DNA from: Methanomicrobiales archaeon HGW-Methanomicrobiales-2
Lineage (GTDB): Archaea; Halobacteriota; Methanomicrobia; Methanomicrobiales; Methanoculleaceae
Assembly: GCA_002839645.1 (NCBI GenBank)
Contig: PGYL01000013.1
Location: forward strand, 1-48,410
Direction: 5' to 3'
Length of the DNA: 48,410 nucleotides
The position numbers and the translations under genes are program-made. Of this stretch, positions 1 to 48,410 are shown in pieces (position 1 is the stretch's first letter; each line of letters starts with the position of its first letter). Under the pieces are notes generated by a model. The model was not told where the DNA came from. It did not search any database and saw nothing but the letters and a program-made list of their open reading frames with translations.

Positions 1-1
1 C

Positions 2-738
2 CCAACAAAGCCGCACATTGGCCGACCCCGCTGTGATCCCCGCGGGCTGATCAACGGCATCCTGTACGTTCTGACCACCGGATGCTCCTGGCTCGATGTT
101 CCAGCGAACTACGGCACCAAATCGACGGTTCACCGGTACCATCTCGAACTCTGCGAGAAGGGAGTGTACCAGGCGATCTTCCTCGACCTTCTTCAATCTG
201 GCTACGAGATCAAAAAAATCGATCTCTCACACTGTGCGACGGATACCAAGGATATCCAAGCAAAAAAGGGGGATCGACCGGCTATGATGGCTATAAAAAG
301 GTAAAGGGGAACAAGCTGAGTGCTCTGGTCGATCGGAACGGTCTCCCGCTTGCCTGCACGGTTGCACCGGCAAATGTCCATGATTCCCGGCTTTACGAGC
401 CAACTCTCGAAGCATTTGAGATTCCCGAGGTGCACGTTCGTCCCAGGATCATCTCCGCAGATGCAGCCTACGATGCCCGGGAAATCCGACAATACAACCG
501 AAAACGAAGAATCAAAAGTAATATCCCGGTCAACCGAAGATCCCGGAAACAGCCGAAGCGAGGAAGGCCATTCTGGTTCGATACAGAACTCTACAAGAAG
601 CGCAGTGCGGTAGAGCGGTTCTTCAGCTGGATTGAAGCATTTAAGAAGATTGTCCCACGATACGAGCGGTATGAGCACTCATTCATGGGACTGATTCACC
701 TGGCATGCAGCGTCATGATTGCGAGAGTATTGGGATGA
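2..738 (+). CDS. IS5-family DDE transposase, 5'-partial, read across a -1 frameshift
   Basis: The first reading frame (codons starting at position 2) encodes a typical IS5 N-terminal part including HIGRPRCDPRGLINGI and TTGCSWLDVP, and continues to a TAA at 302-304. The second frame carries STGYDGYKKVKG and the rest of the catalytic domain up to TGA at 736-738. The two frames join at A_AAA_AAG (262-268), so a -1 shift gives DTKDIQAKK-GGSTGYDGY, which matches the uninterrupted IS5 pattern. The DDE residues are all present: Asp in CATDTKD (codon 242-244, first frame), Asp in ISADAAYD and Glu in SAVERFFSW (second frame). The element therefore looks intact in this part, and the shift is more likely programmed than a disabling mutation. 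A sequencing error or a true frameshift mutation remains possible. The N-terminus is cut by the window edge. Confidence 0.82.
262..268 (+). promoter_or_regulatory. -1 ribosomal frameshift slippery heptamer
   Basis: A AAA AAG lies in the X XXY YYZ phase of the upstream transposase frame (codons GCA AAA AAG) and is followed by four more G residues. A -1 shift here leads directly into the frame that encodes the rest of the transposase. Heptamers of this type are known frameshift sites in several IS families. Confidence 0.7.
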
Positions 739-998
739 CCTCATTGAGAAATGATATAATTCGATAATCTATCCTAGATTGGATAGCTGTTTTAGCGGAT
801 CAATTGTTTTTGTATTTATCCTAAAACACCTTTGCTGGAGGGGACACCCCCTCTCGTCCCTCCCCTCATGACGGCACCGGGGCAAAGGTCGTCCCCTATT
901 CTGACCTCTGTTATGATCTAGGGGTAGTAATCTTGTAAATAGATATTCTGATCAAGGCGCAACGACCATTTGCAGGCCCTTTTGGGACGACTTATCAG
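739..998. other. Intergenic segment with an 8-bp inverted repeat
   Basis: No gene is seen between the transposase and the flippase 3' end. ACCTTTGC (828-835) and GCAAAGGT (882-889) form a perfect 8-bp inverted repeat around a GC-rich loop that itself contains a GGAGGGG/CCCCCTC-type hairpin (about 838-852). It could be the right end of the insertion sequence, a terminator, or a remnant; the sequence does not decide. Confidence 0.4.
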
Positions 999-2468
999 CT
1001 ATGTCCAACCAATTATGTTTAATATTAGTGACTTGAATAATGCAATCTCTTCAGTTCTCAACCCTCTAAGTAGCAAAATTGAAATTGAGTACACGATAAT
1101 TCCGGCAAAAATAGAAATTATGACTTCAAATAGTTGCATTGGGTTTATCAAGAATATTATTCCAACCATTAATAATGATGATATGATACTCTTACCCAAA
1201 AATGCAATATCTATGGGAAATTTAATGTACCTAAACGATAGAAATAAACTAAGACAAACCATAACTCCAAACGATATGAATGCAGAAAATCCAGCTCCAA
1301 TTAACCCAAGAATTGGTATTAAAGTGACGTTCAGCAGGATACTAGAAACTGCTGCAATAATATACAAGTATAAGTTAAATTTAGTTTTTTTCACCAACTG
1401 AGTAACATTTATTGATATTTGATAGACTCCAAAAAACACCCCTCCAAAAGCAATGAAAGGTATAAGAATTGCACCTGAAATGTAGTCTGGTGTCGTAAAC
1501 CCCAATAGTAAAGGTGTTGCTAAAACTGAGATGCCAAATGCTGACGGAATTGCTATCAGTAGGAAATATTTTATTGAGTAAGCAAGGTAATTCTTGATCT
1601 GACTTAGGTTGCCCTCATCATAAATCTTAGACAATGCAGGAAATAGGATTATTTGTAACGGCGAGACTAGCATAAGTATAATGCTTGCTATTGTATATGC
1701 ACTAGAATAGATGCCTACAGCACTTATTCCAATTAATATCGCGATAATATATCTATCGCTCGAAGTCCTTAACCAATCAATCATAGGGTTTGGGGTTAAA
1801 GGAAGACCATATTTAAGAATGTCTCTCATCTCAGAGAATTCTGGGATTTTTATTCCAATGCGATGTATTGCAAGGATCACCGAGATAAAGAACATTACAG
1901 CATATATTACCAAGGTTGCAATAATGACCCCCAAAAGCCCAAATCCTAACATTAATAACGCAAAAACGAGGAAAAGATGACCAAGTGCCTGAGTTATTGT
2001 TAGCATTGCATATATCTTTACCAATTGAAAAATTCTAAAATAAAGTGAAGATATCTGATATAACGCCACAAATAATATCAAAAATGCAGCTAATCGTAAA
2101 TAGATTGCTATAAGTTGATCTTGGAAGACAAATAGAGCCAAATTATCTGAGAGAAGGAAAACAATTAGCGAAATGATCGAGCCTGAAATTATGGTGAACA
2201 GAATGCAGGAATAATAGTTATCCTTAATCTTTTCGAGATCTGTCTGCGCTGCTAAATACCTAATCATTGCTTGTGTTATTCCAAACTGGGCAAGTGGAGT
2301 TAGTAAAGAGACAGTCACCCAGATCTGTGCCCAAATCCCGTAATCGTGAACGGTTAAAGATTTTGTGATTATCGGCAGTAATAAAAATGCACTCAAAGCT
2401 GTTAGTAGTTGGGTCACGCCAATAGTAATAACATCTTTAGCAAACTGCCGATATGGTATTTTACTCAC
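999..2468 (-). CDS. Polysaccharide/oligosaccharide flippase, Wzx (MATE/MVF superfamily)
   Basis: This is a 489-residue integral membrane protein with about 12-14 hydrophobic segments along the whole length. Its opening, with the region LLPIITKSLTVHDYG, is typical of the polysaccharide biosynthesis flippase family (PF01943/PF13440 type), where an early membrane helix is followed by T-x-x-D-Y-G. Such proteins flip lipid-linked glycans across the membrane, here presumably for S-layer or other surface glycan assembly. The start is a GTG at 2468 preceded by AAAGG. The gene is strongly AT-rich compared with the later part of the window, suggesting transfer. It is the last gene of the minus-strand glycan block and borders the IS element; length and C-terminus look complete rather than truncated. 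Confidence 0.88.
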   Translation of the reverse strand: MSKIPYRQFAKDVITIGVTQLLTALSAFLLLPIITKSLTVHDYGIWAQIWVTVSLLTPLAQFGITQAMIRYLAAQTDLEKIKDNYYSCILFTIISGSIISLIVFLLSDNLALFVFQDQLIAIYLRLAAFLILFVALYQISSLYFRIFQLVKIYAMLTITQALGHLFLVFALLMLGFGLLGVIIATLVIYAVMFFISVILAIHRIGIKIPEFSEMRDILKYGLPLTPNPMIDWLRTSSDRYIIAILIGISAVGIYSSAYTIASIILMLVSPLQIILFPALSKIYDEGNLSQIKNYLAYSIKYFLLIAIPSAFGISVLATPLLLGFTTPDYISGAILIPFIAFGGVFFGVYQISINVTQLVKKTKFNLYLYIIAAVSSILLNVTLIPILGLIGAGFSAFISFGVMVCLSLFLSFRYIKFPIDIAFLGKSIISSLLMVGIIFLINPMQLFEVIISIFAGIIVYSISILLLRGLRTEEIALFKSLILNIIGWT

Positions 2469-2570
2469 CTTTCAATTTGTTTTATAACAATTCAATAGAT
2501 ACTGCCGGTCACACAAATTTACTTAGGATATCCAAAATGGCCCAGAATGGCTCGAATTTGTCAAAGCGCC

Positions 2571-4763
2571 TTAGATATATATTTTTGAACCTCCATTGCT
2601 GTATATAGCTTTTTTCCCTTCATAAAATCCCGTTGCTTGAACGAAATGTTTTGACTTCATAACACCAACCTTTTGGGTCACAACAAATTGCTTGTAATGA
2701 ATATTTTTCTGCCCGATAAATACATAGTAATCCCTATCATCTATATTTACAACCTGGATTTCGCGAACGGCTGGTTGTCCAACAATGCCTTCAAAAAGTA
2801 GACCTCTATATCTATCAGCGGCCACAGGACGACTATCTTTCATGTTGGCTAACCAGAGGGAACCATAAATTTCCTGTTCGCTAAAGACTGGGGCATCTAT
2901 GGATCTATTGAGAGTAAAGTACGACTCTTCGTGGGCGACTTCGGAAATCCACCCGGAGTTGAATAGCAGATATAACCCAAAGAATATCGCGATTACGTGT
3001 AGAGCATGACCATAGGAATCAGAGAGCCCCCTTAATTTAGACATGAGGGCTATCCCTCCAATAACAGCAAAAGGTGCCAGGAAGATTAGACTAATTTGAT
3101 AAAGGCGTGACGCATTGAGCGCGCTAGCAAAATATGGGAGAGCCACTCCTCCAACACAGATGCATAATGCGCCACATGACAGAAGAAGGTAGCGGATCTC
3201 AAATTTGTCCTTCCCCCAGCCAAATATGGCTGCAGAGGCAAGGCCAACAATGACAAACAAGATCGTCAATAGGTGCATATATTTGGTGACTTCACGCGTG
3301 AGTGTAGTTGTTTCATGTACAATTATTGCTACTCCCTCTGCTGCACTCGGACTGAACAGATCAGATAAGATATGCCCTAAGACAGATTGGCCAATGGACA
3401 CCACACTGTTATAGGTCGACAAATTCGCGATAACGAGATCCCAGATAAATAGAAAGAAGGCATACCAGATTACAAGGGGGACAGGTATAATAGATGGTTT
3501 GAAACTCACTCTTCTTACAGTCAACCTTGGAACAAGACCTGATTTCTTCTGTAGCCAATGGGAAAAACAGATTATGCGATCACGAATGCAAACGTGATGT
3601 TCAATAAACGCAATACCTAGTGCTAAGAGCAACAGAAGCAAAAAGAGATATGAAATGCCGTAATGAGAGACTACTAGAGATCCGCTGAAGAGTATGTATA
3701 GGGCTGACTTCTGTCGTCTCGATAAATCCTGATCAATTATTAAGAGAATGATTACGACTAGAAATAGTTCAGCAACCTCCTGCCTAGCCAAGGTGAGCAT
3801 CTCAGTAAAAAATACTATGATCGAAATAAAGAAAAAGCAGGCTAGAAATGCAATTTTTTCGTTGGTCTGTTTCTGAAAAACTTTATAGAGTCCGAGAGGT
3901 ACCAGTGCGAATAAGAACGGGTAAATAATCTTGAACACCCATTCCAGCCTCAGATTAAGAAGAATTGCATAGATTGGGGCAAGCGTAACAAGACTAAGCA
4001 TGGAGTTACAACTGCTGTAGTCAGTGAAATCCCAGAAAGAATTCTGAATCACAGTGTTGGTCAGATAGTATTCATACTGAATGTCATAGCCCCAGATATA
4101 TGTAGATATCAACGCTGTATGGTAGAGGAGCGTGATTGAAAGAGAAAAGACAATATAGGGGTAATACTTCTCAGGGATGCATCGAGTGTATATGATTATT
4201 ACTGGTATGATAGCGATGACTGGGAGGAGGATCATCTGGAGGACATTTGTATCATAAAAATTCATAAGATACGTTCCGGCGACCGCACCAAAGGGAATAA
4301 GGGAGAGTGCCAGCATCGGTGGTGAGAGGAGTCTAAGAGGGTTTACAGGGGCAGTGGTCGTAAAATCCTGATCCCTGATCCAAGCAAGAAGACACAGGAT
4401 CCCCACGAGAGCACTAATGGTAGTTACCAATGGCCAGAACGAAATCGGGCGAGAGATGCCAAGGAGTGGATAAACCATGTTTACGAAAAAGCCGGTGAAC
4501 ATCAGAGTGGAAATAGAGAGTCCTGTTGCGTAGACCGTTGTCTTCACAGCGCCGAGATGATGGACTTTAAGAACTCGCAGGATGAGTATGCCGGGCAAGT
4601 ATGAGAGGAAGAGGAAGCCGACGATCTGTCGAATGAGGGATATGGGGAAGATAAGGATGTCGAAGGCTATCGACCCCCAGAAGGCGAGCATCAGTGATAG
4701 TATCAATATGAGGAAGCGCCTGAGGTTCCAATCGTTCAATTGGAAGATATCATTTAGTGGCAT
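2571..4763 (-). CDS. DUF2206 multi-pass membrane protein
   Basis: This 730-residue protein has many hydrophobic segments over residues 15-610 and a soluble C-terminal part of about 110 residues. I recognise the architecture as the archaeal DUF2206 family of predicted membrane proteins, which recur in methanogen glycan and glycosyltransferase clusters; a biochemical role is not established, and a GT-C-like glycosyltransferase or glycan polymerase is a reasonable inference. The ATG at 4763 has a GGGG motif six bases upstream. Residues 1-70 are about half identical, without gaps, to the first 70 residues of the next gene upstream (4942-6276), showing partial gene duplication. The gene is less GC-rich than the regions beyond 8 kb. 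It lies between the chimeric glycosyltransferase and the flippase on the same strand. Confidence 0.78.
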   Translation of the reverse strand: MPLNDIFQLNDWNLRRFLILILSLMLAFWGSIAFDILIFPISLIRQIVGFLFLSYLPGILILRVLKVHHLGAVKTTVYATGLSISTLMFTGFFVNMVYPLLGISRPISFWPLVTTISALVGILCLLAWIRDQDFTTTAPVNPLRLLSPPMLALSLIPFGAVAGTYLMNFYDTNVLQMILLPVIAIIPVIIIYTRCIPEKYYPYIVFSLSITLLYHTALISTYIWGYDIQYEYYLTNTVIQNSFWDFTDYSSCNSMLSLVTLAPIYAILLNLRLEWVFKIIYPFLFALVPLGLYKVFQKQTNEKIAFLACFFFISIIVFFTEMLTLARQEVAELFLVVIILLIIDQDLSRRQKSALYILFSGSLVVSHYGISYLFLLLLLLALGIAFIEHHVCIRDRIICFSHWLQKKSGLVPRLTVRRVSFKPSIIPVPLVIWYAFFLFIWDLVIANLSTYNSVVSIGQSVLGHILSDLFSPSAAEGVAIIVHETTTLTREVTKYMHLLTILFVIVGLASAAIFGWGKDKFEIRYLLLSCGALCICVGGVALPYFASALNASRLYQISLIFLAPFAVIGGIALMSKLRGLSDSYGHALHVIAIFFGLYLLFNSGWISEVAHEESYFTLNRSIDAPVFSEQEIYGSLWLANMKDSRPVAADRYRGLLFEGIVGQPAVREIQVVNIDDRDYYVFIGQKNIHYKQFVVTQKVGVMKSKHFVQATGFYEGKKAIYSNGGSKIYI
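4554..4763 (-). repeat. Duplicated 5' gene segment, copy 1 (head of DUF2206 gene)
   Basis: Codons 1-70 of the DUF2206 gene align without gaps to codons 1-70 of the chimeric glycosyltransferase (6067-6276). I count about 34 identical residues, including MP..D.FQ.NDW, LAF.GS, RQ..GFLFL and the closing HH. The similarity seems to extend weakly into the upstream non-coding sequence (GGCCGGACTTTCTGA versus GGTTCTGGGCTGTCTGA). Confidence 0.75.
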
Positions 4764-4941
4764 TATTTTCCCCTAAAATCTCTTAAACCGGTAGTTTACA
4801 GACGGGGCCGGACTTTCTGAACAGATGAGTATTCTGTTGGTATGCCCCTGTTCGTCCAAGATCAACACCTGATCGTTTCTTAGCAAATACCAAGTAGTCT
4901 ACCTTGATCGCGCAGAAGACCCGATTTTGTCTAATCCCATA

Positions 4942-6276
4942 TTAAATCTCCTCTAATATTTCTTTCCACCGAGTGATCACACGCTCAAACGTAAAATTAT
5001 CTTGGACAAACTGCCTTCCATGTTCCGCGACCTGCTCCAGTTCTGGAGAGTTCAGCGCCCGGATAACGTTCGCTGCGATGCATTCGGGGGAGTTATTCTC
5101 CATAATAAACCCGGTTCTACCATCTGTGATGATATCCGGGATTGCCCCGACCGAGGTCGCGAGTACCGGGGTCCCGCAGGCCATGGCCTCGAGCATGATG
5201 TTCGGAAGGCCTTCAGTGTAGGAAGGGAGGACAAGGAGGCACAACTGATTCAGGTACTTAGGGAGGTCGTCGTGGGAGATCCAACCCGGAAGGTGAACGC
5301 GTGTGGCAAGCCCTTCTTTCTGCAGAGAGGCTTGGACCGCCTCCTTTAATTGCCCATCCCCGCCGATGAGTATGCGGAGTTCCTCCCGATCATTGAGGAT
5401 GGACGGGAGCGCTTGGGTAAAGTTTTCAATGCCTTTCTCCCCGCTTAGCCGGCCGATGTAGCCAATGAGAGGAGGCCGATTGGGCAGAGGGGTAGTGACG
5501 GTGAAGTTGGTGAAGTCTAGGAAGTGTCGGTGAGCGATTAAAATTTTGTGCCGGTATTTTTCCATGTGCCACTCTTGGATGAGAGCAGAGGAATAAAGAA
5601 TTATCTTATCCGAAAGGAAGCAGTTAATCCTTGAAGATACTGCTGTAAATTTGAGAAGATTATCATTCGAGTATTTAGCATTTCGTTGCAGAGATCCTGC
5701 TTTGACAAAGAAAATTTTTTTCCTATTTAATTTTGCGATTAGCATAGGTAGAATGTACTGATCACCTCCAAAGGAAAAAAACCAAAAGTTTACCGATTTA
5801 TTTAACCTCATAATTGAGTGTGCGATACGCACTTCTCTTAATACGTAACCAATGATTATGCGCAGAGATGTTCTTTCAAGAGTATAAGGCACTGCATATA
5901 TGCTAATTCGGTCCATTTCTCTAATGGGGCGTGTATCTCCACCTCCAGTTACAATGTATGTATAATTGGAAAGGGAACTTACAATATTAACAAAATGCAA
6001 TGTCGGCACCATGTTAGACCCTACAAGAGGGAACGTAAATATGCCAAAGTTTGGCTTCTGATCGTTCACATGATGGATTTGAAGTGCATTTAAAAGAAGG
6101 ATGTCGAGCACGAAAGTGAGGAAGAGGAAACCAATCACCTGCCGGAAAAGGGTGACGGGGACGTTGAGGGTGTCAAGGATTACTGAGCCCAAAAAGGCGA
6201 GGAAGAGTGTTAATACTACCGCGAGAGAGCATCTGAACTCCCAATCATTTCCTTGGAAGACGTCACTTATTGGCAT
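4942..6276 (-). CDS. Chimeric protein: DUF2206-like two-helix head fused to a GT4 glycosyltransferase
   Basis: The 444-residue product has two parts. Residues 1-70 repeat the head of the neighbouring DUF2206 protein and contain two membrane helices (about 14-34 and 43-65). From about residue 75 (FGIFTFPLVGSN) it is a group-1 (GT4) glycosyltransferase with the C-terminal domain signatures IGYIGRLSGEKG, LLVLPSYTEGLPNIMLEAMA and CGTPVLATSVGAIPDII, the usual donor-nucleotide region with the E-x7-E pattern. Composition changes inside the gene: the head and the last 200 codons are moderately GC-rich, while the middle (about 5570-6060) is very AT-rich, so it looks like a three-part mosaic. The start ATG at 6276 has GGAGGG four bases upstream. 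Expected role: adding a sugar to a surface glycan, possibly tethered to the membrane by the acquired helices. Confidence 0.83.
   Translation of the reverse strand: MPISDVFQGNDWEFRCSLAVVLTLFLAFLGSVILDTLNVPVTLFRQVIGFLFLTFVLDILLLNALQIHHVNDQKPNFGIFTFPLVGSNMVPTLHFVNIVSSLSNYTYIVTGGGDTRPIREMDRISIYAVPYTLERTSLRIIIGYVLREVRIAHSIMRLNKSVNFWFFSFGGDQYILPMLIAKLNRKKIFFVKAGSLQRNAKYSNDNLLKFTAVSSRINCFLSDKIILYSSALIQEWHMEKYRHKILIAHRHFLDFTNFTVTTPLPNRPPLIGYIGRLSGEKGIENFTQALPSILNDREELRILIGGDGQLKEAVQASLQKEGLATRVHLPGWISHDDLPKYLNQLCLLVLPSYTEGLPNIMLEAMACGTPVLATSVGAIPDIITDGRTGFIMENNSPECIAANVIRALNSPELEQVAEHGRQFVQDNFTFERVITRWKEILEEI
6067..6276 (-). repeat. Duplicated 5' gene segment, copy 2 (head of chimeric glycosyltransferase)
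   Basis: This is the partner of the segment at 4554-4763: 70 codons, about half of the residues identical, with no gaps. The similarity ends where the glycosyltransferase domain begins (NDQKPNFGIF), marking the fusion point near 6067. Confidence 0.75.
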
Positions 6277-6365
6277 TGTCCCTCCTTATAGTCTATTTGG
6301 GTTATTACCTGCCATAATCGGTTCTGGGCTGTCTGAGGCGATGAACTGTCTGTCGCATATGTTCA

Positions 6366-7481
6366 CTACTGTTTATGATCAAGTCTGCCATAAACTTCCA
6401 ATAACCGCTTCTCCATGATTTCCCAGTTGTACTTTGTCTCATAAGCCTTCCGGCCATTCTCACCAAGGCGCCCGCACAGGGTCGGATCGTTTTTTAGCAT
6501 AAGGATTGCACGTTTGACCGCGTTGATATCCCCATATGACACAACAAGGCCACAGTTTTCTTCCCTCACAATATCGGCCATCGCTGTCCCATCACTTACC
6601 AAGATTGGCTTTCCACACATCATCGCTTCGAATAATTTATTTGGGCTGGCATAGCGGTTATTAGGGACATCAGGATCGTAGAGAGCAAACAACATGTCCG
6701 ATTGTAACGTTTTCTGGATGACCCTATCATAAGGGATAGTTCCGATATACATGACATTGGGTTCCTGCTCACTCAGAGCTTCTATGTGCTCTGCATGGCA
6801 TCCAAATCCGGCAAATTCGATCTGGATCCCCTCAACGCCTTTTGCTGCTAGGATAGCTGTTTCAAAATCTCTCCCCTCTCCGAGTACTCCGGCATAGAAG
6901 ATCTTAAATGGATTCCACCGTTTTTTCTGCACATCCATCGTGAACGAGGCCGGGAAATCCTCTGGAGAGTTGTAGATGATATAGACGCTGGGATCCATCT
7001 CTCTCCCAATCTGCCTCAACCGGCTGGGATCCACCACAATAACTGTGTCTGCAAATCTCATTAAAAAACTATCCAAAGTGGCTACACAGTTCCTGACAGA
7101 TGAGGGCAATGTCACCAAATCTGCATAAAAATCGAAGATATCATATACTATTTTTTTCCTTTTCATTTTTGCGGCAAGAATGGCAGGGACATATGTATCG
7201 AGATCCGCAGCATGGACGACATCCCAATCCTCCTTTAGCAACCAGAGAAACGCAAGAGTCCACCAAATGGGTAGATAGAGGACAACTTTTTTTTCAACAG
7301 GTGCCCTGAATTTCAGACGTCTGATGGTATAATGACACCGCTTCTCCTGGACCGGCGCATCGCCAAATCTCTGCCATCCTAGTAAAGTTACATCATGACC
7401 TTTGTCCGCTAATGTTTTCGCTTCTTTCTCAAGCCTGACATCAGGATCAATTGGATTAGAACGGAGCATGAAGATTTTCAC
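6366..7481 (-). CDS. GT4 family glycosyltransferase
   Basis: A 371-residue glycosyltransferase of the GT-B fold, group 1. The N-terminus (KIFMLRSNPIDPDVRLEKEA) and the C-terminal domain FYAGVLGEGRDFETAI, ALYDPDVPNNRYASPNKLFEAM and CGKPILVSDGTAMADIV are characteristic; the second Glu of the donor-binding pair is in KLFEAM. It should transfer a sugar from a nucleotide donor to a lipid-linked acceptor in the cytoplasm. I chose GTG at 7481 because AGAGGT lies nine bases upstream and the resulting MKIFMLRSNPIDPD is the usual family start; GTG at 7490 is the alternative. The gene belongs to the minus-strand glycan block. Confidence 0.85.
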   Translation of the reverse strand: MKIFMLRSNPIDPDVRLEKEAKTLADKGHDVTLLGWQRFGDAPVQEKRCHYTIRRLKFRAPVEKKVVLYLPIWWTLAFLWLLKEDWDVVHAADLDTYVPAILAAKMKRKKIVYDIFDFYADLVTLPSSVRNCVATLDSFLMRFADTVIVVDPSRLRQIGREMDPSVYIIYNSPEDFPASFTMDVQKKRWNPFKIFYAGVLGEGRDFETAILAAKGVEGIQIEFAGFGCHAEHIEALSEQEPNVMYIGTIPYDRVIQKTLQSDMLFALYDPDVPNNRYASPNKLFEAMMCGKPILVSDGTAMADIVREENCGLVVSYGDINAVKRAILMLKNDPTLCGRLGENGRKAYETKYNWEIMEKRLLEVYGRLDHKQ

Positions 7482-7623
7482 GCGTCTCACACCTCTGGTT
7501 CTTGAACGGACGACGTGCCACAGAGGTTGGCCACATAGATACTTCCGTCAATCTGTTTCCATTCCTTCCACCACGCACTCCTCCCACTATGAGAGTAATA
7601 TGGAGGGTTCAAGAGGCAGATCC

Positions 7624-8586
7624 TCAAGACGTACCTCCCTTTGAGATGGCTTCGATTATACCCTTCCAGAACCCAAACGTATAGGACGCATGCTCAAGGA
7701 TGAACACAATGGGTATCGAGATGAGATACTCGGGCTTTCGTGTTCTGGTGATGAGGAGCAGAGTGTATCCACCGATAATCCCCACGTAGGTAAGGAGCAG
7801 GGCAAAGAACGCTGGGGGTGCAATGAACGCAGTCAGAAGAATGCCGATGGCCGCAATCGGAGGGATCACCTGCATATCCCATAACCGGTTAGCACCCCGA
7901 CCGTAACCAAAGAAGTGCATCCTTCTTACGAAATCCCTGAGCCCCCTTTCTTGGTGGTGGTGGACAATAGCTTCTGGTGTGTATATGAGCGTGCCAAGCC
8001 GCTGAAGCCGTGTGTTTATCTCGGTATCCTCGTTGATAGAGAGACGGACATCAAACCCTCCGACAGTCACGAGATCCTCCTTCTGGTAGATGCTGTTGCA
8101 GCCGCTGATGCTCTTAACGATCCTCTTCTTCTTGAGCACCCTGTCCTGGACTGAGTTGGCACTCCCAAGGAAAGTGTCGAGGGCGAGGGCAATGGACTCC
8201 TCCCAGAGTCCTTTGCCGATGTTCTTGATCCCCCCTCCTACACCCACAACACCACTATCAAACTCACAGACTAGGTTTTCCAGCCAGTCCTTCCGGGGGA
8301 TGCAATCTGCATCGGTAAAGGCAACATAGTCCCCCTGGGCATGCTCGATACCGACCTGACGTGCACCGCCGACAGTCCCATAGTCCTCGTACATCACGGT
8401 GACTGGGAATCTTCCAGCGATCTCTACGGTGGAATCAGTGGAGTGCCCGTCTACAACAATGACCTCGCAGGGCTGCAGAGTCTGGTCGAGAAGTGCCTGA
8501 AGGCATCGTGCAATCTTTGGCGCCTCGTTACGAACTGGAACAACCACAGATACTTTTGGGGTTGAATGTTTGGTTGCGTTCATCAT
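7624..8586 (-). CDS. GT2 family glycosyltransferase with C-terminal membrane helices
   Basis: A GT-A fold, family 2 enzyme. It begins with VSVVVPVRNEAPKIARCLQA, followed by VIVVDGHSTDST, the D-x-D region FTDADCIPRKDW and an INEDTEINTRL segment carrying the catalytic ED. The last 100 residues contain two or three hydrophobic helices (IAAIGILLTAFIAPPAFFAL and after), so the enzyme is membrane-bound. The frame is open up to a TTG at 8658 that overlaps the upstream gene, but tandem ATG codons at 8586/8583 directly precede the GT2 fold and give a 320-residue protein, so I place the start there. It lies about 50 bp behind the DPM1-like gene and is probably co-transcribed with it. Confidence 0.85.
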   Translation of the reverse strand: MMNATKHSTPKVSVVVPVRNEAPKIARCLQALLDQTLQPCEVIVVDGHSTDSTVEIAGRFPVTVMYEDYGTVGGARQVGIEHAQGDYVAFTDADCIPRKDWLENLVCEFDSGVVGVGGGIKNIGKGLWEESIALALDTFLGSANSVQDRVLKKKRIVKSISGCNSIYQKEDLVTVGGFDVRLSINEDTEINTRLQRLGTLIYTPEAIVHHHQERGLRDFVRRMHFFGYGRGANRLWDMQVIPPIAAIGILLTAFIAPPAFFALLLTYVGIIGGYTLLLITRTRKPEYLISIPIVFILEHASYTFGFWKGIIEAISKGGTS

Positions 8587-8638
8587 GCCCCTGCGTGGAT
8601 TCTGGCAATTATCAGTCGTTGTCCGAGGACGATCGCAA

Positions 8639-9778
8639 TCATTCCGGGACCCCCTCAACAGGATGCGGCGCCCTCTCCTCGGCCACCTCGGAGCCCTCCG
8701 CGTGCAGGAAGGTAACTATGGGACTGGAATCAGAAGCCACTCGCCCCGCGCTCTCCTGTCCCTGCAGAATGATCTGCACAAGCGAATACAGGATCATCCC
8801 CACCGCGACGAGCAGGAGCCCGAGGATGAGCATGGAGAAGCCACCGGTAAAGAGGACATAGTGGAACTCAGCGGTGCGGTAATACTCAGAGAATGTGTGA
8901 AGTTCCGCGCCGAGCCCGAAGAGGGTGAAGACCAGACCCGGAATGCCGAAGAACACGAGAGGCCGGCGGAGACTGATGAGCCTGACGATGTTCATAAGCA
9001 CTTCGATGCCGTGGGAGACCGGGTTCTCGCTTGAGGTCCCCTCGATGTCGTAACGCACCCGGATCGGCACCTCGGCGACGTTCAGGCGATGGTCGCTGAT
9101 CAGGATCAGGATCTCCGAGCCGGCACTCATCCCCTCGTCGCTGATACGGATGGCCTCGATTGCCTTTCTCCCGTAGGCCCGGAACCCGCTCTGGGAGTCG
9201 GTGATCGTGAGATTGGTCCCCGCTATCGTGGTAGCAGTATCGAGGATCTTCATCCCGACCTTGCGGTAGGCAGGGATCTCTGCGTTCGAGTCGTCAATAA
9301 ACCGGGAACCGATGACGACATCGTTACCCTTCCTGAGTTCGGCAAGGAGCCGGGGGATGTCTCCTGGGTTGTGCTGGCCGTCGGAGTCGATGATGACGAG
9401 CTCCTCCGCACCGAGGTCCCGGGCGGTGCAAAAGATGGTCTGCAACGCCCCGCCGTAGCCTTTATTGGTCTCGTGCTGAACGACAAGCGCCCCGAGCGCC
9501 CCGGCAATCCGGACGGTGTCATCCTTCGAGCCGTCGTCGACGACCAGGACGGCGTCGGCATGCTGCTGTGCACCGACGATGGTCTTTGCGATGTATGCCT
9601 CCTCATTGTAGGCCGGCATGGCGACGAGGGTCCGCACGGTGCCGGCCTGCTGCCCTTCGGAATCGCAGTTTGCCGGTTCCTTGATGAGAAGGGTTACTCC
9701 GTTTCCGTTACCGCCGTGCCTGGTGGGCTGCTCTCCGACCGTGCGGCTGGTAAAAAGGGAGTGCGGCCGGGTGTTCAT
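8639..9778 (-). CDS. DPM1/DPG-type GT2 glycosyltransferase
   Basis: This 379-residue protein has a GT2 domain similar to dolichol-phosphate mannosyl/glucosyl synthases: VAMPAYNEEAYIAKTI, VLVVDDGSKDDT, TNKGYGGALQT, VIIDSDGQHNPGDI (D-x-D) and VIGSRFI. It ends with two membrane helices (about 295-315 and 325-350) as in the PMT_2a/GtrB group. Expected product: a dolichyl-phosphate-linked sugar, used by the membrane glycosyltransferases of archaeal N-glycosylation. ATG at 9778 is preceded by GGGAG at eight bases; the GTG at 9787 is poorly spaced. It is the first gene of the minus-strand block and much more GC-rich than the distal genes. The C-terminal 40 residues are not recognised. Confidence 0.88.
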   Translation of the reverse strand: MNTRPHSLFTSRTVGEQPTRHGGNGNGVTLLIKEPANCDSEGQQAGTVRTLVAMPAYNEEAYIAKTIVGAQQHADAVLVVDDGSKDDTVRIAGALGALVVQHETNKGYGGALQTIFCTARDLGAEELVIIDSDGQHNPGDIPRLLAELRKGNDVVIGSRFIDDSNAEIPAYRKVGMKILDTATTIAGTNLTITDSQSGFRAYGRKAIEAIRISDEGMSAGSEILILISDHRLNVAEVPIRVRYDIEGTSSENPVSHGIEVLMNIVRLISLRRPLVFFGIPGLVFTLFGLGAELHTFSEYYRTAEFHYVLFTGGFSMLILGLLLVAVGMILYSLVQIILQGQESAGRVASDSSPIVTFLHAEGSEVAEERAPHPVEGVPE

Positions 9779-9995
9779 CGCGACCACTCCCGGGACGCGG
9801 GCATGCGAACCGGAGTTGAGAATACTCCCTGCTCCGTGGACGTCCTGCGGCAGCGATTTTCCTCCCCGGTATCGCTGGCAGCCTGAGTTTTGCTCTCAGC
9901 GTTATCTGACCCCGACCGGGTCCCATACTCTGCATGAAACGACATCCATCCGGATACCACGGAAACACACCCCTACGCAGGCCCTCAGACCGCGT

Positions 9996-10054
9996 CACTG
10001 CCCCCACCGGGAGGAGGGGGGGCGCCCCCCTTCCGGCTACTCCTGCCGGAAGGG
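9996..10054 (-). promoter_or_regulatory. Two overlapping, mutually exclusive hairpins in the presumed leader of the glycan operon
   Basis: CCCTTCCGGC (10028-10037) and GCCGGAAGGG (10045-10054) form a perfect 10-bp stem with a 7-base loop. The same C-run can instead pair in the palindrome GGGGGGCGCCCCCC just before it. If transcription starts at the TATA box near 10106, both structures lie in a leader of about 300 bases ahead of the first glycosyltransferase. An attenuator-like role is inference. Confidence 0.4.
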
Positions 10055-10098
10055 AGATGGATTTCTGGTATCTGGGCCTTGGGGCTACTTGAGAGGGT

Positions 10099-10116
10099 TA
10101 TTTTATATAAATTTTT
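10099..10116 (-). promoter_or_regulatory. Candidate TATA box for the glycan operon
   Basis: TTTATATAA (10102-10110) sits in a very AT-rich stretch inside GC-rich flanks. On the minus strand transcription would start near 10078, about 300 bases before the DPM1-like gene. The motif is nearly symmetric, so a plus-strand promoter is also possible. Confidence 0.4.
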
Positions 10117-10949
10117 CTATTTGGCGTTTCAAGATGCCCCCGAGGCAATTAACGAGGAGAACGCACAGATATGCTAAAATCAATATGTAATCTCATGTAA
10201 GGAGTGTGTTTTCGGCATCGGGCAGGGACGGCTTTTTCTGAGATCTAAGAGTGATGCTATTTAATGGTTTCTTAGAGGTATTGTCGTTTAATGCCTATGT
10301 TTTGAATAATGTTTTCGAATATCGCCGCATCAAAGAAAAATTCTTTCATCCTCAGGAGCCAGTGAACCGCCCAAGGGACCTTCACGAAAACTGAAGGTTT
10401 AGTGCCTCTGGATCGCGTTTTAAGGGAGATTAAGGGCCTCTCATGGTCAGGGCCTACCTGATTTCTTCGCGGCAGGCGGTTCGGGCCCGGGTTGCGGCGG
10501 CAGGTTAATTCCTCTTGATTAACCTGGGCCCCTTGACATTCTGGTCGTATGTACCAGTAATAAAGATCTGGCTATCTTTATGCTCTTTAATGCGTGTTCC
10601 TGGTATTTCCGGGTGTTAAAACGCCATTCATCCCCGCTCCGTGCACAGCCCGGCGAGCAGGGGCCACGCGAAGTACGGCTCGCTCTGCCCCGGGGATGCA
10701 GCAAATCCCCGCGAATTACGCCCTCTGCGGATGGAACAGGGCCGCCTACCGTGTGGCGCAGAATTTGTGACGGCAGTCGCCGGGGAGGCAGGCCTCCAGG
10801 GAACCGATCGATAGACGGGCGGCACAGAAACGATATATGGCTCCCGGGTAATCGATCTCCATGCACCTCTTATCCGGGGACCGGCCCTACGGCCGAAGGA
10901 AAAGGGCGTACGAAACTGCGACAGCATCATCACGCTGGAGGGGACGGAC
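10117..10949. other. Non-coding region with three perfect hairpins
   Basis: No convincing gene is seen. Three perfect inverted repeats stand out: ACCTTCA/TGAAGGT (10378-10398, 7-base loop), CAGGTTAAT/ATTAACCTG (10501-10526, 8-base loop) and ATAAAGAT/ATCTTTAT (10560-10581, 6-base loop). These may be terminators, operators or parts of a non-coding RNA. The stretch 10600-10930 shows only short overlapping open frames without family signal. A GGAGGGG motif at 10932-10938 serves the next gene. Confidence 0.45.
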
Positions 10950-11660
10950 ATGAGAGCCGCCGCCTGCCTCGCGTGCGTCCTCCTCCTTGCCGCGGCTCTC
11001 CCGGCGGCAGCGGCCGGAGAGGGTGATCCCGGACAGTACGTCGTCCACTGGTTCAACGGCGACGGTGCGGAGGTCTACTTCGCCGGCGAGTATAAGGGAA
11101 CGATCACCGATACCGAACTTGTCGTGGCGGTAGACCCGGCGGCCCCGCCCGCGCGGGAGTATACCGTCTGGAGGGGAGAGCGTCTGATGTACACCGGCTT
11201 CATCGAGAAGGCCCCGGCCGCCGGGGAGACGATCGACCTCTTCCCGCAACGCTATCAGATCGAGCCGCCCGCCCCGGGTGCGGGGGTGAACGAGACCGGC
11301 TGGTACCTGTTCTACCGGTCCGACGGCGAGGAGGTCTCCATCGACAGTACGTTCGTGGGCGTCGTCGAGGGCGGCACCTTACGGGTCGCGGTGAACACCA
11401 CGCTCCCGCCTCCAAAAGAGTTCGTCTGCAGGAATAAGGATAGGGGGACGATGTCGCGGCACCAGCTCCCGCCCCTGCCGCCGCCGGGAGGGACGGTTCA
11501 CGTCTATACGTCGGTGCAGCCGGCGCCCCACTTCTCCGTCTCGGTGACGCCGCCCGCCTCCTCTCCGGCGGAGACGTCGCCTACCCCTCTCCCGGGATTC
11601 GGGGCGGCGGTGACGGCCGCGGGACTGCTGGTTGCCGCGCGATACCTCAGAAAGAGGTGA
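10950..11660 (+). CDS. Secreted two-repeat protein with PGF-CTERM tail
   Basis: A 236-residue protein with a Sec signal peptide (about residues 1-22, cleaved after AAAA). Two related segments of about 80 residues follow: residues 29-105 starting YVVHWFNGDGAEVYFAGEYKG, and 117-190 starting GWYLFYRSDGEEVSIDSTFVG. Each has the pattern aromatic-x-x-DG-x-EV-x-G-x-x-x-G and a later VAV, so this is an internal duplication. A Pro/Thr/Ser-rich linker leads to PLPGFGAAVTAAG and a basic end, the PGF-CTERM sorting signal that archaeosortase A removes while attaching the protein to a membrane lipid. I do not recognise the repeat domain. The ATG is preceded by GGAGGGG at about ten bases. Confidence 0.75.
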   Translation: MRAAACLACVLLLAAALPAAAAGEGDPGQYVVHWFNGDGAEVYFAGEYKGTITDTELVVAVDPAAPPAREYTVWRGERLMYTGFIEKAPAAGETIDLFPQRYQIEPPAPGAGVNETGWYLFYRSDGEEVSIDSTFVGVVEGGTLRVAVNTTLPPPKEFVCRNKDRGTMSRHQLPPLPPPGGTVHVYTSVQPAPHFSVSVTPPASSPAETSPTPLPGFGAAVTAAGLLVAARYLRKR

Positions 11661-11667
11661 ACGCCCT

Positions 11668-11913
11668 TCAGTGCTCTTTTTTGAGCAGCATCCAGTGGTA
11701 ACCCCAGACGATGAGCCCCACCACGACCTGCGCCACGCTCCCGGGAAGCCCGGGATAGTACTGCGGCACCGGGTAGGGCCGGGGCGGCGGGTAGACGAAG
11801 ACCTCGATTGCGACGGCGATGAGGTCCACGGAACCCAGGATCGCGACGATCAGCGCGATGAACGAGACGGCGTAGAGGTAGACCCTCCACGCGGTGAGGC
11901 CCTCCGGCACCAT
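11668..11913 (-). CDS. Small two-helix membrane protein
   Basis: An 81-residue protein. ATG at 11911-11913 is preceded by GGAGGAGGT with ideal spacing, which decides this start over the longer open frame that would run through the upstream gene. Two hydrophobic helices (about 10-38 and 58-76) flank a proline-rich loop YPPPRPYPVPQYYPG. The first helix, beginning RVYLYAVSFIALIVAI, resembles DUF5671-type domains, but the assignment is tentative. It starts immediately after the lipoprotein gene on the same strand (1-bp gap), so the two are probably co-translated. Confidence 0.7.
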   Translation of the reverse strand: MVPEGLTAWRVYLYAVSFIALIVAILGSVDLIAVAIEVFVYPPPRPYPVPQYYPGLPGSVAQVVVGLIVWGYHWMLLKKEH

Positions 11914-11914
11914 T

Positions 11915-12937
11915 CTACCTCCTCCGTCTCGCAAGCCCGGCGCCAAGGAGCCCGGCGGCGGCGAGCCCGGCCGCAAACCCGGGCGTCGCCGTCGGCATCG
12001 GCGCACCGCTACTCTGGACCCGGAACTGCCCGACCTGCGCAGAGGACGGCACCCCCGGGGTCGGGGCCGGAGTCGGGACCGGGGTCGAGAGAGCAATCGG
12101 CGACGTGCTCTTTGCGGTGTCGAGCACCGTGCCGTCGGCAAGGATCACCTGCGGCGGTGGCGCCAGGGTGATCCGGCCGGTGCTGGTCGCAAAGGCCACG
12201 CCGTCCTCGATGAGCCGGATGCGGATCTCGTAGTCGTAGCCGTTCGGGACCGTGACACTCACCTTCTTCGTTGTCGAATCGCCAGCAACCGCCCCGAGCG
12301 GCCGGGACTCGCGGATGGCCGTGATCCCGGTCTGGAGGTTGACGGCCCGGATCTCCATGGCGAGGTTCCCGGAAGCGCCGCCGCTGTTTGCGATCTCGGT
12401 GACGATATCGAGCGTGATCGGGTCGGCGTCGATCTCAGGGGTCATGACGTCGAGCGCGGAGACGGTGAGGAGCGAGTAGGCCAGCCGCTGCCCGATCGCA
12501 GTCCTGTCCGGGAGGAAGACGTTCACCGAACCCGACTCCCGCATGCGCCCGTCCTGCCATACCGTCACCCAGATGTCGTAACCCCGGCCGTTCTCAAGCG
12601 CGAGCCCAATCTCTTCCTTCACAGTCTTGCCGCTCGTCAGGTTGCCGATGGGGAGGACCGTCTCCGCGACGACGATATCCGTCCCGGCCTCTTTTGCGCT
12701 GACCTGCAGGTCGACGCCGTCCACTGCTGCATAGACCGCGTCAAGGTACGGAACCACCGTGACGTGGGTGACGTTCGACGGCGGCTGACCGTCCGGAATG
12801 CTGATGTCCACGCCCCGGATCGTCACATGCCCCACCTGGGACGGGGCCGATGTGCACCCGGCCGCGAGCACCAGGGATGCGAGCACGAGCACCGCTGCTG
12901 CACAAAATAACCATCTCATACCAATCAGAGGAACCAT
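11915..12937 (-). CDS. Lipoprotein-type secreted protein with C-terminal PGF-CTERM signal
   Basis: About 340 residues. The N-terminus has a hydrophobic signal peptide ending in the lipobox LAAGC, which predicts lipid attachment at Cys. The body has beta-rich repeats with phrases such as VTVPNGYDYEIRIRL and ENGRGYDIWVTVWQDG, resembling an archaeal family I believe is annotated DUF7490. A Thr/Pro/Ser linker leads to PTATPGFAAGLAAAG and RRRR, a PGF-CTERM sorting signal. Carrying both anchors is noteworthy. I place the start at ATG 12937 (GAGGG five bases upstream); ATG 12919 is an alternative, and the open frame further upstream lacks protein-like sequence. Confidence 0.78.
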   Translation of the reverse strand: MVPLIGMRWLFCAAAVLVLASLVLAAGCTSAPSQVGHVTIRGVDISIPDGQPPSNVTHVTVVPYLDAVYAAVDGVDLQVSAKEAGTDIVVAETVLPIGNLTSGKTVKEEIGLALENGRGYDIWVTVWQDGRMRESGSVNVFLPDRTAIGQRLAYSLLTVSALDVMTPEIDADPITLDIVTEIANSGGASGNLAMEIRAVNLQTGITAIRESRPLGAVAGDSTTKKVSVTVPNGYDYEIRIRLIEDGVAFATSTGRITLAPPPQVILADGTVLDTAKSTSPIALSTPVPTPAPTPGVPSSAQVGQFRVQSSGAPMPTATPGFAAGLAAAGLLGAGLARRRR

Positions 12938-12976
12938 CAGGCCCTCGGAAGAAAAGGTTTTCGAATTGCGGCCCTT

Positions 12977-12984
12977 CTTATAGG
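12977..12984 (-). promoter_or_regulatory. Candidate TATA box of the lipobox/PGF-CTERM gene
   Basis: CTTATAGG read on the plus strand (CCTATAAG on the minus strand) lies about 40 bases before the ATG at 12937 inside a short AT-rich patch, a suitable distance for transcription to start about 15-20 bases ahead of the gene. The rest of the 370-base divergent region up to 13309 holds no gene I can support. Confidence 0.4.
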
Positions 12985-13309
12985 TCAGATTTTTTTCGTA
13001 GTTAACCATCGCCTTATCTCCCGTTCCCGCCCATACTCTGGCGTAGACTGCCTGATGGATGAGCAGGGCTGCATCCTCATCGGGGCGCCACTGCAGAGTA
13101 TCCCGGGACGCATGCCGCGCGGGGGGCGATGCGTGGCCTATCGCCGGATTTACGACAGAACACCGGGCTCTTTCGGAAAAATCATGGCCTGGCAACTGCT
13201 GAAATCATGATTTCCCTTCGACGTGTAGACGCGTGTCACAGAAAACGTTAATAAGAGGATATCAAAGTCTGCAATAGAACGCCGCCGCACGGGCACGGCG
13301 AGGTGTGCA

Positions 13310-14215
13310 ATGATACGAACGGAGAACCTCACAAAGGTATACAACGGAAAGGCGGCCGTCGACGGTCTGGACCTTGAGGTCGGAGAAGGCGAGATATTCG
13401 GTTTCCTCGGCCCGAACGGAGCGGGGAAGAGCACGACGATCCTGATGCTCACCGGCATGATCGAGCCCACCGGCGGCCGGTGCCTGGTCGACGGGATCGA
13501 GGTCGCGAAGGAGCCGCTGAAAGTAAAGGAGATCATCGGCTACCTCCCCGAAGACGTCGGGTTCTACGGGAACATGACCGGCGAGCAGAACCTGGACTAC
13601 TTCGCCCGGTTCTACGGGATGGACGCGAGGAAGCGCAAGGAACGGATTGCCGAACTCCTCGAACTCGTACACCTCGGCGGTGTCACCCAGAAGGCCGGCG
13701 AATACTCCCGCGGGATGAAACAGCGGCTCGGGCTTGCCCAGGCACTGATCAACGATCCGAAGGTGCTCTTCCTCGACGAACCGACGGCAAACCTCGACCC
13801 CGAGGGCGTCAGGGAGTACCGGGACCTTGTCGAACACCTCGCCGGCGAGGGAAAGACGGTCTTCGTCTCCTCTCACATCCTCTCTGAGGTCAGGGAGGTC
13901 TGCCGGTCCGTGGGGCTGCTCGCAAAAGGAAAACTCGTGGCGCAGGGGACGCTTGACGAAGTCGCACGGACGCTCGCACCCTCAGACGGCGACGCCGTCC
14001 GGATCGTCGTCGAGACCCGGGAACGGTTACCGGACCTTGAAGACCCGGAGATCATCGGGGTCGAGCGGAATGGAACCCGGGCAGTCGTCCAGGCGAAGAC
14101 CGACATACGGGACCGGCTTGCAGCCTCCCTCTTCGAACAGGGGCTGCACGTGCGGGAGATGCGGATCGAAGAGCCGGATATCGAGGACGTCTTCATGGCG
14201 GTCTACCGGAGGTAA
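13310..14215 (+). CDS. ABC transporter ATP-binding protein
   Basis: A 301-residue ATPase of the ABC-2 exporter type. Walker A GPNGAGKST (residues 34-42), signature YSRGMKQRLG (132-141), Walker B VLFLDEPTANLD (152-163) and the switch His in SSHI (189) are all present. The C-terminal 90 residues form the small domain common in NatA/CcmA-like ATPases. It is followed after three bases by an ABC-2 permease and then by a surface protein, forming one operon. ATG at 13310 has GAGGTG five bases upstream. Substrate unknown. Confidence 0.92.
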   Translation: MIRTENLTKVYNGKAAVDGLDLEVGEGEIFGFLGPNGAGKSTTILMLTGMIEPTGGRCLVDGIEVAKEPLKVKEIIGYLPEDVGFYGNMTGEQNLDYFARFYGMDARKRKERIAELLELVHLGGVTQKAGEYSRGMKQRLGLAQALINDPKVLFLDEPTANLDPEGVREYRDLVEHLAGEGKTVFVSSHILSEVREVCRSVGLLAKGKLVAQGTLDEVARTLAPSDGDAVRIVVETRERLPDLEDPEIIGVERNGTRAVVQAKTDIRDRLAASLFEQGLHVREMRIEEPDIEDVFMAVYRR

Positions 14216-14218
14216 AAC

Positions 14219-15325
14219 ATGGCATTCGATCGATTGCTCAACGTAGCCCGGAAAGAGTTCTCCGACCACATCACCAGCAGGCGGTTCATCATCATCCTGG
14301 CCCTGTTCCTGGTGATATCCGCGGTCAGCATCCACGACGGCATCGAGAACTACAACAACAGCCTGGAATCATATAACGACCAGCTCCAGCGTATGGAGGA
14401 GTTTCAGGACCCGTATACGAGCTGGATGCCCGAGAAACCCTCGATCATGTACGTCTTCATCTCCATGATGAGTTACATGGCGGCCCTCGGCGGCATCCTT
14501 GCTCTCGCCATCGGGTTTGACCTGGTCTCAAAGGAGAAAGAGTCCCGGTCGTTAAAGACCCTCCTCTCCCACCCGATCTACCGGGACGAGATCATCAACG
14601 GCAAGGTGCTCGGGGGTGTCGGCGCGCTCGGGTTCGCCATGGGGCTTGCGCTCGCGCTTGCCGTCGCCATGCTCCTCCTCTTCTCGATCGTCCCGACGCT
14701 GGACGAGTTCGCCGCCATCCTGATCTTCGGGGCGGCCTCGCTCGGGTTCCTGCTTGCTTACTTCGCCATCGCGCTGACGATGTCGACGGTGGCAAAAGAG
14801 AGCGGGAACGCCCTGATCTACACGCTCGTCATCTTCGCCATCGTCACCTCGCTCCTTCCCATGTTCGGTATGATGGCCGCAAACGCCTTTGCTGGCGACC
14901 CGCCTGAGCCGCCTGAAATGGGTCCCATGGCAACCGAGGTCGTGCACACCGCGAGCGGCGGGGGGTATACCGTCACCTCCTCCAGGAGCGTCGCGGTAAG
15001 CGGGAGCGGCAGTCCGGAGATCGACCCGGCGTGGCGGGAGTATGAAGAGGAGATGAGAGCCTACGTCGAGAAACGACAGCTCATCAACGACGTCTCCAAC
15101 ATCCTCTCGCCGCAGATGAACTACTACCAGGTCGCGATGGCGGTGACGAACCCCCAGATCTCCATGATGTCTTCGTATATGTATGGCGGCGCTACACAAG
15201 AGGACCCCGGCGGCCTTGCCGACGCCCTCGGCCGGGTCTGGATGAACATTGCCGCGCTGATCGTCTTCCCGGCGGTCTTCTTCGCCGCGACCTACGTGAA
15301 GTTCATGAGGATGGATATCAGGTGA
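14219..15325 (+). CDS. ABC-2 type permease
   Basis: A 368-residue membrane protein of the ABC-2/NosY group. One helix near the N-terminus (about 22-40) is followed by a roughly 50-residue extracellular loop, then five helices between about 75 and 225, a second large extracellular loop (about 230-335) and a last helix at 340-358. The segment DLVSKEKESRSLKTLLSHP after the second helix is the characteristic coupling region of this family. It works with the ATPase encoded just upstream. Cargo is unknown; the adjacent NEW3-domain protein suggests a surface role. Confidence 0.9.
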   Translation: MAFDRLLNVARKEFSDHITSRRFIIILALFLVISAVSIHDGIENYNNSLESYNDQLQRMEEFQDPYTSWMPEKPSIMYVFISMMSYMAALGGILALAIGFDLVSKEKESRSLKTLLSHPIYRDEIINGKVLGGVGALGFAMGLALALAVAMLLLFSIVPTLDEFAAILIFGAASLGFLLAYFAIALTMSTVAKESGNALIYTLVIFAIVTSLLPMFGMMAANAFAGDPPEPPEMGPMATEVVHTASGGGYTVTSSRSVAVSGSGSPEIDPAWREYEEEMRAYVEKRQLINDVSNILSPQMNYYQVAMAVTNPQISMMSSYMYGGATQEDPGGLADALGRVWMNIAALIVFPAVFFAATYVKFMRMDIR

Positions 15326-15329
15326 GACG

Positions 15330-16754
15330 ATGAGCGGAAGAAAAATACTCATCCTCTTCGCCCTCCTCATCGCGGCATCAATCGTCACCGTGGCGTCGGC
15401 CGCACAGGGGGGGACGCTCTCGACGGAGATCCAGTGCGACTTCCCGGGCGAGATGATTGAAGCCGGCGACACCGCCGTCTTCGATCTGGCGGTCACGAAC
15501 CAGGGTGCTACGGGAACCTGCCTCCTCAACTACTGGACCTACCGCGGCACCGACAACTGGAAGATCCGGTTCGAGGCCGATGACCGCGACGTCTACCGGA
15601 TGCTGATCCCGGCCGGCGAGACAAAGACCATCCGTCTGGTTGCCGAGACCTCCGGCCATGCCGCGGTAGGGGAGTACCCCATCCGGGTGGGCATCGGCGA
15701 AGGCACGATCTGGGTCTACGTCAGGGTCACGAAGACCCACAGCGGCGAGACCGGAACCATCGAGGCCACCGTGGTGGATAAGGAAGGAAATGTCGTGAAG
15801 AGCGCCGATGTCGCCGTCTACGACGGTAACACCCGGGTCGAGGGGATGCTCACGACCGCCGAGGGGAAGGTCTCCATCGGCGCCCCGATGGGCACCTACA
15901 CCGTAAAGGTCACCCGGCCCGGCTACCGGGCATGGGAGAAGGAGGATGTCGAGGTCCGGATCGGCCAGACGGTCGACCTCGGCATCGTGCCGCTCGACAA
16001 AGAGAACTTCTTTGCCGAACTCAGGGTGAAGTCCCCATCCCGGATGGCGGCGATCGGCTCGAACCCGCAGTATGAGATGACCTTAAAGAACGCCGGCAGA
16101 AACGACGATACCTATACTCTCTCCGTACTCGGCCTCCCCGAGCAGTGGTATGCCCGGTTCAAGGAGAGCAGCGGCGCCACCGAGGAGGTCTCGGAGATCT
16201 ACATCCCTTCCGGTGAGGAGAAGTCTCTCTACCTCGATTTCATCCCGCCCTACTCGGTGGGTGTCGGCGAGTACAACTTCACGGCGGTGATCGGCTCGGC
16301 CGCCCGGGAGTACGAGGAGAACCTGACGCTCCGGCTCCGGGGGTCCTACGACCTGCGGACCTACGCAAAGAGTTACCGCCACGATATCAACCGCGGCGAC
16401 ACTCTCGCGTTCGATATGACGGTCTCAAACGCCGGCACCGGTGGAGCGCTGACGAACATCGAGGTCAACATGAGCGCACCGCAGGGGTGGCGGGTGACCG
16501 TCGACCCGGCATCGATCGCGAGCCTTGAGCCCGGCGAACGGGCGACGGTCCAGGTGACGGTGGTCCCGCCCGCCGATATCGTCGCCGGCGAATACAAGGT
16601 CGTCGCCCTGGTGAAGAGCGACCAGGACGAAGCGGAGGACGAGTACCGGATCGTGGTGAAGGAGCAGTCCTACGTCGCGGTGCTCGGCCTCCTGGTGATG
16701 GCCGGGGTGGTCGCGGGGCTCTGGTATATGTTCAGGAAGTACGGGCGGCGATAA
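15330..16754 (+). CDS. Surface protein with NEW3/CARDB-like beta domains and C-terminal anchor
   Basis: A 474-residue protein with a signal peptide (1-24), an N-terminal beta domain, a carboxypeptidase-regulatory-like domain (about 147-217, IEATVVDKEGNVVKSADVAV ... MGTYTVKVTRPGYRAW), and two NPCBM-associated NEW3-type domains (about 230-345 and 350-440, the latter with NAGTGGALTNIEV and GWRVTVDP). A single membrane helix (about 447-465) and a basic end anchor it. The layout matches COG1470-like proteins encoded beside ABC-2 transporters in archaea. The start lies four bases after the permease stop, so the three genes form one operon. It probably faces the outside and assists or is assembled by the exporter; the role is not established. 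Confidence 0.8.
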   Translation: MSGRKILILFALLIAASIVTVASAAQGGTLSTEIQCDFPGEMIEAGDTAVFDLAVTNQGATGTCLLNYWTYRGTDNWKIRFEADDRDVYRMLIPAGETKTIRLVAETSGHAAVGEYPIRVGIGEGTIWVYVRVTKTHSGETGTIEATVVDKEGNVVKSADVAVYDGNTRVEGMLTTAEGKVSIGAPMGTYTVKVTRPGYRAWEKEDVEVRIGQTVDLGIVPLDKENFFAELRVKSPSRMAAIGSNPQYEMTLKNAGRNDDTYTLSVLGLPEQWYARFKESSGATEEVSEIYIPSGEEKSLYLDFIPPYSVGVGEYNFTAVIGSAAREYEENLTLRLRGSYDLRTYAKSYRHDINRGDTLAFDMTVSNAGTGGALTNIEVNMSAPQGWRVTVDPASIASLEPGERATVQVTVVPPADIVAGEYKVVALVKSDQDEAEDEYRIVVKEQSYVAVLGLLVMAGVVAGLWYMFRKYGRR

Positions 16755-16805
16755 GGCCGATCCAAAAGACGCCGGCGGGAAATAGGAGGGGCAGATACGG
16801 CCCTT

Positions 16806-19598
16806 TCACCCGTACCGGGCGTTCCCCTCCGGCACCGTAATCTCAAACCGTGCCCCCTCGCCCGGCGTCCCGGTCTCCCGGATGGTGGCCCCGGTGATCG
16901 AGAGAACCTCTTTTACTAAAAAGAGCCCGAGCCCCGTGTGGCTCCCGAAACCCCGCTCGAATATCCGTTGCTTCTGATCGATGGGGACGCCGACGCCGTT
17001 GTCCTCCCAGACAATCCGGGCACTGCCGTTGTCCGGCACGGCCGTGACCCGGATCTCCGTTACGGTCCTGCCGTGCCGTATGGCGTTCTCGAGGAGGTTG
17101 TAGAAGACGGAGGAGAGGAGCGGATCGGCGTAGACGGAAACTCCGTTGAGGTCGGTGGCAAACCGGATCCCAACCGGCCGGAGCGCTTTTACCGCCGCCG
17201 TGACCAGAGGCTCGACGGGGAACCACCGGGGGGCCCGGACGCCGAGGTCCTGGTAATCCCGCGTGAACTCGATCTGCGATTGTATTATCCCGACGGCCGC
17301 CTGCTGCTTTCCGAGGGCTGCGGCGATGTCCGGGTCGAGCGGCCGGTCCTGGAGGAGGGCGATATTCCCGAGCACCACCGTGACCTGGTTTAAGATATCG
17401 TGCCGCACGATACTGTTCATCAGGGTGAGTTTCTTATTGGCCTGGATGAGCGCCGCCTCGGTCTGTTTCCAGGCATCGATATCGTGGACCGCGTAATCGA
17501 TCGCGACCGCCCGTCCGTCGTTCCCATAGACGGGGATCGTGCAGACCTCAACCCAGATGTAGCGCTGGTCTTTCCGGCGTACCCGGAAGACATACAGCCG
17601 GCTGGCACATGCATCCCGCTCCTGCATCAGGGCAAGGAACGTCTCCCGGTCGTCAGGGTGAATCGACCGTTCGATGAGAGTCGGGTCGCTCAGAATCTCC
17701 TCCTGGGTGTACCCGGTCAGACTCTCGCATGAAGGGCTGAAATACTCGATCGCCGGCGGCGTCGTAGTTGCACGGATGTAACAGTCGTGCGACTGCTCAA
17801 CGAGGGTCCTGAACCGCTTCTCACTCTCGCGGAGCCGCTCGTGCACGCGAATACGGGAGAAGAGGTCCGCGAAGAGGTTGCCGACGATCGTGAGCAGCGA
17901 GAGATCCTCGTCCGGCCAGGGCCGCGTCTGCCGTATGGTCTCAAACCCGATAACCCCCAGGAGCTCGTCAGCGGTCGCAATCGGGACGAGGACGATCGAT
18001 TGGATCCCGTATCTCAGGAGGAACTCGTGCTCCGCCGCTTCATCCGGGAGAGCGGCCACATCGGGGATGCAGATCGTCTTCCCGGCCTCTATCTGAGCCA
18101 TTCCCCACGCGACCACATCGGTCGGCAGATCCTGCAGTACATCGATCTCCGGTCCGATCCCTTCTGCACACCACTCGTGGGTGTTCTCCGCACGGGTGAG
18201 GTCGGCGGAGAAGCGGAAGATGTAACTCCGGTCGACATCGAGGAACATCCCGAGCACCCGGAGCGTCTCCTCCAGGGCGTCTTTGAGGTCTGCGGGGTCC
18301 AGGGCAATGAATCGCGCGGAGATCGAACTCACCACCTGTTCCAGGTTTACCCGGTTCCGGATCCGCGCTTCCATCCGCTTCGACTCGGTGATGTCTCTGA
18401 GCGACTCGATAACGCTGGAGAGCCTCCCCTGTGCATCGTAGAGCGGCGATGCCTTCGCCGAGAGGCAGACCTCCTCCCCGGTGCGGAGCGAAGTGACACT
18501 GACTTCCCGGGTGGCCCCCTCCTCAAACCCCCGGGAGAGGATGGTCTCCGCAAGCAGCGGAGACCGTAACCCGGGCATTGCCTCGTAGATGGCTTCCGGT
18601 CCGGACCCGATGACCTGGTTCTTCCGGGCTCCGGTCATCAGTTCCATCGCCTGGTTCCAGACGGCGATCTTCCCCGTGTGATCGAGCACAAACGTCGGGT
18701 CGGGAAGGAAATCTATGATGCCCCGGAGGTTTGCCTGATAATCCTCCATCTCGCGACACTGCGCCGCGAGCGACTCCTGGCTCGCCATCGCCTCCTCAAA
18801 CGCTGCGGTCATCTGCTCGTGCGCCGCGCTCAACTCGTCCTCGAACCGTTTCCGGTCGGATACATCGATCATCGACGCAACGGAGCGATCCGTCCCCGGG
18901 ATAGTCCCGATCGTCATGTGCAGATCTTTTCGCCTGCCGTGCCGGTCGACCAGCCGGAACTCGTAGGTCCTCGGCGCCAGGCCGGGGTCTATCCGCCGTT
19001 GCTGGTGGTACATCTTGAGGCGCTCGACGTCCTCTGCGGCGACGAATGCCGTCCAGGGTATCTTTCCCGCGATCTCCTCAAGCGAGTAGCCGGTAAGGTG
19101 TTCGAATTCGCTGTTCGCGAGGGAAATCGCCATATCTCCCTCGATGATGATGGTGGCAGAGCCGGTATGCTCGAAGATGCTCCGGTACATGTCTCCGGCC
19201 CGCTGCACCTCAGCCTCTGCCTGTCTCCGCCTGACCGCCTGGAAGATCATGTTCCGGAGTTCGGCAAACTGGGTGGAGGGGTTGCCGCCTTTCTGGAGGT
19301 AGAAGTCCGCTCCGTTGTTGAGCGCCTCGATGACGACCTCCTCGCGGCCGCGCCCGGAGAAGATGATGAACGGTATCCCCATGCCTCTGTTGCGGACCTC
19401 TTTTAAGAGTGCGATGCCGTTCATCTCCGGCATCTCATAGTCGGCAACAATGGCGTCGTACGGGGCTCGCGATAGCATGTCGAGCCCCTGCACTGCCGAT
19501 GACGTCGTCTCAACCTGCAGATCTCCGGACTGCTCCAGGTAGATCCGGTTCAGTTCGAGAAGGGTCGGCTCATCATCGACCACGAGAATACGGAACAT
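16806..19598 (-). CDS. Hybrid histidine kinase with N-terminal receiver, PAS and GAF domains
   Basis: A 930-residue soluble sensor kinase. Order: receiver domain 1-120 (acidic pair D8/D9, phosphoacceptor D53, Lys103), PAS 138-250, coiled linker 250-290, PAS 292-405, GAF 425-590, PAS 600-710, then a dimerisation helix with VRHDILNQ (phospho-acceptor His733) and a HATPase domain 820-925 with N box NLLENAI (834-840), WEDNGVG (864-870) and GSHTGLGLFL (885-894). No membrane segment is visible, so it reads a cytoplasmic or diffusible signal. Methanomicrobiales encode many such kinases, usually without an adjacent DNA-binding regulator, and none is seen here. The N-terminal receiver suggests it is itself a target of another kinase. 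Confidence 0.9.
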   Translation of the reverse strand: MFRILVVDDEPTLLELNRIYLEQSGDLQVETTSSAVQGLDMLSRAPYDAIVADYEMPEMNGIALLKEVRNRGMGIPFIIFSGRGREEVVIEALNNGADFYLQKGGNPSTQFAELRNMIFQAVRRRQAEAEVQRAGDMYRSIFEHTGSATIIIEGDMAISLANSEFEHLTGYSLEEIAGKIPWTAFVAAEDVERLKMYHQQRRIDPGLAPRTYEFRLVDRHGRRKDLHMTIGTIPGTDRSVASMIDVSDRKRFEDELSAAHEQMTAAFEEAMASQESLAAQCREMEDYQANLRGIIDFLPDPTFVLDHTGKIAVWNQAMELMTGARKNQVIGSGPEAIYEAMPGLRSPLLAETILSRGFEEGATREVSVTSLRTGEEVCLSAKASPLYDAQGRLSSVIESLRDITESKRMEARIRNRVNLEQVVSSISARFIALDPADLKDALEETLRVLGMFLDVDRSYIFRFSADLTRAENTHEWCAEGIGPEIDVLQDLPTDVVAWGMAQIEAGKTICIPDVAALPDEAAEHEFLLRYGIQSIVLVPIATADELLGVIGFETIRQTRPWPDEDLSLLTIVGNLFADLFSRIRVHERLRESEKRFRTLVEQSHDCYIRATTTPPAIEYFSPSCESLTGYTQEEILSDPTLIERSIHPDDRETFLALMQERDACASRLYVFRVRRKDQRYIWVEVCTIPVYGNDGRAVAIDYAVHDIDAWKQTEAALIQANKKLTLMNSIVRHDILNQVTVVLGNIALLQDRPLDPDIAAALGKQQAAVGIIQSQIEFTRDYQDLGVRAPRWFPVEPLVTAAVKALRPVGIRFATDLNGVSVYADPLLSSVFYNLLENAIRHGRTVTEIRVTAVPDNGSARIVWEDNGVGVPIDQKQRIFERGFGSHTGLGLFLVKEVLSITGATIRETGTPGEGARFEITVPEGNARYG

Positions 19599-19627
19599 GC
19601 TTTCAACCTATTACAGAGAGATGAACT

Positions 19628-19636
19628 GATATAAAC
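19628..19636 (-). promoter_or_regulatory. Candidate TATA box of the histidine kinase gene
   Basis: The minus strand reads GGTTTATATC about 30-38 bases upstream of the kinase ATG at 19598, so the transcript would carry only a very short leader. Confidence 0.5.
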
Positions 19637-19798
19637 CTTAAGCATTTTGATCCGGTATTATTACTTCTGTTCCGAGAAAAAAGAAGAAAATTTCCCCCTA
19701 TTAAAGCGTATCGTGCCCATTAAGGGGTCGCCATACCCGGAGCCATCACCGGGCCGGGAAACTATTATCACGCCCCGGTGCTATCATCCACCGGTTGG

Positions 19799-20491
19799 AT
19801 GACGGCTGTATGTGTTGATACGAACCTCTTTCTCGAGCTCTACGAATCAAACGAAGACCCGGGAGAGATCTTTGCAGATATCGGGGCGCTTGCAGAGCTT
19901 CTCGTCCTCCCCGACATCATCCTCGACGAGTTCCTCCGCAACCGGTCGCGAGTCCTCGACCGGATTGCCGACGACGTGCGGAAGCACAAGACCGAAGAAG
20001 TCCTGGCACCGTCCATTATCCGGGTGAATCCAAAGACCGCCGCGCTGCAGCGTGCCGGGGAGGAGTACAACCGGGCGGTCGATGCCCTCTACGGTGACAT
20101 CGAGAGCATGATACGAGAGCCCGCGGGTGACCCGGTCGCCCGGGCGTTCACCGATCTCTCCGGCGACCCTGCCGTGCGGGTCATCCACCGGACCGATGAA
20201 CTCGTCACGCGGGCCCACCGCCGCAAACTCCTCGGCAACCCCCCAAAGAGTATGGGCAAGGATACCATCGGCGACGAGCTCATCTGGGAGACGCTGCTTG
20301 CAAACCTCGCAGAGGACCTGATCTTCGTCACCCGGGACCGGACGTACCGCTACCACACCGCCTACCTCGCCGGGGAGTACCGGGAGAGGACCGGCGGCGA
20401 TCTCACGATCACCGACCGCATATCCGACGCCCTGGCACTCGTCGGAAGGCCGGCGTCACCGGCGCTGGTCAGGTTTGAGGGCAGGGAATAG
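19799..20491 (+). CDS. PIN-like (DUF4935-type) nuclease domain protein
   Basis: A 230-residue protein. It opens with CVDTNLFLELYES, the first Asp motif of PIN domains, followed by DIILDEFLRNR; further acidic positions occur in GDELIWETLL and in the strand LIFVTRDRTYRYH (usual place of the last metal-binding Asp). The spacing and helical insertion fit the DUF4935 PIN-like family. I predict an RNA-directed nuclease, but no antitoxin gene is adjacent. ATG 19799 is preferred to GTG 19778 because an AT-rich ACTATTAT box lies about 35 bases upstream and the family motif follows at once. Confidence 0.7.
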   Translation: MTAVCVDTNLFLELYESNEDPGEIFADIGALAELLVLPDIILDEFLRNRSRVLDRIADDVRKHKTEEVLAPSIIRVNPKTAALQRAGEEYNRAVDALYGDIESMIREPAGDPVARAFTDLSGDPAVRVIHRTDELVTRAHRRKLLGNPPKSMGKDTIGDELIWETLLANLAEDLIFVTRDRTYRYHTAYLAGEYRERTGGDLTITDRISDALALVGRPASPALVRFEGRE

Positions 20492-20556
20492 TGCATCCTG
20501 TCACTTTATGTTAGGAATTCTGGCGTGTGGGGGCGGGCGCTATGGTAGTACTCCGG

Positions 20557-20745
20557 AGCACGGCTTTCCACCGGGTATCGCCATGACTGCCCCCGCCCCG
20601 CAGGAAGGGGGAGGAGGCCGGAGGCCGGGCGGGATGGGGGTTACAGGCACCCCGTATAAGGTGGAGACAGGGGAGGGGGAGACCCCCTCCCCGTCGGCCC
20701 CACCCCCGCAAGGCGATAGCCACCACGGTCCACTTGCCAGGGGCA
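20557..20745 (+). repeat. Bipartite palindromic element, copy 1 (modules A-B)
   Basis: Module A (20557-20650) is a long GC-rich fold whose tip is GGCC-GGA-GGCC (20616-20626). Module B (20664-20740) has a perfect 10-bp hairpin GGGGAGGGGG/CCCCCTCCCC (20670-20692) followed by GTCGGCCCCACCCCC and CCACGGTCCACT. The same modules occur at 28466-28735 and, reversed, at 36905-37105. TATCGCCA near the start and GGCGATA near the end form a partial terminal inverted repeat. The element lies between convergent genes; the rest of this gap (20492-20556 and 20746-20908) shows nothing else. Confidence 0.8.
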
Positions 20746-20908
20746 TGCCCGGGGTGATTCCTCATCCCGGGTCTATAACAGAACTGAAATTTCGTAGCTT
20801 CGCGTGAAGCAATCCATGGTGCAGATCGGGATATGGTCCCACACAGAAGGCAGGCCGGGATGCAAAGGGCGTGAAAGGGAATTCATAGAGTTACATGACA
20901 ACGAGTAG

Positions 20909-21961
20909 TCACTCGATATACGAGAGGACCTTGCGCTTCATCGGCCCCTTGCTTGCGATGGTGCTGTAGGCCCACCGTGCAACCCTGCCAAAGATGTCCT
21001 GCCGGCTCACCTCTAAAAAGAGGGTGAGGGAAGGGTTGAACTTGGACTTGAAGAGGTTTAAGTTCTCGTTGTTCGCCCCGACATTCTCCATCTTTCGGTA
21101 TCCTCGCTCCTTAGCCTGCCCGAGGAGGAGCCACTGCAGGAACTCGTTGCCGGGCATTGCAGTCATCTTCGGGGCCCCCATCCAGAGGGTGAAGGCCTTG
21201 TACTCCTGGGTGGCCTGCACGCCCGTCACCGCGCCGTCGCCGTCGTAGAGGTAGTAGAGCCCGAGCTCATCGGGATACGCTAAGAAGAGGTCCTCGAAGT
21301 AGGGCCGGCTGATCATCGGAATGTTCATATCCGGGTCGCTGAACCGCTCCGCGACCGTGGAGTAGAAGACCGACAGATCGGTGCTCTTCTCGAAATGGTA
21401 GCCGCTCTTCTCGACTTTCCGCAATTTGGTGCGAAGGGTAGATGAAAAACCGTCCCAGATCTCAGGGAGCGGCGACTCGAGGTCGATGACATACGAGAAG
21501 TGGATCCGGGTATCGTAACCTTCCCGGAGGAACTGCCGGACATCGATGAACCCCGGGACCTGGGTTATCGCGAGGTAGTTCGGGGCCAGAGCCGCGAATT
21601 CATCCTCGAGGTGTCCCGCAACTGCCTTGAGCATCGACTCCTTCTTGCTCTGTTTGGCGGTATCGTAGCGGCGGCCCATGATGAACCCGAGATACGGTAT
21701 CACCGACTGGACGGGAGGAGGGGAGAGGAGGACGTGGATCCCGTGCACCTGCTTCTGGAAGAGCGGGAAGATGCAGATCAACTCGTTGCCCTTGAAGACT
21801 CCGTAGGGGAGGAACCGAAAGCCGGTATGCTTCTCGGTAATCTTCATAAAGTCCCATTTATGGAAAAGGCGGCCGGAGGCGCTCTCGTCTACGAACGTGT
21901 CCCAGACGTCACCGTCATCAATAATCCCTGTCGTTATGCTCTCACTTCCCCCTTTCAGCAT
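20909..21961 (-). CDS. FemAB-like GNAT acyltransferase
   Basis: A 350-residue protein of the FemAB/acetyltransf_6 type (double GNAT fold). Supporting segments: the first GNAT lobe with FLPYGVFKGNELICIFPLF, the central SSTLRTKLRKVEKSGYHFEK typical of FemAB-like proteins, and the second lobe YYLYDGDGAVTGVQATQ with FLQWLLLGQAKERGYRKMEN, followed by LNLFKSKFNPSL, the usual family end (F-K-x-x-F-x-x). In bacteria such enzymes add amino acids or acyl groups to cell-wall or surface-sugar precursors; in archaea the substrate is unknown, though surface glycan or lipid modification is likely. An AT-rich TATATATA box lies 35-45 bases upstream of the start. Confidence 0.8.
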   Translation of the reverse strand: MLKGGSESITTGIIDDGDVWDTFVDESASGRLFHKWDFMKITEKHTGFRFLPYGVFKGNELICIFPLFQKQVHGIHVLLSPPPVQSVIPYLGFIMGRRYDTAKQSKKESMLKAVAGHLEDEFAALAPNYLAITQVPGFIDVRQFLREGYDTRIHFSYVIDLESPLPEIWDGFSSTLRTKLRKVEKSGYHFEKSTDLSVFYSTVAERFSDPDMNIPMISRPYFEDLFLAYPDELGLYYLYDGDGAVTGVQATQEYKAFTLWMGAPKMTAMPGNEFLQWLLLGQAKERGYRKMENVGANNENLNLFKSKFNPSLTLFLEVSRQDIFGRVARWAYSTIASKGPMKRKVLSYIE

Positions 21962-21995
21962 CTATGCTGATTCTGGGGGACTATTCATGGCCGGT

Positions 21996-22008
21996 CATAT
22001 ATATATTT
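21996..22008 (-). promoter_or_regulatory. Candidate TATA box of the FemAB-like gene
   Basis: On the minus strand AAATATATATATG lies 35-47 bases upstream of the ATG at 21961, in otherwise GC-rich DNA. It probably drives the FemAB-like gene with a leader of only 10-15 bases. Confidence 0.5.
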
Positions 22009-22167
22009 CTCCCGGGGGTCGGTCTCACCCGGGTACCGGGCTCCCCGGGCCAGCCCGGGGCAGGTTTGTGGAATCACAATCTTCAAATTGCCCGGGACAC
22101 CACATAACAGCGTATTCATTGCAGACGCAGGAGCCGTCTACGCGCTGCACGGAGGACTGAGAGGGAG

Positions 22168-22911
22168 ATGCTCACGGATCGGGAACCGGGACGTTACCTG
22201 CGGCAGGTCGCGCTCTTCGGAGAAGAGGCGCAGGAACGGCTCGCAAGTGCCCGGGTCGTCATCGTCGGGGCCGGCGGGCTCGGGTGCCCGGTTGCTCTCT
22301 ACCTTGCCGCCGCCGGTATCGGGGAGGTCAGGCTGGTCGACGGCGACGTCGTGGACAAGACCAACCTGAACCGCCAGGTGCTCCATGGCGATCGTGACAT
22401 CGGGCGGCCAAAGGTCGAGTCGGCGGCCGAGAAACTCCGGGCGCAGAACCCGGAGATCACGGTCATTGCGACGTATGCCGCCGTCGACGACGGGAACGCC
22501 GCCACGCTCGTGGGCGGGGCGGACCTCATCGTCGATGCCACCGATAATTACCGGGTGCGCTACACCCTCAACCGGGTGGCGCTCGACGCCCACGTGCCGC
22601 TCATCCATGGGGCGGTCAGGGGCTTTGACGGGCAGGCGACGACGATCATCCCCGGCAGGACGGCCTGCCTGGAGTGCATCATCCCGATCGCCCCGCCCGA
22701 GGAGGGCGCCACCCCCGTGGTCGGCACCACGCCCGGGATCATCGGGCTTATCCAGGCAAACGAGGCGATCAAGTATATCACCGGCACCGGCGACCTTCTC
22801 ACGAACAGGCTGCTCATCTGGGACGGGCGAGCCGCCACCATGACGACCCTGCCGGTCGAGCGGCAGGAAGAGTGCAGCGCGTGCGGAAGCGGCCGGTGCT
22901 CGAGGAGATGA
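22168..22911 (+). CDS. E1-like adenylyltransferase, ThiF/MoeB/HesA family
   Basis: A 247-residue enzyme that should adenylate the C-terminal Gly of a small ubiquitin-like sulfur carrier. Visible features: the nucleotide-binding loop VVIVGAGGLGCPV (residues 28-40), D-x-x-N-L-N-R-Q in KTNLNRQVL, the Asp-containing IVDATDNYRVR, and two zinc-binding Cys pairs, ACLECI and CSACGSG. The catalytic region around GTTPGIIGLIQANEAIKYI matches the family. It begins a five-gene operon with MoaD-like, MoaE, YcaO and TfuA genes; the MoaD-like gene starts four bases after its stop. Its partner is almost certainly the GG-ending protein that follows. Confidence 0.92.
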   Translation: MLTDREPGRYLRQVALFGEEAQERLASARVVIVGAGGLGCPVALYLAAAGIGEVRLVDGDVVDKTNLNRQVLHGDRDIGRPKVESAAEKLRAQNPEITVIATYAAVDDGNAATLVGGADLIVDATDNYRVRYTLNRVALDAHVPLIHGAVRGFDGQATTIIPGRTACLECIIPIAPPEEGATPVVGTTPGIIGLIQANEAIKYITGTGDLLTNRLLIWDGRAATMTTLPVERQEECSACGSGRCSRR

Positions 22912-22915
22912 AGAA

Positions 22916-23194
22916 ATGCAGGTTCGGGTCAGGGCTTTTGCCCGGTTGCGGGAGGCCATCGGGGGGGATCTCACACTGGAGGTCCCCGAGGGGGCGACGA
23001 TGAGCCGGCTGCTTGCGGCGGTCGGGGAAACTTCGGATCAGGCAGGAGAGGCGCTCTTTGAGGAGAGCGGAGAACTCCGGGGGTACGTGATCCTGATGCA
23101 CAACGGCAGGCGCGTGCGGCGTGCGGCGACCGGGACGCTCGCCCTCGCCGACGGAGATGAGGTCGCACTCTTCCCGCCGGTGGCGGGCGGATGA
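22916..23194 (+). CDS. moaD: MoaD-like ubiquitin-fold sulfur carrier
   Basis: A 92-residue beta-grasp protein starting MQVRVRAFARLREAIGG and ending LFPPVAGG. The free C-terminal Gly-Gly is what the E1-like enzyme adenylates and then converts to a thiocarboxylate. With MoaE encoded next, it should act as the small subunit of molybdopterin synthase. Its place in an operon with YcaO and TfuA opens a second role as sulfur donor for peptide thioamidation. The body is somewhat longer than a bare MoaD (about 80 residues). The start is supported by GGAG seven bases upstream. Confidence 0.88.
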   Translation: MQVRVRAFARLREAIGGDLTLEVPEGATMSRLLAAVGETSDQAGEALFEESGELRGYVILMHNGRRVRRAATGTLALADGDEVALFPPVAGG

Positions 23195-23207
23195 CGGAGG
23201 AACTGGA

Positions 23208-23621
23208 ATGATCAGCGTAACACGAGACGATTTTGATGTGAATGCCGTGATCGGCCGGGTAAAACAGCCCGATATGGGCGCTCTGGTCACCTTCCTCGGC
23301 GTTGTCCGGGACGACGGGATCGAGGTGATGGATCTTGAGGCTTACGAGGAGGTCGCGGTGAAGGAGATGGAGACGATCCGGGACGAGGCGTTTGAGAAAT
23401 TCCCGATCGAGGCTGTCGATATCATCCACCGGATAGGAAGGCTCAGAGTCGGGGAGAACATCCTTCTCATCGTCGTCGGCGCCGGCCACCGGAAGGAGGC
23501 GTTCGACGCCTGCGAGTATATCCTCGAGCGGATCAAGCAGAGCGTGCCGATCTGGAAGAAGGAGATCGGGAAAGACGGCGAGCGCTGGGTGCCGGGCGAG
23601 TCCCACGGGGGCGACGCATGA
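23208..23621 (+). CDS. moaE: Molybdopterin synthase large subunit MoaE
   Basis: A 137-residue MoaE. Recognisable parts: GALVTFLGVVRDD with the substrate-binding Arg, VMDLEAYEEVAVKEME, IIHRIGRLRVGENILLIVVG, GHRKEAFDACEYILERIK and the active-site PIWKKEIGKDGERWV with its Lys residues. It inserts two sulfur atoms into precursor Z using thiocarboxylated MoaD to make molybdopterin, needed for tungsten or molybdenum formylmethanofuran and formate dehydrogenases in methanogens. ATG 23208 has GGAGG eight bases upstream; the longer open frame is not protein-like. It overlaps the YcaO start by four bases (ATGA). Confidence 0.93.
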   Translation: MISVTRDDFDVNAVIGRVKQPDMGALVTFLGVVRDDGIEVMDLEAYEEVAVKEMETIRDEAFEKFPIEAVDIIHRIGRLRVGENILLIVVGAGHRKEAFDACEYILERIKQSVPIWKKEIGKDGERWVPGESHGGDA

Positions 23622-24832
23622 TCCGGCTGCAGTCGTGCCGGAAGGCCTACGCGAAGGAGACACAGCGGACGGTCCCGCCCGAAGAGACGCTTCGCCGGGC
23701 GAGGGCGAGACTCCCGGCGGCGGGGATCACCCGGGTCGCCGACATCACGAACCTCGACCGGATCGGGATCCCGGTCTTCTCGAGCATCCGGCCGACCGCT
23801 GAAGCGGGAGCGATATCGGTCTACAACGGCAAAGGCGCCACCCCGATCGAGGCGGAAGTCTCGGCGATGATGGAGGGGATCGAGCGCTACTCAGGGGAGA
23901 TGGACAGCCGGGAGACCATCGTCGGGAGGTACAGCGAGGTCTCGGCCCGGACGACCGCCCTCGACCCGGCGACCCTGATCCTGCCCGAACGGGTCCCGGC
24001 CGATATAGCGGTCCCCTGGGTCGGGGGATACGACATCGTGCAGGAGGAGGAGGTGCTCGTCCCGGCCCACGCGGTCTTCCACCCCCTCCCGTTGACCTCT
24101 GGCCGCCTGTTCCGGACCAACACCAACGGGCTTGCCTCCGGGAACACGCTTGAGGAAGCGACCTTCCATGCCCTGATGGAGGTGGTCGAGCGTGACGCCT
24201 GGTCGCTCGTCGAGGTGACCAAAAACACCGGCCCCCGGATCGAGGGGATCACCGGCGGGCTTGCCGCCGACCTGCTCGCGAAGTTTGCGGCCGCCGGCGT
24301 CGAGGTGACGCTCAAGGATATCACGAGCGATATCGGGATCCCCACGGTGGCCGCGGTGGCCGACGACGTGGTGCTCAAGGACCCGGCGCTGCTCACGATC
24401 GGCATGGGGTCGCACACGAGCGCCCACATCGCGGTCCTCCGGGCGTTGACAGAGGTCGCCCAGAGCCGGCTGACCCAGATCCACGGCGCTCGGGAGGATA
24501 CCGATACAGCGGACGTCAGGAAGAAGATCGGCTACGACCGGACGAAACGGTTGAACCGGCACTGGTTCGCGGAGAGCGAAACGGTCGAGTTTGCGGCCAT
24601 GCCGTCGTTTGACAGCGACGACTTCCTCACCGACATCAACCACGTCACCGACCGGCTCGCTCTCGCGGGGCTCTCGCGGGTGATCGTGGTCGACCTCACC
24701 CGGCCGGAGATCGGCATCCCGGTCGTCCGGGTGATCGTGCCGGGGCTGGAGATGTATGCGATGGACCAGGACCGGATGGGGAGGAGGTGCCGTGACGCAC
24801 GGAATCGTCGTCTTCCTCGGTCCAAGCTGTGA
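23618..24832 (+). CDS. YcaO-domain ATP-dependent peptide cyclodehydratase/thioamidase
   Basis: A 404-residue YcaO protein. ATP/Mg-binding Glu residues are in EAEVSAMMEGIERYSGE (about 78-94) and FHALMEVVERDAWSLVE (about 187-203); the C-terminal part has TEVAQSRLTQIHGARED and VPGLEMY. In methanogens the YcaO encoded with TfuA installs thioglycine in McrA, the core subunit of methyl-coenzyme M reductase: YcaO activates the peptide amide with ATP and sulfide replaces the oxygen. The gene overlaps moaE by four bases and tfuA by 41, implying coupled translation. Confidence is high for the family and good for the McrA role, since this pairing is conserved in methanogens. Confidence 0.9.
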   Translation: MIRLQSCRKAYAKETQRTVPPEETLRRARARLPAAGITRVADITNLDRIGIPVFSSIRPTAEAGAISVYNGKGATPIEAEVSAMMEGIERYSGEMDSRETIVGRYSEVSARTTALDPATLILPERVPADIAVPWVGGYDIVQEEEVLVPAHAVFHPLPLTSGRLFRTNTNGLASGNTLEEATFHALMEVVERDAWSLVEVTKNTGPRIEGITGGLAADLLAKFAAAGVEVTLKDITSDIGIPTVAAVADDVVLKDPALLTIGMGSHTSAHIAVLRALTEVAQSRLTQIHGAREDTDTADVRKKIGYDRTKRLNRHWFAESETVEFAAMPSFDSDDFLTDINHVTDRLALAGLSRVIVVDLTRPEIGIPVVRVIVPGLEMYAMDQDRMGRRCRDARNRRLPRSKL

Positions 24833-25481
24833 TCACGCGACCGCGCGGAAGATCCTCGACGCCGATTACCGTCCTCCGGCAAAACGGGGGGACATAACCC
24901 GGGCCGCAGACGCCGGGGCCCGGATCATCGGGCTCATCGACGGCGTCTTCTTCCAGGACTGCGCCGTCGCTCACCGGGAGATCCTCGCCGCGCTCCGGGC
25001 CGGGGTGCGGGTCGTCGGCGCCTCCAGCATGGGAGCGCTCCGGGCCGCGGAGCTCGACACCCTCGGGATGGAGGGCGTCGGGGAGATCTACCGGGCCTAC
25101 CGGGAGGGAAGGCTCGTCGCCGACGACGAGGTGGCGCTCCTCTTCGACCCTGAGACGTTCATCCCGCTCTCGGAACCGCTCGTGAACATCCGGGCGACCC
25201 TGCAGCGGGCGCTGGAATGCGGGGTGATCGGCGCCGACGCTGCCCGGGTGCTTCTCGATGCGGCCCGGGAGCTCTATTTCCCCGAACGGACCTACGACGC
25301 GGTCGCCGAGGCGGCGGAAGGGAAGGCGGACCCAAAAGACCTCGCCCGCTTTCTTGCGTTTGCCGACGAGCACGCTGTCGACCAGAAACGCGAGGATGCG
25401 CTGCTGGCGCTCGAGCGCATCAGGGATCTCGCCGGAGGCGTTGAACCGGGCGGTTCAACGATCCCACCGCAGCCGTCGTAA
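24792..25481 (+). CDS. tfuA: TfuA-like protein, partner of YcaO in McrA thioamidation
   Basis: A 229-residue TfuA. The N-terminal VVFLGPSCDHATARKIL and the central VVGASSMGALRAAELDTLGMEGVGEIY are the family hallmarks; the Ser in SSMGALRAAE and nearby acidic residues form the likely active site. From family knowledge, TfuA proteins assist YcaO and have been linked to release of sulfide from a thiocarboxylated sulfur carrier. GTG at 24792 is chosen because GAGGAGGTG lies just upstream and the family motif begins immediately; ATG 24756 adds unrelated residues. It ends the operon. Confidence 0.9.
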   Translation: MTHGIVVFLGPSCDHATARKILDADYRPPAKRGDITRAADAGARIIGLIDGVFFQDCAVAHREILAALRAGVRVVGASSMGALRAAELDTLGMEGVGEIYRAYREGRLVADDEVALLFDPETFIPLSEPLVNIRATLQRALECGVIGADAARVLLDAARELYFPERTYDAVAEAAEGKADPKDLARFLAFADEHAVDQKREDALLALERIRDLAGGVEPGGSTIPPQPS

Positions 25482-26118
25482 CAATATATCATTCCCCGGT
25501 CCGAGTCCTGTATGCCGGTGCGGAATCATTCCCACCGCAGGGGGCAACGCGATAGTTCTGCCCGGAGCGTCTCTCTCATGGCCGTCGCACTTCCGGCATC
25601 TGAGGCGGACCCCGGGGAGGGCGCTCTGGCCGGACCACACAGGCATGTACTCAGGCGATTGCCCAAAACCCCACCGGGTGCGGGCAGCACCAGATCAACG
25701 GCGCCCACGCGAGACCGCGAAAGGCCGGACCCGTGACCGGATGCACTCCCGGACGGGTCCTGCAAAGCCTGCCCGGCCCGGCGATGCCGGCGGGGAGAAC
25801 ACGTAACGCGGCTCTCCTACAACCCACCTTATCCTGATCCGCCGGACCAACCCCGGGGCGGCACATCCCCGGGGAGTTCTCCCCGACTGCTATTTTCGCG
25901 CGATGCGTCGGAAAACCGGGATTACTATGCTCGCCCGGGGGTGCCAAAAAGAAGTATGGTATGGAGGACGTGCAGTGGATACACAGAGTGGGTATGCTGG
26001 AGAGAGTCTGAGGCGCAGGCAGTGCCCGGCCACACCCCTGTATGAACTCTAGATGTAATAATTATATCTATTGATACACTGAGAAAAAATTGTAATACTC
26101 CGGCTCCAGTACCCGGGC
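25482..26118. other. Long convergent intergenic region with CCCCGGGG pair
   Basis: This gap of about 640 bases holds no gene that I can support; the open frames are short, arginine/proline-rich artefacts of high GC. CCCCGGGG occurs twice, at 25851-25858 and 25867-25874, separated by eight bases, and is followed by the hairpin GGGGA-GTTC-TCCCC (25871-25884). This may be a transcription stop for the tfuA operon or a protein-binding site. The last 80 bases (26040-26100) turn AT-rich. Confidence 0.5.
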
Positions 26119-26949
26119 TCACCGCTCGAGCGAGAGCCGCCCGGCCAGCCACGCGATACGGTCGCGGCGGGCTGCTTCGTCAAGGAAATGGCCCGCGTCG
26201 TACCACTCGAGCGACTTCGGGTCGCTCGCCTGCTCGAAGAACTCCCGGGACTGCTCCTCCGTGAAGAATTCGTCGTGAAGAGCGGCCTGGAAGAAGAGCG
26301 GGGTGGGTGCGGCACGGCCGACCCAGACGGCAGGGTCGAGTTCCGCGAGCGTCCGGCGGTAATGCTCGAATTTCTCGCCCTGCAGGTCGGGCAGGTTCAC
26401 CGCGGCGACATCGACAAACCTTCCGGTGCCCGCCATCAGGACGGCGGCGCGAAGACGCCGATCGACGCCGGCGAGCACCGCCCCGAAAAGCGCCCCGACA
26501 CTGTGGCCCACGAACCCGATCCGGTCCGGATCGACGCCCGGCTGTGCTACGAGGAGATCTATCCCCCGGCGAAGGTCGATCACCGTCCGGTTATGCTCCC
26601 GCACGGCCTCCTCGGGATCCGTGACTGCCTGACCCCAGGCTGCTGCCGTATCGGCGGCCCAGGGAGCGTCGACGAGCAGGGAGGCCGCACCCATCCCGGC
26701 AAGGGCCACGGCCTCGGCGAGGAACGTGGCGCGAGAACCAAGTCCCGGGTGGAGGAAGAGGATGGCAGCGGAGCGTTTCGACCGGTCAACTTCTGCCGGG
26801 GCCACCAGGTAGGCCCGAACCCTCCGATCCGGGGCAGTCTGGTAGGTCAGGTCGCTGACTGAGATTTCGGTGCCGGCAATCTCGATCGCGGGCGGTCTCT
26901 CTGCATCGTAATCGAAGAGCGGGCGCAAATTATCGGCGGTTCGTTCCAT
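26119..26949 (-). CDS. Alpha/beta hydrolase
   Basis: A 276-residue alpha/beta-fold hydrolase. The strand ILFLHPGLGSR provides the oxyanion region, the nucleophile elbow is GFVGHSVGALFG (GHSVG), an Asp lies in the FFQAALHDEFF strand, and the catalytic His is in DAGHFLDEAA. It resembles dienelactone-hydrolase or acyl-peptidase-like esterases; the substrate is unknown. ATG 26949 is preceded by AAGGAG at four bases, while the upstream ATG 27024 adds an arginine-rich stretch and intrudes on the RuBisCO promoter region. It is transcribed divergently from the RuBisCO gene, with about 140 bases shared between them. Confidence 0.82.
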   Translation of the reverse strand: MERTADNLRPLFDYDAERPPAIEIAGTEISVSDLTYQTAPDRRVRAYLVAPAEVDRSKRSAAILFLHPGLGSRATFLAEAVALAGMGAASLLVDAPWAADTAAAWGQAVTDPEEAVREHNRTVIDLRRGIDLLVAQPGVDPDRIGFVGHSVGALFGAVLAGVDRRLRAAVLMAGTGRFVDVAAVNLPDLQGEKFEHYRRTLAELDPAVWVGRAAPTPLFFQAALHDEFFTEEQSREFFEQASDPKSLEWYDAGHFLDEAARRDRIAWLAGRLSLER

Positions 26950-27089
26950 AAGACTCCTTCTGCTTTCCTCTCGACCCGCCGGCAGATAAACCCGGCGCCT
27001 GCGGGGAGAAAGTGATTCCGGCATTCTCTACCCTGCTTCGAATGGAAGGTTTTTCTACCCGGGCACCCCTTCCTTCAAGAGGTGATTCT

Positions 27090-28382
27090 ATGGCGATTGA
27101 CTGGTACGAAGAGTTTGTTGATTTAAACCATACTCCCGGCCCGAACGAACTCGTAGCCCTCTATTATTTCGAGCCCGCGGCGGGGATCAGCAGGGAGGAG
27201 GCGGTCGGGAGAATCGCGTCCGAGAGTTCGACCGGGACGTGGACCACGCTCTTTACCCTGCCGCCCCGGATGCGCGACCTCCAGGCGAAGGCGTTCGAGA
27301 TCGAGGGAAATTATGTGAAGATCGCCTATCCCCTTGCCCTCTGGGAGGAGGGGAACGCTGCCCAGCTCTTGAGCGGCATCGCCGGAAACATCTTCGGCAT
27401 GAAGGCGCTCGACCGCCTGCGGCTGATCGACGCCTCGCTCCCGGCCGAATACCTCCGGCACTTCAAGGGACCGCACTTCGGCATGGAAGGGGTCCGGGAT
27501 ATGATGAAGGTCCACGGCAGGCCGCTCACGGGAGCGGTGCCGAAGCCGAAGGTAGGGTTCACGGCAGAGGAGCACGCAGAGGTAGGGTACGAGACCTGGA
27601 TGGGCGGGTTCGACTTCGTCAAAGACGACGAGAACCTGACGTCCCTTGCGTTCAACCGGTTCGACGACCGTGTCCGGGCGATGGCGAAGATGCGGGATAA
27701 GGCCGAGCAGGAGACCGGCGACGTGAAGTCCGCGTTCATCAACATCACGGCAGAGACCGAAATGATGGAGCAGCGGGCGAAGCTGCTTGCGGACTATGGC
27801 TGGAACTACGCGATGATCGACGTCGTGGTTGCGGGGACCGCCGCGGTCGCGACCCTCCGGGACTACTGCTCCGACCTCGGGCTTGCCATCCATGCCCATC
27901 GGGCGATGCACGCGGCCTTCGACCGCGACGAGAGGCACGGGATCACGATGCAGTTCCTGGCGAAGACGATGCGGCTCGTCGGTGTTTCGCAGATCCACAC
28001 CGGGACCGCTGTGGGCAAACTGGTCGGCACCCGGGCGGAGGCCACCGTGCTTGCGGATATGCTCCGGGAGAAGCACACGAACGCGGTGGACCACATGGCC
28101 CTCGACCAGGACTGGGGCACTATCAAGAGCGCGTTCCCGGTCTCATCGGGCGGGCTGCATCCCGGGCTCGTGCCGGACGTGCTCGACATCTACGGGAGCG
28201 AACTCGTTCTCCTGGTCAGTGGCGGCATCCACGGTCACCCGAAGGGCACGCGGGCGGGCGCAGAGGCCACCATGCAGGCGATCGAGGCCTGGAAAGAGGG
28301 GGAGACGCTTGAGGAGAAGGCGAAGAGGGCCCCCGAACTCAGGGAGGCGCTTGAGAAGTGGGGATATTATAAGCCGAAGTGA
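27090..28382 (+). CDS. rbcL: Form III ribulose-bisphosphate carboxylase
   Basis: A 430-residue archaeal RuBisCO large subunit. Active-site residues are in place: Lys in PKPKVG (151-156), the carbamylated Lys178 with its acidic partners in FVKDDE, the His in AHRAMHAA, loop-6 Lys310 in GKLVG, and the phosphate-binding PVSSGGLHPG and VSGGIHGHPKG. In archaea form III acts with AMP phosphorylase and ribose-1,5-bisphosphate isomerase on nucleoside-derived ribose, or with phosphoribulokinase in the reductive hexulose-phosphate route described in Methanomicrobiales. None of those partner genes is beside it. ATG 27090 has GAGGTGAT six bases upstream, which rules out the earlier ATG at 27012. Confidence 0.96.
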   Translation: MAIDWYEEFVDLNHTPGPNELVALYYFEPAAGISREEAVGRIASESSTGTWTTLFTLPPRMRDLQAKAFEIEGNYVKIAYPLALWEEGNAAQLLSGIAGNIFGMKALDRLRLIDASLPAEYLRHFKGPHFGMEGVRDMMKVHGRPLTGAVPKPKVGFTAEEHAEVGYETWMGGFDFVKDDENLTSLAFNRFDDRVRAMAKMRDKAEQETGDVKSAFINITAETEMMEQRAKLLADYGWNYAMIDVVVAGTAAVATLRDYCSDLGLAIHAHRAMHAAFDRDERHGITMQFLAKTMRLVGVSQIHTGTAVGKLVGTRAEATVLADMLREKHTNAVDHMALDQDWGTIKSAFPVSSGGLHPGLVPDVLDIYGSELVLLVSGGIHGHPKGTRAGAEATMQAIEAWKEGETLEEKAKRAPELREALEKWGYYKPK

Positions 28383-28465
28383 GGGGTTTTGGAAATCTAA
28401 CCCGGGATATTGCATGCCGGCCTAGTGATCTCACACGACTTGCTCATGATGGACTGCATGGCTCT

Positions 28466-28735
28466 GGTGTTGAGACAGGGGAGGGGGCACGCCCCCTCCC
28501 CGTCAGCCCCACCCCCGTGGCGATACCCCCACGGTCCACTGCACGGGGACAACTCGGGAGAAATGGGTTTGGGTTATCCTGCAACCCATTCCAACCACTG
28601 TTTTGACCTATGTAACTTGCACCCTCTGCCAGTCGAGATCGCGTGCATGGTTTCGTGGGGATATCGCCACGCACTGCCCCCGCCCTCTGGGGGCGGGGAG
28701 GAGCGCGAAGCGCGGGCGGGGTGGGGGTTGATCAG
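28466..28735 (+). repeat. Bipartite palindromic element, copy 2 (module order B-A)
   Basis: Module B (28466-28545) has the hairpin GGGGAGGGGGC/GCCCCCTCCCC (28478-28501), then GTCAGCCCCACCCCC and CCCACGGTCCACTGCACGG. Module A (28645-28735) follows about 100 bases later in the same orientation and reads GCACTGCCCCCGCCCTCTGG; its tip is GCGC-GAA-GCGC (28703-28713) instead of GGCC-GGA-GGCC in the other copies. The order is reversed relative to copies 1 and 3, as if parts of two elements lay side by side. The spacer contains a perfect AATGGGTT/AACCCATT inverted repeat. Confidence 0.75.
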
Positions 28736-28767
28736 GTGCAACTCGGAGTTTTCAAGCCATCAGAAAC

Positions 28768-28791
28768 TTTCAGAGATTTGTCTCTCTGAAA
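28768..28791. terminator. Terminator-like hairpin between convergent genes
   Basis: TTTCAGAGA (28768-28776) and TCTCTGAAA (28783-28791) form a perfect 9-bp stem with the loop TTTGTC. It lies just downstream of the DUF5591 gene on the minus strand and after the RuBisCO gene on the plus strand, with T-rich sequence on the plus-strand side (CTCTTTTC). It could end either transcript. Confidence 0.45.
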
Positions 28792-28814
28792 AAGCGCTCT
28801 TTTCCCACCACCAA

Positions 28815-29540
28815 TCACGCTCTCGCCGGCCCCCGCCGCTCCGGGCACCCTTCCAGAGCCGTCGTGCCCCCGGCGTGTAGCTTCCCCGCCATCCTCTCAA
28901 GCCCCTCGCGGAACTCGTCGATGTAGCCCTGCATCGAGAGGCTGCCTTCGGGAAACGGGCAGTCGATGTCGTAGAGGCGCTCGATCATCGGGTCGGAGGG
29001 GAGCAGGTCGACGGCGATCCCGGTCTCCTCCACGGCCTCCACCATTGCCTTCCGAAACGGCCCGATGCAGTAGGCGAGCCGGTGCCGGTAGGTGTCACGG
29101 GTCTTCTCGAGGTAGCCCTTCAGCCGGTAGACCTCGATCCGGTGGAAGTCCTGCCGGACCCGCCCGTCCGTGGTCTTGCCGAGCATGTAGTGGTAATTTT
29201 GGTAGGGGTACATGCACTCGAGCTCCGCAGGGACGGTCCCGCAGGTGCCGAATATGACGATATGATACTCCTCCGGATCAAGGACACCGTCGATGATCCG
29301 CCGGAAGAGCTGGTGGCTCGGGCTCTGGCTGTAGGGTTTCCGCACGGCGCAGGGGAGAAAGAGACCGATCTCCTTTTGCGCCACCCGGTAGTCATCGATG
29401 ATGAACCGGTAGGCGTCCTCGAACTCTTTTTGGTAGAACGGGGGGTCGAATATCTCAATCTTGGCCCCGTGCCTGTCCTGCACGACCTCGACGACCCGCC
29501 GGGGGGCACCCGCGCCCGGCACTAACCGATCTTCCTGCAT
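28815..29540 (-). CDS. DUF5591 domain protein (archaeosine-synthase-like)
   Basis: A 241-residue protein. Residues 35-130 carry the DUF5591 features known from the middle part of archaeosine synthase ArcS: FYQKEFEDAYRFIIDDYR, LFLPCAVRKPYSQSPSHQLF (PC-x-x-KPYS-x-SPSH) and a later VIFGTCGTVPAELECMYPY. The ArcS catalytic N-terminal TGT-like and C-terminal PUA domains are absent, so this is a stand-alone domain. A role in tRNA or nucleotide-base modification is inference from the family. ATG 29540 is preferred over TTG 29588. The gene runs convergent to the RuBisCO gene. Confidence 0.75.
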   Translation of the reverse strand: MQEDRLVPGAGAPRRVVEVVQDRHGAKIEIFDPPFYQKEFEDAYRFIIDDYRVAQKEIGLFLPCAVRKPYSQSPSHQLFRRIIDGVLDPEEYHIVIFGTCGTVPAELECMYPYQNYHYMLGKTTDGRVRQDFHRIEVYRLKGYLEKTRDTYRHRLAYCIGPFRKAMVEAVEETGIAVDLLPSDPMIERLYDIDCPFPEGSLSMQGYIDEFREGLERMAGKLHAGGTTALEGCPERRGPARA

Positions 29541-29758
29541 GAAAAAGTCTTCCCAATTGAGGATAGAGCGTTGGCGCGGGAACCGCAAAAACCTGCCCCT
29601 TCCGGGTGCCGGTCAGGAGCCGACCCGGGCGCGAAACCCCCGGATCCCCGCCGGGAGTGCACCGGCAAAACGGGTGGAGAATGATGGTACAGAGGCTTCC
29701 CGGGCGCCCTTCCGTCCGCGAGAGATAGAAGCGGCCGGCATACGGGCAAAACGAAAGA

Positions 29759-29767
29759 TGTAAATAC
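29759..29767 (+). promoter_or_regulatory. Candidate promoter of the rubrerythrin-like gene
   Basis: An ACGAAAG BRE-like motif followed by TGTAAATAC places the transcription start near 29790, exactly where an inverted repeat begins. Confidence 0.5.
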
Positions 29768-29789
29768 TCGCATCCCAAATATCCTGTAT

Positions 29790-29809
29790 TGTTCGTAGTT
29801 TTACGAACA
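29790..29809 (+). promoter_or_regulatory. 8-bp inverted repeat at the presumed transcription start of the rubrerythrin-like gene
   Basis: TGTTCGTA and TACGAACA flank a four-base GTTT spacer. Position at the predicted transcription start favours a repressor operator; a hairpin at the very 5' end of the transcript is the alternative. Confidence 0.55.
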
Positions 29810-29863
29810 CCACATGCAGCCGGCCCCCGGGCCGGAGAACTTAACAAAAAGGAGACATGCGCT

Positions 29864-30319
29864 ATGAATTTCGAAGACTTCCAGAAGATCATCACAAATG
29901 CTATCGACAGCGAAGTAGAGTCATACGCCTTCTACACGTCAATCGCCGACAGGGTGAAGGATGCAGGCCTAAAGACGCTCTTCCTTGACCTTGCAAAGGA
30001 CGAGAAGGGTCACCGCGAGTACCTTCAGGGCCTGCTGCTCCGTGACGCAAAGCAGATGAACTTTGTCGCGGCCAGGGACTACAAGATCACCGACTCCCTC
30101 GAAGAGCCCACGCTCTCGGTCGATATGAAGCCGCTCGACGGCCTGGTCCTCGCCGTCAAGAAGGAACTCCAGGCTGCCCAGATGTACACACAGCTTGCCG
30201 CCGCCTCCGCGGATGCAGAGCAGCAGATGGTCTTCGTCCAGCTCGCAAACATGGAGAAGGGACACAAGGCCCGACTCGAAGATATCTACACGAATATGGC
30301 ATACCCTGAGGCGTGGTAA
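29864..30319 (+). CDS. Rubrerythrin/ferritin-like diiron protein
   Basis: A 151-residue four-helix ferritin-like protein. Iron ligands appear as two pairs: EVESYAFY with KDEKGHREYL, and KKELQAAQMY with NMEKGHKARL, the E...E-x-x-H pattern of the rubrerythrin superfamily. The C-terminal rubredoxin-like domain of classic rubrerythrin is missing. Expected role: peroxide reduction or iron handling in an anaerobe, taking electrons from a separate rubredoxin (a tandem rubredoxin is encoded at 45.8-46.2 kb). ATG 29864 is preceded by AAAAAGGAG at nine bases; the longer frame upstream is leader. Confidence 0.87.
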   Translation: MNFEDFQKIITNAIDSEVESYAFYTSIADRVKDAGLKTLFLDLAKDEKGHREYLQGLLLRDAKQMNFVAARDYKITDSLEEPTLSVDMKPLDGLVLAVKKELQAAQMYTQLAAASADAEQQMVFVQLANMEKGHKARLEDIYTNMAYPEAW

Positions 30320-30415
30320 CCACCACCGCCTCAACCACCCTTTTACGTCATCTTTCCTCGCAGGACGGGCCCTCCCCGCCCTTGCCGGAGGAGGCCTGTT
30401 CTCTCCCCGAAATAG

Positions 30416-30453
30416 TCCCGTTATCTCGCTCGGTAACGGGATAGTATTTAAAA
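30416..30453 (+). promoter_or_regulatory. uvrA promoter with an overlapping 8-bp inverted repeat
   Basis: TCCCGTTA (30416-30423) and TAACGGGA (30434-30441) form a perfect inverted repeat with a 10-base spacer. The TATA box GTATTTAAAA (30444-30453) begins three bases later, so a protein bound at the repeat would cover the BRE. Transcription should start near 30477, about 30 bases before uvrA. Confidence 0.6.
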
Positions 30454-30508
30454 ATATTGGATCGCAAACGGCTATGAGCTCAGAAGATCAAGTTATCAGG
30501 ACAGAAGA

Positions 30509-33312
<2,804 letters not shown>

Positions 33313-33316
<4 letters not shown>

Positions 33317-34863
33317 TCGACCCGCTAACCTTACCGACCGAGCCCGGGTGCTACCTTTTTTCGGATAGCGAGGGCACCATCATCTACGTCGGGAAGGCAA
33401 AGAACTTGAAGCGGCGGGTATCGAGTTACTTCTCGCGGCACGACCTCGACCGGAAGACCGAAAGACTCGTCGCCGCCATCGCCGGGATCGACTTCATCGT
33501 CACCGACACCGAGGTCGAGGCGTTCATCCTCGAGAACACGCTGATCAAGAAGCACCAGCCGAAGTACAACATCGACTTAAAGGACGCGAAGAGGTACGCT
33601 TACATCCACGTCACCGACGAGCCCTATCCCCGGATCCACACTGCCCGCCAACCCGACGGGAACGGCCGGTACTACGGGCCGTTCGTCTCCGGCCGGGAGC
33701 GCGAAGACCTCCTCCGCCTCTTAAAATCCCTCTTTTGCCTTCGGTCCTGCCGCCGCCTCCCCCGGCGGCCGTGTCTCCGTGCACACATCGGCTCGTGCAG
33801 CGCCCCCTGCACCGGAGCAATCGGCGAGGACGACTACCAGGAAAGGATCAGGAGGGCCGAAGCGGTCCTCAAAGGGGATATCGCCGGGCTCATCCGGGCG
33901 CTCCGCGAGGAGATGGCGATCTTTGCAGAGCGGCAGGAGTACGAGCGGGCGATGGAGTTCCGCGACCAGGTCGCGGCCCTCGAGGGGCTGCGCGAGCGCC
34001 AGCACATGGACCGGCAGAAGACGTATAACGAAGATATCGTCAACTATATCACGAGCGTTGGAACCGTCTCCCTCATGCTCTTCAACGTCTACAAAGGAAC
34101 GCTTGCCGGGAAGCACGAGTACACCTTCGACGAGACGGAGGAGTTCCTGGAGGAGTTCCTCGCCCGCTACTACGCCGACCACGAACCCCCGGAGGAGGTT
34201 ATCCTGCCTGTGTCGGTCGACGACGCGGTCGCGGGGTACCTCTCCCACCTCCGGGGCGGCAAAGTCCGGGTGGTCGTGCCGCAGCGGGGCGAGAAGAAGA
34301 ACCTGCTCGACCTTGTCCGGAAGAACGTGGAGATCGCGTTCTTCGGCGACCGGATCAAACTGGACGAACTGAAACGCCGCCTGCACCTCCCGGACCTCCC
34401 GGTCGCGATCGAGTGCTTCGACATCTCCCATCTCTCCGGGACGGCGATGGTGGGGTCGATGGTCCGGTTCCTCTGGGGGAAGCCCGATAAGCGGAACTAC
34501 CGGCGGTTCCGGATACGGACGGTCGAGGGCGTCGACGACTTCGCCGCCATCGCCGAGGTGGTCCGCCGCCGCTACTCGCGGCTGCAGAAGGAGGGGGGCG
34601 AGTTCCCCGACCTGATCCTCGTCGACGGCGGGAAAGGGCAACTTGCGGCAGCAACCGCGGTGCTCAGGGAACTCGGGATCAAAGTCCCGATCGCAGCCAT
34701 CGCGAAGCGCGAGGAGGAGGTCTTCATACCGGGTTTCTCCCGGCCCCTGCCCCTTGAGAAGCACGAGAAAGCGTCGCTCTTCCTCCAGGAGATCCGCGAC
34801 GAGGCGCACCGGTTCGCGATCGCCTACCATAGGACCCTCCGAAAGAAGACGGTGGTACCATGA
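33313..34863 (+). CDS. uvrC: Excinuclease ABC subunit C (without C-terminal HhH domain)
   Basis: A 516-residue UvrC. The N-terminal GIY-YIG nuclease has GCYLFSDSEGTIIYVGKAKN with the Arg in KRRVSSYF and Glu in EAFILENTLIK; a Cys-rich patch CLRSCRRLP follows; the UVR motif is at RQEYERAMEFRDQVAALEG; the RNase-H-like nuclease has IECFDISHLSGTAMVGSMV, LILVDGGKGQL and RDEAHRFAIAYHR. The protein stops right after this last motif, so the tandem helix-hairpin-helix domain at the end of most bacterial UvrC is absent. UvrC makes both incisions around the lesion. The gene overlaps uvrA and uvrB by four bases each. Confidence 0.95.
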
Positions 34864-36788
34864 CGGCATTTCAACTCAAGGCGGATTTCAAACCCACGGG
34901 CTCGCAGCCCGACGCTATCCAAAAACTCACCGGCGGAATTAACTGCGGCGAGCGGTTCCAGACCCTCCTCGGCGTCACGGGATCAGGCAAGACCTTCACG
35001 ATAGCAAACGTCGTCGAGGCGGTCCAGAGACCCACCCTCGTCATCGCTCACAACAAGACGCTTGCGGCCCAGCTTTACAACGAGTTCAAGTCGTTCTTCC
35101 CCGAGAACCGGGTGGAGTACTTCGTCTCCTACTACGATTACTACCAGCCCGAGTCATACATAGCAAAGCGCGACCTCTACATCGAAAAAGACGCCCAGAT
35201 CAACCCGAAGATCGAGCAGATGCGCCTCGCCACCACCGCATCGATCCTCTCGCGCCCCGACACCATCGTCGTCGCCTCGGTCTCCTGCATCTACGGCCTC
35301 GGAAACCCCGCCAACTTTCAGCGGATGGGGTTTGAGGTGAAGGTCGGCGACCGGATGCGGCGGGACGATATCATACGGCGGCTCATCGACATCCAGTTCG
35401 AGAGAAACGACATCGAACTCATGCCGGGCCGGTTCCGGGTGAAGGGCGACACCATCGACCTCGTCCCCGGCTACTTCAACAACATCATCCGTATCGAACT
35501 CTTCGGGGATGAGGTGGACCGGATCAGCGAGATCGATAAGGTATCCGGCCAGCGCCTTGAAGAGATGAACTACTTCTTCGTCTACCCGGCCCGCCACTTC
35601 GTCGTCCCGGAGGAGGAGAAGGAGCGGGCGATAACCTCGATCGAGCAGGAACTCGAGGAGTGGCTCCCGAACCTCGGCATGCTCGAGGCGCACCGCCTGC
35701 GCCAGAGGACGCTCTACGACATCGAGATGATCCGGGAGACCGGGACCTGCAAGGGGATCGAGAATTACTCCCGCCACTTCGACGGAAGGAAGGCCGGAGA
35801 GCAGCCTTACTGCCTGCTGGACTATTTCCCGGAGGATTTCCTGATGGTGATCGACGAGAGCCACCAGACCCTGCCCCAGGTCCGCGGCATGTACCACGGC
35901 GACTTCTCGCGGAAGAAGTCCCTCGTGGACTACGGCTTCCGGCTGCCGTCGGCGTTCGACAACCGGCCGCTGAAGTTCGACGAGTTCTCCGGCTACATGA
36001 GAAACGTCATCTTCGTCTCGGCGACCCCGGGGGACTACGAACTGGAGCGTTCAACTGTTGCGGAGCAGATCATCCGGCCGACGGGGCTCGTGGATCCTGC
36101 GGTCGAGGTCCGGCCGATCGAGGGGCAGATCCAGGATGTCATCGCCGAGATCCGGGCCACGATCGACCGCGGCGACCGCATACTGCTGACGACGCTCACG
36201 AAGAGGCTCGCCGAGGAACTCTCGGAGTACCTGGCCGACCAGGGGATCAAGACCCGCTACCTCCACTCCGAGATCAACACCCTCGAGCGGACCGAGATCA
36301 TCCGGCTGCTCCGCCTCGGGAAGTACGACGTCCTCGTGGGGATCAACCTCCTGCGGGAGGGCCTCGACATCCCGGAGGTCGGGTTCGTCGGTATCCTCGA
36401 TGCCGACAAGGAAGGGTTCCTCCGCGACGCGAGGAGCCTGGTCCAGACCATCGGGCGGGCCGCCCGGAACGTGAACGCGAAGGTGGTGCTCTACGCCGAC
36501 ACCATGACCGATTCGATCAAGAAGGCGATGGCCGAGACCGAGCGGCGGCGCACGATGCAGCTCGCCTACAACGCCCGGCACGGCATCACGCCGCAGACGA
36601 TCATAAAGCCGGTCCGGGAAAAAGAGGTCGAGATCACCGATATCAAGCACGTCCCGAAGTCCGAGATCCCGAACCTGATCATCGAACTCGAGGCCGATAT
36701 GCGGGAGGCGGCGGAACGCCTGGAGTTCGAGCGGGCGATCGCGCTCCGGGATATGATCAGGAAACTGCAGGAAGGGGGACCGCGGTAG
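34860..36788 (+). CDS. uvrB: Excinuclease ABC subunit B
   Basis: A 642-residue UvrB of normal length. Helicase motif I is GVTGSGKTFT; the damage-probing beta-hairpin is YYDYYQPESYIAKRD; motif II is MVIDESHQTL; motif VI is QTIGRAARN; the C-terminal UVR motif ERLEFERAIALRDMIRKL binds UvrC. UvrB receives damaged DNA from UvrA and verifies the lesion. It is the last gene of the uvrA-uvrC-uvrB operon, with an ATGA overlap with uvrC. A convergent repeat-containing gap follows. Confidence 0.97.
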   Translation: MTAFQLKADFKPTGSQPDAIQKLTGGINCGERFQTLLGVTGSGKTFTIANVVEAVQRPTLVIAHNKTLAAQLYNEFKSFFPENRVEYFVSYYDYYQPESYIAKRDLYIEKDAQINPKIEQMRLATTASILSRPDTIVVASVSCIYGLGNPANFQRMGFEVKVGDRMRRDDIIRRLIDIQFERNDIELMPGRFRVKGDTIDLVPGYFNNIIRIELFGDEVDRISEIDKVSGQRLEEMNYFFVYPARHFVVPEEEKERAITSIEQELEEWLPNLGMLEAHRLRQRTLYDIEMIRETGTCKGIENYSRHFDGRKAGEQPYCLLDYFPEDFLMVIDESHQTLPQVRGMYHGDFSRKKSLVDYGFRLPSAFDNRPLKFDEFSGYMRNVIFVSATPGDYELERSTVAEQIIRPTGLVDPAVEVRPIEGQIQDVIAEIRATIDRGDRILLTTLTKRLAEELSEYLADQGIKTRYLHSEINTLERTEIIRLLRLGKYDVLVGINLLREGLDIPEVGFVGILDADKEGFLRDARSLVQTIGRAARNVNAKVVLYADTMTDSIKKAMAETERRRTMQLAYNARHGITPQTIIKPVREKEVEITDIKHVPKSEIPNLIIELEADMREAAERLEFERAIALRDMIRKLQEGGPR

Positions 36789-36904
36789 GGGTCCGGTGGT
36801 GACGGGGCAGGGCTCTGGATTGCCGCAAGTGTATGGGCCTGGGAGGGACCACGACGGCAAAGGTGGCAACCTCCGTTGTTTTGACGGTAAAACTGTTGAG
36901 GTGA

Positions 36905-37105
36905 TGGAAAGCCCCGTGCAGTGGACCGTGGGAGTATCGCCATTGGGGGTGGGGCTGACGGGGAGGGGGGCACGCCCCCCCTCCCCTGTCTCTATCACGT
37001 AATGAGACATGCAACCCCCACCCCGCCCGGCCTCCGGCCTCCTCCCCCTTCCTGCGGGGCGGGGGCAGTGCGTGGCGATATCCACTGGAAAGCCGTGCAC
37101 GGGTG
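36905..37105 (-). repeat. Bipartite palindromic element, copy 3 (modules A-B, inverted)
   Basis: Read on the minus strand from 37105, this copy has the same order as copy 1: GCACGGCTTTCCA, TATCGCCACGCACTG, module A with tip GGCC-GGA-GGCC (plus-strand 37029-37039), then module B with a G4AG6/C7TC4 hairpin (36960-36986) and CCCACGGTCCACTGCACGG. It sits between the convergent uvrB and PspC genes. The remainder of this gap (36789-36904 and 37106-37236) shows no gene. Confidence 0.8.
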
Positions 37106-37236
37106 AGCAATCAAGGATACTTGAGCACGTACATTACTTGAACTCCCATATCTTGAACAGGCTAACTGGCCCGCACGCACGGTCACCATCCACGAAAAGA
37201 AACGGGTGCAGTCTCCCAACCGCACCCCAACCTCCA

Positions 37237-37458
37237 TTACGCTTCGCCAAACGTTCCAACCGGGCGTGCCTGACCCTGCTCGGGCAGGATGATCCAGAGC
37301 AGGATGTAGATGATGATCCCGGGCAGGAACCCCGTGAGCACGGTAACAATGACCCAGACGACCCGGATGACGTTCGGGTCGATCTCAAAGTATTCTCCAA
37401 TACCGCCGCATATGCCGGCAACCCACCGGTCGGACGTCGAACGGGTTAACTTCTTCAT
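37237..37458 (-). CDS. PspC domain membrane protein
   Basis: A 73-residue protein made of one PspC domain: MKKLTRSTSDRWVAGICGGI with GEYFEIDPNVIRVVWV, then a hydrophobic helix (about 30-60) ending WIILPEQ. The family is named after phage shock protein C, a membrane-stress component, but stand-alone archaeal copies have no demonstrated role. ATG 37458 has GGGAG seven bases upstream. Confidence 0.85.
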   Translation of the reverse strand: MKKLTRSTSDRWVAGICGGIGEYFEIDPNVIRVVWVIVTVLTGFLPGIIIYILLWIILPEQGQARPVGTFGEA

Positions 37459-37536
37459 GGTAACTCCCGGCCAAGTCTTTTGCCGTATGCATAATAGGTG
37501 TTTCCCCGGGAAGGGGGGCACCGGTACCCACCGGTT

Positions 37537-38817
37537 TCAGCCGGAGGCCGGACGGACAGCACCGCGCTTCCGGCGCCCGGACCGCGGACGAGCCTTCCCG
37601 GCCGGAGCACAGACGTCGCAGCCGCCGCAGGGAGCCTCAAAATGCTCCCCGAAGTATTCGAGGAGCATCGTTCTCCGGCACCCCGTCGCGGTGCAGTAAT
37701 CCACCATGCTCTGCAGTTTCGACCGTGCGACCTCGCGCTGGAACTCGGACGGGAGGTCGCGGTCGATGAAGGACCGGAGGCGTTTTGCATCGTCGTCGTG
37801 GTAGAAGAGGATGCAGTCGCTCGTCGCCCCGTCCCTCCCGGCCCGGCCGCTCTCCTGGTAGTAGGCCTCGAGGGTCTTTGGCATATCAACGTGGACGACG
37901 AACCGCACATCCGGCTTATCGATGCCCATCCCGAACGCACTCGTCGCACAGACGATCCCGACCTTCCCGCTGATGAACCGGTCCTGCGTCTCTGCCCGGG
38001 CGGCCGCGGTCATCCCGGCGTGGTAGGGGAGCGCTGAGAGACCGTCGGCCCGAAGATTGGCCGCGAGCGTCTCGGCCCCTTCCCTCGTTCTAGCGTAGAC
38101 GATCCCGGTATCCCTGCCCTGCAGGTAGACGCGAAGCTGGTCGTATGCGTCCTCTTCTTTCGGGACGACGGCGTACCTGAGGTTCTCCCGGTTGAAACTC
38201 CCGACGTAGACCGACGGGTCCACGAGGTTGAGCTGCCGCGCGATATCCTCACGGACGTCCGGCGTCGCGGTCGCCGTAAGGGCAACCATCGGCACCCCGG
38301 GGAACCGTTCCTTGAGGACCGCGAGCGACCGGTACTCCGGGCGGAACTGGTGCCCCCACATCGATATGCAGTGCGCCTCGTCGACTGCGATCAGCGTGAT
38401 AGGGGTGGATGCGATCAGCGCGAGGAAGTCGTCGCTGACCGCCTTCTCCGGCGAAACGTAGAGGATCTGGATCAGGCCCTCTCTCAGTTCCGAACGGATC
38501 CGTCGTGTCGTGGTATAGGACCCGGAGGAGTTCAGCGCTTCCGCGCCGATCCCGCGGGCCTGCAGATCGTCGACCTGGTCTTTCATCAGGGCGATGAGGG
38601 GCGATATCACCAGCGTGACGCCGTCGCCGATGAGCGCGGGGACCTGGTAGCAGAGCGACTTGCCGCCTCCGGTCGCAAGTACCGCGAGGACGTCGCGCCC
38701 GTCCAGAATGTCCTGTATGATCTCGCGCTGGTAAGGGTTAAACGCCGTATGCCCAAAGCAGCGCTGCAGGATCAGGTGCATGCGATCCATCACTATAGGT
38801 AGGTGCTCTGGCGGCAT
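37537..38817 (-). CDS. recQ: RecQ-family DNA helicase (short form)
   Basis: A 426-residue helicase. RecQ motif 0 FNPYQREIIQDILDG, motif I ATGGGKSLCYQVPA, motif II VDEAHCISMWGHQFRPEYR, motif III ALTATATPDV, motif V ATSAFGMGIDKPDVR and motif VI YYQESGRAGRDG are clear. The zinc-binding region is C-TATGC-RRTMLLEYFGE ... CGGCDVC. The protein ends shortly after with a basic tail, so the winged-helix and HRDC domains of larger RecQ proteins are absent. ATG 38817 is chosen by position; ATG 38790 or 38781 could also serve. It lies 43 bases behind the N-formylglutamate amidohydrolase-like gene on the same strand. Confidence 0.92.
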   Translation of the reverse strand: MPPEHLPIVMDRMHLILQRCFGHTAFNPYQREIIQDILDGRDVLAVLATGGGKSLCYQVPALIGDGVTLVISPLIALMKDQVDDLQARGIGAEALNSSGSYTTTRRIRSELREGLIQILYVSPEKAVSDDFLALIASTPITLIAVDEAHCISMWGHQFRPEYRSLAVLKERFPGVPMVALTATATPDVREDIARQLNLVDPSVYVGSFNRENLRYAVVPKEEDAYDQLRVYLQGRDTGIVYARTREGAETLAANLRADGLSALPYHAGMTAAARAETQDRFISGKVGIVCATSAFGMGIDKPDVRFVVHVDMPKTLEAYYQESGRAGRDGATSDCILFYHDDDAKRLRSFIDRDLPSEFQREVARSKLQSMVDYCTATGCRRTMLLEYFGEHFEAPCGGCDVCAPAGKARPRSGRRKRGAVRPASG

Positions 38818-38860
38818 AGTCTCTTCGACCCCGAAAATCCGGCGGAATACGGCCCGATTC

Positions 38861-39652
38861 CTAGCCGGAGACCTCATCCCAGAAACCGGTGGCGGCGGAG
38901 AAGATCCTATCCCGGAGTTCGGCGAGCCGTGCTTCGTCGACCTCGCGGTCTTCGGTCTCGTAGAGGCCACGGTTGATCTCGACCTGGACCCAGGGGACCC
39001 GTTTCCGCCGGTGATGCGCCACCGATATAAACCCGCCCCTGAAGGGATCGTTCATCGCAACCCTTCCTTCGCCATCGAACTCCGCCTGGAACGACCGGGC
39101 GAGCGCCTGGAGCCACTCCGGCGGGCAGGTGACGGGGCCGCCTGCCGTTCTGGGCCTCCCGTTCCGGCCCCCCCGGTTGCTCAGGCAGAAGAGCGGGCGG
39201 GGACGTCCGGCGTCCATCCGGACCGGCGGAGCCTTCGGCAGCATGCTATGGCAGTCAAACGCGATCTCGATCGGGTGGGTATCGAGGGCCTCGGTCAGCC
39301 GTCTGTGGAACGGGTGGTAGTAGTTCTGCAGGAGGGCCCCTATCAGCTCCCTGCCGGGCGTCCGACCCTTCCGGTATACCGGGGTCCCGTCCTGCGTGAT
39401 GACCTTGACCACGCCGTCCTGGGCCCGTGGCGGGTAATCGTAGGGCGCCCGGTTGGTGTCGACGAAGATCCGGGAGAAGTCAAAGTCGACAATCGCCTCT
39501 ACGGCCCTATCAAACCCGTAGATCTGGCGGGTATGGGGATCGCTGTTGAAGACGATCTCCTTGCGCGTGAGGTTGACGAGACCGCGGACTTCGGGCGGGA
39601 CAGAGGTGCCGCCGTGGGGAATGGAGACGAGGAACGGGTATCGTCCGCTCAA
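38861..39652 (-). CDS. N-formylglutamate amidohydrolase family protein
   Basis: A 263-residue protein of the FGase family (PF05013). Zinc and substrate-binding motifs are seen in FLVSIPHGGTSVP, FVDTNRAPYDYP, IAFDCHSMLPKAPP and WVQVEINRGLYETE. In bacteria the family hydrolyses N-formyl-L-glutamate at the end of histidine degradation; in methanogens the true substrate is uncertain and no hut genes are near. It is probably co-transcribed with recQ. Confidence 0.85.
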   Translation of the reverse strand: MSGRYPFLVSIPHGGTSVPPEVRGLVNLTRKEIVFNSDPHTRQIYGFDRAVEAIVDFDFSRIFVDTNRAPYDYPPRAQDGVVKVITQDGTPVYRKGRTPGRELIGALLQNYYHPFHRRLTEALDTHPIEIAFDCHSMLPKAPPVRMDAGRPRPLFCLSNRGGRNGRPRTAGGPVTCPPEWLQALARSFQAEFDGEGRVAMNDPFRGGFISVAHHRRKRVPWVQVEINRGLYETEDREVDEARLAELRDRIFSAATGFWDEVSG

Positions 39653-39782
39653 CCTCTCTCCCTCCCACCGGGGCAGATCCGGGAACTGACGCTCATGCTG
39701 CTTCTAACCGTAGTCGTATGGAGACAGCCGGTACAAAAGCGCATTGGTTGTGGAAATCCCCTGAGGGAAACGCCAAAAAACG

Positions 39783-40277
39783 CTATATCTCCGGCACCTG
39801 CTCCTCTGCCCGCCTGCTCGTCTCCTGCGCCTGGAGGGCGTCGAGGACGTCCTGCATATCGGGCACCGCCGTCGCCGGGTACTCCCCGATGAATATAATA
39901 CGCCAAAACTCGTCGATGACGATGTTTGCCCGCCGGGAGTAGCCCTTTATGCTGTCGAAGACGCCGTACATCTGTGCCACGCCACCGTGGGGCCAGAAGT
40001 CGGCAAGGAGCCGGGTCTCCTTGATACCGAGCCGCTCCGCCCACGCCCGCTTGCAGGGGACGGAATCCACGCTGATGCCGAGGGCAACGGCACCAAGAGC
40101 ATCGAACGCCTCCCGGTTCGCCTCCAGCGCCTCCATCTGTCTGGCACAGACACGGGTCCAGGCCAGCGGGTGGAACGAGAGGATAACCCGCTTCCCCGGG
40201 AAGTTTGATAGCCCGACACTGCGCCCGTTATGGTCCGGTAACGAGAAATCCTGAGCCAGTTCGCCGATCTCGACCAT
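39783..40277 (-). CDS. Peroxiredoxin (AhpC/TSA family)
   Basis: A 164-residue thioredoxin-fold peroxiredoxin. The active-site motif P-x3-T-x2-C is intact in HPLAWTRVC (peroxidatic Cys44), and a second Cys in DSVPCKRAW may resolve the disulfide. It should reduce hydrogen peroxide and organic peroxides. The segment SFHPLAWTRVCARQM is close to the BCP/thiol-peroxidase variety with Trp before Thr. It is transcribed divergently from the CorC-like gene. Confidence 0.9.
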   Translation of the reverse strand: MVEIGELAQDFSLPDHNGRSVGLSNFPGKRVILSFHPLAWTRVCARQMEALEANREAFDALGAVALGISVDSVPCKRAWAERLGIKETRLLADFWPHGGVAQMYGVFDSIKGYSRRANIVIDEFWRIIFIGEYPATAVPDMQDVLDALQAQETSRRAEEQVPEI

Positions 40278-40440
40278 CCTACATCACCCGGTGAGACTCC
40301 CCTCTGACAATGATAAACGTTTCCCACGATCTTCACTGTCCAGGCCATCTTGGGTACAGGGGCCGCCGCCGGACAGAGCCGGTCGCGAAGTGCCATCAGA
40401 CCACCGCAGGTTTAAGACTCCTGACAGTGAAAATACTGCA

Positions 40441-41754
40441 ATGCCACTCGTCACCGATGTCGCCATCATCGTCCTCTTGATACTTGCAAACGGCTTCTTC
40501 TCGATGACGGAGTTTGCGCTCGTCTCTGCAAGGATGACACGCCTGCAGAAGAGGGCAGCGGGCGGCGACGCCGGGGCGGCGGCCGCTCTCGAACTCGCCA
40601 GAGATCCGACGCAGTTCCTCTCCACCGTCCAGATCGGCATCACCGTCGTCGGGATCCTGGCCGGAGCCTTCGGCGGGGCGACGCTTGCAGGGCCTGTGGC
40701 GGAGATATTCGCCGGGTTCCCCCCCATTGCTCCATATAGCGGCCCGCTTGCGGTCGTAACCGTCGTCGCCGCCATCACCTACTTTACGCTGGTGATCGGC
40801 GAACTGGTGCCGAAGCGGCTGGCTATGAACAACGCCGAACGGATCGCATCCCTGGTTTCACGCCCGATGCGGCTCCTTTCCAGGGCTGTCGCACCCCTCG
40901 TCCGGCTCCTGAGCGTCTCGACCGAGGCGGTCCTCATGCTGCTCGGGGTGCGGCAGCCGGCAGGGCCCGAGGTTACGGAGGAGGACGTCAGGGTCCTGAT
41001 AGCGCAGGCCACGCGGGAGGGCGTCTTTGAAGAGGCCGAACTGGATATGGTGGAGAGCATCTTCCGCCTCGGCGACCGGCGGGTCAGCGTTCTGATGACC
41101 CCGCGGCCCGACATCGTGGCCGTGGACGTGGAAGACCCCATCGAAGAGAACTGGCAGAAGATGGTGGATTCGGCCCACGTCTATTTCCCGGTCTACCGCG
41201 AGCACCTGGATAACCTGCTTGGCATCGTCTCGGTCCGCAATCTCTGGGCACGGATGATCTCGGGGGAGTCCCCCAACCTCTTAGCGGCGATCGAACCGGC
41301 CTTCTTTGTTCCCGAGAGCGTCCTCGCACTGGCGGTCCTCGATGAGTTCAAGACTTCCAGAGCGCGGATAGCCATTGTTACCGACGAGTACGGGAGCATC
41401 CAGGGGCTGGTCACCGTCCATGACATCATGGAGTCGATCGTCGGCGGCATCCCGTCGGCCGAACACCCGCCTGAGGCACCGGCGATTCGCCGTGAAGACG
41501 GGTCATGGCTTCTCGACGGGATGCTCCCGGTCGACGAGTTCCATGACCTCGTCGACGTCGGTACCCTGCCCGGAGAGGGGCGCGGGTATTACCAGACGCT
41601 CGGCGGGTTCGTGATGATGTACCTCGAGCGGACACCGGTGACCGGAGACCGGTTCACCTGGGACCATTTCCGGTTCGAAGTCCTCGATATGGATGGCCAC
41701 CGGGTCGATAAGGTGCTCGTCGTTCCGGTGACCGGAGAGGAGGAAAAAGAGTAA
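40441..41754 (+). CDS. CNNM/CorC-family membrane protein with CBS domains
   Basis: A 437-residue protein. The DUF21 (CNNM) membrane domain spans residues 1-190 (MTEFALVSARMTRLQKRAAG, TVQIGITVVGILAGAFGG and LVIGELVPKRLAM are typical), two CBS motifs lie at about 215-340 (VSVLMTPRPDIVAVD, YFPVYREHLDNLLGIVSVR, RIAIVTDEYGSIQGLVTVHDI), and the C-terminal CorC_HlyC domain occupies 355-430 (WLLDGMLPVDEF, TLGGFVM). Such proteins are linked to magnesium or cobalt homeostasis and are often misnamed hemolysins. ATG 40441 has no Shine-Dalgarno motif but a TTTAAG box about 30 bases upstream, so a leaderless transcript is likely. The gene ends three bases from the convergent FKBP gene. Confidence 0.9.
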   Translation: MPLVTDVAIIVLLILANGFFSMTEFALVSARMTRLQKRAAGGDAGAAAALELARDPTQFLSTVQIGITVVGILAGAFGGATLAGPVAEIFAGFPPIAPYSGPLAVVTVVAAITYFTLVIGELVPKRLAMNNAERIASLVSRPMRLLSRAVAPLVRLLSVSTEAVLMLLGVRQPAGPEVTEEDVRVLIAQATREGVFEEAELDMVESIFRLGDRRVSVLMTPRPDIVAVDVEDPIEENWQKMVDSAHVYFPVYREHLDNLLGIVSVRNLWARMISGESPNLLAAIEPAFFVPESVLALAVLDEFKTSRARIAIVTDEYGSIQGLVTVHDIMESIVGGIPSAEHPPEAPAIRREDGSWLLDGMLPVDEFHDLVDVGTLPGEGRGYYQTLGGFVMMYLERTPVTGDRFTWDHFRFEVLDMDGHRVDKVLVVPVTGEEEKE

Positions 41755-41757
41755 TTT

Positions 41758-42273
41758 CTACACGATCGCAACGAGGCTGACGGTGAACGTGAGGTTTTCG
41801 CCCACAAGGCGATGGTTCGCGTCGATGGTGACGGCGCCGGGCGATACATTGGTGACTGTCCCGGGCACCATCTGCCCGTTCGGCAGGGTTATCCCGACCG
41901 GTTCTCCGACGGTCAGGTTCTCGGCGCCGGCGGTGCCGGCCGGGTCGAGGACAAAGACAAGATCCTCGCGGTATTGCCCGTACGCCTGGTCGACCGGAAC
42001 ATGGAACGTCTTCTCCTCTCCTACCCGCATCCCGACGACGCCTGCGTCAAATCCCGGGACTACCCTGCCGCTGCCGACGGTGAACCCGAGCGGTTCGCCC
42101 CCGATGGAACTGTCAAAAACCGTCCCGTTCTCGAAAGTGCCGGTATAGTGGACCAGCACCTGATCCCCGGACTTCACCTGCGCCTGCCCGCCCTCGCTCG
42201 CAGTGCAGCCTGCACCAAAGGCGAGGACGCACGCGATCAGCAGCAGGATGCCATATGCATGCCTCTCCTTCAC
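41758..42273 (-). CDS. FKBP-type peptidyl-prolyl isomerase lipoprotein
   Basis: A 171-residue protein. A signal peptide ends with the lipobox AFGAGC, so it is probably anchored outside the cell by a lipid. The FKBP domain follows (VLVHYTGTFENGTVFDSS, FTVGSGRVVPGFDAGVVGM) with a SlyD-type inserted chaperone flap (about 100-150) and the closing DANHRLVGENLTFTV. It should fold exported proteins. Its GTG start overlaps the stop of the TPR gene by four bases (GTGA), so translation is coupled. Confidence 0.9.
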   Translation of the reverse strand: MKERHAYGILLLIACVLAFGAGCTASEGGQAQVKSGDQVLVHYTGTFENGTVFDSSIGGEPLGFTVGSGRVVPGFDAGVVGMRVGEEKTFHVPVDQAYGQYREDLVFVLDPAGTAGAENLTVGEPVGITLPNGQMVPGTVTNVSPGAVTIDANHRLVGENLTFTVSLVAIV

Positions 42274-45200
42274 AGTTCACCCTCGCTCTCGAGCGCTTTT
42301 CCAAAGCACTCCACCGCATCGGCAAACCTGCCCTGCCGGTCAAGCGCTCTTCCCTTCAGGTACCATGCCCGGGCATGGCGGGGGTTGGCCGCGAGGACCT
42401 TATCGAAGCAGGCGGCCGCCTGATCGGATTTGCCCAGGTGCCCGAGGGCGATCCCCTTGCAGAGCCAGGCATGGGAGTCCCCGTCACCCAGCTTGATCGC
42501 CGTATCAAACGCCTCGACGGCTTCTGCATGCTTTCCTAACGCATCCATGAGCACCCCGGTAGCGTTCCAGATGGCTGCGTTCTTCGGGTCGACCGAGAGC
42601 GCCTTCTCGTAACTCATCAGGGCGTCGTCGTACCTGCCCGCCTTCTCGAGCACCGTCCCCCGCATGAAGAGGGCGGCGGGGTTCTCGTCCTGGAGGACGA
42701 TGATCTTGTCGATCGATTTGACCGCCTCCCCGTAACGCCCGAGATGGATGAGGGCCGATGAGCGGGCATGGAGAGTCTCGATGCTGGTCGGTTCCCGGTC
42801 CAGCACCTGCGTGTAAGCGGCGAGGGCATCCTCGTATCTGGCGGCCTTCTCATGGGCCTCGCCGAGTCTTCGGAGCGTGAGAACATCCGCCGGATCGGCC
42901 AAAATCACCTTCTCGAAGCATTCCACCGCATCGGCGTAGCGCCCGAGCCACATGAAGATCTCCCCGCGCCGCTGCCAGGCAGCCCGGTTCTCCGGGTTGG
43001 CCTCGATGATGCCGTTGGAACACTCCAGCGCCTCTTCATAGCGTCCCATATGCAGAAGGGCGCTTTCGAGGGTGTACCATGCTTCGGCGTCACGCTCATC
43101 GCCCGCAAGCACCAGCGCGTACTGTTTGATAGCGTCGCCGAACTTCCCGTCCCGTTCGAGCGCCATCCCGAAAGCCATCCTTGCATCCCGGTCTTTAGGA
43201 GAGTTCGCCAGGTAGCGCCCGTATGCTTCGCCGGCCTCTTCGTGCCTGCCGACGGCTTCCAGCATATCCGCCCGGATTTTGGCAATCGCGGCGTTCGAGG
43301 CGTCGGCGGCGAGCACCCGGTCGCAGCACTCGATTGCCTTCTGGTGCCTGCCGAGCCGTGCGAGCGCAACAGCGAGTGCAAAGCAAGCGCCGGTATCTTC
43401 CGGCCGGCCGTCGGTCACTTTTGCGTAACATTCCGCTGCATCCGCGTACTGTCCCATCCTCTCCAGGGCCCGGCCCAGGTTAAACCATGCAAAGAGGTCG
43501 CCCGGATCGGTCTCGACGACCTGCTTAAAGCGCCCGGCGGCCTCCTCATACCGTCCGAGCGTGGCAAGAGCGATCCCGAGGTTCACCAGGTAGCCCCCGG
43601 CATCCGGATCGGCTGCAAGGAGCGTTTCGTAGCAGTCGGCCGCCGCAGCATAGCGCCCGAGCCCTTCGAGGAGCCAGGCCTTCCGGATAAGCGTCCCGCT
43701 GTCCCCCGGACCTGCTTCCGTCACCCGGTTGATGGATACGAGCGCCTCCTCGTATCGCCCGAGGCGTTCAAGTGCCATGCTCCTGCCGAGGAGGGCGACA
43801 CGGTCGGCCGGGTCTCCGGAAAGCACCCCATCAAAGCAGGCAAGCGCTCTGGCGTACTCACCGAGGTGCATGAACGCCTCTCCCCTGCTCCTCTCCGCTT
43901 CCCTATCCCCGGGACTGATCTTGAGGAGGGCATCGAACGCCTCTGCTGCCTCTGCATACCGCGAGAGGTGCAGCAGGGCATCTCCCTTCCTGTGCAGGAG
44001 ATAGAGGTCGTCTCCGGAGGTTTCCTGTATCCGGTCGAGGCACGCCAGTGCATCGCCGTACCTGCCGAGGTTCATGAGAGCATCTGCCTTCATCGAGCGG
44101 GCGACGGCGTTCTGCGGCTCTCTCTCAAGGACCGCGTCCAGACAGAGGTTGGCCTCGTCGTACCTGCCGAGATGGAGGAGCGCGATACCGCTCTGCTGCA
44201 GGATGGAGACGTTCCCGGGGTCGACCTCGAGAACATGCTCGAAGTCCTCCTGGGCCTCGGCATACCGCCCGAGGTGGAGCAGCGCAATCCCCCGGAAGTT
44301 ATAGACGATCTCGTTTAGAACATCGAACTTCAACGGCTTCTGCTTCCGGGGAGTCCCCGGCTCGTCCCTCTCGAAGAGAGCAAGGTCGGAGCTGCTCCCT
44401 ATCCACTTCATCCCGGTCATCGCCCGGTTTTCGAGCACGCGGTCGAACGACCGGATCGCCTCGGCGTACTGGCCGAGGTGGAAGAGCGCCATGCCGCGGG
44501 CATACCATACCTGGACCTGACCCTGGTCGTGTTTCAGGATATGGTCGAAACTCTTGACCGCCCGCTCGTAACGGCCGAGCGTATCGTAGACCATCCCCAT
44601 TGAATAGCGCACCGGGATGTGATCGGGGTCAGAGAGGGCGACCTTATCGAAGGACTCCAGCGCCTCCGCGTATTTTCCCGCCCGGAGGAGCAGCGAGCCG
44701 CGGTGATACCAGATGGGGATGTTCGCCGGCTCGATGGTGGTGATCCCGGCGTAGCAGCCGGCGGCATCCTGGAACCGGCCGAGGTGCTCAAACGCCCGGG
44801 CTCTGCCGTAGAGTGCGTCGAGGTTGTGGGGTTCCAGATCGAGCACCCGGCCAAATGTCTCGACGGCTTCGGGGTAATCTCCCCGGTACAGGAGAGCGGC
44901 CCCTTTTCGCGCGAGCGCATCGGTGCTGCCGGGGTTCGCCCTGTGGATCCTCTCAAAGCAGACCGCCGCTCCCCGGTAGTCACCGGTCCGCTCGAGCATC
45001 CTCCCGTGTTTCTCCCGGAGGACAACATCTTCCGGGTCTCCGGCGAGCGCTCGCTCGTAGGCTGCCGCCGCGTCGGCATACCGGCCGAGCCTCTCGAGCA
45101 TCTCTGCCTGCCAGTACGAGGCGTCCGTATCTGCGGGTTTTCCTTCGACGATCTTCTCGAAGCATCCGGCAGCCTCTTCGTAGTCGCCGGTCCGGGAGAG

Positions 45201-45473
45201 GACGTGCCCCAGAGCCCGCAGTGTCCCGGCATCGCCGGGAGACGACTCGATAGCCTTCCTCAGCCACCCCGCGGCTTCGTCGTTCTTGCCGAGACAGGCG
45301 AGCGCCCGGCCCATGAAGAACCGGACCTGACCGTTTTCAGGTTCGATCTTGAGCGCCTTCTCGAAACTTTTCACCGCCTCGCCGTAGTTCCCGGCCTCAA
45401 ATTGAGCGATCCCCTGCTTTATTGAGGGGTTTGCGTTCTTCCCCTGACCCAGAATATTACCGAAGAAATCCAT
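42270..45473 (-). CDS. Giant tetratricopeptide-repeat protein (about 30 TPR units)
   Basis: A 1067-residue protein made almost entirely of 34-residue TPR units; I count about 30, from YGEAVKSFEKALKIEPENG near residue 30 to ADAVECFGKALESEG at the end. The consensus is G-x-A-L-x-x-L-G-R-Y-x-E-A-x-x-x-F-D-x-V-L-x-x-D-P. Unit 10 is interrupted by about 40 residues (GMKWIGSSSDLALFERDEPG to LNEIVYNF), which is the only non-repeat part besides the N-terminus MDFFGNILGQG. No signal peptide is visible, so it is cytoplasmic and forms a long superhelical scaffold for protein-protein binding. It is translated together with the FKBP lipoprotein (overlap of four bases). Partners are unknown. Confidence 0.93.
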   Translation of the reverse strand: MDFFGNILGQGKNANPSIKQGIAQFEAGNYGEAVKSFEKALKIEPENGQVRFFMGRALACLGKNDEAAGWLRKAIESSPGDAGTLRALGHVLSRTGDYEEAAGCFEKIVEGKPADTDASYWQAEMLERLGRYADAAAAYERALAGDPEDVVLREKHGRMLERTGDYRGAAVCFERIHRANPGSTDALARKGAALLYRGDYPEAVETFGRVLDLEPHNLDALYGRARAFEHLGRFQDAAGCYAGITTIEPANIPIWYHRGSLLLRAGKYAEALESFDKVALSDPDHIPVRYSMGMVYDTLGRYERAVKSFDHILKHDQGQVQVWYARGMALFHLGQYAEAIRSFDRVLENRAMTGMKWIGSSSDLALFERDEPGTPRKQKPLKFDVLNEIVYNFRGIALLHLGRYAEAQEDFEHVLEVDPGNVSILQQSGIALLHLGRYDEANLCLDAVLEREPQNAVARSMKADALMNLGRYGDALACLDRIQETSGDDLYLLHRKGDALLHLSRYAEAAEAFDALLKISPGDREAERSRGEAFMHLGEYARALACFDGVLSGDPADRVALLGRSMALERLGRYEEALVSINRVTEAGPGDSGTLIRKAWLLEGLGRYAAAADCYETLLAADPDAGGYLVNLGIALATLGRYEEAAGRFKQVVETDPGDLFAWFNLGRALERMGQYADAAECYAKVTDGRPEDTGACFALAVALARLGRHQKAIECCDRVLAADASNAAIAKIRADMLEAVGRHEEAGEAYGRYLANSPKDRDARMAFGMALERDGKFGDAIKQYALVLAGDERDAEAWYTLESALLHMGRYEEALECSNGIIEANPENRAAWQRRGEIFMWLGRYADAVECFEKVILADPADVLTLRRLGEAHEKAARYEDALAAYTQVLDREPTSIETLHARSSALIHLGRYGEAVKSIDKIIVLQDENPAALFMRGTVLEKAGRYDDALMSYEKALSVDPKNAAIWNATGVLMDALGKHAEAVEAFDTAIKLGDGDSHAWLCKGIALGHLGKSDQAAACFDKVLAANPRHARAWYLKGRALDRQGRFADAVECFGKALESEGEL

Positions 45474-45777
45474 TCGACACCATCTGCCGCTGCTCGTTTA
45501 CTCTCCAATTATTCAACGCTGCACTCTCTATGAGAGGTTGCCCATGGAGGAGGCAACCGTTGTTTTGTAAGATTGATGCGCTGGTCACTATTTGAAAAGA
45601 CCGGTATGTGTAGATCACCGGGTTTAGACTATAATGGGTGTTATGGATTCATAAAAGAGTGCCGCTGCAAAAACCCTGTACCGTGCCGGAGTATCGGATC
45701 CCCCTGCAACCTGTAGAGGGAACTGCCCGCTACGATGAAATCCCGGGGAGAGAGGCTGGTTGGACCGCTCCTCTCCT
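45474..45777. other. Intergenic region with a 7-bp hairpin
   Basis: GGTTGCC (45536-45542) and GGCAACC (45552-45558) form a perfect inverted repeat about 65-85 bases upstream of the TPR gene; an AATTATTCAA patch (45508-45517) may be its TATA region. No gene is supported in 45560-45777, although a rubredoxin transcript would end here. Confidence 0.4.
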
Positions 45778-46164
45778 TCAGACGTCCAGGATAGGTTCGA
45801 ACTGCGACTTGCCGACCGGCCCATGGAACCTCGTGATCTGCGGGTCCATCCCGCAGACCGGGCAGACATAATCCTCCGGCAGGTCTTCGAATGCGGTGCC
45901 CTTCGGATAACCGCGGAGCGGTTCGCCACGCTTTTTGTCGTACACGTAACTGCAGATCTTGCAGACGTACTTCGTCGGCTCCCAGAGTTCGAACCCCCAC
46001 TTCCCGATCTGCCCCTTGCCGGTCGCACCGCAGACCGGGCAGACGTAGTCCTCCGACAGGTCTTCAAACGGGGTACCTGCCGGGACACCGCGGTGGGGCT
46101 CGCCCCGCAACGGGGAGTAGATGTAGTTGCAGTACTTGCACCGGTATCGCTTCACTTTCTCCAT
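45778..46164 (-). CDS. Tandem (double-domain) rubredoxin
   Basis: A 128-residue protein with two complete rubredoxin domains. Domain 1: [12 protein letters not shown] and [13 protein letters not shown] (residues about 6-50); domain 2: [11 protein letters not shown] and [12 protein letters not shown] (about 66-111). Each has two C-x-x-C pairs binding one iron. Within each domain the G-x-P-x-GT-x-FEDL-x-ED segment is nearly identical ([20 protein letters not shown] and [20 protein letters not shown]), showing internal duplication. It is an electron carrier, plausibly feeding rubrerythrin, peroxiredoxin or flavodiiron enzymes. ATG 46164 has AGGTGA about 11 bases upstream. Confidence 0.93.
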
Positions 46165-46278
46165 GCGGATCACACTCACCTGATGGCAATCATCCTGCAC
46201 GAGGGCGGTTTCACCTGATAAGGTTTCGCATGATCCGGCTCTGCAGGAAGAGGGCTCTCTCCCGGACAGCAGGATCGG

Positions 46279-46710
46279 CTACTGCCGCCTGCCGCCTGTA
46301 ACCGCGCGGGAGAGGAGCGAGAGTATGAGCATGAGGATGATTGCCATGCCCCAGACGACCAGGACCGTTATGAAGCCGAGCCACCCGGCCCCGCGCGCGG
46401 GCGCCTGTGCTCTCCAGGTGAACCCCGGCGTCCACGTTGTCTGCCCGCCGGGACGGTACCGGGACCGGTCATGCGGCGCAAAACCGGCACCGTTCCGGAG
46501 CGCGAGGTCATAGCGCGCCCGGGTGTCGGGGTCGATCAGCGTCTCGTATGCCTGCTGGATGGCGATGAACCGCTCGCCTGCATCCGGGTCTGCGTTGACG
46601 TCTGGGTGGTACTGTTTGGCAAGCCTCCGGTAGGCCGCCCGGATCTCGTCGGGGGTCGCGTCAGGGGCGATGCCCAGGATATCGTAGCAGGTCTCCACAG
46701 TGGGCATCAC
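46279..46710 (-). CDS. J-domain protein with C-terminal membrane anchor
   Basis: A 143-residue protein. Residues 6-70 form a J domain with the essential HPD ([11 protein letters not shown]) and the closing [15 protein letters not shown]. After a Gly/Arg/Pro linker one hydrophobic helix (about 108-132, [20 protein letters not shown]) anchors it, probably exposing the J domain to the cytoplasm where it can stimulate DnaK/Hsp70. It is not DnaJ itself, as the zinc and substrate domains are missing. Its start overlaps the DUF126 stop (ATGA), so it is translated with that gene. Confidence 0.9.
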
Positions 46711-47120
46711 GCGGTCATATCGTATGATACCTCGCCCGTGTCCCCGTTCACCGTCACGCAGGTGCCGGGGGCGAGGCGGGAGAACTCCGGCGGGAGGCGG
46801 TCGACCATGGGGATCCCCGCGATGATCGCCCCGACCGCGATGATTGGTTCGGCCTCCGTGTTGATGATCGCCGCAGGGGCCAGGCTGTTCTGCTTTAACG
46901 CGTAGATGACATAGGACCCGACTGTCGACCCTTTCCCGTACGGGAAGGCCAGCACGCGTCCGGCGATAGATTGCCCCTCAAGTGGGTGTCCGCGCTCGAC
47001 GACGATACCGGTCTCCGGGTCGACACCGGAGAGGAACGATAGGGGTTCGGACGAAACGAGGAGCTCTCCGTTTGCGATACCCCTGGATATGCTTCTGCCT
47101 TGTAGGATCACTGCCACCAC
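46707..47120 (-). CDS. Phosphomevalonate dehydratase small subunit (DUF126, aconitase X swivel domain)
   Basis: A DUF126 protein of about 137 residues. Typical features are [31 protein letters not shown] and [18 protein letters not shown], and [21 protein letters not shown]. The small subunit pairs with a DUF521 subunit to dehydrate (R)-5-phosphomevalonate in the archaeal modified mevalonate pathway, making isoprenoid lipid precursors; the large subunit is not in this window. I place the start at GTG 47120 because a TATATAG box lies about 25 bases upstream, fitting a leaderless transcript; TTG 47144 is the longest option. Confidence 0.87.
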
Positions 47121-47146
47121 ACTATAATGTGGTTGGAGATCCAACT
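47116..47146. promoter_or_regulatory. Divergent promoter with two interlocking palindromes
   Basis: ACCACA...TGTGGT (47116-47133, 6-base spacer CTATAA) and GTTGGA-GA-TCCAAC (47132-47145) overlap by two bases. The spacer of the first is the likely TATA box of the PAN gene, 22-27 bases before its ATG (leaderless). The second lies over the TATA box and start region used by the DUF126 gene. One regulator could therefore control both directions. Confidence 0.55.
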
Positions 47147-47148
47147 AT

Positions 47149-48321
47149 ATGAGTGACATGGACGAAACCATTGGCAGCACTCCTGGCAGCGAGCACGACA
47201 TGCTCACCCTCCAGATTCAGGATCTGAAGGCGCAGATCCTGGATTACAAACTTAAAAACGAGTTGCTGGAAAAGGAGCTCCTGCAACTCCGGAAAGAAAA
47301 CAGTCAGCTCAAAAGGGTGCCGCTGTTTGTTGCCGCTGTGGTCGATGTACTTGAGAACGGCGAAGTGTATCTCCGGCAGCAGGGCAACAACCAGGAATAC
47401 GTCACCGCGGTCAACGAGAAACTCCACCGCACCCTCAAGCCCGGGATGAAGGTGGCGGTGAACAATACGCTCTCTATCGTCAAGACGATCGGCAACATCT
47501 TCGATTCGAGAGTCAGGGTCATGGAACTCGACGAACAGCCGAACGTGACGTTCGAGCAGGTCGGCGGTCTGAAAGAAGAGATCGAGGAGGTCCGGGAAGC
47601 CGTCGAGTATCCGCTCACGAAACCCGAGATCTACGAGCGCATAGGGGTGGAGCCCCCGAAAGGCATCCTTCTCTACGGCCCGCCCGGCACGGGAAAGACC
47701 CTGATCGCAAAGGCGGTTGCCCGCCAGTCGAAGGCCCGGTTCATCAGGATGTCCGGGAGCGAACTCGTCCACAAGTACATCGGGGAGGGGGCGCAGCTCG
47801 TGCGGGAACTCTTCATCCTCGCCCGGGAGCGCGCTCCGGCGATTGTCTTCATCGACGAGATCGATGCGATCGGGAGCATGCGCACCAACGACGGGACCTC
47901 CGGCAGCGCCGAGGTCCAGCGGACGCTGATGCAGCTCCTGGCGGAGATGGACGGCTTCGGGAACCGCGGCAACGTCCGGATCATGGCGGCGACGAACCGG
48001 ATCGATATGCTGGACCCGGCCCTTCTGCGCCCCGGCCGGTTCGACCGGATCATCGCGGTCCCGCTCCCCGACGCCGGAGCACGCCTCGAGATCATGAAGA
48101 TCCACACCGCGAAGATGAGTCTTGCCGCGAACGTGGACCTCCCCGGGATTGCAGAGCTCGCCGGGAACACTACCGGTGCGGAACTGCAGGCGGTCTGCCG
48201 CGAGGCCGGCATGATGGCGATCCGGCGGGACGCCGATACCGTCGGCCAGGAAGACTTCCTCGCAGCGATCAAGAAGGTGAAGCGCGAGGCGGCGCCCCCC
48301 GATAGCCGCATGTATCCCTGA
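47149..48321 (+). CDS. pan: Proteasome-activating nucleotidase
   Basis: A 390-residue AAA ATPase. The N-terminal coiled coil (about residues 18-60, IQDLKAQILDYKLKNELLEK) and OB domain (about 60-125) precede the AAA module: Walker A GPPGTGKT (residues about 172-179), pore loop YIGEGAQ, Walker B VFIDEIDAIG, sensor AATNR, Arg-finger region LRPGRFDR. The C-terminus SRMYP is an HbYX motif (Met-Tyr-Pro) that docks into the 20S core and opens its gate. PAN unfolds proteins for degradation. The TATA-like CTATAA about 25 bases upstream predicts a leaderless transcript. Confidence 0.97.
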   Translation: MSDMDETIGSTPGSEHDMLTLQIQDLKAQILDYKLKNELLEKELLQLRKENSQLKRVPLFVAAVVDVLENGEVYLRQQGNNQEYVTAVNEKLHRTLKPGMKVAVNNTLSIVKTIGNIFDSRVRVMELDEQPNVTFEQVGGLKEEIEEVREAVEYPLTKPEIYERIGVEPPKGILLYGPPGTGKTLIAKAVARQSKARFIRMSGSELVHKYIGEGAQLVRELFILARERAPAIVFIDEIDAIGSMRTNDGTSGSAEVQRTLMQLLAEMDGFGNRGNVRIMAATNRIDMLDPALLRPGRFDRIIAVPLPDAGARLEIMKIHTAKMSLAANVDLPGIAELAGNTTGAELQAVCREAGMMAIRRDADTVGQEDFLAAIKKVKREAAPPDSRMYP

Positions 48322-48334
48322 GGGGGATTCCCCC
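48322..48334 (+). terminator. Short GC hairpin just after pan
   Basis: GGGGG-ATT-CCCCC follows the stop codon directly and is trailed by further C-runs and CTTTTG. It may help end the pan transcript, but archaeal termination relies mainly on T-runs, and only a four-base T-run is present. Confidence 0.3.
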
Positions 48335-48375
48335 ATCCCCCCGCCAATCTTTTGTCCGCAACCTGCCACCAGGGT

Positions 48376-48410
48376 ATGAAAGAAGGCATTCCGAAACCCC
48401 GTTGCCGAGG
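48376..48410 (+). CDS. Possible start of a further gene, cut by the window end
   Basis: ATG at 48376 opens a frame reading MKEGIPKPRCR up to the window edge, with CAGGG directly upstream. The length is too short to identify a family or to be sure that it is coding. Confidence 0.25.
   Translation, partial: MKEGIPKPRCR

Follow-up and report, generated by a model that had tools for sequence, protein, structure and literature searches.

How did a GT4 glycosyltransferase gene come to begin with the head of a membrane protein from another family, DUF2206, and is the fused form made? The question was raised by a gene in the window, i.e., the whole stretch of 48,410 nucleotides analysed here, which is one of 69 contigs in a genome of 2.78 Mb. 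The gene lies in a glycan cluster spanning 999–9787, together with a flippase, a DUF2206 gene, another GT4 and two GT2 genes (Table 1); a DDE transposase (PF01609) was present at 82–738, at the edge of the cluster. The first-pass annotation had placed the fusion at 4554–6276. That interval takes in an intergenic gap and the head of the neighbouring DUF2206 gene as well as the fused gene itself, which spans 4942–6276.

Table 1. Features of the fused gene and of its neighbours, in window coordinates.
Feature	Position	Strand	Evidence
Fused gene, DUF2206 head plus GT4, 444 aa	4942..6276	-	PF00534, E 4e-37 at residues 262–415; GT-B fold in predicted structure
DUF2206-like head, codons 1–69, two predicted helices (residues 11–37 and 41–63 in the model)	6070..6276	-	34/70 aa identity to DUF2206 head; modelled helices
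Shine-Dalgarno motif AAGGAGG, spacer GACA before ATG	6281..6287	-	Sequence
Codon 70, GTG, position of native GT4 start; DUF2206 similarity ends here	6067..6069	-	Starts of relatives
AT-rich N-terminal domain of the GT4 (acceptor side), apparently swapped among relatives	5593..6069	-	Mean identity in clade 28%; GC3 0.37 here
GC-rich, conserved C-terminal domain of the GT4 (donor side), EX7E motif	4942..5592	-	Mean identity in clade 74%; four-fold sites clearly above chance level
Intact DUF2206 membrane protein, 730 aa, family of the head	2571..4763	-	PF09971, E 1.5e-58
Upstream GT4, other type	6366..7490	-	Domain search

A GT4 gene with a DUF2206-like head

The enzyme part of the fused protein was recognised in domain searches, where Glycos_transf_1 (PF00534) scored 127.7 bits against a curated cut-off of 26.4, and the EX7E motif read EGLPNIMLE. 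The predicted structure (mean pLDDT 85) had a GT-B fold, the first strand of which started at residue 77, and the GT4 part was complete. Among solved structures the model most resembled BshA (E 7e-22, TM 0.67/0.78), with PglA also among the best matches. As a predicted GT4, the product would transfer sugar from an activated donor, and this activity is presumably retained in the fused protein. The N-domain had no match to the usual Pfam models for GT4 N-domains; the PF09971 domain was absent from the fused protein, and the head alone matched no Pfam family.

Residues 1–70 aligned without gaps to residues 1–70 of the protein encoded by the adjacent DUF2206 gene, with 34 identical. A genome-wide search with the head as query found the DUF2206 head at E 4e-19, while 100,000 shuffles of that head gave at best 20/70 identities in register; the gapless match at about half identity that had been described at first pass was therefore confirmed. 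At the DNA level, 122/180 nucleotides were identical (68%, blastn E 1e-13) and the similarity began at the start codon. Conservation between head and neighbour peaked at the second codon position (57/70, compared with 41/70 at the first and 40/70 at the third), and the reading frame of the head was open over 69 codons despite 32% DNA divergence. The head of one DUF2206 member was also weakly like DUF1616 (PF07760).

The change from head to enzyme was as abrupt as first described: identities between the fused GT4 and DUF2206 fell from 4/10 at residues 61–70 to 1/10 at residues 71–80 and 0/10 at residues 81–90. An apparent extension of the head match into GT4 residues 71–118, considered as a larger remnant, was attributed to chance because this stretch aligns as GT4 in relatives. 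In those relatives the GT4 starts 6–10 residues before a conserved Gly, and the equivalent position here is codon 70, a GTG; thus, Methanoculleus sp. Afa-1 (counterpart on NZ_VHLL01000005.1) starts MNKKNLKLGIF where this gene reads VNDQKPNFGIF. DUF2206 similarity stops at codon 69/70, coinciding with this native start. Hence, the head was joined at the native start or within one codon of it.

The first ATG is preceded by its Shine-Dalgarno motif at a spacing of four bases, while no such motif was found upstream of the internal GTG. The restriction of a strong motif to the first ATG favours the fused product, which is probably made from that codon. In the model, the two helices of the head had low confidence (pLDDT about 57–67) and were followed by a disordered or flexible linker of about 13 residues. 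As had been proposed at first pass, two membrane helices were predicted on a GT4 of cytoplasmic type, in frame on an otherwise complete enzyme. The head probably anchors the enzyme to the membrane; from the modelled topology, the N-terminus and the catalytic domain would share one side of the membrane, presumed to be the cytoplasmic one.

An unlikely alternative, yet the strongest of those considered, is that the head has no use, being left over from a deleted DUF2206 gene, and that translation of the GT4 still begins at the native GTG. An internal start, which had been anticipated near residue 75, is possible at codon 70, since the GTG falls exactly on the native start. In addition, the Pro-Gly pair of helix 2, kept in 39/39 DUF2206 heads and in the neighbour, has become Leu-Asp in the fused head (residues 57–58), which can be read as a sign of relaxed constraint. 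However, the GTG has no Shine-Dalgarno motif of its own, ribosomes starting at the well-spaced ATG would read through into the GT4, and the hydrophobic pattern has been kept over both helices. Loss of an otherwise invariant pair indicates that the head is no longer held to the requirements of DUF2206 and is now at most an anchor.

Origin and age of the head

Only 8/16 four-fold sites were identical between the fused head and the neighbouring DUF2206 gene, and 19 of the 34 identical residues used the same codon. This synonymous divergence is approximately that seen between DUF2206 heads of different genera, so the head is not a recent copy. Much of its divergence may predate the fusion, although with one example this is inseparable from later change. 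The two DUF2206 bodies that the genome encodes both have a head of their own; the third head is therefore the remains of another copy rather than one misplaced. The second of these genes (contig C59, 25959–28183; locus L003) is interrupted by a run of N.

The best explanation, and one we consider moderately probable, is an in-frame deletion in an upstream DUF2206 gene, which would have left a membrane-held GT4 expressed from the old DUF2206 start. A DUF2206 gene would formerly have stood directly upstream of the GT4 in the glycan cluster, giving the row DUF2206-GT4-DUF2206. A one-step deletion from about codon 70 of this gene to the GT4 start would have joined 69 codons in frame to the GTG, and the gene would now rely on the start codon and ribosome-binding site of the lost DUF2206 gene. 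The product would be a GT4 held by a two-helix hairpin, its catalytic domain cytoplasmic and probably close to a lipid-linked acceptor. Apart from the head, it would be an ordinary GT4, the N-half of which had been exchanged earlier against a conserved C-half, as in relatives. The same product would have arisen had the head alone been duplicated or inserted, which is an alternative to deletion.

A check for a second DUF2206 gene at this position in relatives had been proposed at first pass. In one locus (L085), a complete DUF2206 gene lies directly upstream of a related GT4 (46% identity) on the same strand, about 90 nt apart; however, no full upstream DUF2206 gene was found beside a close relative of this GT4 among the genomes searched. 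The L085 contig (434–4154, DUF2206 then GT4) was binned as Dehalococcoidia but carries archaeal-type genes, which indicates mis-binning or transfer. Several comparison contigs likewise had bacterial bin names but archaeal-like loci, and were used purely as sequences. The order GT4 then DUF2206, as in the window, occurred in G087, G046, L083 and L095, and neighbourhood comparison showed that the counterpart of the fused GT4 is also preceded by a GT4 in many relatives. In many relatives a large membrane protein of about 616 aa (L072, 6134–7981, and counterparts), for which no Pfam match was found, follows the GT4 in the place that DUF2206 occupies here.

The first-pass annotation had preferred recombination between paralogous loci. 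If this is taken to mean that the adjacent DUF2206 gene recently recombined with the GT4 gene, or converted it, and so supplied head, promoter and ribosome-binding site together, it now appears improbable. In DNA the head is indeed most similar to the neighbour (138/210 identical, the next best being 119/210), but at four-fold sites and in amino acids the two are no closer than heads of different genera, and in-frame deletion is the simpler event. Nor was there any similarity between the two genes upstream of the ATG, and so no shared promoter. Of the ready-made expression signals that had been proposed, the ribosome binding site stood, in the form of a good Shine-Dalgarno motif, while a promoter in common with the neighbour did not.

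Occurrence of the fusion and the halves of the GT4 clade

When the full protein was compared with 232 genomes of the order, 61 matches were obtained in 52 genomes, self included, and only this gene matched from residue 1. The 60 remaining GT4 matches thus all lacked a DUF2206 head, as did the GT4s at 45 loci obtained when 84,980 species genomes were scanned; sampling comprised one genome per species. GT4 homologues carrying the head natively, a possibility that the first-pass annotation had raised against its own reading, were absent from both sets. Apart from the fused gene, queries with the head alone recovered just DUF2206 genes, some of them incomplete because of a gap or the end of a contig. 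L003, L005 and L071, which carry short frames with the head, are incomplete in this way and were rejected as fusions. Long GT4 frames in G017, G192, G213, G086 and G108 were also rejected, since they had no hydrophobic head. The match in G005 could be extended to residues 35–70, but this stretch was rejected as a decayed head: it contained five stops, added about 2 bits and showed no DNA similarity. No copies were found in viral contigs. The fusion is private to this genome within all sets searched.

Within the assembly the fusion is genuine, a single-genome event. That two unrelated fragments were united by an assembly artefact is very improbable. The assembly is in many contigs with gaps elsewhere, such as the run of N noted above, and the fusion occurs in one genome only; against this, the junction contains no gap and keeps the reading frame into the native start codon, head and neighbour are too dissimilar for repeat confusion to be likely, and the genome contains no orphan DUF2206 body lacking its head. 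That the head is native to an unsampled GT4 subfamily is scarcely credible, for although sampling beyond the order was restricted to close matches, no hydrophobic head was found in any GT4 relative examined, down to about 31% identity.

Composition shifts twice within the fused gene, as had been reported at first pass: GC was approximately 0.5 in the head, 0.29–0.42 in the N-domain and 0.5–0.63 in the C-domain. These steps had both been taken as marks of the head fusion, but the second, from AT-rich to GC-rich near 5600, is common to about 20 relatives, in which GC3 was 0.23–0.54 for N-halves and mostly 0.58–0.84 for C-halves. Among 20 genes, pairwise identity averaged 28% for N-halves and 74% for C-halves; Afa-1 and FWC-SCC3, for instance, share 86% of the C-half and about a third of the N-half. 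Four-fold sites gave 0.27 in the N-half, where 0.27 was expected by chance, and 0.58 in the C-half, where 0.33 was expected. The median change point across 190 pairs was residue 239 (interquartile range 231–246), with nucleotide identity of 44% before and 76% after, and relatedness of N-halves was uncorrelated with that of C-halves (Mantel test, r = 0.08, p = 0.26); both tests used one alignment, in which pairs are not independent. In a control clade of this GT4 type, neither the step nor the mismatch appeared (N 79%, C 81%, r = 0.82).

In close pairs, DNA homology started sharply inside the gene and in some cases ran into the next gene. C-halves of the clade were conserved and host-like, while N-halves were AT-rich and nearly unrelated; the closest N-domain found, in the same-genus genome G005, had 44–49% identity. 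Selection on the protein alone poorly explains the synonymous difference, and exchange of halves is the best explanation. By this comparison of sequences, the second composition step is not part of the head fusion and is best explained by an older, clade-wide exchange of the N-terminal (acceptor) domain.

Mosaic counterparts of 4942–5592, with the boundary near residue 239, were observed in L072, L096, L082, L073, L081 and L074. Copies of the GT4 C-half that are partial or lie at a contig edge occurred in L110 (3361–3654), L101 (3–455), L107 (3–491), L111 (138–438), L090 (8803–9048) and L093 (1018–1473); several stand directly before the membrane-protein gene, and these copies are possible leftovers of exchange.

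Comparison with known systems

The fusion would clearly exemplify the single-step gain of a membrane anchor by a soluble enzyme, which here was joined at its old start codon. With donor and acceptor halves that have separate histories across Methanomicrobiales, the GT4 clade provides a natural domain-swap series, which could be used to test which half sets donor and which sets acceptor choice, and which also bears on how methanogens vary their surface glycans. A further reading, which we consider improbable, is that the head is a working docking module: having acquired the two leading helices of the partner family, the GT4 would sit in the membrane complex of its DUF2206 partner and hand over its product, while the clade swaps acceptor halves. 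If so, the GT4 and a large membrane protein, either DUF2206 or the family without a name, would be a conserved gene pair, and the clade would diversify surface glycans through acceptor halves swapped against a fixed donor half.

Like other GT4 enzymes (PF00534; BshA, Campylobacter PglA), the fused protein has the GT-B fold, Glycos_transf_1 and the EX7E motif, and is complete from its native start; it differs in the addition of a 69-residue hydrophobic head from another family. With the archaeal DUF2206 membrane proteins (PF09971) it shares homology over the first 70 residues, but it lacks the remainder, including the PF09971 domain, as well as the Pro-Gly of helix 2. No mention of DUF2206 was found in the literature searched, where the only directly relevant account of natural chimeric or domain-swapped glycosyltransferases was that of segmentally variable genes (2004, PMC387263), among which glycosyltransferases have variable acceptor and conserved donor domains. 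The GT4 clade shares this arrangement of a conserved donor-side and a variable acceptor-side half. It differs in that its halves are distinct in synonymous divergence and GC and uncorrelated in their relationships, which points to physical exchange of halves rather than fast divergence in place. Half-swapping in this clade is a strong case of a known kind, and extends the segmentally variable glycosyltransferases (PMC387263).
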